64,000 bases of DNA from the NCBI RefSeq assembly GCF_030730865.1, contig NZ_JAVALZ010000003.1, positions 372,001-436,000 of the forward strand, in the 5' to 3' direction. The translations under genes and the position numbers were made by a program. This document shows positions 1-64,000 of this stretch, piece after piece. Position 1 is the stretch's first letter; every line of letters starts with the position of its first letter. The notes below the pieces were generated by a model, which worked only from the letters and a program-made list of their open reading frames with translations, was not told the DNA's origin and did not search any database. The stretch is from Uliginosibacterium sp. 31-16 (GTDB lineage Bacteria > Pseudomonadota > Gammaproteobacteria > Burkholderiales > Rhodocyclaceae).

Positions 1-378
1 GCCTTGCTCGCGGCCGCTGCTGAAGGTGAGCTGCGGATCGCGCTGGAGGATGTTGGATACGGCCTGCGCGTAGTGCCGAGCCTGCTCCAGCGGGTTGAGC
101 ACATGCTTCACGCCATTGGGCGTGAGGATGGCGGCATCGCTGCGCGTGATGGATTGCAGCGTATCGGGCTTCCAGTCTTTCACCTCAAGGATGAGGATGC
201 CGCGCCGGGGATGCAGGATGATGAAATCGGGGTGATCGTTGCGCGCGCTGCTGAGCGCTACGTCGTACCAGCACAGGTAGTCGTCTTCGAGCTTGGCTTC
301 GAGGCGCTGCGCCAAACGCCGCTCGCCGGCCTGCATGCGGCCGGCGCAAGTGCTATACGCTGGAATCAATGTTGCCAC
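1..378 (-). CDS. NERD-domain protein, N-terminal part (runs off left edge)
   Basis: The reverse strand reads open from a GTG at 378 to base 1, giving the first 126 residues. The nuclease-related (NERD) pattern is visible: Asp51 in HPDF, then Glu65 and Lys67 in LEVKDW, the D...ExK arrangement of this fold. A purine-rich AGGGGCG lies just upstream of the GTG. In proteobacteria this N-terminus is often followed by a UvrD- or DEAD-type helicase, so the complete gene may be a nuclease-helicase, but the helicase part is outside the window. The protein probably acts on DNA in the cytoplasm. The opposite strand is also open here, but its translation is only the mirror of this conserved domain. Confidence 0.75.
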   Translation of the reverse strand, partial: MATLIPAYSTCAGRMQAGERRLAQRLEAKLEDDYLCWYDVALSSARNDHPDFIILHPRRGILILEVKDWKPDTLQSITRSDAAILTPNGVKHVLNPLEQARHYAQAVSNILQRDPQLTFSSGREQG

Positions 379-733
379 GCGTCGCCCCTTCGGTATTTAT
401 CCGGGATTCTACGAGCCATGCCGTGTCACGGGGCGGCCAGAAAGACGATCTGGGTCAATCCTTACGGGATATTCCGGCGTGATCGTGAATTCCGTCACGA
501 TCGACTGAGTGATGGCGATGCCATCCAGCTGGAAGAGCGGCGCCGCCCAGATTTTCCGCAAGGGTGGTGTGAGGGCGGGGGTGAGGGCGAGAGCGGGCCG
601 TTGCCGGAGATGAAAATTTTCGGAGAGCGGCTGGTCTTAAGTTTCGGCTAAGTGAGCCTCGTTAAAGTGCTCTCCACGGACAGGCACACAGCCTGACCCG
701 CTTCCCCTACATAAAAGAAACAGGAGTTTCATC
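379..733. other. Intergenic region with one palindrome
   Basis: This 355-base gap lies between the divergently read NERD gene and the small exported protein. I see no convincing gene. The only clear structure is the palindrome at 481-502, listed separately. The end of the gap carries the AGGAG ribosome-binding site of the next gene. Confidence 0.6.
481..502. promoter_or_regulatory. Palindrome GATCGTGA-N6-TCACGATC
   Basis: Two perfect 8-base inverted arms are separated by six bases (ATTCCG). The spacing and length fit an operator for a dimeric regulator, but no T-run follows, so it is not a terminator. It lies about 100 bases upstream of the NERD gene start and 230 bases before the next gene. 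Which gene it serves, if any, is unknown. Confidence 0.35.
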
Positions 734-1027
734 ATGAACAAGAATGCATCCATCATCGCTGCCGTGCTCGGCCTCGCCATCGTCTCTGCATCGGCCCAGG
801 CGTCTGTCGCTGTTGAGCAGACCAAACAGGTCAGCAGCGGTTTGACGCAGGACCAGGTCATCCAGCGTCTTGGCAAGCCGGACAATGCACCGACCTGGCT
901 GGATGGCAGCCAGTCTCTGGTGTATGAGCTGCGCAATGGCGACAAGTCTGGCTCGCGCGTCTATGTGAATCTTGGCCGCAACAAGACTGTTACCAGCGTC
1001 CAGTTCGGCGACGACGGCAGCAACTGA
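734..1027 (+). CDS. Small exported BamE/SmpA-like protein
   Basis: A 97-residue protein with a Sec signal peptide (positive MNKN start, hydrophobic stretch to about residue 20, AQA cleavage motif near 21-23). The mature part has the pattern LTQDQVIQRLGKPD followed by a short beta-rich section, which resembles the SmpA/OmlA (BamE) fold. Unlike BamE it has no lipobox Cys, so it should be soluble in the periplasm rather than lipid-anchored. An AGGAG site sits about 7 bases before the ATG. It precedes the two-component system by 113 bases on the same strand and could be related to it, but nothing proves this. No specific function can be given. Confidence 0.7.
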   Translation: MNKNASIIAAVLGLAIVSASAQASVAVEQTKQVSSGLTQDQVIQRLGKPDNAPTWLDGSQSLVYELRNGDKSGSRVYVNLGRNKTVTSVQFGDDGSN

Positions 1028-1140
1028 GCGCTTGCGTGCGCGCCGTGGCAGTTGCCGCAGCGCTGCACGAGCACTTTCAGAACAGGACGGAGGCCTCATA
1101 ATGGGCGCTCCGTCCTTGTCGTTCAGGAAAGACCTCGGCC

Positions 1141-1800
1141 ATGCGCCTGCTGCTCGTTGAAGACGACCTGATGATTGGCGAATCCGTGCTGGACTTGCTG
1201 CGCGCCGAGGGCTATGCCGTCGATTGGGTGCGCACCGGGCAGACTGCCGATAGTGCGCTGATTACCGAAGAGTATGACCTTGTACTGCTTGATCTGGGCT
1301 TGCCCGGCAAAGACGGTCTGGACGTGCTGCGCGATCTGCGCAAGCGCAAGACGCGTACGCCGGTGCTGATCGCCACCGCACGCGATGCAGTGCCACAGCG
1401 CGTGCTCGGGCTGGATGCGGGGGCGGATGATTACATCGTCAAACCGTATGATCTTGAAGAGCTGCTCGCGCGTATCCGTGCTTTGCTCCGGCGCAGTGCG
1501 GGGCGGGCCGAGCCGGTTTATGAATACCAGAATGTGAGCATCAATCCGGTGACGCGGGAGGTCAGCGTCGACGGACAGGCCGTGCTGCTGTCTTCGCGCG
1601 AATGGGCCGTGCTGGAGCCGCTGCTGGCTCGTCCGGGCCTGATTCTGTCGCGTGCCCAGCTGGAAGAGAAGCTGTTCAGCTGGAAAGATGAAGTCAGCAG
1701 CAATGCTGTCGAGGTCTACATCCATGGCCTGCGCAAGAAGCTGGGGGCGCAGCTGATCCAGAACATCCGTGGCGTCGGCTACCTGATTCCCAAAGAGTGA
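1141..1800 (+). CDS. OmpR-family response regulator
   Basis: 219 residues. Receiver domain at 1-115: acidic pocket E7/D8/D9, phospho-acceptor Asp51 in LLDLGLPG, and Lys101 in the VKP motif. A winged-helix DNA-binding domain follows at about 125-219, ending with the usual VYIHGLRKKL and RGVGYLI signature. The best match from memory is the QseB/PmrA/BasR branch. It should be phosphorylated by the kinase encoded directly downstream, whose GTG start overlaps this gene's stop codon, so the two are translationally coupled. The inducing signal and target genes cannot be read from the sequence. Confidence 0.93.
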   Translation: MRLLLVEDDLMIGESVLDLLRAEGYAVDWVRTGQTADSALITEEYDLVLLDLGLPGKDGLDVLRDLRKRKTRTPVLIATARDAVPQRVLGLDAGADDYIVKPYDLEELLARIRALLRRSAGRAEPVYEYQNVSINPVTREVSVDGQAVLLSSREWAVLEPLLARPGLILSRAQLEEKLFSWKDEVSSNAVEVYIHGLRKKLGAQLIQNIRGVGYLIPKE

Positions 1801-3191
1801 GCAATTCCATGACCTCCTTTTGTTCGGTGCGTTCGCGCCTGCTTTTCGTGGTTGGTTTCGGTGTCGTGGTCGCCACGCTCGCTCAGGCTGTCGTGGCGTA
1901 CAGGGTTGCGCTGACGGAGGTCGATACGATCTCCGACTTTCACATGATCGAAATGGCGCGGGCGGTGGGCCGCAGCATGCCGCAGACCATGACCCAGATT
2001 GTGCCCATGCCCGCAGGTGATCGTCTGCCGGTCTCGGAAGACAACTGCTTCACGCTGCGTATCCAGCGCAAGGAAGGCGTGCCCTCTGTTAGCGTTGCGC
2101 CACAGCATGTGCAACGCGTGTTCTCCATCCGGAAAGACGGCAGCAAATCGCTGCGGGTGCTGGAGGTGGATGCTCCGGACGTTCACATCGAGGTGTCGCA
2201 CGACCTGGCTGTGCGGGCGCAAACCGCCGGTGCGCTGGCCTTCAGAACCATCTTGCCGGTGATCGCCACGGCGCCGCTGCTGCTGCTGTGCGTGGCCTGG
2301 GGGGTGAGGCACGCGCTGCGTCCCCTGCGCAAGGCGCGGCGTGAGATCGGCGAACGCGCGGCCGATGATCTGCGCCCGCTCACCACCGAAGGCGTGCCGG
2401 ATGAAGCCCAGCCCTTCGTGCGGGAAATCAATTCCCTGTTTGCGCGGATCAATACCGAGTTCGAGGCCCGCCGGAATTTTGTGGCCGATGTTGCGCATGA
2501 GCTGCGCTCTCCGCTGGCCGCCCTGAAGCTGCAGGTCGAATGCCTGGCACGCGCCCAGACGCCTGAAACACGCAGCCTGGCGCATGAACGCGTGGTCGCG
2601 GGCATCAGTCGCGCCACCCGTCTGGTCGAGCAGTTGCTGGTGCTGGCGCGCGAAGATGCGGCCCCGCCCGGATACTCCGTCACGACCTTGCCGCAGGTTG
2701 CGCGGCTGGCGCTGTCTGACGCATTCACCCTGGCGCATGCCCGCCAGATCGATCTGGGGGCCGACCTGCAGGAGAATCTGCCCGAGGCCGTGTTCACGGT
2801 TTGCGGGGATGTTGAAGCGCTGCGCACGCTGCTGCGCAATGTGCTGGACAACGCAGTCAAATACACGCCGGCAGGTGGCGTGGTGAACATGACGCTGCAA
2901 CGCGAGCCGGAGGCGATCATCCTGCGCATTGAAGACAGCGGTCCCGGCATTCCGGCAGAGGAGCGCGAGCGGCTGTTCGAGCGCTTCCAGCGCGGGAGCA
3001 GTGGTCAGGATGCGGGTGGTAGCGGTCTGGGGCTGGCTATCGTGCGAACCATCGCGAACCGGCAAGGCATTGAAATGACACTGGATACGTCCGCCACGCT
3101 GGGTGGTCTGGCCGTTGTGCTGCGTTTCCGGCCGGCCACGCCGCCTGGCAGTGCAGGTGGGCCGGTGGAGACGAGCAGGTCTGAAGCTTGA
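1797..3191 (+). CDS. Sensor histidine kinase partner of the OmpR-type regulator
   Basis: 464 residues from a GTG that overlaps the regulator's stop (GTGA); an ATG at 1809 is an alternative start. Two membrane segments (about 12-34 and 145-168) bracket a periplasmic domain of roughly 110 residues. A HAMP-like linker leads to the HisKA motif with phospho-His234 in VAHELRSPL. The ATPase domain has an N box (NVLDNAVKYTP, about 347-357), DSGPGIP near 380 and GSGLGLAIV near 410. Size and layout match QseC/PmrB-type inner-membrane kinases. Two small genes on the opposite strand follow at once. Confidence 0.93.
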   Translation: MSNSMTSFCSVRSRLLFVVGFGVVVATLAQAVVAYRVALTEVDTISDFHMIEMARAVGRSMPQTMTQIVPMPAGDRLPVSEDNCFTLRIQRKEGVPSVSVAPQHVQRVFSIRKDGSKSLRVLEVDAPDVHIEVSHDLAVRAQTAGALAFRTILPVIATAPLLLLCVAWGVRHALRPLRKARREIGERAADDLRPLTTEGVPDEAQPFVREINSLFARINTEFEARRNFVADVAHELRSPLAALKLQVECLARAQTPETRSLAHERVVAGISRATRLVEQLLVLAREDAAPPGYSVTTLPQVARLALSDAFTLAHARQIDLGADLQENLPEAVFTVCGDVEALRTLLRNVLDNAVKYTPAGGVVNMTLQREPEAIILRIEDSGPGIPAEERERLFERFQRGSSGQDAGGSGLGLAIVRTIANRQGIEMTLDTSATLGGLAVVLRFRPATPPGSAGGPVETSRSEA

Positions 3192-3212
3192 AGGCGGCGG
3201 GTTCGGGAGAAC

Positions 3213-3329
3213 TCAGCCGCGGCCCTGCACGAGGATCGAGGCCAGCGGCATGCAGGCGACGATCAGTGCAGCGATCCAGGTCGCCATTTCGGCGAAGCGC
3301 TGGGTGCGGGGTGAAAGAGTGTTTTTCAT
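3213..3329 (-). CDS. 38-residue membrane protein, copy A of a tandem pair
   Basis: A short reverse-strand frame from ATG at 3329: a basic N-terminus (KNTLSPRTQR), one hydrophobic helix (about 15-34) and a QGRG tail. It matches its upstream neighbour position by position: both are 38 residues with Ala16, Trp18, Ala20, Ala21, Val24, Ala25 and Pro28 in common. No strong ribosome site precedes this ATG. An in-frame GTG 18 bases upstream has AAGG at a suitable distance and would give 44 residues. The conserved spacing in a second copy is the main reason to believe it is real. Function unknown; it probably sits in the inner membrane. Confidence 0.5.
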   Translation of the reverse strand: MKNTLSPRTQRFAEMATWIAALIVACMPLASILVQGRG

Positions 3330-3399
3330 GAGACTGGCGATGATCACGCCGGCCTTGTGCAGTCGGGCATCAGCCCGGGCTGCGGCAAGACCGGTTCAA

Positions 3400-3516
3400 T
3401 CAGAGCGCATTGTGGAAGGTCAGCACGATCGCCGGGGTGAAGGCGACGGCAACGGCGGCGCCCCATGCGGCAACACTGGAAGCGGCGGATACTGCGGAAT
3501 TGACGGCTTTGCTCAT
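3400..3516 (-). CDS. 38-residue membrane protein, copy B of a tandem pair
   Basis: I place the start at the ATG at 3516 because GGAGAG lies 6 bases before it; an in-frame upstream ATG at 3606 would add 30 unlikely residues. The product has a polar N-terminus (SKAVNSAVSAASS) and one hydrophobic helix (about 15-34) containing W-x-A-A-x-x-V-A-x-x-P, the same pattern at the same positions as copy A. It is the promoter-proximal member of the pair, 70 bases from copy A. Possible roles are a membrane-associated regulator or a toxin-like peptide, but none is shown by the sequence. Confidence 0.6.
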   Translation of the reverse strand: MSKAVNSAVSAASSVAAWGAAVAVAFTPAIVLTFHNAL

Positions 3517-3747
3517 TTTTTCTCTCCGTGGGGTTAGGGATATCACTGTCAGCGCGGATGTCACGTTGACGGCTTCATTATTTGAGACATCGGGGCTGAA
3601 GTCCAAATGAGCTTTTGGATCTTGATATCCAATTGATTTATAAAGGTAATATGCGTTTTTTGAATGCCCTCAATACATTCTTCTATGCGGCCTGTACGAC
3701 AAGGCTTGCGCTATCATTCGCAGCCCGGCACCCGTTTGATTGAGTCC

Positions 3748-4524
3748 ATGCTGATCGTCGTTTCTCCCGCCAAATCGCTTGATTACCAGAGCCCGCTTCC
3801 GACCCGGAAATTCACCCAGCCGGCCTTTCTCGACCAGAGCGAAGCGCTGATCGGAATCCTGCGGGAGAAGAGTCCGGCCGAAATCGCCCAGCTGATGACG
3901 ATCTCCGATGCGCTCGCCACGCTGAACTTCACCCGCTATGCCGAGTGGTCGCGTCCCTTTACGGCGAAGAATGCCCGCCCGGCGATGTTTGCCTTTGATG
4001 GCGATGTGTATGGGGGGCTGGATGCGTACAGCTTCACGCCTGCGCAGATCGACTTCGCCCAGACGCATTTCCGCATGCTCTCCGGTTTGTACGGCGTGCT
4101 GCGCCCGCTGGACCTGATGCAGGCTTACCGGCTGGAGATGGGTACGAAGCTCGCCAATCCGGCGGGCCGCGATCTGTATGCGTTCTGGGGCGACACGATC
4201 ACCCTGGCGCTGAATGCGGAACTGGCGCAGCAAGATGGTGAGCCGGTGCTGCTGAATCTGGCCTCGGAGGAATACTTCAAATCGGTGCGCCCGAAAAAGC
4301 TCGCTGCGCGCGTGATCACTCCGGTATTCGAGGAGAAGAAGGGCGCGGGCTACAAGATCGTGAGCTTTCATGCCAAGCGCGCACGCGGCCTGATGAGCCG
4401 TTACGCCATCGTCAATGCCATTACCGATCCCGAGGCGCTCAAGGCGTTCGATGCGGAAGGCTATGCGTTTTCGCCCGCCGCGTCGGATGGTGAGCGTTGG
4501 GTATTCCGGCGCGAGGCAGCGTGA
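3748..4524 (+). CDS. yaaA: Peroxide stress protein YaaA
   Basis: Starting at ATG 3748 the protein is 258 residues and begins [13 protein letters not shown], the usual YaaA start; an upstream in-frame ATG at 3664 would add 28 unrelated residues. The family signatures [33 protein letters not shown] and [10 protein letters not shown] are all present, and the length equals the E. coli protein. YaaA is a cytoplasmic protein that limits free iron and DNA damage during peroxide stress. The next gene starts inside or just after its stop (GTGA), so they are probably cotranscribed. No OxyR site could be recognised. Confidence 0.95.
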
Positions 4525-4526
4525 GC

Positions 4527-4973
4527 ATGCGCGGCCTGCTGGCGCTGTGCGCGCTGCTGTTCTGCGTGGCCGCGCAGGCTGATCCTTGTGCTGGCGCTGA
4601 TCGCAGTCTCGATGCGGCACGTCGCGAGGCACTGGCGCCGGTGGTGTCGCGTGACGTGACTCTGCTGCTGTGGCCGCATTTCAAGGAGCGTTTCGATCTG
4701 GCGCCGGAGCAGGTGCGGGCATCCTTGCGCATGCGCGGCTGGTCTGTGCTGTACGTTGAAACGGGCAAGACCGATGCGGCCGTCCTGTTCTACGCGGGCG
4801 ATCCGGCCAGCGGCGGGCGTTACGCGGGGGAGTGGGGCGGCTCGGCACCCATGGACGAAGGCCCGCAGCTGCGGCGTGCGCTGCAGCGCGATATTCGTGG
4901 TCTTCCGCCTGCGCTGGCGCGGTGCTTCGCCTGGCTGGTGACCCAGCACCCCGAGCACCATTCCTGGCCATGA
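4527..4973 (+). CDS. Small secreted protein of unknown function
   Basis: 148 residues from ATG 4527; a GTG at 4521 that overlaps the yaaA stop would add two residues. The N-terminus (MRGLLALCALLFCVAAQA) is a clear signal peptide, probably cut before DPCAG. The mature part has two Cys residues (one just after the cleavage site, one near the C-terminus in LARCFAWL) that could form a disulfide. No known domain is recognised. It sits between yaaA and a carboxypeptidase on the same strand and may be part of their transcript. Confidence 0.7.
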   Translation: MRGLLALCALLFCVAAQADPCAGADRSLDAARREALAPVVSRDVTLLLWPHFKERFDLAPEQVRASLRMRGWSVLYVETGKTDAAVLFYAGDPASGGRYAGEWGGSAPMDEGPQLRRALQRDIRGLPPALARCFAWLVTQHPEHHSWP

Positions 4974-5052
4974 TCCGTTTTTCGCCGCCGCGTGCGTGAC
5001 GCGGGCGATCCCTCATTTTTACTCTCCACTCACTTTTCACTTCCGACTCATC

Positions 5053-6177
5053 ATGATCCACATCAGCAGCCAGTTCGACAGCGGCAACATCGAAGTCCGC
5101 GACGCTTCCAATCCGCAAGACATCCGCCTGGCGATCCGTCCCGATGCCGGCGGCGAGTTCCTGCAGTGGTTCCACTTCCGCCTGCATGGCGTGCGCGGTG
5201 TGCCGCTGCGGCTGGTGATCGAGAATGCCGGCGCGTGCAGCTACGCGGCCGGCTGGCACGGCTACCGCTGTGCGGCGAGCTACGATCGTGCGGACTGGTT
5301 CCGCATTGGGCAGACGAGCTACGACGGCCAGCAACTGGTGATCGAATTCACGCCGGAATCCGACACCGTGTGGCTGGCGTATTTCGAGCCGTATTCGCAG
5401 GAGCGCCGGCTGGACTTCCTCGGTCGTTGCGCGCGCTCGCCGCTGGTGCGCGTGGCGTGCATCGGCACGAGCCTGCAGGGGCGTGATCTGGATGTGCTGC
5501 ACATCGGTGAGGGGCCGAAGAATGTGTGGGTGCAGGCGCGCCAGCATCCGGGCGAGAGCATGGCGGAGTGGTTCATGGAAGGCTTCATCGAGCGCCTGCT
5601 GGACGCGGCCGATCCGGTGGCTCGCGAGCTGCTGCGGCGCGCCAGCTTCCACCTGATTCCGAACATCAATCCGGATGGCAGCGCGCTGGGCCATCTGCGC
5701 AGCAACGCCGCCGGGGTGAACCTGAACCGCGAATGGCATGCGCCGACGCTGGAACGCAGCCCGGAAGTGCTGCATGCGCAGGCCGCGATGAAGCCGGTGG
5801 GGGCAGATCTGTTCCTCGATGTGCACGGCGATGAGACCCTGCCGTACGTGTTCATCGACGGCAGCCACATGGTGCCGGGTTATGGCGAGAAGAATCTGGC
5901 CTTGCAGGCCGCGTTCCTCGAAAACCTCAAGCGTGCCAGCCCGGACTTCCAGACCGAGCAGGGCTACCGCGACGATCGCTTTACCGGCGAGATGATGACG
6001 CTGGGCTCGAAGTGGGCCGCTGCGACGTTCGGCTGCGTGTCGCTGACGCTGGAAATGCCGTTCAAGGACAACGCCAATGCGCCGGACCCGCGCACGGGCT
6101 GGAATGGCGCGCGCAGCCAGCGCCTGGGTGCGGCCTTCCTGCAGCCGGTGCTGGAGCACCTGCGCGCGCTGGACTGA
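5053..6177 (+). CDS. M14 family zinc carboxypeptidase, cytosolic CCP-like type
   Basis: 374 residues from ATG 5053, with no signal peptide. Residues 1-120 form the beta-rich N-terminal domain usual in this bacterial subgroup, followed by the catalytic domain. Zinc ligands are His165 and Glu168 in RQHPGES and His258 in DVHGDE; the general base is Glu334 in TLEMPF. The substrate-binding NPDG and NLNREW motifs lie between them. Family knowledge predicts removal of C-terminal residues from peptides, in the cytosol. The true substrate is unknown. The gene ends a same-strand run starting with yaaA. Confidence 0.9.
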   Translation: MIHISSQFDSGNIEVRDASNPQDIRLAIRPDAGGEFLQWFHFRLHGVRGVPLRLVIENAGACSYAAGWHGYRCAASYDRADWFRIGQTSYDGQQLVIEFTPESDTVWLAYFEPYSQERRLDFLGRCARSPLVRVACIGTSLQGRDLDVLHIGEGPKNVWVQARQHPGESMAEWFMEGFIERLLDAADPVARELLRRASFHLIPNINPDGSALGHLRSNAAGVNLNREWHAPTLERSPEVLHAQAAMKPVGADLFLDVHGDETLPYVFIDGSHMVPGYGEKNLALQAAFLENLKRASPDFQTEQGYRDDRFTGEMMTLGSKWAAATFGCVSLTLEMPFKDNANAPDPRTGWNGARSQRLGAAFLQPVLEHLRALD

Positions 6178-6180
6178 GCC

Positions 6181-6297
6181 TGCCTGAAGAGCCTCTTGCA
6201 GTGGGCGTCTTCGCGGCTGTGCCGTGAAGACCCGCGTGGCGATTGGCTGTTCAGGATGGAATGCTGAAGAGCTACGCCGGACGCGGCTCTTCAGGCA
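6181..6297. repeat. Intergenic palindromic repeat (TGAAGAGCC family), locus 1
   Basis: TGCCTGAAGAGCC at 6181-6193 is perfectly inverted at 6285-6297. Between them lie TGAAGACCCGCGTGG at 6225-6239 and another CTGAAGAGC at about 6264. The same words recur in the gap after the MotA-like gene (36387-36476) and, in weaker form, after flhA (32044-32110). All three sites are at gene ends, as with REP/BIME-type elements. The element also separates the carboxypeptidase gene from a convergent lipoprotein gene, so it may end transcription. Confidence 0.55.
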
Positions 6298-6302
6298 TGA
6301 GC

Positions 6303-7496
6303 CTACTGCAGTGTTGAGTTGATGATCTGTGGCGTGCCGGCACCCTGAACGAAGATCCCCGGGTAGCCGGAAGTCTCGAAACGCTGGCTGACGTTGCTGC
6401 TCAGCGTCGAGTCAGTGATGCTCATCGAGCCGGTGTAATCGTTGCTGACGAAGAAGATCGCGCCGCCGCCTTCGTTCGCGTGGTTGTTGCTGATCCGCGT
6501 GCCGCACAGGTTCAGGCTGAAGGTGTTGCCGTCGGTGTAGATGGCGCCGCCACTGCCACCGCCGGGCGTGCCTGCACGGGCCGGATTGGCGCCGTTGCCA
6601 ACAGCGCTGTTGTAGCTGAACAGGCTGTTGCGCACGTGGTACGACACGCCGATGGCGGACAGGCCGCCGCCATTCGAGCAGCTGTTGCCCAGATCGCTGC
6701 GCCCGCCGAAGGTGCTGCCGGTCACGTAGAGTGGCAGACCGTTGTATTGCTGGAAGGCGCGCACCGCAGCGCCGCCGACATCCGGCCCGGTCGCGTCGCA
6801 GCTGTTGCTGAAGAAGCGGCTGTTGACGATCTTGAGCCGCCCGCCCTGCGCGTAGATCGCGCCACCGCTGCCTTCAGCGTCGCTGCTGCCGCTGCTGGCC
6901 TTGCCGTTGATGAATGTGAGGTTCTGCACAGTCAGTTGCGGGTGATCCTGATTGTCGCAGTGTGAGGTGGTCCACACCTGATTCTGGTCACAGGTATTCA
7001 TGTACAGGATGCGCCGGGCGCCGCCACCGGAAAGGGTGATCTTGCCGCCACCGTCGATGACGATCTTCGGCCCGGTGTTGTTCACGATCTTCGCTGTCTG
7101 GCTGAGCGTGATGGTCAGCGGATTGGCTCCGCAGTTGAAGGTGATGATGCCGCCCTTGGCGATGGCCGCTACCACCGCGGCCGAGGTGCAGCTGGCGGGT
7201 GTTCCGTTGCCGATGACGGTGGTGGGGCTGGCCACGCTTTCGGCGGCGGCTTCGGTCGGCACGCTGCAGTTGCCATCCGGGTTGCCGGCGGCGGGGTAGC
7301 TGTCCGTACTGCCGCCCGAGCTGCTGGAGCTGGAGGAGGAGCCTGACGAGCCGCCGGAAGAACTGCTCGACGAACTGCTGGAAGAGCTGCTGGAGCCACT
7401 GCCGGGGCTGCCACCACCACTCCCGCCCCCGCCACCGCCTCCACAGGCCAGCAGGAGGGTACTCAACAGGACAGGGACAAGCAGACGTGATCGCAT
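6303..7496 (-). CDS. Lipoprotein with Gly/Ser linker and parallel beta-helix domain
   Basis: 397 residues. Signal peptide with lipobox LLAC (Cys18), then a run of Gly and a Ser-rich linker to about residue 66, then a beta-helix region. The latter has many short repeats of the GGAIY/GGGAIFF and NSRF/DSTL type that mark right-handed parallel beta-helix and Pmp-like proteins. Several Cys residues may form disulfides. The protein should be anchored to the outer membrane and held away from it by the linker. It ends abruptly in NSTLQ without a clear capping segment, so it may be shortened. A second lipoprotein at 15217 has the same type of linker but a different head domain. Confidence 0.8.
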   Translation of the reverse strand: MRSRLLVPVLLSTLLLACGGGGGGGSGGGSPGSGSSSSSSSSSSSSSGGSSGSSSSSSSSGGSTDSYPAAGNPDGNCSVPTEAAAESVASPTTVIGNGTPASCTSAAVVAAIAKGGIITFNCGANPLTITLSQTAKIVNNTGPKIVIDGGGKITLSGGGARRILYMNTCDQNQVWTTSHCDNQDHPQLTVQNLTFINGKASSGSSDAEGSGGAIYAQGGRLKIVNSRFFSNSCDATGPDVGGAAVRAFQQYNGLPLYVTGSTFGGRSDLGNSCSNGGGLSAIGVSYHVRNSLFSYNSAVGNGANPARAGTPGGGSGGAIYTDGNTFSLNLCGTRISNNHANEGGGAIFFVSNDYTGSMSITDSTLSSNVSQRFETSGYPGIFVQGAGTPQIINSTLQ

Positions 7497-7632
7497 GGCG
7501 GGCTCAGTAAATCGTGAAGTACGTCACGTTTAGCTGGCCGCTTGGTTCGGGTCAAGAATTCTCCGGCAGGCGTCTCCCGGCGCCGCCGGGTGGGGGCGTG
7601 GCGAGCATTCCGGGGATGTCGCGAGTGCCTGC

Positions 7633-9033
7633 TCAGTGCGGGAAGTAGTCCTGCAGCGGACGCTTCAGATGGATCAGCCAGAGCTGGGTCGGCTCGCCAT
7701 TCGGCCCGAGCTGGTAGCTGCCTCTGTCGCTGAGCTGGCCGGCGCGGATGGTGTAGGCCCCGGCGTCGGAGCCCTTGTCGCCGCTGATGCGGGTCTGCAT
7801 GCTGAAATCGTTGTCGTTGATGACGGCAATGCCTCCGGGGATGAGCGCCAGCCCCTCGGCTTTCTCCGCTTCCCAGCCGAGTTCGCGCAGGTCGAACACG
7901 CGCTGTTTGCGGATGAACTGTAGCTCGGCCAGCTCGCTTGCGCTGGCGTATTCGAGCGCCTGGCCGCTGTGTGTCTGACGCGTGCTGATGTCTTCTGCGG
8001 TGGCGATGTCGATCACGTACACCACATTGCGCATGCCATGCTTGCCCAGGCCCTGATCGATCAGGGCAAAGTGGCTGTCGTCGATGGCGACCAGATCGCC
8101 CAGTTTGGTGTCGCCGGGGCGCGCGTAGTCGTTCAGATCAAGCGGGTACGCAAACTGGCGGGTGACGCCACTGGCAGGGTCAAGTTCGACGATGCGGATG
8201 AAACGGGCGGTGTTTTTCGTTTTGCCATCCACATCCAGTGTGGATTGCACGGCTGCATAGATCTTGCCGGATGGGGTGATCGCCAGACCCTCAAAACCGC
8301 GGTTGGGCTGACGCTGGGCGAGGATGGCCGGCAGTCCCTTGCCCGGCGCGAACTGGCGCAGTACACGGCCTTGCGGATCGGCCTGCACGATGAAGGGTCC
8401 GTATTCGTCGGAGAGCCAGAAGTTGCCGGCACGGTCGGTAGCGATGGATTCGGGGTCCAGCCCGCGCGGGCTGAAGGGCAGGGGCTGCAGCCGCTCGTCC
8501 AGCGCCACTTCACCGGTGGCGCCTGTGTTGCCCGGCGCTATCGGCAGGCCGGAGGCGAGTTGACCGTCGTAACTGAGCGGGATGCTGCGTGTCACACGGG
8601 CCTGCTGGCCGGGTGTGACGAGGATTTCGGCGAGGCGCGGCACGAAATCCGGGGTCAGGAAAACCTTGCTGGCGTGCAGCTTGCCGTTGATGTCAATCCT
8701 GGGTGAGTCGCCATTCGGACCACGATCACCGATGCCCCAGAACAGCAGGCTGCCATCGGCTTGTGTGCTGCGGTAGCTGAGGCCGGAGCCCGGTGCGAAA
8801 GGCAGGCTGGTGCCGAACTCGCTGGCATGGCGGCCCTGATAAGGCAGGCGTTCGCGAGCCGGCAGCAGCACTTCGTAGCGGTCAATATGGCTGACGGCCG
8901 GCGTGGTGCCTGCGCTGCGCGCAAAGCCCTTGCCCAGCGGGGCATCCAGGCGTTCCGGATTGCCGGCGCAGGCAGCCAGCAGGGCGATGGCTGGAATAAG
9001 GGTGAGCTTGAGGCGCAACGCGTGGGTCATCAT
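7633..9033 (-). CDS. Phytase-like (esterase-like activity) lipoprotein
   Basis: 466 residues from ATG 9033; GGAGA lies 5 bases before it, and the longer frame to 9063 lacks support. Lipobox LLAAC places the lipidated Cys at 22. The body matches the phytase-like beta-propeller family (Pfam phytase-like, PF13449): GIGDRGPNGDSP, LDPESIATD, LSDEYGPFI, FEGLAITPSGKIY and a late EGLALIPGGIAVINDND. These acidic, Gly-rich loops usually bind calcium. The substrate is not known; members are annotated as esterase-like. It is most likely periplasmic or attached to the outer membrane. It is on the same strand as the preceding IgaA-like gene but 109 bases away. Confidence 0.88.
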   Translation of the reverse strand: MMTHALRLKLTLIPAIALLAACAGNPERLDAPLGKGFARSAGTTPAVSHIDRYEVLLPARERLPYQGRHASEFGTSLPFAPGSGLSYRSTQADGSLLFWGIGDRGPNGDSPRIDINGKLHASKVFLTPDFVPRLAEILVTPGQQARVTRSIPLSYDGQLASGLPIAPGNTGATGEVALDERLQPLPFSPRGLDPESIATDRAGNFWLSDEYGPFIVQADPQGRVLRQFAPGKGLPAILAQRQPNRGFEGLAITPSGKIYAAVQSTLDVDGKTKNTARFIRIVELDPASGVTRQFAYPLDLNDYARPGDTKLGDLVAIDDSHFALIDQGLGKHGMRNVVYVIDIATAEDISTRQTHSGQALEYASASELAELQFIRKQRVFDLRELGWEAEKAEGLALIPGGIAVINDNDFSMQTRISGDKGSDAGAYTIRAGQLSDRGSYQLGPNGEPTQLWLIHLKRPLQDYFPH

Positions 9034-9142
9034 GGCATTCTCCAGGTAGCCCTGCAGGATCACCCGGAGGTATTACAGCTGTATTACGGCGGGAGCTACG
9101 GGCCCCCGCGTTATCGCTGCAGAGGGCCCCCGTGCCGATGCG

Positions 9143-11383
9143 TCATGCCAGGCTCTTGTAGTGCGCCTCGATGGCCTGATAGCGTTGATTGGCACGATGC
9201 AGATTGATGATCCACAGGGTGCCGTGCAGGAACAGGAAGGCGGCGCCGATCAGCAGGGCGAGCAGGCGCAGCAGCGCCGGCAGGGCGTTGTCAGGGGTGC
9301 GTTGCGGATCGATGGCGAGCACATGATCACCGCGCTCGTTCTTGCCATTGCTTACCAGCAAGCCGGTCAGCTCCACGCTCTTGGTCTTCTCCGGGGTGGC
9401 GAGTGTCTGGTAGGCCGCCCACTGGGTTTGCCAGTCGGAAGACTGCTCGATTTCCTCTGCCGGGGCTTCTGCCGCGGGAGCGGCTTCGGCGGCGGGAGCC
9501 GCGCTGTCGGTGGCCGGCGCCGTGTCAAAGGGGGTGTCACCGAGCGGCAGGATGATGCCTCCGCGCTGGCTGGCCAGTGCCGTCTGCAGCGGTTTTTCGT
9601 AGAGCTGGCGCATGCGCGGCCGGGCCAGATCGCGCAGGCCGGAACGCAGGCTGCTGATCACCATCTGGTTGCCCAGGGCGGAGTCACCGCTTTCCTTCAG
9701 ACTGCCATCCCTGGCTTTCTTGAGCAGTGTTTCCCAGCCGATATCCTTGTCGCTGTCATCCACGATGAGCTTGCTGCCCAGTGCGTGCTGCAGGTCCTGA
9801 CACGGCACGCGGCTGTCGGCGGTGAAGTCGCGGCATTCCCGCTCGATGGTCAGGACCAGTGCGCTCAGATTGCTGATGGTCTGGACGGATGTGCGCGGCG
9901 CATAGGGGTTGTAGCTGTTGCCTTCACGTGCCATCTGCATCTGCAGCATGATGTCCAGCATCGGATTGCTGCGTGCTTCCAGCAGCTTTCCGCTGTAGAG
10001 ATCCAGCAAGGCCTGGTCCGGCGTCACCGCGTCGATTTGCGGAATCTCGCCGCCCCAGCGCACCTGCCTGCAGTCAATCGGTGCAGGGTCGTTGCCGTTG
10101 GCAGCCGTGATCTGGCAGCGCGCCCGGGCCTGCACGTGCACCATGCTGCCGGGGGCCGGCGGCTGGGCGAGGACTGCGTCAACGCTGGCGTAGCTTTGCA
10201 CAGCTCCGGGCTGCAGGCTGGCACGGGCGTGCGCCAGGTCGGCATCCAGTCCGGTGCTGAAGAAGAACCAGGCGGCAAACAGCATGACGCCGCCGGCCAG
10301 TGCAAGGGTCAGATGGCGGCCCCAGTAGACCGAGGGGCTGCGCTGCTCTTCGGCATCAATCGACAGCTTCTTGCCGAAGCGTACGATCGAGTAGTCCTCC
10401 ACCCGCATCTCCAGCGTCACCTGGCTGTCTGGCGGCACGAGAGCCCATTTCCTCCAGTGTGCAGGCAGTTCCAGCGGGAATTTGTCTCCCAGAAAGAGCT
10501 GGCTGCGTGTCATGTTGGAGTTGCTCGGGCTTTGCAGGGTGACCGCCGTCAGCGTGCCTTCGACACGATTGACCTTCTGCGGCACCGCTGGCTTGCGTGG
10601 CCGCCAGATCAGCCACAGGGCCAGGGCCAGCAAGACCAGCGCAGGAGTCAGCCAGGGCCAGACCGTATCGGCGTAGCCGGCGATCAGCAGCAGGATGAAG
10701 GCGGGGGTCAGAAGCAGCAGGGGCAGACCGCCCCAGCCGGGATTGGCGCGCACGGCGGCTTCGGCAGGCGTTTCATCACGCTGGCTGAGGATGCGTACGC
10801 GGTTGATGTCCTCTCCGGTTTCGCTGGCGTCGGCAGTCTTGTCTGTTTCGTCGCTGCCCGCCTGGGCGTTCAGTCCGCCCGGTAGCTCGCCGTGCTGGCC
10901 GGCATTCCACTGGTGTTGCTGGGCCTGTGCCTGCTGCGCGCGCTCCCGGCCACCTTTCAGGTCGAAGCTCTTGTTCAGGGTGATGACAAGGGCAAATTTG
11001 GGCGTCAGCACGACCTCTGCGTGATTGCCCGAACCGAGAAAGTCGCGTGCGTCATAAGGCAGCACCACATCCACATCGCCCAGCGTGTCGTGCAGGGTGT
11101 CGCCGCCATTGCTGACATGCAGGCCATGGCGGACGAACTCGCCATACAGGTCGTACACGTTTGCACTGAGCAGCTCGACGATCTTGCCCGGTTTGGCCGG
11201 GTCCACCAGGAAGGGCTGCAGCAGGCTTCGCTCTTCGGCGGTCAGTCCCCGCGTCGGCTTGCCCTGGGTCTTCAGCTCGTGCAGCGCGTTCTTGTTGCCG
11301 GAGCGGCGCGCCGTGTAGGCGATCAGGCTGTAGATGGAATAGAGGGTGACGCCGATGAAAAGGAGGAGTTGCAGGGTTTGCAT
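9143..11383 (-). CDS. IgaA/UmoB-like multi-pass membrane protein, copy 1
   Basis: 746 residues with membrane segments at about 4-22, 219-237, 240-258, 356-374 and 698-722, the five-segment plan of IgaA. Matches to enteric IgaA, recalled from memory, include LTAEERSLL near 48, LPAHWRKW before segment 4, PIDCRQVRWGGE in the periplasmic domain, and a late WQTQWAAYQTLA. IgaA restrains the Rcs phosphorelay in enteric bacteria and is needed to prevent its over-activation. No Rcs gene is seen here, so the partner is unknown. A divergent aminotransferase gene lies upstream, and a second IgaA-like gene follows it. A Pro/Ala/Glu-rich insertion lies near residues 625-650. Confidence 0.75.
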   Translation of the reverse strand: MQTLQLLLFIGVTLYSIYSLIAYTARRSGNKNALHELKTQGKPTRGLTAEERSLLQPFLVDPAKPGKIVELLSANVYDLYGEFVRHGLHVSNGGDTLHDTLGDVDVVLPYDARDFLGSGNHAEVVLTPKFALVITLNKSFDLKGGRERAQQAQAQQHQWNAGQHGELPGGLNAQAGSDETDKTADASETGEDINRVRILSQRDETPAEAAVRANPGWGGLPLLLLTPAFILLLIAGYADTVWPWLTPALVLLALALWLIWRPRKPAVPQKVNRVEGTLTAVTLQSPSNSNMTRSQLFLGDKFPLELPAHWRKWALVPPDSQVTLEMRVEDYSIVRFGKKLSIDAEEQRSPSVYWGRHLTLALAGGVMLFAAWFFFSTGLDADLAHARASLQPGAVQSYASVDAVLAQPPAPGSMVHVQARARCQITAANGNDPAPIDCRQVRWGGEIPQIDAVTPDQALLDLYSGKLLEARSNPMLDIMLQMQMAREGNSYNPYAPRTSVQTISNLSALVLTIERECRDFTADSRVPCQDLQHALGSKLIVDDSDKDIGWETLLKKARDGSLKESGDSALGNQMVISSLRSGLRDLARPRMRQLYEKPLQTALASQRGGIILPLGDTPFDTAPATDSAAPAAEAAPAAEAPAEEIEQSSDWQTQWAAYQTLATPEKTKSVELTGLLVSNGKNERGDHVLAIDPQRTPDNALPALLRLLALLIGAAFLFLHGTLWIINLHRANQRYQAIEAHYKSLA

Positions 11384-11568
11384 GGCAAGGACTCGGGCAT
11401 TCGGGGGCGGGAGAAAACTGCGCGCGATTCTATCCGGACAGCCTGTGCGGGCTGGCTGAAGACAGCCCGACGGCTGGTTTCATCCGTCGGAGCGGGCGGG
11501 GGCGTGCCGAAACAGTCCGGCGCTGATGCGGCTTGACCTTGGTGCACTGCAGCGTGCATCATTTGCCC

Positions 11569-11676
11569 ATGCATTCCGCACACGCCACCATCATCCGACG
11601 CCGCGCAGCCCGCCGATCAGGCAGGCTGTGGCGCGTGCGTACGGGCGGGCTGCGGAACCCGGCAAGGCTGACTTAG
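11569..11676 (+). CDS. Putative Arg-rich leader peptide
   Basis: A 35-codon frame (ATG 11569, TAG 11674) with ten Arg codons, including RRR at residues 10-12 and RR at 15-16, followed by further Arg at 19, 22, 24, 29 and 33. The clustered Arg codons cover the first arm of an RNA hairpin and the frame ends 30 bases before a strong terminator. There is no ribosome-binding site, but the predicted transcript start lies at about the ATG, so the message could be leaderless. The downstream gene belongs to the acetylornithine aminotransferase family, of arginine biosynthesis. GC-rich DNA gives Arg-rich frames by chance, so this call is tentative. Confidence 0.45.
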
Positions 11677-11706
11677 CGCCTTCCAGTTCTTCACCAGTTT
11701 TCCCCA

Positions 11707-11741
11707 GCGGGCCACGGCTTCAACCGTGGCCCGCTTTTTTT
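11707..11741 (+). terminator. Intrinsic terminator upstream of the aminotransferase gene
   Basis: An 11-base perfect stem (GCGGGCCACGG / CCGTGGCCCGC, loop CTTCAA) is followed by seven T. It is read in the direction of the aminotransferase gene and lies 29 bases before its ATG. No complete gene precedes it on this strand, so it must end a short leader transcript, which supports regulated termination. Confidence 0.85.
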
Positions 11742-11770
11742 CGTCTGTCGTTTCCGGAAAGGATGTTTCC

Positions 11771-12946
11771 ATGAATACCGCTGTCGTTTCGCATGCCCTG
11801 ATGCAGATTACACCCAGACCCGAACTGGTCTTCGTGCGGGGGGCTGGTGCCCGCCTTGTTGACGATGCCGGGCGCAGCTATCTGGACTGGGTGCAGGGCT
11901 GGGCGGTGAACAGCCTCGGCCATTCGCCGGCGGTGGTGGTTGAGGCACTCGCACAACAGGCAGCCCGCCTGATCAATCCGAGCCCGGGCTTCTACAACCA
12001 GCCAGCACTGGATCTGGCGGCCCGTCTGTGCGCGCATTCCTGTTTTGATCAGGTCTTCTTTACCAGTTCCGGGGCAGAGGCCAACGAAGGGGCGATCAAG
12101 CTCGCACGCAAATGGGGACGCGTGTACAAGGGCGGCGCGCACGAGATCATCACCTTCAGCAATGGCTTTCACGGCCGCACTCTGGCCACCATGGCGGCGA
12201 CCGGCAAGGCGGGCTGGGACCGCCTGTTTGCACCGGCGATGCCCGGCTTCGTGAAGGCGCGCTACAACGATCCGGATTCCGTGCGTGCGCTGATCGGGCC
12301 GCAAACCGTGGCGGTGATGCTGGAGCCGATTCAGGGCGAAGCCGGGGTGATCGCAGCGGCGCCGGGATTCCTGCAGGCTTTGCGCGCGCTGTGTGACGAG
12401 CACGGCCTGCTGCTGATCGTGGATGAAGTGCAGACGGGCTGTGGCCGCACCGGCACACTCTTCGCCCATGAACACGATGGCGTGCGCCCGGACATCATGA
12501 CCCTGGGCAAGGGGATCGGCGGTGGCGTGCCGCTCGCCGCATTGCTCGCACGCGAGTCCGTGTGCTGTTTCGAGTACGGCGACCAGGGCGGCACCTATTG
12601 TGGCAATCCGCTGATGTGTGCAGCAGGTCTCGCGGTTATGCAGAGTCTTGCCAGAGCGGACTTTCTGGCCCGGGTGAATACGCTTGGCGAGCAGCTTGCA
12701 ATGGGGTTGCGGAGGCTGAGCCAGCGCTTCGGGCTGGGCGAGGTGCGCGGCCGCGGCTTGTTGCTGGCGCTGGTGTTGTCGCGTGATCTCGGCGCAGAGG
12801 TGGTGTTGCAGGCACGCGAGCGGGGTCTGTTGCTCAATTCACCGCGCCCGGATCTGCTGCGCTTCATGCCGGCACTGAACAGTACGCATGCCGAGATCGA
12901 GGAAGGCCTGGAGTTGCTCGGCGGCGTGCTGCAACAGCATTTCTGA
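11771..12946 (+). CDS. argD: Acetylornithine aminotransferase family protein
   Basis: 391 residues from ATG 11771; AAAGGA lies about 8 bases upstream, and the longer frame runs through the terminator and is rejected. Class-III PLP fold: [44 protein letters not shown], and the PLP lysine Lys247 in TLGKGIGGG. Closest to ArgD, which converts N-acetylglutamate semialdehyde to N-acetylornithine with glutamate as donor; related class-III transaminases for other amines cannot be excluded. The Arg-rich leader in front supports an arginine role. A decayed copy of the gene lies at 15000-15137, beyond the second IgaA-like gene. Confidence 0.85.
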
Positions 12947-13007
12947 GCGTTTGCCGGCACGGTCGCCAGTGGCGGCTGTGCCGGACGTGTGACAAGGCTG
13001 CAGGAGG

Positions 13008-14894
13008 TCAGCCGGCGTGTTGCCTGATTCGGGCGCCGAGGCGGGCTTTGCGCAGCCGGGATTGCGCCTTGTAGCGGAAATGGGCGTGGCTGTGCAGCGC
13101 AGTGAGCACGCAGAACACCAGCACAGTGAGCAGCAGGATGAGGGCGCGCAGCATCACCCCGATGGTGACCTTGTCATCCAGTTCGATCATGTGCTTGCCG
13201 TGTGCGTCGGTCCCGAAGCGCACCAGCATGCCTTCGTACTGCATTTGCGGCTGGCAGGCTTCCCGATCCAGCGCACGGAATTCCTGCCAGAAGCCTAACC
13301 AGTCCAGTTGGGATTCGCTGATATCTTCCAGCGGGATGCGCTTCCAGTAGGGTTCTTGCGCGTCCCGGACAAAACCGGCATCGCAGCGCTCGCTTGATCT
13401 GTCGAAGCGCGTGCGGGCGTTGCGGATCAGGATGCTGCCGCGCTCGTTCGCCAGCGCGTTCTGCAGGGCCTGACCGTAGTGCGCCTGCATCGCGGCAGGC
13501 GCGACTCCATAGAGCGCCGCACGCAGGTGCCGCAGGTTCGCGCGTGTGATCAGGGCGCGGTCGCTGTCAGGTCCTGCGGTCTGGCGCCCGCTGCGGGCCA
13601 GCGCCAGCCATTCCGGCCAATCGACAGGCTTTGCGGTGCCGTCAGGCATCACCAGGCTGTCGCGGAGCGTCATCTGCAGATGCCTGCAGGCCGCTTGCGC
13701 ATCAGGGCCGGCCTGAGCGCAGTGCGCGTCGATAGCCAGCAGCAGGGCGCTGACTTCCTCGACCAGCATGGGCGATCCGCCCATCTGGCTCGCCTGAAGG
13801 GCGGCTTGCTCGCGTGGATCGACGGGGCGGACCTTCAGCGGCGCACCACTGGCCAGGCGCAGTGCCGGATCGCTGGGCGAGATATCGGTGACCCGCAGGG
13901 GCTCGCCGCCCCAGCGCAGTTGGGAACAGTCGATGCGGGGTGGATGCGGGGAGGTGGTCGCTTCGACGCCGCAGCGCGCCTTACCGCTCAGCGTCACCTT
14001 GCTGCCCAGCGCTGGCGGATCGGCGAGAAACTCTTGTGCACTGTCATATACCAGCAGTTCGGCGGGCCGGAACAGGGCCTTGGCGTAGAGCGTCACGATG
14101 TCGAGGTTGCCGCCGACGTACAGCGTCGTGAAGAGCAATAATGCTGAGATGCTGGCAAACAGACCATGCTCGCCAAGCGGCACAGAAGGCATGCTTTGTT
14201 CTTCGGCTTCGATGGAGAGCTGATCGCCCGCGCTCACCAACGAGTTGTCGGACGAGCGCAACTCGACGCGCAACCGGCGATTGAGCCGGGCACGCAACCA
14301 GGGCTGCCAGTGATCGGGTGCCTGTAACTGATACTTGCCGATACAGAGGTATTCGACACGTCCGCCCTCGGTGTATTCGCCTTCCACCTTGCGCAGCGGG
14401 CCGGAGATTCTCAACACCTCTTGCGCGGCAGGTGACTGCTGTTCGCGCCGCCAGGCCAGCCCGCACGCGCTTGCAAACAGGGGAAGGCCAAGGAGCAGCC
14501 ACCAGGCCGAGCCGTTTCTCAGGCCGCTGATGAACAGCAGAAAGCCACCTAAGAGATACAGCCCCAGTGCCATGAGGCCCGGGCCGCTATGGCTGCGTGC
14601 GGCAATTTCTCCCGGGGTTTCCGGGCGGCGGTCGAGCTCTTCGACTTCGTCCTGTGACGGATCGCCGGGCGGGACGAGGGGCGCTTCTTCGTCAGCCGCT
14701 AGCGGTGCCGGGTCCCCGTCAAACGCCTCGGTATCGGGGATGGGCTGGGCGAACCAGAACAGGGCATAGATGATTCCGCCAAGGGTCACGCACACGAGGA
14801 CGACGATCTCTGGCAGGGAAAGACCGTTGGCAACCCCTCTGAAAATGAGTGCCAGCAGCTCAAGTACTACGATGATGCCAAGCAGAACGTTCAT
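13008..14894 (-). CDS. IgaA/UmoB-like multi-pass membrane protein, copy 2
   Basis: 628 residues. It is a shorter paralogue of the protein at 9143: LQAPDHWQPW corresponds to LPAHWRKW, RIDCSQLRWGGEPL to PIDCRQVRWGGEIP, both have SIEAEEQ/SIDAEEQ after the same domain, and a late LDWLGFWQEFRALD matches WQTQWAAYQTLA. Hydrophobic segments lie near both termini, as a pair near 145-185, and before the periplasmic domain. The N-terminal cytoplasmic part is much reduced compared with copy 1. It lies convergent to the aminotransferase gene, and a remnant of a second aminotransferase gene lies divergently upstream, which indicates a duplicated gene pair. Confidence 0.72.
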   Translation of the reverse strand: MNVLLGIIVVLELLALIFRGVANGLSLPEIVVLVCVTLGGIIYALFWFAQPIPDTEAFDGDPAPLAADEEAPLVPPGDPSQDEVEELDRRPETPGEIAARSHSGPGLMALGLYLLGGFLLFISGLRNGSAWWLLLGLPLFASACGLAWRREQQSPAAQEVLRISGPLRKVEGEYTEGGRVEYLCIGKYQLQAPDHWQPWLRARLNRRLRVELRSSDNSLVSAGDQLSIEAEEQSMPSVPLGEHGLFASISALLLFTTLYVGGNLDIVTLYAKALFRPAELLVYDSAQEFLADPPALGSKVTLSGKARCGVEATTSPHPPRIDCSQLRWGGEPLRVTDISPSDPALRLASGAPLKVRPVDPREQAALQASQMGGSPMLVEEVSALLLAIDAHCAQAGPDAQAACRHLQMTLRDSLVMPDGTAKPVDWPEWLALARSGRQTAGPDSDRALITRANLRHLRAALYGVAPAAMQAHYGQALQNALANERGSILIRNARTRFDRSSERCDAGFVRDAQEPYWKRIPLEDISESQLDWLGFWQEFRALDREACQPQMQYEGMLVRFGTDAHGKHMIELDDKVTIGVMLRALILLLTVLVFCVLTALHSHAHFRYKAQSRLRKARLGARIRQHAG

Positions 14895-14999
14895 GAGAGT
14901 GCGGAGTCAGGCGGAAAAAGGACGGAGCAGCGTTTGCTGCGCGCGGCGAGGCATATTAAGCGAAATGGTTCGGGCCGGAGATGTCCGCCGACGTTGGTC

Positions 15000-15137
15000 C
15001 TGGGCAAGGTGGGCGGCGGCGTAATGCTAGCTGCATCGCTGCTGCTGGTGTTGTCGCGCGAGGTCGGTGCCGAGGTAGTGACGCGGGCATGTGAGCAAGG
15101 CCTGTTGCTCAATTCCCCCCGCCCGGATCTGCTTTGA
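15000..15137 (+). pseudogene. Remnant of a duplicated argD-like gene
   Basis: The frame ending at TGA 15135-15137 reads LGKVGGGVMLAASLL, then LVLSREVGAEVVTRACEQG and [11 protein letters not shown]. The first part equals the PLP-lysine region of the aminotransferase at 11771 ([15 protein letters not shown]); the second equals its residues near 335-365 ([12 protein letters not shown]... [11 protein letters not shown]). About 70 intervening residues, the N-terminal two thirds and the C-terminal end are gone. Nucleotide identity is still high (CTGTTGCTCAATTC and CGCCCGGATCTGCT are shared). The left limit is uncertain. The join is in frame, but no functional protein is expected. Confidence 0.8.
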
Positions 15138-15170
15138 CAACCTGATGCTGATCATACAGGGAGTAAGTAT

Positions 15171-15207
15171 CGGGTCAGGGACGAACGTGTGTTCGTGCCC
15201 TGACCCG
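15171..15207. terminator. Long hairpin at the end of the CAP-domain gene
   Basis: CGGGTCAGGGACGAAC pairs with GTTCGTGCCCTGACCCG (one bulged base), loop GTGT. It starts 10 bases after the stop of the reverse-strand gene at 15217. No good T-run follows on the reverse strand, so it may be an RNA-stabilising or weak terminating structure. Confidence 0.45.
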
Positions 15208-15216
15208 GTGTCGTGC

Positions 15217-16332
15217 TTATTGCAGGCGGAAAGTGTACTGATATGTTCGCGAGCTGCCACCCACCACCACGTTGCTGATCGTCACGCTGTAATCGGTGTT
15301 GGCCGTCAGGCCGGCGACTTTCCATTGCAGGTGATTGGGCAGGCCGTAGCCTTCGTAGTTGGCAGACTGCTCGGAGATGGCGAGGCTTTGTCCGCTGCCA
15401 TTGGACACGGTGACGCTGGCGTTGGCATAGCTGACCTGGCTGGCGCCATTGGCCCACACATTGGTTTTGCTGGGCATGGCCGAGAAGGACAGGAACCAGC
15501 TCGCGGAAAACTCGCTGCTCGGGTAGGTACCGTAGGGGTAGGCCACGAAATCATTGCTCATGCTGACGCTGCTGACGCCATTCTGGGCCTTCATGGCCGA
15601 AGCCATGTAATAGGTGCTGCCGTTCGGCTGACCATCCACGCGGCCATAAGTGGTCTTGCCTAGATAGGGATTCAGTACCCAGCGGCGGTGACCCAGCGAG
15701 GCAACGCCGCTGTCGATCAGATAGCCGACGATGGCATTCGCACTGGGCGTGCTTTCGGTGCTGCCGCTGCCCCAGGTCATGTGCAGGTTGCTGGTGCTGG
15801 CCAGGCGATAGGCATTCGCGGAGTAGCACTTGCCGGTGCTGTCAGGTGCGTGGGTCAGGGTCTGGTTGGCGGCCATATACAGCGCCGCTTCGGCGGCAGC
15901 ACCATCGTCGCTCGCGTCATAACTGACCGCAGGCAGACCATGGCGGGCGCGGATGGCGTTGAGTTTGGCCAGAACCGAGGTGCGCTCAGCGTCTTTCAAC
16001 TGCCCGGTGATGCAGCTGGAGATATTCGGCAGGCTGGAGTACAGACTGTTGCCGCCTGCACCGGAAGAAGAGCTGGACGAGGAGGATGAACCGCCGGAGC
16101 TTGAACTCGAAGAAGAACTCGACGATGAGGACGAGCTGCCCTGACCCGAGGATGAACCCGAACCTGACGATGAACTGGAACTCGCGGTACCGTTACCTGA
16201 GTCATTGCTGCCCGAACCACCCCCCCCTCCGCCGCCGCAGGCTGCAAGCATAAGGGTCGCGCAGAGTGCGGTCATGGTGGGTGCAAGACGATGGTGATGC
16301 CAGGAGGGGGTCGGGCGCATGATGAGATTCAT
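15217..16332 (-). CDS. CAP (SCP/PR1)-domain lipoprotein with poly-Gly/poly-Ser linker
   Basis: 371 residues from ATG 16332 (a second ATG four codons later is equally possible). Lipobox MLAAC gives the lipidated Cys32, followed by seven Gly and a Ser-rich linker to about residue 94. The CAP domain follows: LNAIRARHGL, THAPDS, and GVASLGHRRWVLNPYLG with the conserved His. A C-terminal beta-sandwich-like section covers the last 100 residues. Bacterial CAP proteins are exported and of mostly unknown function. The poly-Gly start is encoded by a run of eight C on the + strand (16220-16227), a possible slippage site close to the start of the gene. Confidence 0.83.
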   Translation of the reverse strand: MNLIMRPTPSWHHHRLAPTMTALCATLMLAACGGGGGGGSGSNDSGNGTASSSSSSGSGSSSGQGSSSSSSSSSSSSSSGGSSSSSSSSSGAGGNSLYSSLPNISSCITGQLKDAERTSVLAKLNAIRARHGLPAVSYDASDDGAAAEAALYMAANQTLTHAPDSTGKCYSANAYRLASTSNLHMTWGSGSTESTPSANAIVGYLIDSGVASLGHRRWVLNPYLGKTTYGRVDGQPNGSTYYMASAMKAQNGVSSVSMSNDFVAYPYGTYPSSEFSASWFLSFSAMPSKTNVWANGASQVSYANASVTVSNGSGQSLAISEQSANYEGYGLPNHLQWKVAGLTANTDYSVTISNVVVGGSSRTYQYTFRLQ

Positions 16333-16526
16333 TGATTGGATAAGTGCTGCGCATTGTGCAGCCCGCCTTCAAGTGAGCGACGTACTTGCCGCTGGTCTGC
16401 GATGACTGATTGGGCGACGAACGGATAAGCGTGTGTGGTCGATCTTCCTGACCATCGGGTGCTGTCAGGCCGGTCAGGGCAGGATGCGATGGCTGGTTTG
16501 ACAAAGACCTGCCGCAAGGCGGTGTT

Positions 16527-17048
16527 TCAATTGGAGGGCAGGAGCAGCCCACCGTCCAGCGCAGCTTTCCAGGCTGCGAGTTTTTCAGCCGGACGCATGC
16601 CGGCGTGAGCAGGGCTGGTCGAAGGCAGGCGCAGGAAATCGACAGGGCCCGACGCGAGAGGCGGGCGAACGTGACGACGGAACAGGGATTCGGCCGTGCC
16701 GCCGTTGAAACACACGCGCCGGATCTGCGGATGCGCAGCGAAGAAATCAGTGAAATCGTTGATCAGTACGCTGGTCGCATCAATGTCGGCATCCAGACTG
16801 CCGGGACGCACGCAGCTTTGCAGCACATCCCATACGGCGACGCCTGCAGCGACAAGGTGTGTGCAGCGTTCGGCATAAGGCGCTGCCGGATCGAATCCCA
16901 GCGCTTCACCCATGATCGGCCAGAACCGGTTGTGCGGATGAGCGTAGTAGCGTTGCGCCTGCAGCGAGGCCACGCCGGGCATGCTGCCGAGGATCAGGAT
17001 GCGTGCATTGGGCGCCGCAAGCGGAGGGAAACTGCAGACGCGCATCAC
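16527..17048 (-). CDS. DNA-deoxyinosine (hypoxanthine) glycosylase, UDG superfamily
   Basis: 173 residues (the adjacent second Met is an alternative start). The motif ILGSMPGVASLQAQRYYAHP, then NRFWPI, and a later FNGGTAES are those of the UDG-superfamily group called family 6 or HDG, which removes hypoxanthine (deaminated adenine) from DNA. The Asn in the YYAHPHN segment is the expected catalytic-loop residue of this group. The length is typical. It should act in the cytoplasm in base excision repair. It follows the acyltransferase gene on the same strand with six bases between them, so they are probably cotranscribed. Confidence 0.88.
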   Translation of the reverse strand: MMRVCSFPPLAAPNARILILGSMPGVASLQAQRYYAHPHNRFWPIMGEALGFDPAAPYAERCTHLVAAGVAVWDVLQSCVRPGSLDADIDATSVLINDFTDFFAAHPQIRRVCFNGGTAESLFRRHVRPPLASGPVDFLRLPSTSPAHAGMRPAEKLAAWKAALDGGLLLPSN

Positions 17049-17054
17049 GCGGGT

Positions 17055-17612
17055 TCAGACGATGAAGCCGGGGCCGTCGCCCATCTTCGCGTTCATCTCG
17101 TTCTTCCGCGAGGCAGAGACATTTGCGCGCAGGGTATAAGCCTCGCCGAAGCACGGACTGCTCGCCAGCAGTGCCTGCTGACGCGCGAGATAGTCGGCTG
17201 TCGTGCCGAGCACGCGTGCCGGATTGCCGGCTGCCAGGCTGCCGGCCGGGATGTCGGCGGTGACGACGCTGCCAGCGCCGATGATTACGTCGCTCCCGAT
17301 TTTCACGCCTGGCAGCACGATGCTGTCTGCGCCAATGAACACCCGGTGGCCGATCGCCACCTTGCCCAGGCGCACGTAGCCCAGCGCGCGTTTGGTGCTG
17401 GCGTCGTGCGCGAGGATGGTCACGTTCGGGCCCAGCGTCACATCGTCACCAATCGTGATGTGCCAGCAATGGCAGGCGTCGATCACGCAGCCATCCTGCA
17501 TGTAGAAATTGCGGCCGACAACGAGGCCGCGGCGGACCAGCGTGGCGAGCGGGTCGCGGCCGCTCAGACGGCGGAACAGGCGGCGAAAGAGGCCGAGAAT
17601 CAGGGATGGCAT
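17055..17612 (-). CDS. Hexapeptide-repeat acyltransferase (LbetaH family)
   Basis: I start at ATG 17612 (MPSLILGLFRRL); the longer frame to 17807 overlaps the upstream gene and its extra residues are not protein-like. The 185-residue product has about five left-handed beta-helix turns: VGRNFYMQDG, IGDDVTLGPNV, LGKVAIGHRVFIGADSIVLP, IGSDVIIGAGSVV, followed by the AAGNPARVLG segment of serine/galactoside acetyltransferase-like enzymes. The catalytic His is probably in ILAHDAS. It should transfer an acetyl or similar group to a sugar or small molecule, which cannot be named. It starts 7 bases after the preceding small gene. Confidence 0.85.
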   Translation of the reverse strand: MPSLILGLFRRLFRRLSGRDPLATLVRRGLVVGRNFYMQDGCVIDACHCWHITIGDDVTLGPNVTILAHDASTKRALGYVRLGKVAIGHRVFIGADSIVLPGVKIGSDVIIGAGSVVTADIPAGSLAAGNPARVLGTTADYLARQQALLASSPCFGEAYTLRANVSASRKNEMNAKMGDGPGFIV

Positions 17613-17619
17613 GCTGAGA

Positions 17620-17859
17620 TCAGATGGCTGCGTCGCAGGTGCAGAGGACGAAATCGGCCTTGAACGGCGCTTCGGGCAGAGTGCGGCCGTATTCCACGAT
17701 CCAGTCTGCGTGTTCGATTTCTTCCCGGAAACGCTGCCGGTACGGCGCCGGCACTTCGGCCAGTGCGAAGACTTCCCGGGCAACCGTACTGTCTTCGTCC
17801 AATACATAGCGGTAGGAAATCATTCCGCCGGACAGTTTGCTCAGTTCCTCGTTTGCCAT
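17620..17859 (-). CDS. 79-residue protein of unknown function
   Basis: A GGGAGA site lies just before ATG 17859. The small, acidic, soluble protein contains EEIEHADWIVEYG and ends in ADFVLCTCDAAI, a Cys-x-Cys near the C-terminus. I do not recognise the family. It stands directly upstream of the acyltransferase gene and the glycosylase gene on the same strand, with gaps of 7 and 6 bases, so the three form one likely operon. Confidence 0.65.
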   Translation of the reverse strand: MANEELSKLSGGMISYRYVLDEDSTVAREVFALAEVPAPYRQRFREEIEHADWIVEYGRTLPEAPFKADFVLCTCDAAI

Positions 17860-17943
17860 GGTGTCTCCCGTGCCGGGTTGCAGGCTTCAGTGCCGCCTGC
17901 ATTCTGCGGTCATCCAGCGGCGCTGTCATCCCCATGGCGTGAT

Positions 17944-18711
17944 TCAGCCCTGATCGCCACCACAGAAACCGGCTTCGTCCGCAGACTTGAAGCGTTTGCC
18001 GCGTCTGTCGCCATCCGCATGCCAGAAGAATTGCCAGCGGTAATCCGCCTGGCCCGGCCGGGTCTGATAGCGGATCGAGAGCCGACCGGAATACTCGTCA
18101 TGACACGGCCGCCCGCTGCGGTAATCGGCTTCTGAAAAGCACGCCCGGATCATCTTGTTGCAGCTGAAGGGAATGCCGGCGTGCAGTGCGGCATCTGTCC
18201 CCAGGGGGATGAAGTCGGCGCGCTCGAAGCTTGCGCCGCCGCCCGAATACATCTCGCTGCGCCGGCTGAGCAGCGCCACGGCCCATTGCGTGGGGCTGAC
18301 CGGGTAAAGCGCCGGAAAGATCCGCCGTGGCCCCTCATCGGCCCAGCCCGCGGCTGTTTCGGTGCTCTCTTCAACCCCGTCCGGCTGACCGAAATCCTGC
18401 CGGAACTGCAATTGCAGCGCACCCGTCGGACCGAACTTTGCCGCGAGCAGCGCGGGCTTGCTTTCGTCGATCAGATACAGGTCCACAGGCATCGGGCGGG
18501 AAGGCACGAAGGCGCTCAACTGCGCCGGATCACATGGCTCCGGCAGGCTCGCACAGAGTTGCGCAATGGCCTCGGGTGCAGGCTTGCCTTTGGGGGCGGG
18601 CTTGAGCAATACCGCACGCGGCGCAGCGGGCGCCGCGGCGAATGCCGGCTGCCCTGACAGGACAGCCAGAATCAGGGAGGCCGATGCGCATGAGGTCGAG
18701 ATGCGTGTCAC
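17944..18711 (-). CDS. Exported protein of unknown function
   Basis: 255 residues with a signal peptide ending around AFAAAP (residue 25). The mature protein has Cys pairs (LCASLPEPC, FSCNKMIRAC) that suggest disulfides, a predicted beta-rich middle, and a C-terminus FWHADGDRRGKRFKSADE. No named family is recognised. It is only 6 bases downstream of another exported protein gene on the same strand, so the two are very probably cotranscribed and both act in the periplasm. Confidence 0.68.
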   Translation of the reverse strand: MTRISTSCASASLILAVLSGQPAFAAAPAAPRAVLLKPAPKGKPAPEAIAQLCASLPEPCDPAQLSAFVPSRPMPVDLYLIDESKPALLAAKFGPTGALQLQFRQDFGQPDGVEESTETAAGWADEGPRRIFPALYPVSPTQWAVALLSRRSEMYSGGGASFERADFIPLGTDAALHAGIPFSCNKMIRACFSEADYRSGRPCHDEYSGRLSIRYQTRPGQADYRWQFFWHADGDRRGKRFKSADEAGFCGGDQG

Positions 18712-18717
18712 GCGTGC

Positions 18718-19152
18718 CTATTTCTTTTCCGACTGCTGCAGCCACTCCGTCAGCATGGGCTCCGGAGCGGCATGCTGGCTCAGCGCGCCATCGTATTTCA
18801 CCCGGGGTTCGCGCAGCGTGTTGGGTTGGTTGGGCAGATATACCGTGCCGCTGTCGCGATCAAGGCGCAGCAGCATGTAATCGCGGCCGTTGCGCGTTGT
18901 CGTATAGCTGCGGGTGCCGTCCCGGTCTCCGGCGTCGACGCGTGCTTTCTGGATCACGCCATCCAACGGATGGTCGATGCCTGCAATCTGCACCAGCGCT
19001 TCGGCTTTCTCCGGAGCGCCCAGGCGCAGAACGAAGACCTTGACGCCTTCTTCACCACTGTAGGCTTTCACATAGCGGCCCACTTCGGGGCGATCTGCTG
19101 CATGGGCCAGCGCGGTGATGCACAGACTGGCGAGGAGGAAGAGTTTTTTCAT
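18718..19152 (-). CDS. Exported protein of unknown function
   Basis: The start is placed at ATG 19152, which opens with a classical signal peptide (MKKLFLLASLCITALAHA) cut before ADRPE; the longer frame to 19401 puts 83 non-signal residues in front. The mature part, about 126 residues, is beta-rich (VKVFVLRLG, YMLLRLDRDSGTVYLP). No family is recognised. It leads the pair with the exported protein at 17944. Confidence 0.68.
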   Translation of the reverse strand: MKKLFLLASLCITALAHAADRPEVGRYVKAYSGEEGVKVFVLRLGAPEKAEALVQIAGIDHPLDGVIQKARVDAGDRDGTRSYTTTRNGRDYMLLRLDRDSGTVYLPNQPNTLREPRVKYDGALSQHAAPEPMLTEWLQQSEKK

Positions 19153-19355
19153 GGGAATTCCGGTTGGGGAGAGAGGCAGAAAAGCTTGCGAGGATAAGCG
19201 CCTCGTCCGCGCAATGCTGCGCTGACGTGCCCTTGGGCAGACCTTGGGGGACGAGCGGTTTGAATCATTTTCTGAGAAATTGCCTGCCTTGTTAGGTAGC
19301 GCGTCGGAACGGATTGTCTGCGCGGGGGCTGGCTCATTAGCGATGTCTGGCGTGT

Positions 19356-20417
19356 TCAGTCCGGAAACGAGTCGCGGATCCATCCGCTCAGGCTCGTACA
19401 AAACTCGCTCTGCGAATTTTCCCGGGAGCAGCGGCGCTGATAGGTGTCCTGGGCGGAGCGAAGCGTCTCGTCGGCTTCCTTCTTGCGCCGTGCCTTCTCG
19501 TGTTCGATCGCCCGTTGCACCGTTTCCTTGTGTTCCGGGTGTTGTTGTTCGTACTGCCGAAGGCCGGATCCGGGCTGGTGTGCCAGGGCGTTGAGCAATG
19601 CCTGCAGTTCGGCTTCGGGCAATTGCGACATCGGGATGTTCTGGGGAAGTGCCGGGCTGCCCGGGGTTTCCTGCGCAGCGCTACGAAGCGCAGTGTCGGG
19701 CGAACGAAAGGATTCACGACTATTGCTGACGACCGCCTGGGTGCTCATCTGTTTCAGGGCTTGGCTCATCACCTCGGGCGGCGTGTTTTTCACCGCGATC
19801 CAGTCCAGCGAGACGAGTTTGTGCCGTCCGAAGAGGCCTGAGTTCAGGGTAACACGTGCCACTTCGCCGTTGCAGGGCATGGCAGGATCCTGAGGGCACT
19901 CGACGTGTCGCGTTCCCCGGTTGTCTCTCAGTTCAAACAGCTTCCGGTTCCATTGACAGGACGGGATGGAGGCACGCACAAGCTTGCCGGTCGCCAGGTC
20001 TGCAAACTCGATTCCCTTGCATGAATAGGACATCGGTTGCGCATCGTAGGGGAGGTCCCCGGCGTCCGGTCCTAAATCCTGTCGGGCTGTATTCCAGTCT
20101 CCCGTGACGCGAACAAAAAAGTGCTCTTCGGCGCGCCCGAAACGATCCACGATGTTGATGCCAATGGAAATGACCGTCAGGCCGCTCAGCGCAGACCACA
20201 TTATTTTCGAGATGATCCTGCTGCGCGCCTTCGAGGGATCTTCGGGACGCTTCTCATCGATGGATTCAAGGAAAAACTTGCAGGTGAGGAGGACGTACAG
20301 CGTCAGGCCGTAATGGCAGAGCCTGGTGAGCTCCGTTGACCAGCCCAGCGGCGTCGCGATCAGCCCGTAAGCCAGAAAATCCATTAAGAACCAGGCGGGA
20401 ATAGCGAGAAGCAGCAT
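19356..20417 (-). CDS. Membrane protein with long soluble domain, unknown function
   Basis: 353 residues from ATG 20417, preceded by AGAGAAG. Three hydrophobic segments lie in the first 100 residues (about 1-20, 31-47, 74-90). The remainder includes Cys residues (YSCKG, IPSCQW, VECPQDPAMPCNG) that would suit a periplasmic location, and a charged, probably helical tail (EHEKARRKKEADETL). No known domain is recognised. It is transcribed in the same direction as its neighbours, but with gaps of about 200 and 67 bases. Confidence 0.6.
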   Translation of the reverse strand: MLLLAIPAWFLMDFLAYGLIATPLGWSTELTRLCHYGLTLYVLLTCKFFLESIDEKRPEDPSKARSRIISKIMWSALSGLTVISIGINIVDRFGRAEEHFFVRVTGDWNTARQDLGPDAGDLPYDAQPMSYSCKGIEFADLATGKLVRASIPSCQWNRKLFELRDNRGTRHVECPQDPAMPCNGEVARVTLNSGLFGRHKLVSLDWIAVKNTPPEVMSQALKQMSTQAVVSNSRESFRSPDTALRSAAQETPGSPALPQNIPMSQLPEAELQALLNALAHQPGSGLRQYEQQHPEHKETVQRAIEHEKARRKKEADETLRSAQDTYQRRCSRENSQSEFCTSLSGWIRDSFPD

Positions 20418-20484
20418 GGCGTTACGGACTTCTCTGCTTATCGCGTGGCCGCTATATGGGTGATCGTACGTATGGACTGCAAGC

Positions 20485-21936
20485 TCATTTTTCTGCCGGT
20501 TGATTCATCTGCCGCAGCAGCTGCCAGGCCATTGCCACCATGCCCAGTACGCCCAGCACCAGCACGCCCCACAAGGCGATCTTCTTCCAGTCGCGCTCGC
20601 CGTCGGCGGTCTGCGCGACGCTTGATGTGCTGCCTGAAGACGCGCTCTGGGCGCCGTTCTTCGCAGCATCCTCGAGGACGCTGGCGGAGACGATTTCCGG
20701 GCTGTCCGGCTTGCCGAAACCGGGCACCAGCGTGGCGGCGCCCAGGGCGGCGTCTTTCGCTTCCTTGTTGCCGACGGCCAGTGTGTAGGGGCCTTCACCG
20801 CTGGCGAGGAACACCAGTTGCGCAGGCTGCACGGCGAAGCTCAGCTGCGGGCCTTCCGCGAGCGGGTTCAGGCGCGGGTCGACGCGCAGCACGAATTCCT
20901 GCAGCGCGTAAGCGGGCAGGGGGATCTCGCTGTTGCTCCACTCCCGGCCCTTGTTGCTGATGCGATAGACCACCGTGCTGGCGAGACTGTTCCAGTAACG
21001 GCGCTCGCGCCCCGGGGCGAGGATTTCCACCGGCAGGAGTTGATTGCCCGGTGGCAGGGTGAGGCGCAATTTCGTCAGGGGCAGAGGATGGGGCAGGCGG
21101 AAACGGTATTCGCCGGGCTTCAGGTCGCTCCCGCCCGGGCTCGCTGCCAGTGGCGCAGACCAGGCCAGCGGGGCGGCCAGGTAGCGCGAGCTGCTTTGCT
21201 CCAGGGTGGCGCTGGCGAGCTGCGGCGCGGCGGCGGGCTCACGCCAGAGCAGGCGCAGGTAGCGGTCACGGAAGCCATTCAGTTCGATGCGCCGGTTCTC
21301 GATGCGCGCGCCGTTGTAGTCCAGCCGGGCCAGCTGCACGTGCCTGGCCAGACGCTGCCAGTGCTGCAGATCGTCGCTGGACTCCACATCAAGCAGCTGG
21401 AAATCGCCGCCGGCCTTGTTCCAGTCCAGCTCCAGCGCCCGCACGGCCTGCCGGTCACTGATCTGGCTTGCGTCCAGCACATAGCCGGAGAGCCGCGTCC
21501 CGCCTTGCTGTGCAGGCTGCTTGCCTGCAGAACCGCTCCGGGAATTGATCTGCACAAGGGTGCCGTCCGGACCCTGACGCAGCGTGAGATTCAGGGCTCC
21601 ATCGTCGGAGACTGTTGCGGTGTGCGCGTCTTCGCGGGCCAGCAATGGAAACCAGCGCAGGGATTGTTTCTTCACCTGCTCCTCGGTACTCCCGCTGGCG
21701 GCCAGCCGCGCATACGGCACGGGCTGGCCAGCCGCGTTGAAGACGCGCAGATCGCGCAGGTCGCCATGCGCGGAAGCCAGATAAGCCGCCAGCGGCACGC
21801 TCAGGCGGTAGTAGGGCGCAGCCGCTTCGGTACGGATCGGCAGATGGGTGGCGAACTGTGCGGGCTTTTCCTGCGCCATTGCGCTCAGCGAAAGCAGGGC
21901 GGCAGCGCAGCTGGCCAGATGCTTGAAAATGGGCAT
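20485..21936 (-). CDS. DUF3999 family protein
   Basis: 483 residues from ATG 21936, with GGAG eight bases upstream; an ATG at 21954 gives six more. A signal peptide (MPIFKHLASCAAALLSLSAMA) leads into a long beta-rich exported domain with repeated LRVFNAAGQPVPYA and YLRLLW elements. A single membrane segment lies near the C-terminus (LWGVLVLGVLGMVAMAW), followed by a short cytoplasmic tail. The family is DUF3999, known mainly as the neighbour of DUF2339 genes. Here the DUF2339 gene is immediately upstream with a 14-base gap, so the two probably form a membrane complex. Function unknown. Confidence 0.85.
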   Translation of the reverse strand: MPIFKHLASCAAALLSLSAMAQEKPAQFATHLPIRTEAAAPYYRLSVPLAAYLASAHGDLRDLRVFNAAGQPVPYARLAASGSTEEQVKKQSLRWFPLLAREDAHTATVSDDGALNLTLRQGPDGTLVQINSRSGSAGKQPAQQGGTRLSGYVLDASQISDRQAVRALELDWNKAGGDFQLLDVESSDDLQHWQRLARHVQLARLDYNGARIENRRIELNGFRDRYLRLLWREPAAAPQLASATLEQSSSRYLAAPLAWSAPLAASPGGSDLKPGEYRFRLPHPLPLTKLRLTLPPGNQLLPVEILAPGRERRYWNSLASTVVYRISNKGREWSNSEIPLPAYALQEFVLRVDPRLNPLAEGPQLSFAVQPAQLVFLASGEGPYTLAVGNKEAKDAALGAATLVPGFGKPDSPEIVSASVLEDAAKNGAQSASSGSTSSVAQTADGERDWKKIALWGVLVLGVLGMVAMAWQLLRQMNQPAEK

Positions 21937-21950
21937 GGCGTGACTCCGGA

Positions 21951-24900
21951 TCATTGGTTTTCTTCCTTGCTCGGTGGCAGCGGCGCGAAGTAGCCCACCA
22001 CCAGCAGCAGCACGCCCACGCCGATGAAGGAGATGATGCGTTCCAGCCCGCCGTGGTTCGACAGCTCCACGAAGAACAGTTTGGCGACGACCACCGCGAC
22101 CAGCACCGCGCCGCTGACCCACACGGCGCGCCGTGCGCGGCGGTGGCCACTGATCATCAGGCCCAGCGCGAGCAAGGCCCAGGCTACCGACAGGCTGGCC
22201 TGTACGGTCATCGAATGCAGCAGGGCATCGTTGTTCCACGCCACCCCGGCGAAGTGATGCGCTGCGCGCAGTACCACGCAGGTATAGGTGAGGAAGCCGC
22301 CTGCCAGCAGCGCGACCTGCAGCGGCGCATGCAGGGGCTGCCAGGCGACAAGGGCCGGATCTTGCGTGCGCAGTTGCCCAACCCACTGCCAGCCGGCGAA
22401 GAGCACCAGCAGCAAGGCAATTTCCAGCGGATTGATCAGCGGAATGAAAGGCAGCGGCGCGGCGTTGCCGGTGGATTGCAGATTGACCATCAGCAGCCAT
22501 GCCAGCAGGATGACGAGCACGGGCAGGGTGCTGCTGAAACGGTAGATCTGCGGATGGGCCGCTGCCGGCCACAGCCTGGGCGGTGCTTTGCGTGCGTTCC
22601 ACAGCAGCCAGGCCGCCAGCGGCAGCGTCCAGCCCAGCCAGCGCCAGGTGCTGCCGGGTTCGCCCAGGCTGAGGAAGAGGTAGCGCAGCTCCAGTGCGGC
22701 CACACCCAGCCAGACCCAGGTATTGACGAGGTGCAGGAGCTTGTCACTGCTGCTGGCGAGCAGATTCTTGCTGACGCGCAGCAGACCGAAACCGGCGATG
22801 AGTGCGAGACCGAATGCCACCCAGCCAGACTCGCCGAGCAGGTTCGCGTCGGCGCTGTAATCGAAGGCGGCGACGGCACCCGCCAGCGGCAGCAGCAGGC
22901 CGCACAGGCCAGCGAGCCGCGCCCAGCGCCATTTTCCGGCAATCGGCAGGAGCAGCAGGACAGATGCCGCCATCACCGCGAGGAACTGATGCGCCAGCAC
23001 CTGATCGTTGCCGGCCTGCCAGCGCAGCTCCATCCACCAGCCGAACGCCCACCAGCAGGCGGACCACAGCAGCGCCGGGAAGCTGATCCAGTCGCCATCG
23101 ATCTGCAAGGCATCCGCATCGGTGGCCGCTGGCGAGCGCGCCCAGGCGTGCAGTCGCCAGGCCACGGCGAAAGCGGCCAGCGCAATGACGATTGGCGTCC
23201 AGAAACCGGCGTGGGCGAAGGGCGTCGTGCCTTCGGGTGGCGGCAGGTGGCCGAAGAGGAAGAACACCGCGCTGTTGGCCTTGAGGAAGGCAGCGCCGGC
23301 GATGACTTCCAGCGCCAGCGCGAACCAGAAGGCCTGCTTCAGCTTCAGGCGCATGGCGGCCCACATCAGCACGAAGCCGCAAGCCGCCCATACTGCGGTG
23401 GCGGTCTGCCAGGGCAGTACGAAGAGCACCGCCAGGGCGATGAAGCCCAGACCGAAGAGCATGGCCCAGGCGAGACGCGCGACCTGCGCCGGGTCATTGG
23501 CTTTGCGGGCCTCACGGATGGCCGCGCCCAGGCTGACCAGCGAAGCCAGCCCGATCAGCGAAGCGATGACCAGCCCCTTCCAGCCGGAGCTGGCCAGCAT
23601 CAGCACACTGCCTTCGGCCGCCCGATCCATGTTGTTGAGGAACAGCAGGCCCGTCGCCAGTTGCAGCAGCAGCGCATTGGTGAGCCAGCCGCGTGCCTTC
23701 AGACGCAGGCCGATGAAGACCGTGAGCATGCCGGCGATGGCCCAGACGGCGGCTGTCGTATCCGCCAGCCAGGTGAGCGGTGCGATCAGATAGAGGAGCC
23801 ACAGCCCCAGCGTGCTGAACAGCGGCTGCAGGCTGCTGGTGCCGGCCTTGCTGTCCTGCCGTTCAAACCGCACCAGCAGGGCGCAGGCCAGCATCACCAC
23901 GCCCAGCAGGAGCGCCACAAGCGGTTTGCCGTACAGCAAGGTCGTGGGCTCCGGCAATTCCCAGCTGTGATTCACTCCGAGGGTGCCGCCGAAGGCGAGG
24001 AGGGACAGCAGCAGTATGCCTACGCCATTGGCCAGCCAGGCCGGTGGCCGGAAGCGGGTTGCAACGAAGACCGTGGCGAACCCGGCGATGCCCCAGATGA
24101 TGGCGCAGCCCTCGGCCAGCCGCATCAGGGGGGCAATCAGGTACAGGCTCCACAAGCCTGCTGTGGCAAACAGCAAGCCCAGACCGCTATCCCAGGATTC
24201 CGTATCGCCCTTGGCGCGGGCTGCGTTCAGCACCAGCATGTTGGAGAGCAGCGACAGCCCTAGCATCAGCGCGCCGAGTGCCGATCCGCTCAGCAGCGTG
24301 TCCTGCCCGACATCTAGTTTCTGCAGGAAGGCAATGATGGCGCCGGCCTGCAGCAGCAAGGCGAAGGCGCGTGCGAAGGGGCGTTGCTGGCGGTGGCCGA
24401 TCCAGTAGATGCCGGCGGCTTCAACGGCCCAGGCGGCAGAGGTCCATTGCGCGTCCAGCCCCAGCGGAATCGCCAGCGAGGCGAAGATCATGCCGAGCGC
24501 AAGGAAGATTTCGGTGAGCAGGCGATGGCGCAGCGGATTTGCACCGTGAGCCAGTCGCGCCAGCAGCAGATAGAAACCGCCCAGCGCCAGCGCGCTGAAC
24601 GCCGTGCCGTATTCGATATGCCGGATCAGGCCGACTTGCAGGCCGAAGGCGACGATGGGCGTGCCGAACAGGATTGTTCCGTCCACGTAGCGCTGTGCGG
24701 CGTGACCTTTCTGCGCCAGCCAGGCGGTCCATTCCGCCGTATCGCGACCGCTGGGCGTGTCCGGATCATCCAGCAGCACGCGGCGTGCGAAGAGCAGGCC
24801 GATGGTGACGAACATCAGGAAGAACAGGATCAGGAAAGGCTCGGTATTGCCGAAATGCAGGGCCGGATCGTAGCTGCGCAGCCCCCAGGCCAGACCGATC

Positions 24901-26255
24901 AGGAAGGTGCCGAAGAAGCCGATCAGGTTCAGCGGACGCCAGGCCTTGAACCAGGCGATGCCGAGGATGCCGCAGTTGAGCAGGGCGAAATACGTGAACA
25001 ACGCAACGTGGTTGCCGCCACCGGTCGACACCAGAACCGGCGTGGCAAAACCGCCCAGTGCGCCCGCCACGGCGAGCGACAGGGAATCCTGCATCACCGC
25101 GAGCAGGCCGGACAGTGCCACCACGGCGACCAGCAGGGCAAAGCCGACTTCGGTGGAGAGCAGCGGCTGATCATGCAGCTTGAGCGCCGCAAACACGGTG
25201 AGATACATCACCGCCACCGCGCCGCCCTGCATTAGCAGTGCATAGGCCTGGCGCTTGAAGCGTAATTTCCAGCCCAGTGCCAGCGCGACCAGCGAGGTGG
25301 CCGCCACGCCCAGATAGCGCAATTCGAGTGGAATCACCACGCGCTCGGAGGCGTAGCGCAGCAGGAAGGCCAGGCCGAGGAAAACCAGCAGCATGCCGAC
25401 GCGCACGATGGTGTTGCCGCCAAAGAGCCAGTCTTTCGCCGCATTGAACCCGCGCTCGATGAGCGACGGCTCGGCGGGAACGCGTGGCTGCGGAGGGCGG
25501 CGGGCTGGAGAGGGGCGTGCAGCGGGCCTCTGCGGGATGGGAGGCTGCACAACGGCGTCCGGCCTGGTTTGTGCGGCAGGCGTGCTGGAGACCGTTTCTG
25601 GATGCGGCTCTGCAGGCAGGGGTGTTGGGCTGGCGGGTGCGTCCAGCGGCAGAATCTGTGCAAAATCCGGTTCTGTCGTGCTGCTTACCGGTGTCCAGGC
25701 AGGCTGGCCGGAGGTTGCGACCGGAGCGAGCGCTTCCGGCAGGATGGCTTCCCCCCAGGGGACAGGCGCTGCGTCGAGTGCGGGCACGTTGTCCTGGATC
25801 TGCAGCGGGGTGTCGTCCACCGGTAGGGATGCCTGCATGGCCTCGGGCAGGGGACTGTCGACATGCGCAATGCTGGTACGCAGGGTGGTGAATGTCGGCT
25901 CGGCAGGGCGCTGCAAGGGCTGGGCCGGTGTGCTCTGAGCGGCTTCCGGCTGGGCCGCTGGAGCTTGCTGCGCAACGACCGTGGCGGCGCTGCTGGCCGG
26001 CCCGGCGGGCGCGCTGAAGGGCTGTGGCGCCTCGGTCTCGCGCCGCTCGTTCAGCGTTTTCACGCTGGCTTGCAGCGCGCCCAGGCGGGTTTCCAGACTG
26101 CTGGCGCGGGCCTCGGCATCCTTCAGGGCCTTGCGCAGCTTGTCGATCTGGTTGCTGTGTTCCCCGCTGCGCGACCAGGCGATCAGGGTGAGGATGGGTA
26201 ATACGAGCAGATATCCCGCACTCAGCAGGATTGCCAACAGGATCAGTCCTTCCAC
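21951..26255 (-). CDS. DUF2339 giant polytopic membrane protein
   Basis: I prefer the GTG at 26255, since GGGGGAG is 7 bases upstream; a GTG at 26261 is too close to that site. The 1434-residue product has an N-terminal membrane helix, a coiled-coil stretch (about 33-72, KLRKALKDAEARASSLETRL), a Pro/Ala-rich linker to about 270, and then about 1150 residues dominated by membrane helices, probably more than thirty. Such a helix count is far above that of ordinary transporters. DUF2339 proteins have no proven function; the partner DUF3999 gene follows after 14 bases. Members I recall are often near 900 residues, so this one is large. Confidence 0.88.
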   Translation of the reverse strand: MEGLILLAILLSAGYLLVLPILTLIAWSRSGEHSNQIDKLRKALKDAEARASSLETRLGALQASVKTLNERRETEAPQPFSAPAGPASSAATVVAQQAPAAQPEAAQSTPAQPLQRPAEPTFTTLRTSIAHVDSPLPEAMQASLPVDDTPLQIQDNVPALDAAPVPWGEAILPEALAPVATSGQPAWTPVSSTTEPDFAQILPLDAPASPTPLPAEPHPETVSSTPAAQTRPDAVVQPPIPQRPAARPSPARRPPQPRVPAEPSLIERGFNAAKDWLFGGNTIVRVGMLLVFLGLAFLLRYASERVVIPLELRYLGVAATSLVALALGWKLRFKRQAYALLMQGGAVAVMYLTVFAALKLHDQPLLSTEVGFALLVAVVALSGLLAVMQDSLSLAVAGALGGFATPVLVSTGGGNHVALFTYFALLNCGILGIAWFKAWRPLNLIGFFGTFLIGLAWGLRSYDPALHFGNTEPFLILFFLMFVTIGLLFARRVLLDDPDTPSGRDTAEWTAWLAQKGHAAQRYVDGTILFGTPIVAFGLQVGLIRHIEYGTAFSALALGGFYLLLARLAHGANPLRHRLLTEIFLALGMIFASLAIPLGLDAQWTSAAWAVEAAGIYWIGHRQQRPFARAFALLLQAGAIIAFLQKLDVGQDTLLSGSALGALMLGLSLLSNMLVLNAARAKGDTESWDSGLGLLFATAGLWSLYLIAPLMRLAEGCAIIWGIAGFATVFVATRFRPPAWLANGVGILLLSLLAFGGTLGVNHSWELPEPTTLLYGKPLVALLLGVVMLACALLVRFERQDSKAGTSSLQPLFSTLGLWLLYLIAPLTWLADTTAAVWAIAGMLTVFIGLRLKARGWLTNALLLQLATGLLFLNNMDRAAEGSVLMLASSGWKGLVIASLIGLASLVSLGAAIREARKANDPAQVARLAWAMLFGLGFIALAVLFVLPWQTATAVWAACGFVLMWAAMRLKLKQAFWFALALEVIAGAAFLKANSAVFFLFGHLPPPEGTTPFAHAGFWTPIVIALAAFAVAWRLHAWARSPAATDADALQIDGDWISFPALLWSACWWAFGWWMELRWQAGNDQVLAHQFLAVMAASVLLLLPIAGKWRWARLAGLCGLLLPLAGAVAAFDYSADANLLGESGWVAFGLALIAGFGLLRVSKNLLASSSDKLLHLVNTWVWLGVAALELRYLFLSLGEPGSTWRWLGWTLPLAAWLLWNARKAPPRLWPAAAHPQIYRFSSTLPVLVILLAWLLMVNLQSTGNAAPLPFIPLINPLEIALLLVLFAGWQWVGQLRTQDPALVAWQPLHAPLQVALLAGGFLTYTCVVLRAAHHFAGVAWNNDALLHSMTVQASLSVAWALLALGLMISGHRRARRAVWVSGAVLVAVVVAKLFFVELSNHGGLERIISFIGVGVLLLVVGYFAPLPPSKEENQ

Positions 26256-26353
26256 GCTCACTCCCCCGTCATGATGTCACGCGATGGTAACAGAGCAGCG
26301 CGGCAGGCTTGCGGCAGGGCGGATGGAAGGAACGAGGCGGTGCCTGCTGGGGG

Positions 26354-26779
26354 CTAGCCTTGTGGTGGTGCGCTCAGTTCGGCGAGCTGCTGACGTGTCC
26401 AGCGCAGTGCGGCTTCGCTGGTCTGGACGATTTCAAAGGGCATCACGCCCGCGTAGATCTCGCGCCAGACCCGGTCGGTGATGCGATAGCCCTCAACTTC
26501 CGGACCGATCACGTAGCAGGTGCACGCGCGCTGCCAGTTCCGGGCATGTTCGCGCGCGCCGATACGGATGCGCTCGATGGCGTCCGGCGGGCACAGGGCG
26601 GCACCGCTGATCTCGATGATCAGCCCCCAGGGACCGCGTGCGGCCAGTGCCGGGACATGGGCGGCCATCGCTTTCTGGTATTCGCCGATCAATTCCGCAT
26701 TCCAGGGGCCAACGATCTGGCTGATGAGGATCTGCCCCTCTTCCCTGACTGCCACTGTGCCGTGTACGCGAAAAGTCAT
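26354..26779 (-). CDS. Uncharacterised protein, possibly STAS-like
   Basis: 141 residues from ATG 26779 with AAGGA upstream; the longer frame to 26806 lacks a ribosome site. No signal or membrane segment. The alternation VAVREEGQILISQIVG, then a helix, then GLIIEISGAALCPPDAIERI resembles SpoIIAA/STAS-type folds, which serve as protein-interaction switches, but this is only a fold-level impression. It stands alone between unrelated genes. Confidence 0.6.
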   Translation of the reverse strand: MTFRVHGTVAVREEGQILISQIVGPWNAELIGEYQKAMAAHVPALAARGPWGLIIEISGAALCPPDAIERIRIGAREHARNWQRACTCYVIGPEVEGYRITDRVWREIYAGVMPFEIVQTSEAALRWTRQQLAELSAPPQG

Positions 26780-26980
26780 TTTTCCTTGTCCGGGAGCTGG
26801 CGCCAATGCGAAGCGCGTGGCACAGCATACCTGCAGGCTCGCTTCCGGTGCAATTCACCCCCTCTGGCGAGCCGCATGCAATGGCGCTGTGCGGCATGCC
26901 ACCGCGCCCGGCCATATCTGATGCTGCCGGGCGGGCAGGGTGGCTGGAAAGGCCCGCCGGGCGCGGGTTTGCAGAATGCT

Positions 26981-28000
26981 TTAGATGACCACGCCGACAG
27001 CAGCCAGCTGGGCAACGATTTCGGTGTGCAGCGGTACGCCCTGAACGAGGTTTTCGTCGCGCTCGGTCCAGCCGCGTTCGCCCGGCCAGGTGAAAGGCGC
27101 GGCGTCCTGACCAAGGTAGGCGAGGTAGTCGGCAACGCGCGCTTCAAAAACGTCGGTCCCGCCAAAGGCGGCAGGGTTCAGGGCGATGAAGAGCTTGCAG
27201 GAGTCCGGATCGAGTCCGCTGCGATCGCCGGCAATGATCTCGTTGCCGAAGGCGCCGCCCGCCAGCGCTGCGGTGAGCAGTTCCATCATCAGGGCGAGGC
27301 CGGCGCCCTTGTGACCCCCAAAAGGCAGCACGGCGCCACCCAGGATCGCCTTGGCATCGGTGCTGGGCTGACCGCTGGCATCCAGCCCCCAGCCTTGCGG
27401 GACTTCGCGGCCTTCGCGCAGCCAGGTGCCGACCTTGCCGACGGCGGCCTGGCTCATGGCCATGTCCAGCACCAGCGGGGCCTGGGTCTCTGCACGCGGA
27501 ATGCTGATGGCCAGCGGATTGTTGCCGATGATCTTGCCGGTGCCGCCCCAGACGGCCATGGTGGGCATGGCATTGGTGGTGCAGATGCCGATCATGCCTT
27601 GTTGTGCGGCGCGGTAAGCGTAGGCATGGGCGCGGCCCCAGTGGGTGGTGTGCATCGCCAGGCAGGCGCCGATACCGAACTGGCGGGCGCGGGCGACTGC
27701 ATCGTTCATGGCGTGGCAGGATGTCGTGCGGCCCGGGCCGTTGTCGCCATCCAGCAGGCTGGTGGCACCGAATTCGCGTTTGAGGCGGATGTCTGGTGCT
27801 GCTGTGACCCGACCGTCTTTCAGGGCGGCGAGCAAGGGGGGCAGCATGCGCACGCCATGCGAGGGCACGCCGGTGAGGTCGGCTTCGGCCATGACTTCAG
27901 CTTCCAGTGCGGCGATCACGGCAGGCACGCCGGCCGCTTCGAGAGCGGTGGCAACCTTGCGGCTCAATTCGGCGTAGGCAATGCGAACGATTTCACTCAT
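26981..28000 (-). CDS. Ldh family oxidoreductase (malate/L-lactate dehydrogenase type)
   Basis: 339 residues from ATG 28000 with GGAGA seven bases upstream. Signatures of the YlbC/YiaK/DpkA superfamily: EADLTGVPSHGVRMLP, THWGRAHAYA with the catalytic His, NPLAISIPR and LPFGGHKGAGLALMMELL. These enzymes are NAD(P)H-dependent and reduce 2-oxo acids or cyclic imines such as delta1-piperideine-2-carboxylate. The exact substrate cannot be assigned. It is a cytoplasmic enzyme in a single-gene unit. Confidence 0.9.
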   Translation of the reverse strand: MSEIVRIAYAELSRKVATALEAAGVPAVIAALEAEVMAEADLTGVPSHGVRMLPPLLAALKDGRVTAAPDIRLKREFGATSLLDGDNGPGRTTSCHAMNDAVARARQFGIGACLAMHTTHWGRAHAYAYRAAQQGMIGICTTNAMPTMAVWGGTGKIIGNNPLAISIPRAETQAPLVLDMAMSQAAVGKVGTWLREGREVPQGWGLDASGQPSTDAKAILGGAVLPFGGHKGAGLALMMELLTAALAGGAFGNEIIAGDRSGLDPDSCKLFIALNPAAFGGTDVFEARVADYLAYLGQDAAPFTWPGERGWTERDENLVQGVPLHTEIVAQLAAVGVVI

Positions 28001-28355
28001 GACAGGTTCTCCGGATGTGGTCATAGCTTGACCGGATCAGTGTATACCCGCTGCTGTCGGGGGCCTCTCCGGGGGAATGCCTACGCGGGCCTACGTACCC
28101 GATGGGGAGCTCAAGGGCGAGCCGGAATGGCCGTTACATCTTCTACAGGTTCTCACTTCCACACGAAGCAAATCCTGTTTGGGCCGCGTTGAGCGGCCCT
28201 TTTGTTGCAGCGGCAGACCAGAGGCTGTTGTCATGTCTCCGGCAAATGCGTGCATGGCAGCGGAGCGTGCCCTTTTTGCCAGCTATTTCAGGCTTGTACT
28301 GGCCGCACGAATTCATAAAATCATATTTCCGGCGCAGAACATCCGGGGGCGAAAG
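28001..28355. other. Intergenic region with an unexplained terminator
   Basis: A 355-base gap between divergent genes. It holds the start signals of the Ldh-type gene (reverse strand) and the small gene at 28356. A forward-reading terminator at 28181-28203 has no recognised gene in front of it, so a short untranslated RNA between about 28025 and 28203 is possible. I found no convincing promoter for it. Confidence 0.4.
28181..28203 (+). terminator. Intrinsic terminator without an upstream gene
   Basis: GGGCCGC / GCGGCCC, a perfect 7-base stem with loop GTTGA, followed by TTTT. It reads forward. The nearest upstream gene is on the other strand. Confidence 0.65.
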
Positions 28356-28583
28356 ATGAATGCGGTTTCGATTGAACTGAACACGCGTCAGTTGCAGTTG
28401 CTGGCCATCAATACCCTGTTCGAGCAGGCTCGGCTCGGTGTGCAAGACGGAGAGTCGTGCATCGAAGCGCTGCAGAACATCATCGATCTGGGCAGTCGGG
28501 CCGCAGCGGACCCGCACGCCGTACGCAGCCATGAGCTGGATGACGCCGAGGCTGAAGTCCTGTTCCACGCTTTGCGCTCCTGA
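28356..28583 (+). CDS. Small soluble protein of unknown function
   Basis: 75 residues from ATG 28356, with GGGGGCG upstream; in-frame codons further upstream are not supported. The protein is predicted to be mostly helical and acidic toward the end (ELDDAEAEVLFHAL). No family is recognised. It has its own terminator right after the stop and lies 114 bases before flhB, so it is a separate transcription unit. Confidence 0.6.
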   Translation: MNAVSIELNTRQLQLLAINTLFEQARLGVQDGESCIEALQNIIDLGSRAAADPHAVRSHELDDAEAEVLFHALRS

Positions 28584-28604
28584 ATCGCACGCCGCATATC
28601 ACCC

Positions 28605-28629
28605 AGCCACGCAAATAGCGTGGCTTTTT
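28605..28629 (+). terminator. Intrinsic terminator after the 75-residue protein gene
   Basis: AGCCACGC / GCGTGGCT, an 8-base perfect stem with loop AAATA, followed by TTTT. It lies 22 bases after the stop codon. Confidence 0.85.
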
Positions 28630-28697
28630 CATGCCTGTTCCGGGCGGCAAGCTTTGCCGTTCCGGCAAATAATGCCTCCATCCCCTAGAGGCATCCC

Positions 28698-29864
28698 ATG
28701 GCTGAGGAAAGCGATCTCGAAAAGACAGAACCCGCGTCGCAGCGCCGAATAGATCAGGCGCGCGAGGAGGGGCAGGTCCCGCAATCCCGTGAGCTGTCGA
28801 CTTTTCTGGTCCTGATCGTCGGTGTGCTGGTGATGTGGGTGAGTGCACGCTGGATGAGTGCGCGCATGAGCAGCCTGATGCGTGATGGTTTGTCCTTCGG
28901 GCATGCTCAGGCCTTCAATCAGGATGCCATGTATGAAACCTTGACGCGCATCAGCACCGGGGCCTTGATCACCCTGACGCCGTTTTTCGTGGTGATGCTG
29001 ATAGCTGCCGTGGCTTCACCGGCATTGCTGGGCGGACTGGTTTTCTCGACCAAGGCTTTTGAACTCAATTTCTCCCGGATGAATCCGGCCAGCGGGCTCA
29101 AGCGGATGATTTCCCTGCATGGCATGGCAGAGCTGGTGAAGGGGTTCCTGAAGTCGGCACTGGTCGGGGCGGTCGGGGCCTGGGTAGTGTGGAGCCGGCG
29201 CGACGAGATTCTGGCCTTGATGAGCTCCTCGCTGGAAGTCGGGATGGCTCAGTTCGGTCACATGCTGCTGGTGGCCAGCCTGAGCGTTGTGGCCAGTCTG
29301 GCACTGGTGGCTGGAATCGATGTGCCTTTCCAGCTCTGGCAGTACTACGACAAGCTCAAGATGACCAAGGAAGAGCTCAAGCAGGAAAACAAGGAGCAGG
29401 AGGGCGATCCGCAGATCAAGGGGCGGATTCGTGCCAAACAGCGCGAGATTGCCCGCCGCCGGATGATGGCGGCCGTGCCCAAGGCAGATGTGGTGGTGAC
29501 CAACCCGACCCACTATGCCGTGGCGCTCAAGTATGAAGCCGGCAGCATGGGCGCGCCGACGGTGGTTGCCAAGGGAGCCGATCTGGTCGCTCAGGTGATC
29601 CGCGAACTGGCTGCCGAGCACAATGTGCCGCTGCTGGAGGCGCCGCCACTGGCTCGTGCGCTGTTCCACCATACCAAGGAAGGCGACCAGATTCCGGCCG
29701 CGCTCTACACGGCGGTGGCCGAGGTGATGGCCTACGTGTACCAGTTGAACCATTTCATGAGCGAAGGTGGCTTGCCGCCTGAAGTACCGAACGATCTGCC
29801 GGTGCCCGAAGGCATGGACCCGGGGGCTCCGGCGGCGGCTGAACCAGACTTGAGCAGGCACTAA
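28698..29864 (+). CDS. flhB: Flagellar type III export protein FlhB
   Basis: 388 residues. The N-terminus (EESDLEKTEPASQRRIDQAREEG) and four membrane helices (about 30-50, 90-115, 145-165, 185-210) are typical. The cytoplasmic domain has the self-cleavage motif Asn269-Pro270-Thr271-His272, at the same numbers as in enteric FlhB. FlhB forms part of the export gate and switches substrate specificity from rod/hook to filament. The C-terminal tail after about 355 is longer than in enteric FlhB and rich in Pro and Ala. flhA starts 6 bases later; both act together in the basal body membrane. Confidence 0.97.
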   Translation: MAEESDLEKTEPASQRRIDQAREEGQVPQSRELSTFLVLIVGVLVMWVSARWMSARMSSLMRDGLSFGHAQAFNQDAMYETLTRISTGALITLTPFFVVMLIAAVASPALLGGLVFSTKAFELNFSRMNPASGLKRMISLHGMAELVKGFLKSALVGAVGAWVVWSRRDEILALMSSSLEVGMAQFGHMLLVASLSVVASLALVAGIDVPFQLWQYYDKLKMTKEELKQENKEQEGDPQIKGRIRAKQREIARRRMMAAVPKADVVVTNPTHYAVALKYEAGSMGAPTVVAKGADLVAQVIRELAAEHNVPLLEAPPLARALFHHTKEGDQIPAALYTAVAEVMAYVYQLNHFMSEGGLPPEVPNDLPVPEGMDPGAPAAAEPDLSRH

Positions 29865-29869
29865 TCATC

Positions 29870-31972
29870 ATGGCTACCAACCAGAACCTGATCGAACTTC
29901 AACACCTGTTCTCGCCGAAGAACATCCGCCAGCTCGCCGCTCCGATCCTGCTGCTGCTGGTTCTGATGATGATGGTGCTGCCGCTGCCAGCCTTCGTGCT
30001 TGACGTGGCGTTCACGTTCAACATCGCGCTGTCGATGATGGTCATGCTGGTCGCAATGTATACGCGCAAGCCGCTGGACTTCTCGGTCTTCCCGACGGTG
30101 CTGCTGGTTACCACCCTGTTGCGGCTGTCACTGAACGTGGCTTCGACCCGGGTGGTGCTGCTGCATGGGCACTCCGGCGCCGACGCGGCGGGCAAGGTGA
30201 TCGAAGCCTTCGGTCATTTCCTGGTGGGCGGCAACACGGCGGTCGGTATCGTGGTCTTCATCATCCTGACCGTGATCAACTTCGTGGTGATCACGAAAGG
30301 CGCCGGGCGCATCGCCGAAGTGGGTGCACGATTCACTCTGGACGCCATGCCGGGCAAGCAGATGGCCATTGATGCGGATCTGAATGCCGGCCTGATCGAC
30401 GACAAGGAAGCCAAGCGTCGCCGCGCCGAAGTGTCGCAGGAGGCCGATTTCTACGGCGCCATGGACGGTGCCTCGAAGTTCGTGCGCGGTGATGCGGTGG
30501 CTGGCATCCTGATCATGGTCATCAATATCGTCGGTGGCCTGATCGTCGGTGTGATCCAGCACGACATGGATTTTCAGCGTGCTTCAACCGTGTATACCCT
30601 GCTGGCCATTGGTGATGGTCTGGTCGCGCAGCTGCCCTCGCTGATCATCTCGGTGGCGGCCGGCATGGTGGTCTCCCGCGTGGGCGACGAAGGCGGGGAT
30701 GTTGGCGGGCAGTTCGTCAATCAGCTCTTCAACAACCCGACCGTGATGCTCCTGACCGCGGCGATTCTGGCTGTCATGGGGATGATCCCCGGCATGCCGA
30801 ATTTCGTGTTCTTGCTGCTTGCCGGCTTGCTGGGCTGGGGTGCATGGCGGATGAAGAAGAAGGCCGAGCAACCCGTCGAGGAAGAGGCTGCGCTGCCGGC
30901 TGCCGCGCAGGTGACGCAGGCGGTGGAGAGTCTGGAAGCCAGCTGGGCGGATGTGACGCCGGTCGATGTGCTGGGGCTGGAAGTGGGCTATCGCCTGATT
31001 CCGATGGTGGACAAGGGGCAGGATGGCGAATTGCTCAAGCGCATCCGCGGCCTGCGCAAGAAGTTCGCCCAGGACATCGGTTTTCTGGCTTCGCCGGTAC
31101 ACATCCGCGACAACCTGGAGCTGCGCCCGAACAACTATCGCATCACCCTGAAGGGGGTCGAGATCGGTACCGGCGAAGCCTATCCGGGGCAGTTCATGGC
31201 GATCAATCCGGGACGGGTTTCCGGCCCCTTGCCGGGTACCCAGACCAAAGACCCGGCCTTCGGCCTGCCCGCGATCTGGGTGGACAACAGCCGGCGCGAA
31301 CAGGCGCATGTGCTCGGCTATACCGTGGTGGACGCCAGTACGGTGATTGCCACCCACCTGAACCACGTGATCATGAGCCACGCCGCCGATCTGCTCGGGC
31401 GGCAGGAAACCCAGGCGCTGCTCGACCATATTGCCAAGGATTCGCCCAAGCTGGTCGACGATCTGGTGCCCAAGGTGCTGCCTCTCCATGTATTGCAGCG
31501 CGTGCTGCAATACCTGCTGGAAGAGGGCATCAACATCCGCGACATGCGCAGCATCGTCGAAACCCTGGCCGAGCACGCGCCCCGCACGCAAGATCCGGTC
31601 GAACTGGCTTCCCGTGTGCGCATGGGGCTGGGACGGGCCATCGTGCAGGGGCTGTTCCCGGGCGCGGCAGAGATCGACGTCATTGCGCTGGATCCGAGCC
31701 TGGAGCGTGTCCTGTCGCAAGCCATTGCCAGCGGTGGCGGCGATGGCGGGGTGATCGAACCGGGCCTGGCGGATTCCCTGCTGCGCGAAACCGCTACGGC
31801 ATCGCAGCATCAGGAAGACCTGGGTCTGCCGCCGGTGCTGCTGGTGCCGAATCACCTGCGCTGGCTGCTTGCCCGCTTCCTGCGCCGGGCTGTTCCCACG
31901 CTCAAGGTCATCGCCCATTCCGAGGTGCCGGAGAGTCGTACGATCCGGGTGGCGGCGGTGGTGGGGGGCTGA
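29870..31972 (+). CDS. flhA: Flagellar type III export protein FlhA
   Basis: 700 residues, the usual FlhA length. The N-terminal half has about eight membrane helices with the FHIPEP-type signature segment (FPTVLLVTTLLRLSLNVAST) and MPGKQMAIDADLNAG. The C-terminal cytoplasmic domain begins near 350 (DVLGLEVGYRLIPMVD) and is where chaperone-substrate complexes dock. FlhA is the main export-gate channel protein that uses the proton motive force. It is 6 bases after flhB. The gap behind it carries degenerate copies of the TGAAGAGCC repeat family. Confidence 0.98.
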   Translation: MATNQNLIELQHLFSPKNIRQLAAPILLLLVLMMMVLPLPAFVLDVAFTFNIALSMMVMLVAMYTRKPLDFSVFPTVLLVTTLLRLSLNVASTRVVLLHGHSGADAAGKVIEAFGHFLVGGNTAVGIVVFIILTVINFVVITKGAGRIAEVGARFTLDAMPGKQMAIDADLNAGLIDDKEAKRRRAEVSQEADFYGAMDGASKFVRGDAVAGILIMVINIVGGLIVGVIQHDMDFQRASTVYTLLAIGDGLVAQLPSLIISVAAGMVVSRVGDEGGDVGGQFVNQLFNNPTVMLLTAAILAVMGMIPGMPNFVFLLLAGLLGWGAWRMKKKAEQPVEEEAALPAAAQVTQAVESLEASWADVTPVDVLGLEVGYRLIPMVDKGQDGELLKRIRGLRKKFAQDIGFLASPVHIRDNLELRPNNYRITLKGVEIGTGEAYPGQFMAINPGRVSGPLPGTQTKDPAFGLPAIWVDNSRREQAHVLGYTVVDASTVIATHLNHVIMSHAADLLGRQETQALLDHIAKDSPKLVDDLVPKVLPLHVLQRVLQYLLEEGINIRDMRSIVETLAEHAPRTQDPVELASRVRMGLGRAIVQGLFPGAAEIDVIALDPSLERVLSQAIASGGGDGGVIEPGLADSLLRETATASQHQEDLGLPPVLLVPNHLRWLLARFLRRAVPTLKVIAHSEVPESRTIRVAAVVGG

Positions 31973-32361
31973 TCCGGCTGAGGCGGCAATTCCGGGCGCA
32001 GCAGGGCGCAAAAGGCCGTCCGGAGAGCCGCATCTGGCGGACTTCTTCAGGCAGGTATGCTGGAGAGGCTTGTCCGCAGCGGGTCTTGAGGCAGGTGTGC
32101 CGAAGAGCCCGGACAGGTGCGGCGCTTCAGATACCCGCCTGACGCACTTTGCACCCAAAATCCGGCACTTGATGCCCCGAGTAAGACAGTCTCCTACAGC
32201 CTTGCCGGGCGCGGCAGAAGTTGCCGGAAACTCTTGCCGAATTGCCGTATTTTTCCCCTGTTGTTCCCTCGCTTCGAGTGCCCGCGGACAGCGAATAATG
32301 CAGTCGTGGAAGGCTCGTATGGATGAGCTTCCGGTGCAGGGTTCGGAGCGGGGTATTCATC
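31973..32361. other. Intergenic region between flhA and flhF
   Basis: 389 bases without a gene I can support. The first part holds degenerate repeats (32044-32110). The second part, nearer flhF, is likely to hold its promoter, but I could not find a clear sigma-54, sigma-28 or sigma-70 pattern. The long gap means flhF probably has its own promoter. Confidence 0.55.
32044..32110. repeat. Intergenic palindromic repeat (TGAAGAGCC family), locus 2, degenerate
   Basis: TCTTCAGGCA (32044-32053), GTCTTGAGGCA (about 32083) and TGCCGAAGAGCC (32098-32109) are near copies of the arms TGCCTGAAGAGCC / GGCTCTTCAGGCA seen at 6181-6297. The match is imperfect and this site would not be called without the other two. 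Confidence 0.4.
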
Positions 32362-33882
32362 ATGGTCAAGGTCAATCGGTATGTCGGCAAAACAGCACGC
32401 GAAGCTCTCGCAGCGGTCAAGGCGGAGCTCGGCCCGGATGCGGTGGTGCTCTCCAACCGTGCGGTCGATGGGGGTGTCGAGATTGTGGCAATCCCGTCCG
32501 ACCAGATGGGTGAGCTGACTGCGACCGTGCGTGAGGCACGCGAAGTCAAGCCGGCGCCGGTTCAGCGCCCGGCGCCCGCAGTGCGGCCGGCCACACCGGC
32601 TGCCGCTGACGAAGATGACTTCACGGTAACGCTTGGCCAGCACATTGCCCGCATGGCGCGCGAGACCCAGCAGAGCCTGCCCGCACGGGCTCGCCCGACA
32701 CCGCAGTTCGAACAGCGGCTGGATGCTCGCCCAGCGCAGGAGGCGGCCGGCAGTCAGATGAATGTGCGCGCGTTCAACCCGCCGCGCGTGCTGCCCAATG
32801 GCGAGCCGTATCCGCAGGAGCCGGCCCAGGTTGCTGCGCCACAGGTGCGCAAGCCGGAGTCCTCGCGCTTGGCCATGCCAGTTGCGCAGATCGAACGTGA
32901 TGCGCAGATTCAGGCTCTGGAGAATTCCAATGCGCGTCTGGCCGATGAACTCGGCTCGATCAAGGGCATGCTGGAGCGCCAGCTGGCGGGGTTTGCCTGG
33001 AGCGAGATTTCGCGCAATGCGCCAGCACGAACCCAGATGATGAGCGAGCTGCTGGAAGCGGGTTTTTCGGCCCAGCTGGCACGCAGCCTGACCGACGAGC
33101 TGGCAGGCGATCTGACGCCGGCTGATGCGCGCAGCGCCGTCAAGAACCGTCTGGACCGTCAGCTCAAGCTCGTTGACAGCGATGCGGACATTATCGAACG
33201 CGGCGGCGTCTACGCGCTGGTGGGGCCTACCGGCGTGGGCAAAACGACAACGGCCGCCAAACTTGCGGCACGATGCGTCGTGCGCCATGGCGCCGACAAG
33301 CTGGCTCTGATCACGACCGATGGCTACCGGATAGGTGCGCATGAACAGCTGAGAATCTATGGCCGCATCCTCGGTGTGACCGTGCATGTGGTGCGCGACG
33401 CGGCCGATCTGCGCCAGACGCTGCAGGATCTGCGCAACAAGCACATGGTGCTGATCGACACGGTGGGCATGAGCCAGCGTGACCGCATGGTGCTGGAACA
33501 ATCCTCGATGCTGACGGCGGCCGGCGTGGTGCGTCGCCTGCTGGTGCTGAACGCCACGGCGCGCGGCGATACGCTGGATGATGTGGTGCGCGCCTATGAT
33601 GGCCCGGATCTTGCGGGGTGCATCCTGAGCAAGGTGGATGAGGCGGCATCGCTGGCGCCGGTACTGGATGTGGCGTTGCGTCGCGAATTGCAGGTGTTTT
33701 ACGTGGCCAACGGGCAGCGGGTGCCGGAAGATCTGCATCTGCCCAATCGCACATACCTGATTCATCGCGCCTTGCGTGAAGTGGGCGCCGATTCGGCCTT
33801 CAAGCTGGATTCGGCAGAGGCTTGCATGCTCATGGCAGGCCAGCAGACAGGAGCCAGAACAGCCATGCGGGGAGCACGCTGA
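32362..33882 (+). CDS. flhF: Flagellar SRP-type GTPase FlhF
   Basis: 506 residues from ATG 32362 (MVKVNRYVGK, the usual FlhF start); the frame to 32323 adds 13 unlikely residues. Order: B domain at 1-60, Pro/Ala-rich linker to about 190, helical N domain, then the NG GTPase with P-loop GPTGVGKTTTAAKLA near 290, TTDGYRIGAHEQL, DTVGMSQRD and SKVDEA. FlhF directs flagellar placement and number at the cell pole and recruits early basal-body parts. Its stop overlaps the flhG start (TGATG), so the two are coupled. The long linker fits polar flagellates. Confidence 0.95.
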   Translation: MVKVNRYVGKTAREALAAVKAELGPDAVVLSNRAVDGGVEIVAIPSDQMGELTATVREAREVKPAPVQRPAPAVRPATPAAADEDDFTVTLGQHIARMARETQQSLPARARPTPQFEQRLDARPAQEAAGSQMNVRAFNPPRVLPNGEPYPQEPAQVAAPQVRKPESSRLAMPVAQIERDAQIQALENSNARLADELGSIKGMLERQLAGFAWSEISRNAPARTQMMSELLEAGFSAQLARSLTDELAGDLTPADARSAVKNRLDRQLKLVDSDADIIERGGVYALVGPTGVGKTTTAAKLAARCVVRHGADKLALITTDGYRIGAHEQLRIYGRILGVTVHVVRDAADLRQTLQDLRNKHMVLIDTVGMSQRDRMVLEQSSMLTAAGVVRRLLVLNATARGDTLDDVVRAYDGPDLAGCILSKVDEAASLAPVLDVALRRELQVFYVANGQRVPEDLHLPNRTYLIHRALREVGADSAFKLDSAEACMLMAGQQTGARTAMRGAR

Positions 33883-34694
33883 TGAAGAAACAGATGGATC
33901 AGGCGGACGGACTGCGCCGCCTGTTCCGCACGGCACCGCCGGAAGTCATGGCTGTGCTGCCGTGCGGAGCGGTGACGACACGTTGGGTGGCGCTCCAGGC
34001 GCAGGCCCGGGCGCGGGCCGGCCGGCAGGTGCTGGCCTTGGATGAGCGGCAGGCTTGTGGCAATCTGGCTGATTGCCTTGGCGTTTCGCCGCGTTTCGAT
34101 CTGCTGCAGGCGGTGACCGGACAGATCGGCGAAGCGCAGTGCGTACAGGATGTCATGCCGGGTTTGCAGCTGGCACAAGTCGGCCAGCTGGTGCGCGAAC
34201 TGGGTGCCGAACGGGTCACCAATCAGCGAACCGTGAATCTGCTGCAAAGCCTGCAGGCAGGCTGTGACGAATGGTTGCTGCTGGCGCAGCCGGGTGAAAT
34301 GGAGGGACTGTCGCCGCTGGTTCTGGCTGCGCCGCGTCTGACTTTGGTGGTAGATGCGCATCCGCAGTCGGTGACCGCAGCCTGGGCCAGCCTCGCGCGT
34401 CTGGTACGCGAGGCGCCAGAGATGAGTTTCGTGCTGTGTCACGCCGGCGAGCATGATGCACGGGCCAGAGCTACACTGGACAGATTCTGTCAGCTTGCCG
34501 CCCAGCGTCTGGGCCGGCGGGTCGAACAGGCCGGCAGTCTGGGCGAAGCCCTGCTGTTGCGGCACGGCATGGGCGAGCTGACCACACGTTATTTTTTGCA
34601 AAGAATCCTTCAGACTTGTCGTCCCCCTGCCGTTAAACCTTTTGAAGCCCGATTTCCGGGCACTCCTGCGCACGTGCGGATGAGTCTGCCCTAG
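33882..34694 (+). CDS. Divergent FlhG-like (MinD family) protein without a P-loop
   Basis: 270 residues from ATG 33882, which overlaps the flhF stop; GGGGAG is upstream. The N-terminus MKKQMDQADGLRRLF is the FlhF-activating DQAxGLR motif of FlhG. The region where MinD-type ATPases carry KGGxGKT reads VLPCGAVTTRW and has no P-loop Lys. Later segments (LLLAQPGEMEGLSPLVLAAPRLTLVVDAHPQSVTAAW) keep the overall family layout. It probably still acts with FlhF in controlling flagellar number but is unlikely to bind ATP in the normal way. It sits between flhF and fliA, the expected flhG place. Confidence 0.8.
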   Translation: MKKQMDQADGLRRLFRTAPPEVMAVLPCGAVTTRWVALQAQARARAGRQVLALDERQACGNLADCLGVSPRFDLLQAVTGQIGEAQCVQDVMPGLQLAQVGQLVRELGAERVTNQRTVNLLQSLQAGCDEWLLLAQPGEMEGLSPLVLAAPRLTLVVDAHPQSVTAAWASLARLVREAPEMSFVLCHAGEHDARARATLDRFCQLAAQRLGRRVEQAGSLGEALLLRHGMGELTTRYFLQRILQTCRPPAVKPFEARFPGTPAHVRMSLP

Positions 34695-34826
34695 AGTTGG
34701 AATAGAGCCCGCCGGAGCTGTCTGTTTGACGGTCTGGTGGCACACTGCAGCGTGACAATGAAACCAGCGCCTTGAGTGCTTGCCACTCCAGGCAGACCGC
34801 AGCCCGGAACAAGAAGAGAGATCACG

Positions 34827-35579
34827 ATGTATAACGCGGCTGGAACCCTCGATAAAAACCAGCTCATCACGCGCTACGCGCCGCTGGTCAAGCGGATTGC
34901 CTATCACCTGATGGCCAAGTTGCCGGCCAGCGTGCAGGTGGAGGACATCATCCAGAACGGCATGCTCGGTCTGCTCGACGCGATTACGCGCTATGAGGAA
35001 GGGCTGGGGGCACAGTTCGAGACTTATGCAGTACAGCGCATTCGCGGTGCCATGCTTGATGGGCTGCGCGAGAACGACTGGCTGCCGCGCAGCCTGCGCC
35101 GTGAAATGCGGCGCATTGAAGGCGCCGTGCATACCCTTGAACAGCTGCATGGCCGTCAGCCGACCGAGCGCGAACTGGCCGATGTGCTGGGCATGGAACT
35201 GCCGGAATACCAGAAGATGCTGCAGGAAGCCCGCGGTTATCAACTGGTGTATTTCGAGGATTTCGGCGACGACGAGGACGATGATTTCCTTGAGCGGCAC
35301 ATGGTAGGGGATTCTGCCGATCCGCTCTCCCTGCTGGAGGATCAGAACATGCGCAATATCCTGATTCTGGCCATTGACGATCTGCCCGATCGCGAAAAAA
35401 TGGTGATGGGTCTCTACTACGAGGAAGACATGAACTTGCGCGAAATCGGTGAGGTTCTGGGAGTATCCGAGTCGCGTGTGTGCCAGCTTCACAGCCAGGC
35501 CATCGCGCGTCTGCGTTCGCGCATTTCGGGCGGCCGCGAGGCGGCGCGCCGTCGTCCTCAGCGCGCCAGCGCCGCCTGA
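34827..35579 (+). CDS. fliA: Flagellar sigma factor FliA (sigma-28)
   Basis: 250 residues from ATG 34827, with AAGAAGAGAG upstream. Sigma region 2 is at 12-85 (YAPLVKRIAYHLMAKLPASV, EDIIQNGMLGLLDAI, FETYAVQRIRGAMLDGLR), region 3 at about 95-140 and region 4 at about 195-240 (LPDREKMVMGLYYEEDMNLREIGEVLGVSESRV). FliA directs late flagellar and chemotaxis genes and is held by FlgM until the hook is complete. It follows flhG after 132 bases. The acidic insert EDFGDDEDDD between regions 3 and 4 is rather long. Confidence 0.97.
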   Translation: MYNAAGTLDKNQLITRYAPLVKRIAYHLMAKLPASVQVEDIIQNGMLGLLDAITRYEEGLGAQFETYAVQRIRGAMLDGLRENDWLPRSLRREMRRIEGAVHTLEQLHGRQPTERELADVLGMELPEYQKMLQEARGYQLVYFEDFGDDEDDDFLERHMVGDSADPLSLLEDQNMRNILILAIDDLPDREKMVMGLYYEEDMNLREIGEVLGVSESRVCQLHSQAIARLRSRISGGREAARRRPQRASAA

Positions 35580-35609
35580 CGCAGCAAGCTTTCCCGGGGG
35601 AAACGCTGG

Positions 35610-36359
35610 ATGGATATCATCAGCATCATTGGTCTGCTTGTCGGTTTGCTGGCGATCATTCTTGGTCAGATCCTGGAAGGTGGGCATCTCGGTTCGCTGG
35701 TGCAGCCCACAGCTCTCCTGATCGTTTTGGGCGGCACGACCGGTGCGGTGATGCTGCAGACTCCCTGGCGGATCTTCAAGCAGGGCATGCAGATGGCCGC
35801 ATGGGTGTTCAAGCCTCCCGTGCCACACATTCCGGATCTCATCGCCGAGGTGGTGGTCTGGAGCGGGATCGCACGTCGGGAGGGCTTGCTGGCGCTGGAG
35901 GCCCGTATCGACGCGCAGTCTGACCCTTTCGTACGCAAGGGGCTGCAGTTGCTGGTTGATGGGCTGGAGCCCGAGCGCATCCGCGATGTGCTGGAGGTCG
36001 AGATCAGCATCTGGGAAGCAGACATGAAGCAGGCCAGCAAAGTGTGGGAGGCTGCTGGGGGCTATGCTCCCACCATCGGGATCATTGGCGCGGTGATGGG
36101 CCTGATTCACGTGATGGAGAATCTTTCCGAACCCTCAAAGCTGGGCGCCGGGATTGCCGTGGCTTTCGTGGCAACGATCTATGGGGTCGGGTCGGCCAAT
36201 CTGGTTTTCCTGCCGATGGCCAAAAAGCTGCAGGTAACCCTGAGCCATCTCGTATCGGTGCGCGAGATGCTGGTGGACGGCTTGATCGGAATCGCGCGTG
36301 GCGATAATCCACGCCTCATCGAGAGTCGGCTGGAGAGCTACATTCTCGGTCCTCGCTGA
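35610..36359 (+). CDS. MotA-family stator protein (MotC-like)
   Basis: 249 residues with four membrane helices (about 4-20, 33-50, 148-166, 180-202) and the cytoplasmic loop between 2 and 3. The Pro-rich proton-path segment GGYAPTIGIIGAVMGLIHVME and the terminal LVSVREMLVDGL match MotA/MotC. The position after fliA is the one motC has in Pseudomonas-type clusters. In those clusters an OmpA-type motD follows; here no motD is present in the next 6 kb, so the MotB/D partner must be elsewhere. It begins 30 bases after fliA and is probably cotranscribed. Confidence 0.92.
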   Translation: MDIISIIGLLVGLLAIILGQILEGGHLGSLVQPTALLIVLGGTTGAVMLQTPWRIFKQGMQMAAWVFKPPVPHIPDLIAEVVVWSGIARREGLLALEARIDAQSDPFVRKGLQLLVDGLEPERIRDVLEVEISIWEADMKQASKVWEAAGGYAPTIGIIGAVMGLIHVMENLSEPSKLGAGIAVAFVATIYGVGSANLVFLPMAKKLQVTLSHLVSVREMLVDGLIGIARGDNPRLIESRLESYILGPR

Positions 36360-36386
36360 GTACAGGCCACTCTTTTTCGACCACCC

Positions 36387-36476
36387 CTGAAGACCCGCGT
36401 GGGTATTCGTTCTCGCGGTGCAGGGGCTGAAGAGGTCCGCTCCATCCGTGTGGGCAGGGCTGCCGCCTGAAGAGCC
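36387..36476. repeat. Intergenic palindromic repeat (TGAAGAGCC family), locus 3
   Basis: TGAAGACCCGCGTGG at 36388-36402 is identical to 6225-6239, and GCCTGAAGAGCC at 36465-36476 to 6182-6193; GGCTGAAGAGG lies between. The order differs from locus 1. The site lies between the convergent MotA-like and sensor-kinase genes. The rest of this 276-base gap shows nothing else I can name. Confidence 0.55.
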
Positions 36477-36635
36477 TTCTCCTGTGCGGCTCCTGGAGCA
36501 GGCTCTGGTGTGCATTGGCTGATCGTGCCCGCAAGGCGTGCACCGGTGATGACAGCAAGGGCGGATTCATCCGCTCATCCGCGCACGGATCAGGCTCTCT
36601 TTAAGAACCCCGCAGCAAGCGAATTGACCTGGTAA

Positions 36636-39098
36636 TTACTGGATATTGCTGGATGCCGGCAGCAGCTGTGGGCTGCCGTGTACGTTGGCGGCGCTGTCAT
36701 CCGTGTGCGGTGCTTCCAGCGGGAGGTGGATGATGAAGCAGGTGCCCGCGCCCGGGGAACTGACCAGCTGGATGTGGCCGCCCAGCAGGCTGGTGATGAT
36801 GTTGTAGACAATGTACAAGCCCAGCCCGCTGCCACCCTGACCCAGGCGGGTGGTGAAAAACGGATCGAACACCCGTCCTTGCTTTTCGATCGGGATGCCC
36901 GAGCCATTGTCGGAGAGCATGAGCACGACATCCTTGTCACCCAGGCGGCTGGCTGAAATCAGCAGACCTCCGGCCTGGCCCGGCTCGAAGGCATGCACCG
37001 TGGCATTGGTGACGATGTTGGTGATGACCTGATCCAGGGGCCCCGGATAACTGTTCAGAACGATGTTCTCGGGGATGTCGATGCTCAGGCTGTGCTGCTG
37101 TTTGCGCAGGGTCGGGCTGAGCGTGGCGACAACTTCCTGCACCGTTTGCAACAGGTCGAATTCGCGGCGCTGGGCACTGGTCTGATCGACTGCGACCTGC
37201 TTGAAGTTGCCTACCAGCGTGACGGCGCGATAGGCATTGCGTTCGATCAGCAGACAGCCCTCTTCACAGATCTGCATGAATTCGGTCAGGTCGGATTTTC
37301 GCAAGCTGCCGGCGTCGATGGCACGATTCATGTCGCGGACCTGATCACGCAGGGAGGTGGAAGCCACCAAAGCATTGCCCAGCGGGGTGTTCAACTCATG
37401 TGCCACGCCGGCAACCAGATTGCCCAGAGAGGCGAGCTTTTCGCTTTGCACCAATTGCTCCATGGCCTGCGATAACTGATCGTTGGACTGGCGCAAAGCA
37501 GTGGTGCGCTCAACGACACGTTGCTCCAGGGTCTGATTGAGCTGACGAATTTCGGCTTCGATGGCTTTCTGTGCCGAGATGTCCTTGGCGGTGCCACGGT
37601 AGCCGGTGAATTCTCCGTTCAAACCAAAAACCGGGTCGCCGCTGGCCAGCAGGTGCAAAAGTCGTCCATCCGGCATTTGCAGGGCGAGTTCGAAATCGCG
37701 GAATGGCTGGTGGGCTTCGGCTGTCTTCCGGTGTTGTTCCCAGGCTTCTTCGTAGCCCAGGTTGCGCGGGTTTTCCCAGGCCCGCAACCCCAGCATCAGG
37801 ACATTGCGTGCCAGCAATTCACCGGCTCGCTGACCGGAGAAGGCGGTGTACTGCAGCAACTCGTTCTGCTCCCAGAAAAAATCGCTGGACATGTCCGAAA
37901 GCGCCCGGAAGCGTCCCTCGCTGTCGCGCAGGGCGTGCTCGGCCAGGGTGCGCTGCATGGCACTGAGGCGAAAGTCCTTCAGGCCGCCGGCAAGCTGTCC
38001 CAGTTCGTTGTTGCCGACTTCAGGTACCGGATGTTCGAAATTACCCGAAGAGAACGCTTCCACGGTGCGCAGCAGCTCGGTCAGCGGGGTCTGGATGGAA
38101 TTGAACACCAGTGCGCCAAACATGAAAGTGACCGCTACGATCAACAGGCTGGTCACGACGGCGAACGTGTTGATCAATGTCAGCCGCTGCAGATAGCGGC
38201 TGCGCAAAGTGCCTTCTATTTCGGCATAGCGTTTATCGAGATTTGCTGCCGCATTTGAAATGGCTTGCTGGCTGGCCTCGATCCGGGTTTCCATGATCTG
38301 GTTGCGGATGGCATAGTTTCGCTGCAGGCTGCCCAGGCCCGAAATCATGGTGTGGACCTGTTTTTGCAGGTTTTTCAGTGCCTTGCGTTCAAATTCACTG
38401 GGGGCGAGCGTTTCGAGCAATGGGGCGAGCTGGGCCACGCGCTCCAGCGATCCCCGGGTACTCAGGCTGATGGTGGTTTCGCGTTTGGCATAGTAGGCAT
38501 TCATCTTCAGCAGTGAGTCGATGAAGGCATTGACAGCGACGACCGAGGCAGGGCCCAGCAGCGTCTGGCCTTTCTTCTGACTGGTGGCGCTGATCACCAC
38601 GGCCAGAAGTTCGGCTGCATGCCGGCTGGGTTCGATCAATTCATTCTGGTAGATCTTGTCGATGTCCTGATTGAGCTGTTTGAGCTCCCGGTAGCCGGTG
38701 ATGAAGTTTTGCAGGGACTGACGCAGCATCAGCAGGTTTTCGCTGTATTCGTTCCTGGATTTGTCCAGTTGCGAGAATTCCAGGAAGAGCTGCTCGGTCG
38801 CCTTGTCGATCTGTTGCTGCAATGCTTCATCCGAGGAGGTCAGATAGTTCTGGATGGCAACCTGCAGGCGCGCTGTTTCGGTGTTGAAGTGCTGCAGTTG
38901 ACGTTGCTGCAGGTTCAAACCCTCGATGGATTCAAAGTAGCTGTCTTTGAGGGTGCTGGCGAGCAGGCTCAGTGTCAGCAGCAGGATCAGCCCGGCTACG
39001 TTCAGCAGGGTCAGGTAGCGCAGGCGCTGCTGGATCGAGGTGGCGTTGAGCCAGTCATGAATGCGCTCCAGCAGGAGGGTTGCCGACGGACGGATCAT
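36636..39098 (-). CDS. Sensor histidine kinase with large helical periplasmic domain, HAMP and PAS
   Basis: 820 residues. Membrane helices at about 29-48 and 304-330 enclose roughly 255 periplasmic residues that look wholly helical (QQRQLQHFNTETARLQ, LRQSLQNFITGYRELKQLN), reminiscent of the TorS sensor domain that binds the periplasmic protein TorT. HAMP (about 331-383), one PAS domain (about 395-510), a short coiled coil, then HisKA with His567 in VAHELNTPLG and an ATPase domain (NIVTNATVHAF near 693, DNGSGIP, GGSGLGLYIV). No receiver domain and no neighbouring response regulator. Its ATG overlaps the stop of the TRAP-type binding-protein gene (ATGA), so it is the last gene of a receptor operon. 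Confidence 0.92.
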   Translation of the reverse strand: MIRPSATLLLERIHDWLNATSIQQRLRYLTLLNVAGLILLLTLSLLASTLKDSYFESIEGLNLQQRQLQHFNTETARLQVAIQNYLTSSDEALQQQIDKATEQLFLEFSQLDKSRNEYSENLLMLRQSLQNFITGYRELKQLNQDIDKIYQNELIEPSRHAAELLAVVISATSQKKGQTLLGPASVVAVNAFIDSLLKMNAYYAKRETTISLSTRGSLERVAQLAPLLETLAPSEFERKALKNLQKQVHTMISGLGSLQRNYAIRNQIMETRIEASQQAISNAAANLDKRYAEIEGTLRSRYLQRLTLINTFAVVTSLLIVAVTFMFGALVFNSIQTPLTELLRTVEAFSSGNFEHPVPEVGNNELGQLAGGLKDFRLSAMQRTLAEHALRDSEGRFRALSDMSSDFFWEQNELLQYTAFSGQRAGELLARNVLMLGLRAWENPRNLGYEEAWEQHRKTAEAHQPFRDFELALQMPDGRLLHLLASGDPVFGLNGEFTGYRGTAKDISAQKAIEAEIRQLNQTLEQRVVERTTALRQSNDQLSQAMEQLVQSEKLASLGNLVAGVAHELNTPLGNALVASTSLRDQVRDMNRAIDAGSLRKSDLTEFMQICEEGCLLIERNAYRAVTLVGNFKQVAVDQTSAQRREFDLLQTVQEVVATLSPTLRKQQHSLSIDIPENIVLNSYPGPLDQVITNIVTNATVHAFEPGQAGGLLISASRLGDKDVVLMLSDNGSGIPIEKQGRVFDPFFTTRLGQGGSGLGLYIVYNIITSLLGGHIQLVSSPGAGTCFIIHLPLEAPHTDDSAANVHGSPQLLPASSNIQ

Positions 39099-40099
39099 TT
39101 AATGGCCCGGATCCTCTTGATCAGGTTTTGCTGCTGTGGGTCGCTCGCATATCGGGCATAGACAGGCTGAACCGCGGCGGTGAATCGGGCTATCTGCTCC
39201 TTGGGCAATTCATTGAATTTCACGCCTGCCAGTTTGAGTGTGGCCTCTACGCGCTCTTCGCGCTGCTGCCACATGTCGCGCATGACAGCGACGGATTCAC
39301 GGGCCGCCTTGCGCAGCATTACCTGCTCGGACTGGGAGAGTTTGTCCCAGGAAATTTTTGACATTACCAGCACCTCGGGCGACATGGTGTGGCGGGTCAG
39401 ACTGAAAATCGGGGCGTATTTGTAATGCTCGGTGCTGCTGTAGGAGGGCAGATTGTTTTCTGCGGCCTCGACCAGATCATTGTTCAGTGCCCGCGCGGTC
39501 TGGGCAAATGGCAGGCGCACCGGGCGTGCCCCGAGCAGATCAAAGACCATGAGTGACATTTCAGAGGGTTGTACGCGGATGTTCAGATCTTTCATGTCTT
39601 CGAGTTTCAGAATCGGCTTCTTTACCGTGTAAATACTCCGGATGCCTGCGTCGTAATAAGCCAGACCGATCAGTCCCTTGCTGGCGAGCGAGTCGAGTAC
39701 TTCCTGACCAATCGGGCCATCCAGTACCTTGTGCAGATGCTCGGTGTCGCGGAACAGATAGGGCAGGGAGAATACCCGGCTGAGTGGAGCTATCGAGTCC
39801 AGCGCCTGAATGCTGACCCGGTTCATGTCCAGCTCGCCTGATTGCACGAGTTGCAGCAAGGGGCCTTCGTCGCCAAGCAGACCAGAGGAGAAGACGCGGA
39901 TGCCCAGCTTGCGACCGGACGTTTTCTGAATCTGCTGATTCATGAATTGCACGGCCTGTACTGTCGGATAATCGTCCGGATGTACATCCGCTGAGCGCAA
40001 GGTGCGCATTCCATCCGTCGTATCGATGGCTCCCGCGTTGCCTGCCAGCAGTGCCAGTATTGTGACCATCCCGATCAGGATTCTTGTGCCTCTGGTCAT
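39095..40099 (-). CDS. TRAP-type periplasmic solute-binding protein (DctP family)
   Basis: 334 residues with a signal peptide (about 1-24, cut after GNAGA). DctP-type features: VQFMNQQIQKTSGRKLGIRVF, SGLLGDEGPLLQLVQSGELDM, and Arg175 in NIRVQPSEM, the position of the conserved Arg that holds a carboxylate ligand. TRAP transporters need DctQ and DctM membrane proteins; neither is present here. Instead the gene overlaps the upstream amino-acid-binding-type gene and the downstream sensor kinase by 4 bases each. This suggests it is a receptor that presents an organic acid to the kinase. Ligand unknown. Confidence 0.92.
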   Translation of the reverse strand: MTRGTRILIGMVTILALLAGNAGAIDTTDGMRTLRSADVHPDDYPTVQAVQFMNQQIQKTSGRKLGIRVFSSGLLGDEGPLLQLVQSGELDMNRVSIQALDSIAPLSRVFSLPYLFRDTEHLHKVLDGPIGQEVLDSLASKGLIGLAYYDAGIRSIYTVKKPILKLEDMKDLNIRVQPSEMSLMVFDLLGARPVRLPFAQTARALNNDLVEAAENNLPSYSSTEHYKYAPIFSLTRHTMSPEVLVMSKISWDKLSQSEQVMLRKAARESVAVMRDMWQQREERVEATLKLAGVKFNELPKEQIARFTAAVQPVYARYASDPQQQNLIKRIRAIK

Positions 40100-40923
40100 G
40101 GGTTTCCCCTTTCTGCCTGACGTGGTTTTGCGTTGGGCCGCAGCTCGGGCGGCAAATCACGTCCGTGATATCTGCGGTAAATGTCATTGAGCCGTCCGTT
40201 GCGCAGATTTTCGACAACCCAGTCGCTGATCCACGCTCGCAAGGCTTTCTCGGATCTGGGGATGCCAATGGCCAGCTCAAACTCTTTTTGCACAAACTTC
40301 TCCTCGAATGGAGGGTTTGCCCCTTGACGGTTTATTTCGTCGATGACGGCCTGCTGACTGGAGAGCAGATCCAGCTTGCCTGCAACAGCAGCCTTGATGA
40401 GCAAGGCATCGTCGTCAAACGGCACCATTATGGCATCTGGCGCATGCTGCTCTATCTGTGCTGCATTGGATGTCAGGCGTGTGACGCCGATTCGCAGATT
40501 TGCCAGATCGGCGTAGCCAGTTATCTTCAGCGAGGGGTGCGCGGCGACAACGGTAAAGAGTTTGGCATATGGCGGTGAAAAGCTGATTATCCTCTCGCGT
40601 TCCGGAGTGATCGAAAGACTCGAGATCACGATATCAGCGCTGCCGGTTTCAAGGGTTTTGAGCCGACCGGCATTGCTGGTGCGGACGATCTCCAGTCTTA
40701 CGCCCAGATCACGTGCCAATATCCCTGCCGTATCGACATCCGAACCGCGCAGCTCCTGTTTTGCGTCCAGATAGCTGAAGCGGGGAACGCCAATCGCGAT
40801 TCCGACCCGTAATCTGCCCTGGTTTCGGATGCTGGCAAGATCTGCCTGTGCCGCCCCGCACAGGCAGAAAAGCAGAGAGCCAAGTCCCAGAGTACGGATC
40901 AGGGCGGTCGCCAGAACCTTCAT
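40096..40923 (-). CDS. Periplasmic family-3 solute-binding protein, receptor 3 of operon
   Basis: 275 residues; signal peptide to about residue 27 (GAAQA/DLASI). SBP_bac_3 signatures: GRLRVGIAIGVPRFSYLD, GSDVDTAGILARDLGV and LSITPERERIISFSPPYA. The C-terminal helix NGRLNDIYRRYHGRDLP is nearly the same in all three paralogues of this operon. Proteins of this family bind amino acids or small amines, usually for ABC importers, but no permease or ATPase gene is here. Start and stop overlap the neighbouring genes by 4 bases (ATGA), giving strong coupling. Confidence 0.92.
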   Translation of the reverse strand: MKVLATALIRTLGLGSLLFCLCGAAQADLASIRNQGRLRVGIAIGVPRFSYLDAKQELRGSDVDTAGILARDLGVRLEIVRTSNAGRLKTLETGSADIVISSLSITPERERIISFSPPYAKLFTVVAAHPSLKITGYADLANLRIGVTRLTSNAAQIEQHAPDAIMVPFDDDALLIKAAVAGKLDLLSSQQAVIDEINRQGANPPFEEKFVQKEFELAIGIPRSEKALRAWISDWVVENLRNGRLNDIYRRYHGRDLPPELRPNAKPRQAERGNP

Positions 40924-41720
40924 TTGCCCTCCGCGGTAGTCGTGGGCGGAATGATTGTGCCCGGCAATTTTTGACCATGATGCCTGCGGTAAATTTCTCC
41001 TAGACTGTTGTCGCGCAAGCGGCTGACGACCCAGTTGTTAACCCATTCACGCAGACTCTTTTCGCCCTTGGGCATGCCAACGGCTACGTCGAACTCCATC
41101 TGGGTGAACTGGACGATCAAAGGGCGTTTCGGGTTCATCCGGTTGGTGTTGATCACCACGCTTTCCGGGGCCGTCATGATTTCAAATTCGTTGGATATGT
41201 AACCCATCCCCAGTTTGTCATTTTCGGGGTATTCGACCACTTTGCTGTTTGGGGCGTTTTTCCGCAAATGAGCCAGGTTGGAACTGGCAGCAAGTGCTCC
41301 GATAGTCTTGTTTGACAGGTCGAGCATTGAGGACAGCTTGTGGGGGTGAGGTGCTGCGATCACCACCGCGATGCGTGCGTAGGGGACAGAAAAGGCAATC
41401 AGACGTTCGCGTTCAGGTGTGATCGACAATGCCGAGACCACCAAATCGGCCTGTTGCTCTTGCAAAACCGAGATTCGTTCCGAATTGGTAATGCGCACGA
41501 TCTGCAGTCTTACACCAAGATCCCGAGCCAGCAGGTTTGCCGTTTCCACGTCCGATCCGACCAGTTCCTTGTGGCCATTCTCGAAATTGAAAGGAGGGAC
41601 TGCTCCCGCTATCGCAATGCGGACCGTACCTGCATGACGGATGCGGGAAAGCTGGTCTGCATTGGCTGGCAGGCTTGTCAGCAGAGCCAGCCCCGTCAGC
41701 AGGATTGTTCTCGGATGCAT
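40920..41720 (-). CDS. Periplasmic family-3 solute-binding protein, receptor 2 of operon
   Basis: I start at ATG 41720 (MHPRTILLTGLALLTSLPANA), which gives a clean signal peptide; the longer frame to 41897 has 59 non-signal residues in front. 266 residues. Family-3 motifs: GTVRIAIAGAVPPFNF, GSDVETANLLARDLGV, LSITPERERLIAFSVPYA, and C-terminal LGEIYRRHHGQKLP. It is a paralogue of its two neighbours. A 184-base gap separates it from receptor 1, whereas its stop overlaps the receptor 3 start. An internal promoter in the gap is possible but none was recognised. Confidence 0.9.
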   Translation of the reverse strand: MHPRTILLTGLALLTSLPANADQLSRIRHAGTVRIAIAGAVPPFNFENGHKELVGSDVETANLLARDLGVRLQIVRITNSERISVLQEQQADLVVSALSITPERERLIAFSVPYARIAVVIAAPHPHKLSSMLDLSNKTIGALAASSNLAHLRKNAPNSKVVEYPENDKLGMGYISNEFEIMTAPESVVINTNRMNPKRPLIVQFTQMEFDVAVGMPKGEKSLREWVNNWVVSRLRDNSLGEIYRRHHGQKLPGTIIPPTTTAEGK

Positions 41721-41904
41721 GCGGATAACTCTACGAACTCTTTCAATGCCCGCTCGTTCCGCGGCGGTGCGAGGCGGATGAAGCGTGTCTGCGGTTTTTT
41801 CAGAAGATTTGGCTGGCTTCAGCACTGATGCGGTGGACTGTTTCAAGCTTGCCTGCGGGGGCTGATGCGATGGTGCGGTGCGCCGGTGAAATTGCATCAG
41901 AGGT

Positions 41905-42714
41905 TTACCGCGGAGTGACTATCTTGGGCAGAACAGATTCGGGCAGATCATGTCCGTGGTGACGGCGGAAAACTTCATTCAGCTTGCCATTAGCCAGATT
42001 GGTGACAACCCAGTTGTTGATCCACTCACGAAGCGGGCGTTCGCTTTTGCGCATGCCGATGGCGATCTGATATTCACGCTGGATGAATTTCGCTTCCAGA
42101 CGGCGATCTGTCACCATGTTGTTGATTTCCTTCAGGGTTGCATGCTGGCAGGAAATGATGTCGAACTGACGCTTCAGATAGCCTTCGATCAGGCTGCGCT
42201 CGTCTTCGTATTCAACAATCTCTACCCCGCTGGTGTGCTGTTTGAGTAGCGTGCCGTTTGAGGTGTTTCTCCCGACACCGACTTTTTTGCCGCGCAGATC
42301 CATGTAGCTGGTGATCTGGTACTGGCGGGGAGCTCCTACGATCAATGCGATGCTGGAGTAGGGGACGGAAAATGAGATGAGCTGTTCGCGTTCGGGCGTG
42401 ATCGACAGGGCCGAGATGATCAGGTCGGCTTTTTTCGATACCATGGTTTCAATGCGGTCAGCGTTGGCGACGAACACGAACTCCGGTGTGACGCCAAGAT
42501 CCTTGGCCAGCAATCGGGATGTGTCTACGTCAGAACCGACGAATCCGGCTTTCGGTTCGGTCACGCTGAAGCTGGGGAGCCCATTGATGATGGCAATGCG
42601 CAGTTTGCCGGCGGCCTTGATGTCCGCCAGCTGATCGGCACGCGCCAGATGCGGCATGGTGCAGGCACACAGTGCCAGTCCCCATGTGACAAGACTTACC
42701 GCAAGCGTTTTCAT
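41905..42714 (-). CDS. Periplasmic family-3 solute-binding protein, receptor 1 of operon
   Basis: 269 residues from ATG 42714, chosen because a strong AAGGAGG lies eight bases upstream; the frame to 42756 is not supported. Signal peptide to about residue 27 (HLARA/DQLAD). Family-3 motifs: GKLRIAIINGLPSFSV, GSDVDTSRLLAKDLGV, LSITPEREQLISFSVPYS, and LNEVFRRHHGHDLP at the end. It is the first gene of the receptor operon, transcribed away from pyrG. Sequence differences in the ligand cleft among the three receptors suggest different ligands. Confidence 0.92.
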   Translation of the reverse strand: MKTLAVSLVTWGLALCACTMPHLARADQLADIKAAGKLRIAIINGLPSFSVTEPKAGFVGSDVDTSRLLAKDLGVTPEFVFVANADRIETMVSKKADLIISALSITPEREQLISFSVPYSSIALIVGAPRQYQITSYMDLRGKKVGVGRNTSNGTLLKQHTSGVEIVEYEDERSLIEGYLKRQFDIISCQHATLKEINNMVTDRRLEAKFIQREYQIAIGMRKSERPLREWINNWVVTNLANGKLNEVFRRHHGHDLPESVLPKIVTPR

Positions 42715-42736
42715 TAGCCAGCCTCCTTTGCGGGCA

Positions 42737-42742
42737 AGTATA
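42737..42742 (-). promoter_or_regulatory. Possible -10 element of the receptor operon
   Basis: TATACT on the reverse strand, 23 bases before the ATG at 42714. The -35 region at 17 bases distance is poor (GACGGC), so the promoter would be weak or activator-dependent. Confidence 0.35.
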
Positions 42743-42858
42743 GGGTTTTTCGCCAACCTGCCGTCTGCGCTTTGTTTTAGCCTTACATATTACGGAAAAG
42801 CAGGCCTGCAACTTGAGTCGTAGCCCGGCTTGCAGGGTTTTGGGCCCGATGGATTTGA

Positions 42859-45376
<2,518 letters not shown>

Positions 45377-45380
<4 letters not shown>

Positions 45381-45670
45381 TTACGCACGTTGTCCTGTTC
45401 AAGCTGCTGCCCGGCGTCTCCCCGGAGAGCCGCGCGGCGCTTGAGTTTCACGCAGCCATGCTCGAATTGCCGCGCCAGATCCCGCTGATCAGGGCATGGC
45501 GCTGCGGATTCAATACAGTGGCTGATGCGCAGGCTGCCGATTATCTGCTGGTGGCCGAGTTCGATAATCAGGAAGATCTTTTTGCCTATTTCGAACACCC
45601 GGCTCATGTTGCGGCGGTGCGCTGTCTGGATGGAGTGGCTGATCTGCAATTTGCTGACCTTGCGGGCTGA
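45377..45670 (+). CDS. Dabb (stress-responsive alpha/beta barrel) protein
   Basis: 97 residues from GTG 45377, which overlaps the kdsA stop (GTGA). It starts [17 protein letters not shown] and ends with a [15 protein letters not shown] segment, the pattern of the dimeric Dabb fold. Such genes are common between kdsA and eno in betaproteobacteria. A role in stress or in handling a small hydrophobic ligand is suggested in the family, but no reaction is established. It is cytoplasmic. Confidence 0.9.
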
Positions 45671-45714
45671 AAACGCCTTGTTTCTGCGTCCGGTCAAGCA
45701 GACATGATCTTCCT

Positions 45715-45736
45715 TGCGTAGAATTACGCAGTTTTT
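45715..45736 (+). terminator. Small terminator-like hairpin before eno
   Basis: TGCGTA / TACGCA, 6-base stem with loop GAAT, followed by GTTTTT. The stem is short, so termination may be partial between the pyrG-kdsA unit and eno. Confidence 0.5.
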
Positions 45737-45836
45737 CGCGTCGGCAGCACTCCCCCGTGCCAGGACGCACCCCGGCTCAGGCCGGTCGAGACCGGCTGCG
45801 ATGGCAGCTCGCTCATTGAACAGATTGACTAACTAG

Positions 45837-47135
<1,299 letters not shown>

Positions 47136-47165
47136 TCAGCCGAAGCTTGTAAGCAGTTACAATCG

Positions 47166-47192
47166 GGGCGCACCACATGGTGCGCCCTTTTT
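47166..47192 (+). terminator. Intrinsic terminator after eno
   Basis: GGGCGCACC / GGTGCGCCC, a 9-base perfect stem with loop ACAT, followed by TTTTT, 31 bases after the eno stop. Confidence 0.92.
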
Positions 47193-47222
47193 GTTTGCGA
47201 AACGCCCGGATTACGAACCATC

Positions 47223-47510
47223 ATGCGCTGGCCTGCCATCTTTTTTCTTGCGTTGCTGATTGTGCTGCAATACCCGCTGTGGGTCGGCAAAGGCAGCTGG
47301 CAGGAAGTGCGCGAAGCAGAAGCCCGGCTCGCGGACTTGCGTGCGGAAAACCAGATACTGGAAAAGCGCAATGCTGATCTGGCCGCCGAGGTGAAGGATC
47401 TCAAGTCCGGCTATGAAGCGATGGAAGAGCGTGCGCGGCTGGAGCTTAATCTCGTCAAGCCTGGTGAGGTTTTTGTGCAGATTTCCGATGGTCCGGTAGA
47501 TTACAAGTAA
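47223..47510 (+). CDS. ftsB: Cell division protein FtsB
   Basis: 95 residues: a short cytoplasmic start, one membrane helix (about 4-20, AIFFLALLIVLQYPLW), then a coiled coil (about 28-65, EVREAEARLADLRAENQIL) ending in a small periplasmic tail. The EERARLELNLVKPGEVF segment is characteristic. FtsB joins FtsL and FtsQ in the divisome and controls septal peptidoglycan synthesis. Its place after eno is the usual one in many proteobacteria. It starts 31 bases after the eno terminator. Confidence 0.95.
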   Translation: MRWPAIFFLALLIVLQYPLWVGKGSWQEVREAEARLADLRAENQILEKRNADLAAEVKDLKSGYEAMEERARLELNLVKPGEVFVQISDGPVDYK

Positions 47511-47542
47511 CCTTTTCCTCTTTGGCTCTGATTCGGATTCAA

Positions 47543-49354
47543 ATGCTGAAAAAATTAATTCAAAAGTTTGCATCAAAGGATGCTGCTCTGCCAGTGCCTG
47601 AGGTTCCGACAGTCTTAATCCCAGAGGCTGAGCGTAAGCAGATTCTTCGCAAAGCGAAAGTTGCTTTGCTCGAACGGAAAATGGAGCTGACCAAAGAATT
47701 GCTGGATCCTTTGTTGCTTGCCAACAAAAAAGATGGCGACGCTCTGGCTATTGAAGGATTCCGGCTGTTTGAATTAGGGGCGGATGAGCTCGCCGCGGGA
47801 GTTCTTCAACGAGCGCGTGAGTGTGGCTCTGATGACCCTCTTGTGCTCAAATTTCTGGCCTCTGCGCTTGCTAGGCTTGGGAAACGCATGTTTGCCTTGC
47901 CCATCGCAGAGCAGGCGAGGCTGCATCTGCCTACCGATGCAGCATTGCTGAATATGCTGGGTTCTCTTTATACGTCTGTTGATAATTACGAGGCTGCTGC
48001 AGAAGCTTTGAATAAGGCTTTGGAATACGCAACCTTGGATTTGGGGCTGGTTATCGTCTGTAATATTGCGATGCTGGAAGGTCGTGGCTTAGTCAATTTG
48101 CGAAAAAGGGTGGCATCCAGCAAAGGAGAACAAGTCCGAAAGCAATTGATGCGCCAGTTGTTGTCCGAAAGAAAACGACGCTCCTTGAAAGACAATGAAG
48201 CGAGAGCTCTGCTTATCCTCTGTGGAAGCGGTCCGGAATACCTTGATGTTGCAAAGCAGGAAGCTGATCGGCTTTATCTTGAGCCTTTGCTGGATGAATA
48301 TACGGCAGTGCAGTTGGGGCGTTTTTATGCAACTTTCGGCGATTTAGGCCGTGCCACAGAAATGACAGAGCAGGCTGTCGACACGGGGGAAGGTGTTACT
48401 CGTTATTTTCTTGGCTTTCTGCTGGTAGCTGCTGGAGGCAAGCGTTGGTTCTCTGCCTGGGAAATGATGGATGAAGGCTTTCTGGGTATGTATGCCGCCT
48501 CGCGTGTGGTATCCGAAGTGCCCGTATGGAACGGACGAAGCTTGGGGAAAAAACGGCTTTTTGTATATCAGGACCAAGGCTTTGGCGATATTTTGATGGG
48601 TTTGCGTCTCCTCAAAGAGCTTGCTGCCAGAGGCATTCAGGCTGTTTTCATGTTCAAGCCAGGAATAGAAGCTGTGCTTGCTACTGCTGATACGGGCGTT
48701 GAGCTTCTGGCTTCCGAAGTCAGGCCTAATCCTAAGGACCTGGATTGTGCTGCCGCAGTACCCATGTTCAGTCTCGTTCGCTTATTGAAATTACAGCCAG
48801 AGCAATTGAAAAAACCGACCCTGATCAAAGCCTTGCCTGAGCGTTGTGTGTCATGGCGTGCGAAGCTGCAAGCAGAAAAACGGCTGCGTGTCGGTGTGGT
48901 GGTTACCGGAAATCCTTGGCGGATGGATGACTGGTATCGATCTCTGTCACCTCAGGATCTGGAACCCTTTTCAAAAATTGAAAACATTTGTTGGGTTAAT
49001 CTATCTGTGGATGCGCGTCTCGAGCGCGATGCAATAATAAAAAAATTCGGAATGTTGGATCCAACTCCGAAGATAAACGACTTTGCTGATACCGCGGCAG
49101 TAATTGATGTTTTGGATGTGATCGTTGCGATTGATTGCTCCGTAGCGCACTTGGCTGCCGCCCTTGGAAAACGCGTCCTGGTGTTGGTGCCTGCCTCAAT
49201 TGATTGGCGTTGGCAGATAGGTGACGATCATCAGCCTTGGTGGCCGACGTCCCAAACCTTCCGAAGTGCTGTTCCAGCAAAATGGAAGGATGCTGTCAGT
49301 GCTTTGACTGGGGAGTTGCAGGCTCTCGCGGTTTTGCATTCCGGGAGTCGTTGA
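47543..49354 (+). CDS. TPR-repeat protein with C-terminal GT-B glycosyltransferase-like domain
   Basis: 603 residues from ATG 47543; the frame also allows a TTG 21 bases earlier. Residues 30-330 are helical repeats of the TPR type. The C-terminal 260 residues start at RLFVYQDQGFGDILMGLRLL and contain DVIVAIDCSVAHLAAALGKR and SIDWRWQIGDDHQPWWP, the pattern of TPR-coupled heptosyltransferase-like/GT41-type proteins. These often glycosylate proteins or surface glycans. Codon use is more AT-rich than in the flanking genes, which suggests transfer. The gene lies between ftsB and an FkbM-like gene. Confidence 0.82.
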   Translation: MLKKLIQKFASKDAALPVPEVPTVLIPEAERKQILRKAKVALLERKMELTKELLDPLLLANKKDGDALAIEGFRLFELGADELAAGVLQRARECGSDDPLVLKFLASALARLGKRMFALPIAEQARLHLPTDAALLNMLGSLYTSVDNYEAAAEALNKALEYATLDLGLVIVCNIAMLEGRGLVNLRKRVASSKGEQVRKQLMRQLLSERKRRSLKDNEARALLILCGSGPEYLDVAKQEADRLYLEPLLDEYTAVQLGRFYATFGDLGRATEMTEQAVDTGEGVTRYFLGFLLVAAGGKRWFSAWEMMDEGFLGMYAASRVVSEVPVWNGRSLGKKRLFVYQDQGFGDILMGLRLLKELAARGIQAVFMFKPGIEAVLATADTGVELLASEVRPNPKDLDCAAAVPMFSLVRLLKLQPEQLKKPTLIKALPERCVSWRAKLQAEKRLRVGVVVTGNPWRMDDWYRSLSPQDLEPFSKIENICWVNLSVDARLERDAIIKKFGMLDPTPKINDFADTAAVIDVLDVIVAIDCSVAHLAAALGKRVLVLVPASIDWRWQIGDDHQPWWPTSQTFRSAVPAKWKDAVSALTGELQALAVLHSGSR

Positions 49355-49565
49355 TAGTTGCCGTAACTGCTGTGCGCCTGCCGTTTATCAAACAGACCCA
49401 TGCAGACGAATCGTTCGGGGCATAGATTAACTACGGCGCCATTTTCGAGCCCGGATCCGGTTTGATCCATCGTTCTGACCACAAAGATTTTTTGCGCACA
49501 ATTGTCTATCGGATGTGAGTACTGTCTTATTTTTGTGTGTAAAAGCTGTGTAGTACAGAAATAAC

Positions 49566-49892
49566 CTATTGCGAATCGGTTTTTTCTGCAGCGGGGGATG
49601 CTGTCAGTCGCGTAGCTATGCTATGACTGATTTTGTGGGCTAATGTTTTTTCGTAGCCGTTTTCAATCAAAGCCCATTGAAAACCATTGATCAATCTTGC
49701 TTTTCCAAATGTTCCAAGTTTTTCCTTGCGTTGAAAACCTTGGATGTGCCCTAACGCAATTTCAAACTCCCCAGAAAATCTTTTCTCATCGCCTGCTCGG
49801 TGGAAGGGCAGTCTTTGTGTGAACTGTTTGCCCAGTCTTTCCGCAAGCTCATCAATCTTTTTTCGATTCAGGAAATCAGAAATGAAACCCAT
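49566..49892 (-). CDS. Small protein of unknown function in the AT-richer stretch
   Basis: 108 residues from ATG 49892, with GTGAGAAA just upstream. The protein begins MGFISDFLNRKKIDELAERLG and has a FSGEFEIALGHIQGFQRKEK segment; it has no signal or membrane helix and is rather basic. I do not recognise a family. It lies convergent to the TPR glycosyltransferase gene and downstream of the FkbM-like gene, 74 bases after it. The 211 bases between 49355 and 49565 show no further gene. Confidence 0.55.
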   Translation of the reverse strand: MGFISDFLNRKKIDELAERLGKQFTQRLPFHRAGDEKRFSGEFEIALGHIQGFQRKEKLGTFGKARLINGFQWALIENGYEKTLAHKISHSIATRLTASPAAEKTDSQ

Positions 49893-49966
49893 TATTTTCT
49901 CACTTGACGATAGGTGGAATTTTTGACCTGACAGTGGTTGCCGGTTGTTTTTTATGGCTAAGTTGT

Positions 49967-50827
49967 TTAATCGACAAGGTCCGTGTATGGACCAAAGTCC
50001 GCAGGGTGGCCTATGTTGCGGTAGTGGTCAAATGTCAGCCAGTAGCGCGGGGGGTTGTACAGATTTTCTGGTGTAGAGATCTTGTCGAATGCATCGCCTA
50101 CCAAATCATTGCGGACAAAAAAAGCATTTGATCCGGTAATGTTGGTTGCTACCAAAGTGTAATTCTTGTTTTTTGCCATCTCATCAAGTGCTACCAAGCT
50201 TGATCCCATGTAGTCGCCTCCGCGCCAGCTATTGTTGGGGTCAGGGACGGGCTTTTTTGAAACAGGGGGTGGAAATTTCGCATTGTATTCAATGCATATC
50301 ACTTTGGGGTTGTATGAGAGGGCTTCCAGAAGATAAATATCGTTGCCGTCGATGTCGATCGACAGGAAATCCAGATTGTCACCGGTCATCCCTAGTGGGG
50401 TTAGTGTTCCCTTGATGCATGCGTTGATGTTGTCCGGGTATACGTATCCGATATCCACAAAAAGCCTGTTGGAATTTATCAATGATTCAAATTTGTTGAA
50501 TATAGGATCTCTCTGTGCTTCATTCCCTTCGATCCAGGATCCACGCCACCCTTGGTGGATTAGATAAAGACTGTTGCACTCTAGCCCATTTTCGACGCCA
50601 ATCTCGCAAAAAAAGCCTTTGCCTATTTTCAGACGCTTGAATATTTCATGAAGAATTCCGTCTTCATCGTTCTGGCTGTAAACCTTGTAGCCAAAAGGTT
50701 CCAGTCGCTTTGGGTTGCTGCGAAGGGGCGAAACCAGATTTTCTATTTCCTGACGTGCGAGGTAGCCCGCGTTTCTGCTGATTAGCGAGTAGAACGCACT
50801 GGCTAATTGATTCAGTTGCTCATCCAT
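49967..50827 (-). CDS. FkbM-like methyltransferase-fold protein
   Basis: 286 residues. The segments QNDEDGILHEIFKRLKIGKG, FFCEIGVENGLECNSLYL and GWRGSWIEGNE form an FkbM/SAM-binding type start; FLSIDIDGNDIYLLEAL and VICIEYNAKFPP follow. Family members O-methylate sugars of surface glycans, but many members near glycosyltransferases are untested. The composition is AT-richer than the rest. It may belong functionally with the TPR glycosyltransferase gene on the other strand. Confidence 0.78.
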   Translation of the reverse strand: MDEQLNQLASAFYSLISRNAGYLARQEIENLVSPLRSNPKRLEPFGYKVYSQNDEDGILHEIFKRLKIGKGFFCEIGVENGLECNSLYLIHQGWRGSWIEGNEAQRDPIFNKFESLINSNRLFVDIGYVYPDNINACIKGTLTPLGMTGDNLDFLSIDIDGNDIYLLEALSYNPKVICIEYNAKFPPPVSKKPVPDPNNSWRGGDYMGSSLVALDEMAKNKNYTLVATNITGSNAFFVRNDLVGDAFDKISTPENLYNPPRYWLTFDHYRNIGHPADFGPYTDLVD

Positions 50828-50909
50828 GGGTCATCTTTCGTGGGGCGGAGGTGTGTAAATACTACTCGAAGCCCGTTTTGCGGGGCAAACAATTCCAGAC
50901 TATTGGATG

Positions 50910-51569
50910 CTATTTGAAAAGACTTCGAGCTCCCGTGAAGCGCTGCGCGTAATACGCCATATCTAGCCGGTCGACGCGTACTCGTCCTTTGCTCGACGGG
51001 GCATGCACGAAGCGACCGTCGCCCAGATAGATGCCCATGTGAGAGAATGTGCTGCCGTTGGTGTTGAAAAACACCAGATCGGCGGGCTGCAGTTCGCGGC
51101 GGCTGATCGTGCGGGTCTCAGCGGCGATCCTTGCGGCGTTGTGCGGCAATTTGCGTCGGGTTACCTGTTCCACGACTAGGCTCACCATGCCGCTGCAGTC
51201 CAGGCCTGCCTCCGGATTGCGTCCGCCGAACTGGTAGCCGGTGTCCAGCAAGCCCATTGCATACAGCACGATTTCATTGGCTGTTTTCTGATCCTGCTCG
51301 CGCAGCCGCTCCGGGCGGTCGTTTGCAGCAGGTGTGCCCGAAGAGCCAGGCGGAGCAGGCGTGTGCGAGCAGGCGGCCAGAAGAAGCAGTCCCAGAGAGG
51401 TTGTCAGAGCTGCGAGAAGGCGATGTCCTGGAATTCGGTGTAGATTGAGTTGTCGCCCGGCCGCATGAGAACCATGCCACAACCTTTGTCGGGCTGACGT
51501 CCGTACAGAGGCTTGTGGGGTCAAAGGCATGGAGGCGTTCCCTGCAGAAAAGCGTGTGATGCCGTCCAT
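50910..51569 (-). CDS. NlpC/P60 (C40) peptidoglycan endopeptidase, lipoprotein-like
   Basis: 219 residues. The ATG at 51569 overlaps the dtd stop (TAATG) and a full GGAGGT precedes it. A hydrophobic stretch with lipobox LLLAAC lies unusually far in (Cys67), after some 50 polar and basic residues. The C40 domain (about 95-219) has the nucleophile Cys in GLDCSGMVS, His in FSHMGIYLGDG and a late FVHAPS. Such enzymes cut the D-Glu-mesoDAP bond of stem peptides. The long N-terminal region before the lipobox may mean a later real start, but no ATG lies closer than residue 14. Confidence 0.85.
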   Translation of the reverse strand: MDGITRFSAGNASMPLTPQASVRTSARQRLWHGSHAAGRQLNLHRIPGHRLLAALTTSLGLLLLAACSHTPAPPGSSGTPAANDRPERLREQDQKTANEIVLYAMGLLDTGYQFGGRNPEAGLDCSGMVSLVVEQVTRRKLPHNAARIAAETRTISRRELQPADLVFFNTNGSTFSHMGIYLGDGRFVHAPSSKGRVRVDRLDMAYYAQRFTGARSLFK

Positions 51570-52006
51570 TACACCTCCAGCCAGAAAGTTACTGGCCCGT
51601 CATTGACCAGGCTGACCTGCATGTCTGCCCCGAACTCCCCGGTTTCCACCGTCGGGTGCGCCGTGCGGGCCAGATCGCACAGGTGATCAAAGAGCTCGCG
51701 AGCCTCCTCGGGCGGCGCGGCAGGGGTGAAGCTCGGGCGAGTGCCTTTTTTCGTGTCGGCTGCCAGCGTGAATTGCGAGACCAGCAGTAGCCCATCGCCC
51801 GTGTCGGAGAGTGAGCGGTTCATGCGCTGGGCTTCATCAGGGAAGACGCGATAGGCCAGCAGCTTGTCAAGAATCCGCCGGGCATGGCTCGCATCATCAT
51901 CACGTTGCACCCCGATCAGGGCCAGCAGACCGGGGCCAATTTCGCCGACGCAACGTTCTTCGACCTGTACAGCTGCGTGGGAGACTCGCTGGATCAGGGC
52001 AATCAT
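51569..52006 (-). CDS. dtd: D-aminoacyl-tRNA deacylase
   Basis: 145 residues, standard length. Motifs: [16 protein letters not shown] at the start, [18 protein letters not shown], and [11 protein letters not shown] with the Gly-cisPro element at the end. DTD removes D-amino acids (and glycine) wrongly attached to tRNA. It overlaps the NlpC/P60 gene by one base and starts 2 bases after the gamma carbonic anhydrase gene stops, so the three form a probable operon. Confidence 0.97.
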
Positions 52007-52008
52007 TG

Positions 52009-52530
52009 TCAGATCTGACGCAAGCCTGTGCGAAAGCGCTCCGCATTGCTCACGTAACCCTCGGCGCTCGACCAGATGCGTGCAACCTCGTCTTCGGTCA
52101 GCTCGCGGATGATGCGTCCCGGCGTGCCTACTACCAGCGAGCGATCCGGAATCACCTTGCCCTCAGGGATCAGTGCCTTGGCTCCGATCAGGCAGTGCTT
52201 GCCAATCACTGCACCATTGAGCACCACCGCGTTCATGCCGATCAGCGTGCCATCGCCTACCGTGCAGCCGTGCAGCATGGCCATGTGACCGACTGAAACA
52301 TGACTACCTAGCGTCAGCGGGATGCCTTCGTCGGTGTGCAGGATGGCGCCATCCTGAATGTTGGTGTGCTCGCCAACCGTGATCGGGTCATTGTCACCGC
52401 GCAGCACTGCGTTGAACCACACACTGGCGTTGCGTGCGAGTTGTACGCTGCCGATTACCGTGGCGCTATCCGCCACCCAGGCACCTTCATCCAGCTCTGG
52501 CACGCGATCATCCAGCGCAAATACCGTCAT
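52009..52530 (-). CDS. Gamma carbonic anhydrase family protein
   Basis: 173 residues from ATG 52530, with AAAGGT seven bases upstream. A left-handed beta-helix with the His triad expected for the metal site: [10 protein letters not shown], then [10 protein letters not shown]. Arg and Asp near the N-terminal LRGDNDPI match the active-site salt bridge of the YrdA/CaiE branch. Activity as a carbonic anhydrase is uncertain in this branch, and some act as acyl-transfer helpers. It heads the dtd operon. Confidence 0.9.
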
Positions 52531-52854
52531 TCTGTACACCTTTGAGTTGCATGGATTGGAGCTGTTCCCAGCTGCGTCGGCATGATAGCAGGCGACCCGG
52601 TTGGGACCAACGCGCGCCTTGTAGTAAGGGAATGGGCGTGAAGTGCCGTGCTGCGGCAGTAAAACTGACGAAAAATGTCACTTGGCTTGTCGGGATAAGT
52701 TTTGGCTGTGGCTGGATGAACGGTTTTGTTGTTTTTAAGTCTTTGATGTCAAATAGAATAAATGCTATTGCGACGAGCGGTTAAGTTGGTGGCATGCGCT
52801 TAGCTCTGAGTGTCGCAGCGGAACTCTTCCGTTTCTTTCCTCAGGAGATTACTC
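52531..52854. other. Regulatory gap upstream of pilA
   Basis: 324 bases. The part next to pilA carries the sigma-54 promoter at 52790-52804. Three TGTC words (52676, 52688, 52747), the core of PilR-type sites, lie upstream, which is suggestive only. The region is AT-rich from 52700 to 52780, as expected for activator looping. No gene is seen. Confidence 0.55.
52790..52804 (+). promoter_or_regulatory. Sigma-54 (RpoN) promoter of pilA
   Basis: TGGCATGCGCTTAGC has GG and GC separated by exactly ten bases, the -24/-12 rule. The start point would be about 52816, leaving a 39-base leader with AGGAGA before the pilA ATG. pilA is RpoN- and PilR-controlled in Pseudomonas, so this agrees with known control. 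Confidence 0.72.
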
Positions 52855-53382
52855 ATGAAACGCGTTCAACAAGGCTTTACCTTGATCGAATTGATGATCG
52901 TGGTAGCTATCATCGGCATTCTGGCCGCAATCGCTCTGCCGGCTTATCAGGACTATACGGTCCGCTCGAAGGTTACTGAAGGCCTGGTTCTGGCTGAGGC
53001 CGCCAAGTCTGTTGTGTCGGAAACCTGGCAAAACAACGGTAGCTTGGCAACCGTGACCCAAGAAATTACGACCAACCCCACTGGATGTGCTGCCAGTGTT
53101 GTGTTCTGCTACACGGCAACCAAGTATGTTTCGTCGATTTCGATCAATACAGCCAACGGCGAAGTGTTGGTGACCTATGACACCAGTGCAACAGGCATTC
53201 CGCAACTGGCTAGCGTCAATACTGCTTTCCTGATCCCAACGATTGGCAATGCTGTTCTTACCGCTACGTCGCAAGGTAATATCGACTGGCACTGCAAAGG
53301 CGCTGCTTCGACTTATGCGTCTGGATCTACTGGCACTCTGCCGGGCCGCTATTCGCCCACGCAATGCCGCTCGAACAACTGA
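52855..53382 (+). CDS. pilA: Type IV major pilin
   Basis: 175 residues from ATG 52855, with AGGAGA upstream. Leader MKRVQQG is cut by PilD before Phe8, giving [20 protein letters not shown] with Glu5 of the mature protein, then the globular domain. Two pairs of Cys (TGCAAS/VFCYT and DWHC/TQC) suggest two disulfides, the last being the usual C-terminal loop. It forms the pilus fibre for twitching and adhesion. A terminator and the TfpX accessory gene follow, then a glycosylation cluster that probably modifies this pilin. Confidence 0.95.
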
Positions 53383-53400
53383 TGTTCTTGTGATTCAAGA

Positions 53401-53427
53401 AAAGGGCCAACATTGTTGGCCCTTTTT
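53401..53427 (+). terminator. Intrinsic terminator after pilA
   Basis: GGGCCAAC / GTTGGCCC, an 8-base stem with loop ATT, flanked by AAA and TTTTT. It ends 21 bases before the tfpX start, so tfpX expression needs read-through or its own promoter. Confidence 0.9.
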
Positions 53428-53447
53428 CATTTCTTTGGCGATAAGTG

Positions 53448-54197
53448 ATGATTACGCGTAAAAAATTGCTTGCTTGGCATCTCTCGACCAGTGCAGTGGT
53501 TGTGCTGGCTTTTGTTTTGTTTGCCGTGTTCGTCTGGTGTCCTCCTCCGCTGACATCAGCAACAGGGCTCACTAAGATACTGCTGACATTGTTTTGTGTT
53601 GATGTGGTGCTCGGGCCTTTTCTGGGGTTTCTGTTTCTCAAGCCCGAGCGCAAAAGTTTTCGTCTTGATCTGATTGTGATCATAGGGCTACAGGTTGTCG
53701 CATTTGCCTATGGTGCCTGGACTGTCTATCAAGGTCGCCCTGCCTATATCGTGTTTGCGGTAGATCGCTTCGAGATCGTTTCGGCGTCCCAGCTCGAAAC
53801 GTCAGAACTTGCCAAGGTGAGTTTGTCTGAGTTCAAGTCCATTCCTTTTTTGGGTACGCAATATGTTTTTGCTGAGCAACCCCAAAACACGGAAGAGCGT
53901 AACCGGATCCTTTTTTCTGCTCTCAATGGTGCTGATCTGCAGGTCTTTCCACAGTACTACCGCCCGTACGCTGCGCATTTTCAGGACGTACTCGCGCAAT
54001 CCAGGACAATGAATGAGTTGCTGCAATTCAATCCGGCTGCTGCGGACGTGCTTGCCAATGTAGTGAGGAAGCATGAGAAAAAAATGGAGGATGTACGCTA
54101 TGTGCCTATGGCAGCAAAGCGTCAGGACCTGTCTGTTCTCGTGGACGCCAAGAATGCCGAGGTGCTGGAAGTTGTTTCCTTGAGACCTTGGAAATAA
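53448..54197 (+). CDS. TfpX/TfpZ-type pilin accessory protein
   Basis: 249 residues from ATG 53448 (an in-frame GTG lies one codon earlier). Three membrane helices in the first 100 residues (about 14-30, 42-62, 74-93), the middle with CVDVVLGPFLGFLFLKP, which is the family hallmark, followed by a periplasmic domain of about 150 residues. In Pseudomonas TfpX/TfpZ aid assembly of the specific pilin encoded next door. The location right after pilA supports the call. Confidence 0.9.
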   Translation: MITRKKLLAWHLSTSAVVVLAFVLFAVFVWCPPPLTSATGLTKILLTLFCVDVVLGPFLGFLFLKPERKSFRLDLIVIIGLQVVAFAYGAWTVYQGRPAYIVFAVDRFEIVSASQLETSELAKVSLSEFKSIPFLGTQYVFAEQPQNTEERNRILFSALNGADLQVFPQYYRPYAAHFQDVLAQSRTMNELLQFNPAAADVLANVVRKHEKKMEDVRYVPMAAKRQDLSVLVDAKNAEVLEVVSLRPWK

Positions 54198-54500
54198 TTC
54201 TTTTCTCCTTTGGCTTTGGATCCAAATATTGATCCGGCCCGATTTTGTTTGAATTTTGCGCCCCCAAAACCGTTCGTGCCGAGTGGCCGGCAAAGCCGAT
54301 TGTATCGAGGCTTGGCTCCGCCCTCGATACACGCCCTGCGGGCGCACTTGGGCCGAACGAGCTTCAAACTTCACCAGGCCGAATCAATAGTGTTGGTACG
54401 TTGATCCAGAAGTCATGCCGGATGGAATCTCGAGTATTCCTGTAGCTAGACAGGTAAAATAGGCGCTCTTCGAGACATCAATTTCTCTTGCGTTTTTTCT
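54198..54500. other. Intergenic region with hairpins before the glycan cluster
   Basis: 303 bases. Contains GTATCGAGG (54302-54310) and its perfect inverse CCTCGATAC (54322-54330), closed by an outer CGTTCG (54271) / CGAACG (54354) pair and a small CGCCCTGCGGGCG hairpin. Close to the next gene are CCTGT-AGCTAG-ACAGG (54439-54454) and TAAAAT (54455-54460), which may be operator and -10 element. No gene recognised. Confidence 0.5.
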
Positions 54501-56195
54501 ATGCCTTTTCGTTTGTTAAGTGCATTTGCTCTGTTTCTCGGCCTCGCCCTGGCTACCCTGATCAACCTTCACCCCAACCCACAAACCGTGGTGTATGCGG
54601 AGTGGAGTATTGCGCTGGCTGCGGTGCTGGGATTCGGTGTGTGGGTAATCTCCCGGCCGGAGGGCTTGGAGTTCCGCGTGGGCGGCGCGCCCTGGCTGGT
54701 GCTGTTGGTGATCCTGGTGTGTCTGGCCTGGCAGGCGTTGGCGCCAGGTCTGGGTTACGCGGTGTATCTGGGTTTGTTCCTGCTTTGCTATGCGCAGGGG
54801 GCAGCGCTACGCGGCGAGGAGGCGCTGGAGTGGTTCGCGGCGGGGATGCTGGTGTGTGCGCTGCTGCAATCTTTGGCGGGGCTGGCGCAACTGGCCGGCT
54901 GGAGTGTTGGCGGGCTGGTGATGGGCAAGATCTATCTGCAGGCCTTCGGCAATATCGGGCAGGCAAATCATTATGCAGATCTGGTTTTTCTTGGGCTGGC
55001 GTCCTTGTGTTTCCTGCATGCGCGCAGCTGCCTGAATGCCGGTGTGCTGATCGTACTGACCGCCTGGCTGGCGCTGGCAGGCGCGGCCTCGGCCTCGCGT
55101 GGCTCTCTGCTGTATACGGCAGCATTTCTGGTACTGGGGGTCTGGAGCCTGTGGCGCGGTGATGTGCTTGCCCGGCGCAGCGGGCGTGCGCTGTTGCTGG
55201 TGGTGGCGTGTTCCGTGGTGGCGCAGGCACTGGTGACCTACGGCCATATTCTGGATACCTTTGGTGTCACAACCGCTCTGGACCGGGCCGGAGATGCGGG
55301 CTCGAACGGTCAGCGTCTGTTCAACTGGACGGCCGCCTGGCAGACGATTCAGGCGCATCCGTGGATCGGGCAGGGGCCCGCCACTTTTTACAAGGCGTCG
55401 ATTGACGCAATGTTTACCACTGCGCCGGCGAATTTCCCGAAGTTTGCCGAGCACGCGCACAACCTGCCTTTGAACATGGCCGCAGAGCTGGGAGTGCCGT
55501 TGACGGTGCTGGTGATTGGCTGCTTGCTACTCTGGTATTTGCGCCACCTGCTCGCCGTACCTACTGCTGCGCGGATATGGGCGTTGGCCTGCGTGGCAGT
55601 GGTGGGGCTGCACAGCATGGTGGAATATCCGCTGTGGTATGCCTATCTGCTGGTGCCGACAGGTTTGGCCATTGGCGTGGCAGACGCCGAGAACCTGCGC
55701 CTGCCGGTGCTGCGTGTGCCACGCTGCTTCGGCGTGGGTGTGGCTGTCGTTGCGATGCTGGGATTGACCTGGGTGGCACATGACTGGTGGGCGGTTCGTT
55801 CAGCCTATGTGGCACTGGCGGCCGAGGAGCCGGATACCCGGCTGGCAACTCGCGAAAAGGCGCGCCGTGAACTGGCGCGAGTTTCCCCGTATTCGGTGTT
55901 CGCCCTGCATGCCGAGAGTCTGCGCTTGCAGAGTTGGCATCCCGACGAAGGGGCTGCCGCGCAGATGGCTGATCGGTGCGACGCGCACTGGCAGTACAAG
56001 CCGGGCTGGTATCTGATGATGCGCTGTGGCGAGGCGTATGCGCTGGCCGGGCGCGAGGCAGCACTCAAACGGCTGAGCGTGGCTTTGTGCGATGGTTTTC
56101 CTGCATATCGCACTTCGCTGAATGATTGGGCAAGTGCTTACGATGCCAAGGCCCAGAGCGGTTTGCGCCTTGGCGGGCACGCCTGTTTGCGGTGA
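54501..56195 (+). CDS. PglL/PilO-type pilin O-oligosaccharyltransferase
   Basis: 564 residues from ATG 54501, with about 12 membrane helices. Wzy_C/PglL signatures: FGNIGQANHYADLV, ASRGSLL, the periplasmic loop with HPWIGQGPATFY and EHAHNLPLNMAAELG with the essential His, and HSMVEYPLWYAYLL. The C-terminal 150 residues form the soluble tail common to the PglL family. It should transfer an undecaprenyl-linked glycan to Ser/Thr of pilin in the periplasm. The flanking genes provide pilin, glycosyltransferases and flippase. Wzy polymerases have a similar fold; pilA proximity favours O-ligase. Confidence 0.85.
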   Translation: MPFRLLSAFALFLGLALATLINLHPNPQTVVYAEWSIALAAVLGFGVWVISRPEGLEFRVGGAPWLVLLVILVCLAWQALAPGLGYAVYLGLFLLCYAQGAALRGEEALEWFAAGMLVCALLQSLAGLAQLAGWSVGGLVMGKIYLQAFGNIGQANHYADLVFLGLASLCFLHARSCLNAGVLIVLTAWLALAGAASASRGSLLYTAAFLVLGVWSLWRGDVLARRSGRALLLVVACSVVAQALVTYGHILDTFGVTTALDRAGDAGSNGQRLFNWTAAWQTIQAHPWIGQGPATFYKASIDAMFTTAPANFPKFAEHAHNLPLNMAAELGVPLTVLVIGCLLLWYLRHLLAVPTAARIWALACVAVVGLHSMVEYPLWYAYLLVPTGLAIGVADAENLRLPVLRVPRCFGVGVAVVAMLGLTWVAHDWWAVRSAYVALAAEEPDTRLATREKARRELARVSPYSVFALHAESLRLQSWHPDEGAAAQMADRCDAHWQYKPGWYLMMRCGEAYALAGREAALKRLSVALCDGFPAYRTSLNDWASAYDAKAQSGLRLGGHACLR

Positions 56196-56311
56196 GGATG
56201 CCGGCGTGTGGGCCGGCTGCCGGGCTGAAGTCTGATCTGTTGAAGTCGGGCCGCTTTGCGCCCTCCAACGTATACTGCGCGCTTCGCTTTTCTTAGCCTG
56301 CAGCGCTCTGC

Positions 56312-57406
56312 ATGAAAATCCTTGTCGTGATTCCCCTTGTGTATGGTGGTGGTGCCGAGCAGGTGGCTGCCGTGCTGTCACGCGAGTGGGCTCAGACACA
56401 TGCGGTGCGGGTTCTGGCGTTCAATGCGGCGGGCGAGCAACTGGATTTTGGTGTGCCCATCGAGGACATGGGCCTGCCGGCGCAGGCCGGCGTGTGGCGG
56501 CGGCTCAAAATAGCCTGGCAGCGCGTGGCGCGCGTGGGCTGCGTGGCCCGCGAATTCAAGCCCGACGCGGTGATGGCCTTCATGGATGAAGCCGGCATGG
56601 TCTGCGCGCTGGCCGGCCTGCGCAGCGGCTGGCTGGGGCGGCTGGTGGTGAGCGTGCATCACAATCCGCAATGGCTGTCGCGTGGGCGGCGTGCCTTGCT
56701 GGCGCTGTTCTATCGTTTGCCGGCGGCGGTGGTTGCCGTGTCGCAAGGTGTGCGCGATGAACTCGCGGTGGCACTCGGTTTGCCCGCGACGCGCTTGCGG
56801 CACATCCCGAATCCGCTGGTGTTGCGTGAGGACGAGGGCGTGGCCGAATCGCGTCAGCTGGCCGAGTCGCTGCCCGCCGATTTCGTCCTGTTTGTCGGCC
56901 GCCTGGATCGGCATACCAAGGGTCTGGATGTCCTGCTGGAGGCCTACGCGGCTTTCCCTGCGGCGCGGCCCGCACTGGTGATCGTCGGCGACGGGCCGGA
57001 CCGTGACTGGCTGGCTGCGGAGCTCGTGCGCCTTGATCTGCATGATGTGCATTGCGTGGGCTGGCAGCGTGACCCGCAGCCCTTCTATCGCCGCGCGCGG
57101 CTCTTCGTGATGTGCTCGCGCTTCGAGGGCTGGTCGAACGTGTTGATGGAGGCAATGGGGCAGGGCTGCCTGGTGCTGGCTTCGCGTTGCCCGTATGGTC
57201 CGCCGGAAATCCTCGGCCCGGATTTTCCGGATCGGCTGCTGCCGGTGGGCGATGTGATGGCCTTGTCTGCGGCCATGCAGGCGCAACTGGCGCTGGATGA
57301 TGATGCGCGTGTCGTCCTGCAAGGCCGCCTGCGCCAACGCGCTGCGAGCTTTGCCGCGCCGGCCGTAGCGCAGCAGTGGATCACGCTCGCCGAGGGCCTG
57401 CGATGA
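56312..57406 (+). CDS. Family-4 glycosyltransferase (pilin glycan)
   Basis: 364 residues. GT-B fold: N-terminal KILVVIPLVYGGGAEQVAAVLS, C-terminal LFVGRLDRHTKGLDVLLEAY, VGDGPDR and the donor site CSRFEGWSNVLMEAMGQGC with the EX7E-like pattern. It adds one sugar with retention of the anomeric centre to a lipid-linked acceptor in the cytoplasm. The sugar donor cannot be told. Its stop overlaps the flippase start by 4 bases. Confidence 0.9.
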   Translation: MKILVVIPLVYGGGAEQVAAVLSREWAQTHAVRVLAFNAAGEQLDFGVPIEDMGLPAQAGVWRRLKIAWQRVARVGCVAREFKPDAVMAFMDEAGMVCALAGLRSGWLGRLVVSVHHNPQWLSRGRRALLALFYRLPAAVVAVSQGVRDELAVALGLPATRLRHIPNPLVLREDEGVAESRQLAESLPADFVLFVGRLDRHTKGLDVLLEAYAAFPAARPALVIVGDGPDRDWLAAELVRLDLHDVHCVGWQRDPQPFYRRARLFVMCSRFEGWSNVLMEAMGQGCLVLASRCPYGPPEILGPDFPDRLLPVGDVMALSAAMQAQLALDDDARVVLQGRLRQRAASFAAPAVAQQWITLAEGLR

Positions 57407-58812
57407 GCTTGCGCACCTCGGCGGCTTACATCGCGGTGCGCATTGCCTCCGGAGCGCTGGCCATGGCGAGTCTGGCGCTGATCGTGCGCGGGCTTGGCCC
57501 GGCCGGCTATGGTCAGCTCACGCTCGGGTTGGCCGCGTCGGCGGTGGTGACGCTGGTGCTGTTCAATCCGCTTAACAGCATGCTGGCCCGGTTTTATGGA
57601 GATGTGCCGCTGAGACCCGCTCTGCTCGGGCTTCTTCGGGTAATCATGTTGGGAACGGGCGTTCTGCTTGTCTGTGCCGCATGGGTGGCTGAAGAGGCCC
57701 GCTGGACGCCGCTCTCCAGCCATGTTCTGCTCGCCGCTGCCGGCATGGCTCTGGCGCAGGGCATGTTCGATTTCACCGGTCAATATCTGGCGGCCGCTCA
57801 GCAAAGCCTGCGTTATTCGCTGCAGTTTCTCAGCAAGGCGCTGCTGACGCTGCTTCTGGCCTGGCTGGTGCTGCGCGCAGGCGGTGGCGCGGTGGCCGTA
57901 TTGCTGGCGATGGCGGCGTCATTCCTGATTGCCGCCTTGTCGGGCGGTGGCGTGCGCGGCTGGCTGTGTCGGCCCGGGGCAGCGGAGCGTGCCCTGCTGC
58001 CGACACTGGTGAGCTTTGCCGGTCCGCTGCTGATTACGTCCTTGCTGGGGTATCTGCTGCTGTGGGGAGATCGCTACCTGCTGCAACAACTGGTGCCCCT
58101 GGCTGAACTGGGGCGCTACAGCGCCGTGGCCGATCTCGCGCAGCAGACCCTGGGCCTGATCTTCAGCGGGCTGTGCACCGCCTGGTATCCGCGCATGGTG
58201 CTGGCCTGGGGGCAGGAAGACTTTGCCGAGGCGCAGCGCCTGCTGGGCCGTTACGCTGCCCTGGGTTTTGCCGTGGCGTTGCCGGCCGGGATCGGCTTTG
58301 CCCTGTTGCTGCCGGCTGTGGTGCCCTTGATGTACGGCGCGGCCTACACACAGTTACCCACTGGTTTGCTGCCGCTGGTAACGGCGGCGGCCTGTGTGGC
58401 GGCGGTGAAGGCGTATTACTTTGATTTGCCGCTGCTGCTGGCGCGCCGCGTCTGGCGGCATTCTGCGAGCATCGGCGGGGCGGCGCTGGCCTCCCTGCTG
58501 ATGGGCTGGCTGCTGGTGCCGGCGCTTGGTACCACAGGCGCTGCGCTGGGCCTGCTGCTCGGGCAGACGCTGGGAATCGGCCTGAGTCTGTGGGCCGGGC
58601 GTGGCGTTTTGCGGCATCGCCTGGCGCTCGCCCTGCTGTGGCCGCCGGTGCTGGGGGCGGCGCTGATGGGGGCGCTGTTGCTGAACTGGCCAGTAACCGG
58701 CTGGTTCGATGTGCTCGCCAAAGCGCTGGTGGGGGCTGCTGTTTACGGAGTGGTGATGCTGATTGCGGATTTTGATGGTGTGCGGACACGCCTGATGGGC
58801 CGGCGGACATGA
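57403..58812 (+). CDS. Wzx-type polysaccharide flippase
   Basis: 469 residues from ATG 57403, which overlaps the preceding stop. About 12-14 membrane helices, with RIASGALAMASLALIVRGLGPAGYGQ at the start, the common entrance of MATE/MOP-type Wzx/PglF proteins, and the WGDRYLLQQ segment. It should flip the undecaprenyl-linked glycan to the periplasm for the PglL-type transferase. Starts and stops overlap by 4 bases on both sides. (The quoted motif is split: first RIASGALAMASLALIVRG, then LGPAGYGQ.). Confidence 0.9.
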   Translation: MSLRTSAAYIAVRIASGALAMASLALIVRGLGPAGYGQLTLGLAASAVVTLVLFNPLNSMLARFYGDVPLRPALLGLLRVIMLGTGVLLVCAAWVAEEARWTPLSSHVLLAAAGMALAQGMFDFTGQYLAAAQQSLRYSLQFLSKALLTLLLAWLVLRAGGGAVAVLLAMAASFLIAALSGGGVRGWLCRPGAAERALLPTLVSFAGPLLITSLLGYLLLWGDRYLLQQLVPLAELGRYSAVADLAQQTLGLIFSGLCTAWYPRMVLAWGQEDFAEAQRLLGRYAALGFAVALPAGIGFALLLPAVVPLMYGAAYTQLPTGLLPLVTAAACVAAVKAYYFDLPLLLARRVWRHSASIGGAALASLLMGWLLVPALGTTGAALGLLLGQTLGIGLSLWAGRGVLRHRLALALLWPPVLGAALMGALLLNWPVTGWFDVLAKALVGAAVYGVVMLIADFDGVRTRLMGRRT

Positions 58813-59933
58813 AGATCGTGTTGTTCGCCAATACCGACTGGTTTCTCTACAACTTCAAGCTTTCGCTGGCGCAGGCTTTGCGTGCGCGCGGTGATGAAGT
58901 CGTGCTGCTCAGCCCGCCTGGCGAATACGGCCCGCGTCTGCGCGCACTGGGCTTCCGCTGGGAGCCCTTGCCGGTGTCGCGCAGCGGGGTGAATCCGCTC
59001 GCCGAACTGGCCGTGATCCAGCGCATCACGGCTTTGTATCGCGCCTTGCAGCCGGATCTGGTGCATCACTTCACGATCAAGTGTGTGATCTACGGCTCGT
59101 TCGCCGCGCGCCGCACGGGCGTGCGCGGTGTCGTCAATTCGGTGACCGGGCTGGGCTTCGCCTTGCTGGCCGACACACTCAAGGCGCGCCTGATCCGGCC
59201 GGTGGTGCTGGCGCTGTATCGGCTTGCCCTGCGCGGCACGCAGGTGATCTTCCAGAATGCGGACAATCGCGACACGCTGGCGAGTCATGGCGTACTGGCA
59301 GATAGTGGCGTGCAGGTGATAGCCGGCGACGGCATCGATACGGCGCACTTCCAGCCTGCGGCAGAGCGGAGCGAGGCGCCCGTCGTGCTGATGATGGCCC
59401 GCCTGCTGCATTCCAAGGGAATTGCGGACTTTGTGACGGCCGCGCAGCGGGTGCGCAGGCAGATGCCGGGGGTGCGCTTCCTGCTCGCTGGCGCGCCGGA
59501 TCCGGGCAACCCGGAGAGCGTGTCCGAGACGGAGTTGGCGGCCTGGCGTGCGGCGGGTGAGGTGGAGTTCCTAGGGCAGCGCAGCGACGTGCTGGCATTG
59601 AATCAATCGGCCAGTATCGTGGTGCTGGCCAGCACGCAAGGTGAAGGCATTCCGCGTGCGCTGCTCGAAGGTGCCGCGTGTGGTGTGCCGATGGTGGCGA
59701 CCGATGTGCCGGGCTGCCGCGATGTTGTCGTGCCCGGCGAGACGGGGTTGCTGGTGCCGCCAGGCGCACCGGCGCAATTGGCCGAGGCCTTGCTGGCCTT
59801 GCTGGCGGATGCCGGCTTGCGGAGGCGCATGGGCGCAGCGGCGCGGGCGCATGTTGAGCAATGTTTTGCGGATGCGGTGGTGATTGAGCAGACCTGCGCT
59901 GTATACCAAAAGGCTCTGGGAGCGCAGGCATGA
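58809..59933 (+). CDS. Family-4 glycosyltransferase (PglA-like)
   Basis: 374 residues. Begins MKIVLFANTDWFLYNFKLSL, which is the start of the PglA/CapM-like branch, followed by HHFTIKCVIYG, and SVTGLG; donor-site part MMARLLHSKGIADFV, and ASTQGEGIPRALLEGAACG with the two Glu residues. PglA-like enzymes add the second sugar (for example Gal or GalNAc) to lipid-linked diacetylbacillosamine; the actual sugar here is unknown. Overlaps both neighbours by 4 bases. Confidence 0.9.
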   Translation: MKIVLFANTDWFLYNFKLSLAQALRARGDEVVLLSPPGEYGPRLRALGFRWEPLPVSRSGVNPLAELAVIQRITALYRALQPDLVHHFTIKCVIYGSFAARRTGVRGVVNSVTGLGFALLADTLKARLIRPVVLALYRLALRGTQVIFQNADNRDTLASHGVLADSGVQVIAGDGIDTAHFQPAAERSEAPVVLMMARLLHSKGIADFVTAAQRVRRQMPGVRFLLAGAPDPGNPESVSETELAAWRAAGEVEFLGQRSDVLALNQSASIVVLASTQGEGIPRALLEGAACGVPMVATDVPGCRDVVVPGETGLLVPPGAPAQLAEALLALLADAGLRRRMGAAARAHVEQCFADAVVIEQTCAVYQKALGAQA

Positions 59934-62116
59934 TGTTGCTGTTCTGCTTTCTGGCCTTTGTGAGCAGTGCTGGAGCCTGTCTGCTGCTCGCGCGCTGGGC
60001 GCCGGCGCTGCGGCTGGTTGACCTGCCGGATGAGCGCAAGCGCCATGCCGCGCCGATTCCGCTGGTGGGCGGCATGGCAGTGTTGCTGGGGTTTCTGCTT
60101 GCCGCGTTGGCGAGCGGACGAAGCGTCACGCTGTTTGAAGTGCTCTGGCCGATGCTGCTGATGTTCGCTGTCGGTGTGGTGGATGACGCACGCAATTTGC
60201 CGGCCAGGCTGAAACTGGCGGCGCAGATCCTTGCCGCTTGGTGGCTGGTGCATAGCACGGGTGCGGCGCTGTACGCGATGCCGATTCCCTTTCTGGCAGG
60301 GCATCTCGATCTGGGTTGGTCTGCCGTGCCGCTGACGGTGCTGATGATCGTGGCGATCCTGAATGCGATCAACATGATTGACGGGCTGGATGGTCTGGCA
60401 GGGGGCTGCATTGCAATTGCGGCCGCAGCCCTGGGCTGGGCCGCAGCGCTGACCGGGCGGCATGATCTGGCGCTGGTTGCTGCGCTGTTGTGCTCGGCCG
60501 TGCTGGGTTTCCTGCTGTGGAACGCACGCTTTCCCTGGCAGGCGCGCGCCAGGGTTTTTCTGGGCGATGCAGGTGCGCTGGCGATCGGGACCTTGCTGTG
60601 CTGGCTGATCCTGAAGCTGTCACTGTCCTGGCAAGGTTTTGACGTGGCACGCGTGCCACTCACGGTGGTGCTGGCGCCGGTGGCCGTGCCGGTGATCGAC
60701 CTGATCGTGGTGGCTTTCTGGCGGGTGGCCGAAGGGCGCAACCCCATGCAGGCTGACCGGGGGCATTCGCATCATCTGCTGCTCGAAATGGGCCTGACCA
60801 CGGTGGTGGCGGTGCGTCTGATCTGGCTGGCGGCGGCCGTCATTGCGCTGGCTACTTTTGCAGCCTGGCGCCTTGGGGTGTCTGAAGGACGACTGCTGGG
60901 CGTACTGGTGGCGGCCTCGCTGGCTTATCTGGTGTGGTTCCGCATGAGCTGGTTGCGGGTGCGCGGTCGTCAGTCCGGGGCAAGCCCGCGCGTGCTGTTT
61001 GTCACGACAGGTCTCGGTGTGGGCGGCGCCGAGCGCTCGCTGGAGCGCCTGCTGCCGCGTCTCGTTGCACAGGGCCTGGCGGTGGCAGTGGTGTCCTTGC
61101 GTGAGCCGCAGGAGGTTGGCGCCAGCTTACGGGCACTGGGGATTGATGTGACCGAGCTGGGCATGGCGCCTTCGCGCCCTTCGCTGGCAGGTTTGTGGCG
61201 CTTGTGGCGGACGGTGCGGGCTTTCCGGCCGGATGTGATCCAGGGCTGGATGTATCACGGTGATCTGGCGGCACATCTGGCCCGGCTGGCAGCGCCTCGT
61301 GCAAGGCTCGTGCTGGGCATTCACCAGACGCTGGCCCGGCTGGAACTGGAGAGCCGGGCGACCCGGGTGGTGATCCGCGCCGACGCCTGGCTGTCGCGGT
61401 GTGCGGCGCGTGCCCTGTATGTGGCGCGGGCGGCACAGGTTCAGCATGAAGCCGCCGGCTTCCGGGCGCTCGGCGTGGTCTTGCCGAATGGTGTGGATAC
61501 CGGGCAGTTCCGGCCCGATCCGGCACAGCGCGCGGCGGCACGCCGGCAGCTCGGGGTGGCTGATGAGAACTTGCTGGTTGGCATGGTCGGGCGCCTGCAT
61601 CCAGCCAAGAATCACGCGGGCTTCCTGCGTGCGGCTGCCCGGGTGGCGACGGCAAATCCCGCCGCGCGCTTTCTGCTGATCGGCCTGAATGTGACGGCAG
61701 ACAATCCCGAGCTGGCGCCCCTGCTGGCCGACCCTGCCTTGCAGGGCAAGGTGATTCTGCTCGGCGCGCGCGAGGATGTGCCACAGCTGCTGCCCGCGCT
61801 GGATCTGTACGTGCTCAGTTCGATCCAGGAGGCCTTGCCGAACGTGGTGGCCGAAGCCATGAGCTGTGGCGTGCCCTGCGTGGTGACGGATGTAGGTGAT
61901 GCGGCCTGGATGGTGGGCGACACAGGATGGGTCGTGCCACCGGCTGAAGACCGGCTTCTGGCGGACCTCATCGGGCAGGCCCTGCGCGAAGGCGCATCTG
62001 CATTGGCTGTGCGGGGGGATGCCGCCAGAACCCGCGCTGCAAGCCACTTGGCGGCCGATACCGTGGCGACGCGCTACGCCGAACTTTACCGGAACGTGCT
62101 GAATGAGCGTGCATGA
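59930..62116 (+). CDS. Fused polyprenyl-P GlcNAc-1-P transferase and family-4 glycosyltransferase
   Basis: 728 residues in two parts. Residues 1-345: a WecA/MraY-type integral transferase with about ten helices, Asp85-Asp86 in VDDARN, Asn148 and Asp151 in NMIDGLDG, Asp213 in LGDAGA, and RGHSHH (277-282). Residues 350-728: GT-B domain starting VLFVTTGLGVGGAERSL, with VGRLHPAKN and SSIQEALPNVVAEAMSCG. The first part should charge undecaprenyl phosphate with a HexNAc-phosphate, the second add the next sugar. The frame is continuous and there is no internal start with a ribosome site at the join that I can see. It ends the operon. Confidence 0.9.
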   Translation: MMLLFCFLAFVSSAGACLLLARWAPALRLVDLPDERKRHAAPIPLVGGMAVLLGFLLAALASGRSVTLFEVLWPMLLMFAVGVVDDARNLPARLKLAAQILAAWWLVHSTGAALYAMPIPFLAGHLDLGWSAVPLTVLMIVAILNAINMIDGLDGLAGGCIAIAAAALGWAAALTGRHDLALVAALLCSAVLGFLLWNARFPWQARARVFLGDAGALAIGTLLCWLILKLSLSWQGFDVARVPLTVVLAPVAVPVIDLIVVAFWRVAEGRNPMQADRGHSHHLLLEMGLTTVVAVRLIWLAAAVIALATFAAWRLGVSEGRLLGVLVAASLAYLVWFRMSWLRVRGRQSGASPRVLFVTTGLGVGGAERSLERLLPRLVAQGLAVAVVSLREPQEVGASLRALGIDVTELGMAPSRPSLAGLWRLWRTVRAFRPDVIQGWMYHGDLAAHLARLAAPRARLVLGIHQTLARLELESRATRVVIRADAWLSRCAARALYVARAAQVQHEAAGFRALGVVLPNGVDTGQFRPDPAQRAAARRQLGVADENLLVGMVGRLHPAKNHAGFLRAAARVATANPAARFLLIGLNVTADNPELAPLLADPALQGKVILLGAREDVPQLLPALDLYVLSSIQEALPNVVAEAMSCGVPCVVTDVGDAAWMVGDTGWVVPPAEDRLLADLIGQALREGASALAVRGDAARTRAASHLAADTVATRYAELYRNVLNERA

Positions 62117-62149
62117 AAAAGCCGCCGGAATCGCTTCCGGCGGCTTTTT
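62116..62149. terminator. Bidirectional terminator between glycan cluster and nitronate monooxygenase gene
   Basis: GCCGCCGGAA / TTCCGGCGGC, a perfect 10-base stem with loop TCGC, flanked by AAAAA and TTTTT, so it works in both directions for the convergent genes. Confidence 0.95.
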
Positions 62150-62167
62150 GTTTGAGGCAATTGCCGC

Positions 62168-63412
62168 TCAGGCGGGCAGGGCGACCTGGCCGTTAACGCT
62201 GAACTGGTAGTCCTTGAACACATGCTCGGCGGAGAGGGACTTGTAGCTGCCGTCCTCATTCTTCGTCGTGGTGTCCTTGAGGCGATAGACGTAATGGCCG
62301 CAGGTCCAGGTGTCGAAGTTGCGCATGTGCGTACACAGGCAGGTTTTCTCCATGACGGAGACTTTCTTGGCTCCGGGATTGGCTTCTACCGCCTTGTTGT
62401 AGGCTTCGATGTAGGAGCAGTGGCCCTTGGCGTCGAGCAGGTAGCCGTAGGCTTCGCAGTTCGGGCGGGTGCCGGCGCCGATTGACGGGCTGTTCTTCAG
62501 CATGCGCATCGGATAGCCGGTCGGAGACGTTTCATTGACCTCCACATCCTCTTCGCTGGCCTTGAAGTATTCCTGCTTGACCTTGTCCGGCAAGCCACAT
62601 TCGTCGGTGACCGTGAAGCGCGTGGCAACCTGCACGCCGGCCGCACCCATTTCCATGTAGCGTACGGCGTCCGAGCCGGTGAAGATGCCGCCGGCGGGGA
62701 TGACGGGAATGTCGAGCTTTTCGTTCTTCAGCCAGGCCAGGACTTCAGTCACGATATTGGAAAGTTCGTACTTGGCCCAGTCCATGCCGAAGCCCAGGTG
62801 GCCGCCGGCCAGCGGACCTTCGACGACCACGTAATCGGGCAGGCGGTTGGTGCGGGCGCTCTTGCGGATGAACAATTGCAGGGCACGTGCCGAGGAGACG
62901 ATGATGCCCAGCTTGGCGTGGCGGAAGCGCGGGTGGTCTTCCATCAGCGAGAAGCTGCCCAGGTGCAGACCGGCGGCCAGCGTGATGCCGTCGATGCCGG
63001 CATCCAGCGCTGAACGCAAACGCACCGCCAGGGTTTCCTTGGGGGCGTTCATGGTCAGCTTTTCCATGCAGTTGATGAAGATCATGCCGGCGCCGCGCAC
63101 CGATTCCATGGTCTTGCCAACATGCAGCCGGGTGGCTTCAGCCAGTTCGGCCAGACGGAACTGGACGGCTGACTTGTCGGAATTGGCAACGTTGAATTTG
63201 TAACGCTGCAGCTTTTCCTTGACGTAGCTGGTGTTGAATTTGGTGTCCGACACGGCCTTGATCATGGCGTCGGAGATGTGGCCGATGCCGCCAAGGCGGG
63301 CCGCTTCCAGTGCAAGGCCGGAGGTCGAAATATCGACACCCATGCCGCCGATCATGATCGGCACCAGTTCGCGATTGCCGAACATCAGGCGGAAATCATC
63401 AAGTTTCTTCAT
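62168..63412 (-). CDS. Nitronate monooxygenase family protein with Cys-rich C-terminus
   Basis: 414 residues from ATG 63412, with AGGAAG six bases upstream; the longer frame to 63526 is rejected. FMN TIM barrel of the NMO/2-nitropropane dioxygenase type: PIMIGGMGVDIS, then VVEGPLAGGHLGFG, IPAGGIFTGSDA and GAAGVQVATRF. Residues 315-375 carry Cys319, Cys332, Cys358, Cys360 and Cys371 with two His (362, 373), which could bind zinc or an iron-sulfur cluster. Class I/II NMOs do not normally have this extension as far as I recall. It oxidises nitronates or related substrates with FMN; the true substrate is open. Confidence 0.87.
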   Translation of the reverse strand: MKKLDDFRLMFGNRELVPIMIGGMGVDISTSGLALEAARLGGIGHISDAMIKAVSDTKFNTSYVKEKLQRYKFNVANSDKSAVQFRLAELAEATRLHVGKTMESVRGAGMIFINCMEKLTMNAPKETLAVRLRSALDAGIDGITLAAGLHLGSFSLMEDHPRFRHAKLGIIVSSARALQLFIRKSARTNRLPDYVVVEGPLAGGHLGFGMDWAKYELSNIVTEVLAWLKNEKLDIPVIPAGGIFTGSDAVRYMEMGAAGVQVATRFTVTDECGLPDKVKQEYFKASEEDVEVNETSPTGYPMRMLKNSPSIGAGTRPNCEAYGYLLDAKGHCSYIEAYNKAVEANPGAKKVSVMEKTCLCTHMRNFDTWTCGHYVYRLKDTTTKNEDGSYKSLSAEHVFKDYQFSVNGQVALPA

Positions 63413-63592
63413 AGGGGCTTCCTGAATGGCCACCAAGGGTGGCGGACGACCAGTTGTCCAGCCGTCATTTGTGCAGGCTGTGCGACCTGCGCTCTCTGTT
63501 GCACGCGCGAATTGTACCGGCGCCATCGTCGCAGCGGGAGAAAACTCGGCGCGCCGCCGACGGGTTCCAGCCGTAAAACCAGAGCAGCCGGC

Positions 63593-63598
63593 TATAAT
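63593..63598 (+). promoter_or_regulatory. Probable -10 element of purB
   Basis: A perfect TATAAT, 39 bases before the purB ATG. No good -35 hexamer was found at 16-18 bases, so the promoter may depend on a regulator such as PurR. Confidence 0.5.
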
Positions 63599-63636
63599 CC
63601 GGGCCTGACGCTTCTTCCATATTTACCGGAACTTTC

Positions 63637-64000
63637 ATGTCCTCCCAGCTCAATACCCTGCTTGCCCTGTCTCCGCTTGATGGCCGTTACGCCGGCAAAC
63701 TTGATGCCCTGCGCCCGCATTTCTCCGAATTCGGTCTGATCCGCAATCGTGTGCGCGTCGAGATCGAATGGCTCAAGGCGCTTGCAGCATCACCCGAAAT
63801 CGCCGAGGTGGCGCCTTTCTCGGCTGAGACGCTGGCAGACTTCGAACGTGCCGTGGCCGCGTTTTCCGACGCCGATGGTGAGGCGATCAAGCAGATCGAA
63901 GCCAAGACCAATCACGACGTGAAGGCCATGGAGTACTGGATGAAGGAGCAGCGTTTCGGGAGCAACCCCGAAGTGACCAAGGCTGCCGAATTCATCCACT
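63637..64000 (+). CDS. purB: Adenylosuccinate lyase, N-terminal part (runs off right edge)
   Basis: The first 121 residues from ATG 63637. The start MSSQLNTLLALSPLDGRYAGK and the segments NRVRVEIEWLKALA and EAKTNHDVKAMEYWMKEQ are those of long-form PurB (E. coli type, about 456 residues). It cleaves SAICAR and adenylosuccinate in purine synthesis, releasing fumarate. The remainder, with the catalytic loop, is outside the window. (The first motif is quoted as MSSQLNTLLAL, then SPLDGRYAGK.). Confidence 0.95.
   Translation, partial: MSSQLNTLLALSPLDGRYAGKLDALRPHFSEFGLIRNRVRVEIEWLKALAASPEIAEVAPFSAETLADFERAVAAFSDADGEAIKQIEAKTNHDVKAMEYWMKEQRFGSNPEVTKAAEFIH

Follow-up and report, generated by a model that had tools for sequence, protein, structure and literature searches.

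A receptor-fed sensor kinase operon in Uliginosibacterium? Four periplasmic binding proteins encoded with one histidine kinase and conserved in Zoogloea

Introduction

In the TorT-TorS system of E. coli and Vibrio, the gene for a soluble receptor adjoins a kinase gene whose product has a large, helical domain in the periplasm. The kinase TorS is of the hybrid type, and its single receptor, TorT, belongs to another binding-protein class. The operon from Uliginosibacterium sp. 31-16 that is described here shares this arrangement. It differs from TorT-TorS in that its kinase is devoid of a C-terminal receiver and is accompanied by four receptors from the SBP_bac_3 and DctP families. In BvgS and EvgS, several SBP_bac_3-type modules feed one kinase. 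These modules are fused to the kinase, whereas the binding proteins of the operon are separate secreted proteins, one of which (SBP3-C) matches BvgS (4q0c) at an E-value of 1.4e-8.

The binding protein of the chemoreceptor CtpL is not known to be encoded in one operon with CtpL. HBM domains are described as binding ligands directly or, in CtpL, as serving binding-protein-mediated sensing (PMC6321045). The likeness to CtpL thus lies in a helical bimodular domain for indirect sensing via a binding protein; the difference is that CtpL is a chemoreceptor with one binding protein, while the operon has a kinase and four receptor genes. In Bordetella pertussis, BctC with BctDE is described as a case where a transporter-type binding protein signals through a kinase (PMC5812351, PMC9602780). 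However, BctC also serves its own BctBA permease and its regulator is encoded with the kinase, neither of which is adjacent here, and BctC belongs to the TTT type while the DctP protein of the operon is of the TRAP type.

About ten or eleven pairs of a substrate-binding protein (SBP) and a kinase are reported as characterised, each of them as a pair (PMC9602780, PMC11113362). Of 11 characterised couples with adjacent SBP and kinase genes, 10 are reported to show a functional link, and two Pseudomonas aeruginosa kinases with nearby SBP genes are described as showing no binding (PMC11113362). Among the papers listed for these organisms in combination with SBPs and kinases, none concerns such an operon, judged by title and opening lines of the abstract.

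Gene content and organization of the operon

The operon is located in a stretch of 64,000 nucleotides (the window). Its features are as follows (all on the minus strand):

42722..42728, minus: ribosome-binding site AAGGAGG ahead of SBP3-A, seen in the sequence
41905..42714, minus: SBP3-A, secreted SBP_bac_3 protein, 269 aa (Pfam PF00497, E 5.9e-24)
40920..41720, minus: SBP3-B, secreted SBP_bac_3 protein, 266 aa counted from the internal ATG (PF00497, E 8.4e-28)
40096..40923, minus: SBP3-C, secreted SBP_bac_3 protein, 275 aa (PF00497, E 7.8e-27); ATGA overlap with SBP3-B
39095..40099, minus: DctP-type (TRAP) binding protein, 334 aa (PF03480, E 6.1e-75); ATGA overlap with SBP3-C
36636..39098, minus: sensor histidine kinase, 820 aa (HATPase_c, HAMP, weak PAS); ATGA overlap with DctP
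38175..38948, minus: periplasmic domain of the kinase, residues 51-308, predicted all-helical and bimodular (hydropathy, AlphaFold2, Foldseek)
38406..38483, minus: helix alpha5 of the kinase, residues 206-231, candidate docking surface (changes in the Dactylopiibacterium kinase)

All five genes are intact open reading frames. The initial annotation had described three SBP_bac_3 proteins, a DctP protein and an 820-residue kinase on one strand, and Pfam confirms every one of these assignments. It had also reported that the last four genes are joined by overlaps: the starts at 40923, 40099, and 39098 indeed read ATGA, which results in three 4-base overlaps. SBP3-A starts with an ATG behind its ribosome-binding site, and its signal peptide ends at ARA|DQ as read from the sequence. 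The open frame of SBP3-B extends to 41897 but a signal peptide starts at the internal ATG at 41720, which is the likelier start. By eye and by hydropathy, all four binding proteins carry a Sec-type signal peptide; the hydropathy peak of the SBP3-B signal region stays under the threshold.

The operon is flanked by a MotA-type gene (35610-36359, plus strand) and by pyrG (42859-44544, plus strand). Between these two genes there is no permease, ATPase, DctQ, or DctM gene, and no response regulator gene adjoins the kinase; the absence of both from the locus had been claimed before and is borne out. A scan for promoters and terminators gave no more hits than expected from shuffled sequence. The G+C content is 0.555-0.562 at 38-42 kb, compared to 0.60-0.67 across much of the window, and horizontal gain was considered.

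Conservation of the locus in related genomes

A search for relatives, in which the kinase's sensor half served as query, revealed eight kinase loci: the window, the metagenome-assembled genome (MAG) CTSoil_126, Uliginosibacterium aquaticum, genome G586, Zoogloea ramigera, two Zoogloea MAGs, and Dactylopiibacterium. The genus also holds U. aquaticum and Candidatus Dactylopiibacterium carminicum. Neighbouring genes were collected by a gene picker with rough composition weights and were rechecked by all-frame listing or phmmer; the picker had missed or misplaced some genes, e.g. SBP3-B of U. aquaticum and the operon at locus L159 (see below).

The DctP and kinase genes overlap by four bases at all of these kinase loci but one (7 of 8), in this genus and in Zoogloea. 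Because this overlapping pair recurs so consistently, the grouping of the operon is more than chance, and the receptor-kinase linkage, on which the initial annotation had relied, is kept in relatives when the same gene order is searched for. The Zoogloea operons are found at another chromosomal place beside other genes, so that the operon has two genomic locations in total.

Two or three SBP3 genes are present in all six loci with a contig that reaches far enough, and SBP3-B is present in each of them; the G586 contig begins just before DctP, so that its SBP3 region is out of view. The order is A-B-C in the window and in U. aquaticum, and C-B, with A missing, in the three Zoogloea loci. The CTSoil_126 locus has A-B and lacks C; its A gene is cut by the contig end, with genes further upstream being out of view. 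SBP3-A thus has orthologues in U. aquaticum and CTSoil_126, SBP3-B in five other loci, and SBP3-C in four others.

A tree was computed from 13 operon SBP3s, excluding the truncated A protein of CTSoil_126, and from seven SBP3-like proteins that this genome encodes outside of the operon. Ultrafast bootstrap values are 100 for A, 98 for B, and 99 for C, and the split between operon SBP3s and the others has a value of 100. The B and C clades have been distinct since before the split from Zoogloea. Judged by this tree, we consider A, B, and C to be old and separately maintained paralogues.

Within the genus, the kinase is found in five of eight genomes and the DctP orthologue in four of eight; no DctP orthologue (at least 58% identity) without the kinase was seen in this sample. 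In the family sample, DctP orthologues at the same threshold occur in 4 of 199 genomes, the next best match having 43% identity. The order sample (1 of 399) and the class sample (1 of 369) contain only the genome of the window, and no spread outside of the family was seen in them.

The pattern of conservation also bears on the idea that DctP alone feeds the kinase, with the SBP3s being fellow travellers which serve e.g. chemoreceptors or scavenge ligands. DctP adjoins the kinase wherever receptor genes are present (7 of 7 loci), whereas the set of SBP3s is variable, and a DctP-kinase pair without SBP3 exists at a related kinase (L159). On the other hand, SBP3-B is never missing where the contig reaches it, and B and C formed clades of their own prior to the Zoogloea split. 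We thus regard this idea as unlikely.

Permeases elsewhere in the genome

In this genome, 6 of 13 places with an SBP_bac_3 gene are near an amino-acid-type ABC permease, and an SBP_bac_3 gene without permease is therefore not rare. The ten places with a TIGR01726 permease form six clusters, each with an SBP_bac_3 gene outside of the operon. Six of the seven DctM genes adjoin a DctP gene. The exception is a DctQM pair on contig G000:C3 (ca. 342.7-345.0 kb; DctM at 343330), with no DctP gene within the 18 kb read. Because of this pair, the operon DctP may have a permease partner in trans. The earlier claim that these receptors have no permease therefore stands for the ten ABC places, which have other SBPs, and is left in doubt by the one DctQM pair without DctP.

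Two standard readings of such genes were considered. An amino-acid ABC importer would have a permease and an ATPase with its SBPs, neither of which is found in the operon region. For a TRAP transporter, DctQ and DctM are absent at the operon, the DctM genes being located elsewhere. Both readings were set aside because there is no permease nearby and because most of the permeases found at other places are accompanied by a binding protein of their own. A wider version is that the receptors serve transport in trans to distant permeases, the kinase being a neighbour or a regulator of their synthesis. ABC permeases can share SBPs, and the DctQM pair might be such a partner. However, all ten ABC permease places and six of seven DctM genes have another binding protein alongside, and it is the linkage to the kinase rather than to a permease that is conserved, even at the second genomic location. 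Transport in trans is, in our opinion, distinctly unlikely.

Catalytic part and sensor fold of the kinase

H567 and what we take to be the N, G1, F, and G2 boxes are invariant in the eight kinase orthologues. Pfam E-values are 1.6e-24 for HATPase_c and 2.1e-8 for HAMP, while PAS is below its cut-off. TorS proper was ruled out, the NCBIfam TorS model giving 86 bits compared to a cut-off of 676.5 and a Pfam scan finding no C-terminal receiver domain.

In the periplasmic part, Pfam finds no sensor domain over cut-off, and when a profile of the sensor was run against the sequences of solved structures, only coiled-coil-like chance matches resulted (best E 0.0093). AlphaFold2, run on eight sequences, predicts an all-helical domain (mean pLDDT 80.4, pTM 0.62). 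When this model was compared to the PDB by Foldseek, no match had an E-value of 0.001 or better. On top are ligand domains of McpS (HBM) with E 2.0e-3 to 8.2e-3 and target TM-scores of 0.59 to 0.75, the best of which are structures with malate or succinate; PilJ is also near the top. TorS itself (3i9y) follows with E 5.2e-3 and a target TM-score of 0.60, and the TorS-TorT complexes 3o1h and 3o1i with E 1.0e-2 and 1.9e-2 and TM-scores of 0.49 and 0.50. The matches to 3i9y, 3o1h, 3o1i, and 2yfa all have E-values of only 2e-3 to 2e-2 and are intermixed with long coiled coils that superpose with a high rmsd. The model thus points weakly to McpS HBM and TorS as the closest specific folds. The helical, TorS-resembling periplasmic domain proposed by the initial annotation agrees with this result, at the E-values just given.

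A kinase that has lost its receptor genes

In Dactylopiibacterium, pyrG, the kinase gene, and the motA-type gene adjoin. The receptor genes are gone and the kinase frame is intact. That genome has no orthologue of SBP3-B (best match 32%) or DctP (best match 43% identity).

Constraint was analysed at positions which are invariant in six receptor-linked kinases, comparing the periplasmic (residues 51-308) to the cytoplasmic part (residues 333-800). The Dactylopiibacterium kinase has changed at 30 of 117 periplasmic and at 14 of 254 cytoplasmic invariant positions (ratio 4.65, Fisher P 1.2e-7). For the kinase of U. aquaticum, evaluated against five references, the values are 8/125 and 13/267 (ratio 1.3, P 0.63); against these same five references, Dactylopiibacterium has 34/125 and 19/267 (ratio 3.8). 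The window kinase has 5/122 and 6/260 against five references (P 0.34). G586, a divergent control which has kept DctP, shows 22/117 and 29/254 against the six references used for Dactylopiibacterium (ratio 1.65, P 0.073). A direct contrast between lineages gives P 0.023 for Dactylopiibacterium vs. G586 and P 0.067 for Dactylopiibacterium vs. U. aquaticum. With four references only, the ratios are 1.64 to 1.92 for the window, CTSoil_126, and G586, and 2.96 for Dactylopiibacterium. Since every target has a periplasmic excess in these four-reference comparisons (ratios 1.6 to 3.0), the periplasmic domain appears to evolve faster in general, most clearly where the receptors are gone.

The changes differ between helices. 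In alpha5, the most altered helix of the receptor-less kinase, 9 of 16 invariant positions are changed in Dactylopiibacterium compared to 3 of 16 in G586, and in alpha6C the counts are 6/16 and 2/16. The trend is opposite in alpha4 (3/14 vs. 5/14) and in alpha6N (3/20 vs. 6/20). Helix alpha5 is thus a candidate for the docking surface. A link between periplasmic relaxation and receptor loss is suggestive rather than proven because it is based on one lineage, which is host-associated. Alternatively, the kinase might work like McpS and sense a small molecule by itself through the helical bimodular domain, with the receptor genes being targets or unrelated. This fits the McpS ligand domains on top of the Foldseek matches and the intact frame in Dactylopiibacterium but is unlikely given the disproportionate periplasmic change in that kinase and a same-operon, translationally coupled layout which direct sensing would not need.

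Ligand pockets of the binding proteins

R154, R175, and N215 of DctP are invariant in four orthologues and match the residues of a hexuronate pocket by their spacing and by alignment to 4n8y, the best solved match; 4x8r is also among the five best matches to distinct molecules. Two arginines and an asparagine are described as the pocket of hexuronate binders (PMC7660916), and 4n8y is reported to contain galacturonate and 4x8r glucuronate (PMC11668362). These residues suggest that hexuronates such as galacturonate or glucuronate are the most likely ligands of DctP.

All 14 operon SBP3s retain the TPER-motif arginine. An aspartate column is occupied by Q, P, or T in all 14, while D is found in five of six permease-linked SBPs of this genome. 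Presumably, the arginine contacts the alpha-carboxylate and the aspartate the alpha-amino group of a ligand. The previous suggestion of amino acids as SBP3 ligands is weakened because the amino-binding aspartate is missing. The SBP3s most likely bind other carboxylates, which would not necessarily be alpha-amino acids.

Related kinases and putative output

The best 29 non-orthologous kinases, selected by their catalytic domain from a family sample of 150 genomes, were analysed for nearby regulators. A receiver-DUF3369-GGDEF-EAL protein is encoded beside or one gene from 13 of them, and a receiver-HD-GYP-like protein in the corresponding position for two. For the other 14 no c-di-GMP-type regulator was found nearby, using a receiver model derived from only four sequences, which might overlook receivers of other types. 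At L155, a 1226-aa receiver-bearing protein is encoded nearby, which was left out of the 15 counted. Binding-protein genes occur between regulator and kinase at several loci: DctP at L159, and a Peripla_BP_6 protein at L173 and L175.

Because 15 of the best 29 related kinases adjoin such regulators, the output is probably of the c-di-GMP type. By analogy to these relatives, we infer that it probably runs via an orphan DUF3369-type regulator. Two kinases of this genome (L052 and L054) each adjoin a DUF3369 regulator of their own, and there was no orphan one in the 392,518 bases read, which amount to no more than 10% of this 3.9 Mb genome.

Discussion

We consider the operon to encode a receptor-fed two-component sensor of the TorT-TorS kind with several unrelated soluble inputs, and assign a probability of about 60% to this reading, in which docking, ligands, shared use of the receptors, and output are inferred. 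The four Sec-exported binding proteins would be made together with the kinase, and they, or at least DctP, would dock on its periplasmic domain, which is helical and bimodular. Depending on whether a receptor carries its ligand, the periplasmic helices may then shift, and the HAMP, PAS, and kinase modules would pass the signal on to a response regulator from another locus. DctP would report hexuronates and the three SBP3s other carboxylates, with a DUF3369-type regulator acting on c-di-GMP. Among the points that speak against this reading are the variation of the SBP3 set across loci, the persistence of the Dactylopiibacterium kinase without receptors, the 22 of 117 periplasmic changes in G586 despite its DctP, the 14 related kinases with no c-di-GMP-type regulator found nearby, and the reported lack of binding for two P. 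aeruginosa kinases with nearby SBP genes (PMC11113362).

A more comprehensive reading can only be put forward tentatively, and we have some doubt that all of its parts hold together. According to it, one kinase of the TorS/HBM type integrates four receptors from two unrelated families, one of them TRAP, and the system is a pure sensor without dedicated transporter which would convert periplasmic sugar acids and carboxylates into a c-di-GMP signal. It may reflect a family-wide habit of combining kinases from the same catalytic group with loose DctP or Peripla_BP_6 proteins and with DUF3369 regulators.

A conserved operon of this kind, with unrelated soluble receptors encoded next to a single kinase, would permit asking how one sensor sums its inputs. 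The receptor-less kinase of Dactylopiibacterium provides a natural comparison, and points to alpha5 as a candidate docking surface.

Gene neighbourhoods

The G+C content of the operon is about 0.56 (window 38000-42000), which is lower than the 0.60-0.67 found upstream. In the three Zoogloea loci, the kinase gene is followed on the same strand by a gene for an ABC-transporter-like protein of roughly 570-590 aa, which we take, by eye, to be SbmA/YddA-like (coordinates are counted within each locus):

L063:12512-14266
L064:6768-8537
L065:9052-10761

DctQ and DctM (581 aa) are encoded at L101 (G000:C3:342.7-345.0 kb; G000 is the genome carrying the operon). No DctP gene was found near them within the 18 kb read and, on that scope, the pair is a predicted orphan TRAP permease.

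Binding proteins beside or within signalling proteins

L048:12890-15635 (G000:C4): small SBP_bac_3-like protein and adjoining CHASE/PAS/GGDEF-looking protein
L173:2179-3351 and L175:2938-4050: Peripla_BP_6 proteins, each between a receiver-DUF3369-EAL gene and a kinase related to that of the operon
L049:7207-9321 and L050:6920-9142 (on G000:C2 and G000:C1): MCP-DctP fusions
L022, L029/L178, L030, L035, L037: further MCP-DctP fusions
L055:10023-10967 (G000:C3, about 191-192 kb): DctP of 314 aa without signal peptide

The L048 proteins are possibly another receptor-output pair. The gene sets of L173 and L175 contain overlapping genes.

A chemoreceptor (MCP) signalling domain and a complete C-terminal DctP domain are combined in one protein in seven distinct genes from five genomes. 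Because hydrophobic segments occur solely N-terminal to the MCP domain, the DctP domain would be cytoplasmic. A separate DctP gene with a secreted-looking product comes after the fusion in L049, L050, and L029/L178. A literature search found no paper title naming such a fusion protein.

The signal-less DctP of L055 is flanked by PAS kinases of 660 and 427 aa with 4-base gene overlaps, an arrangement which suggests another cytoplasmic DctP sensor.
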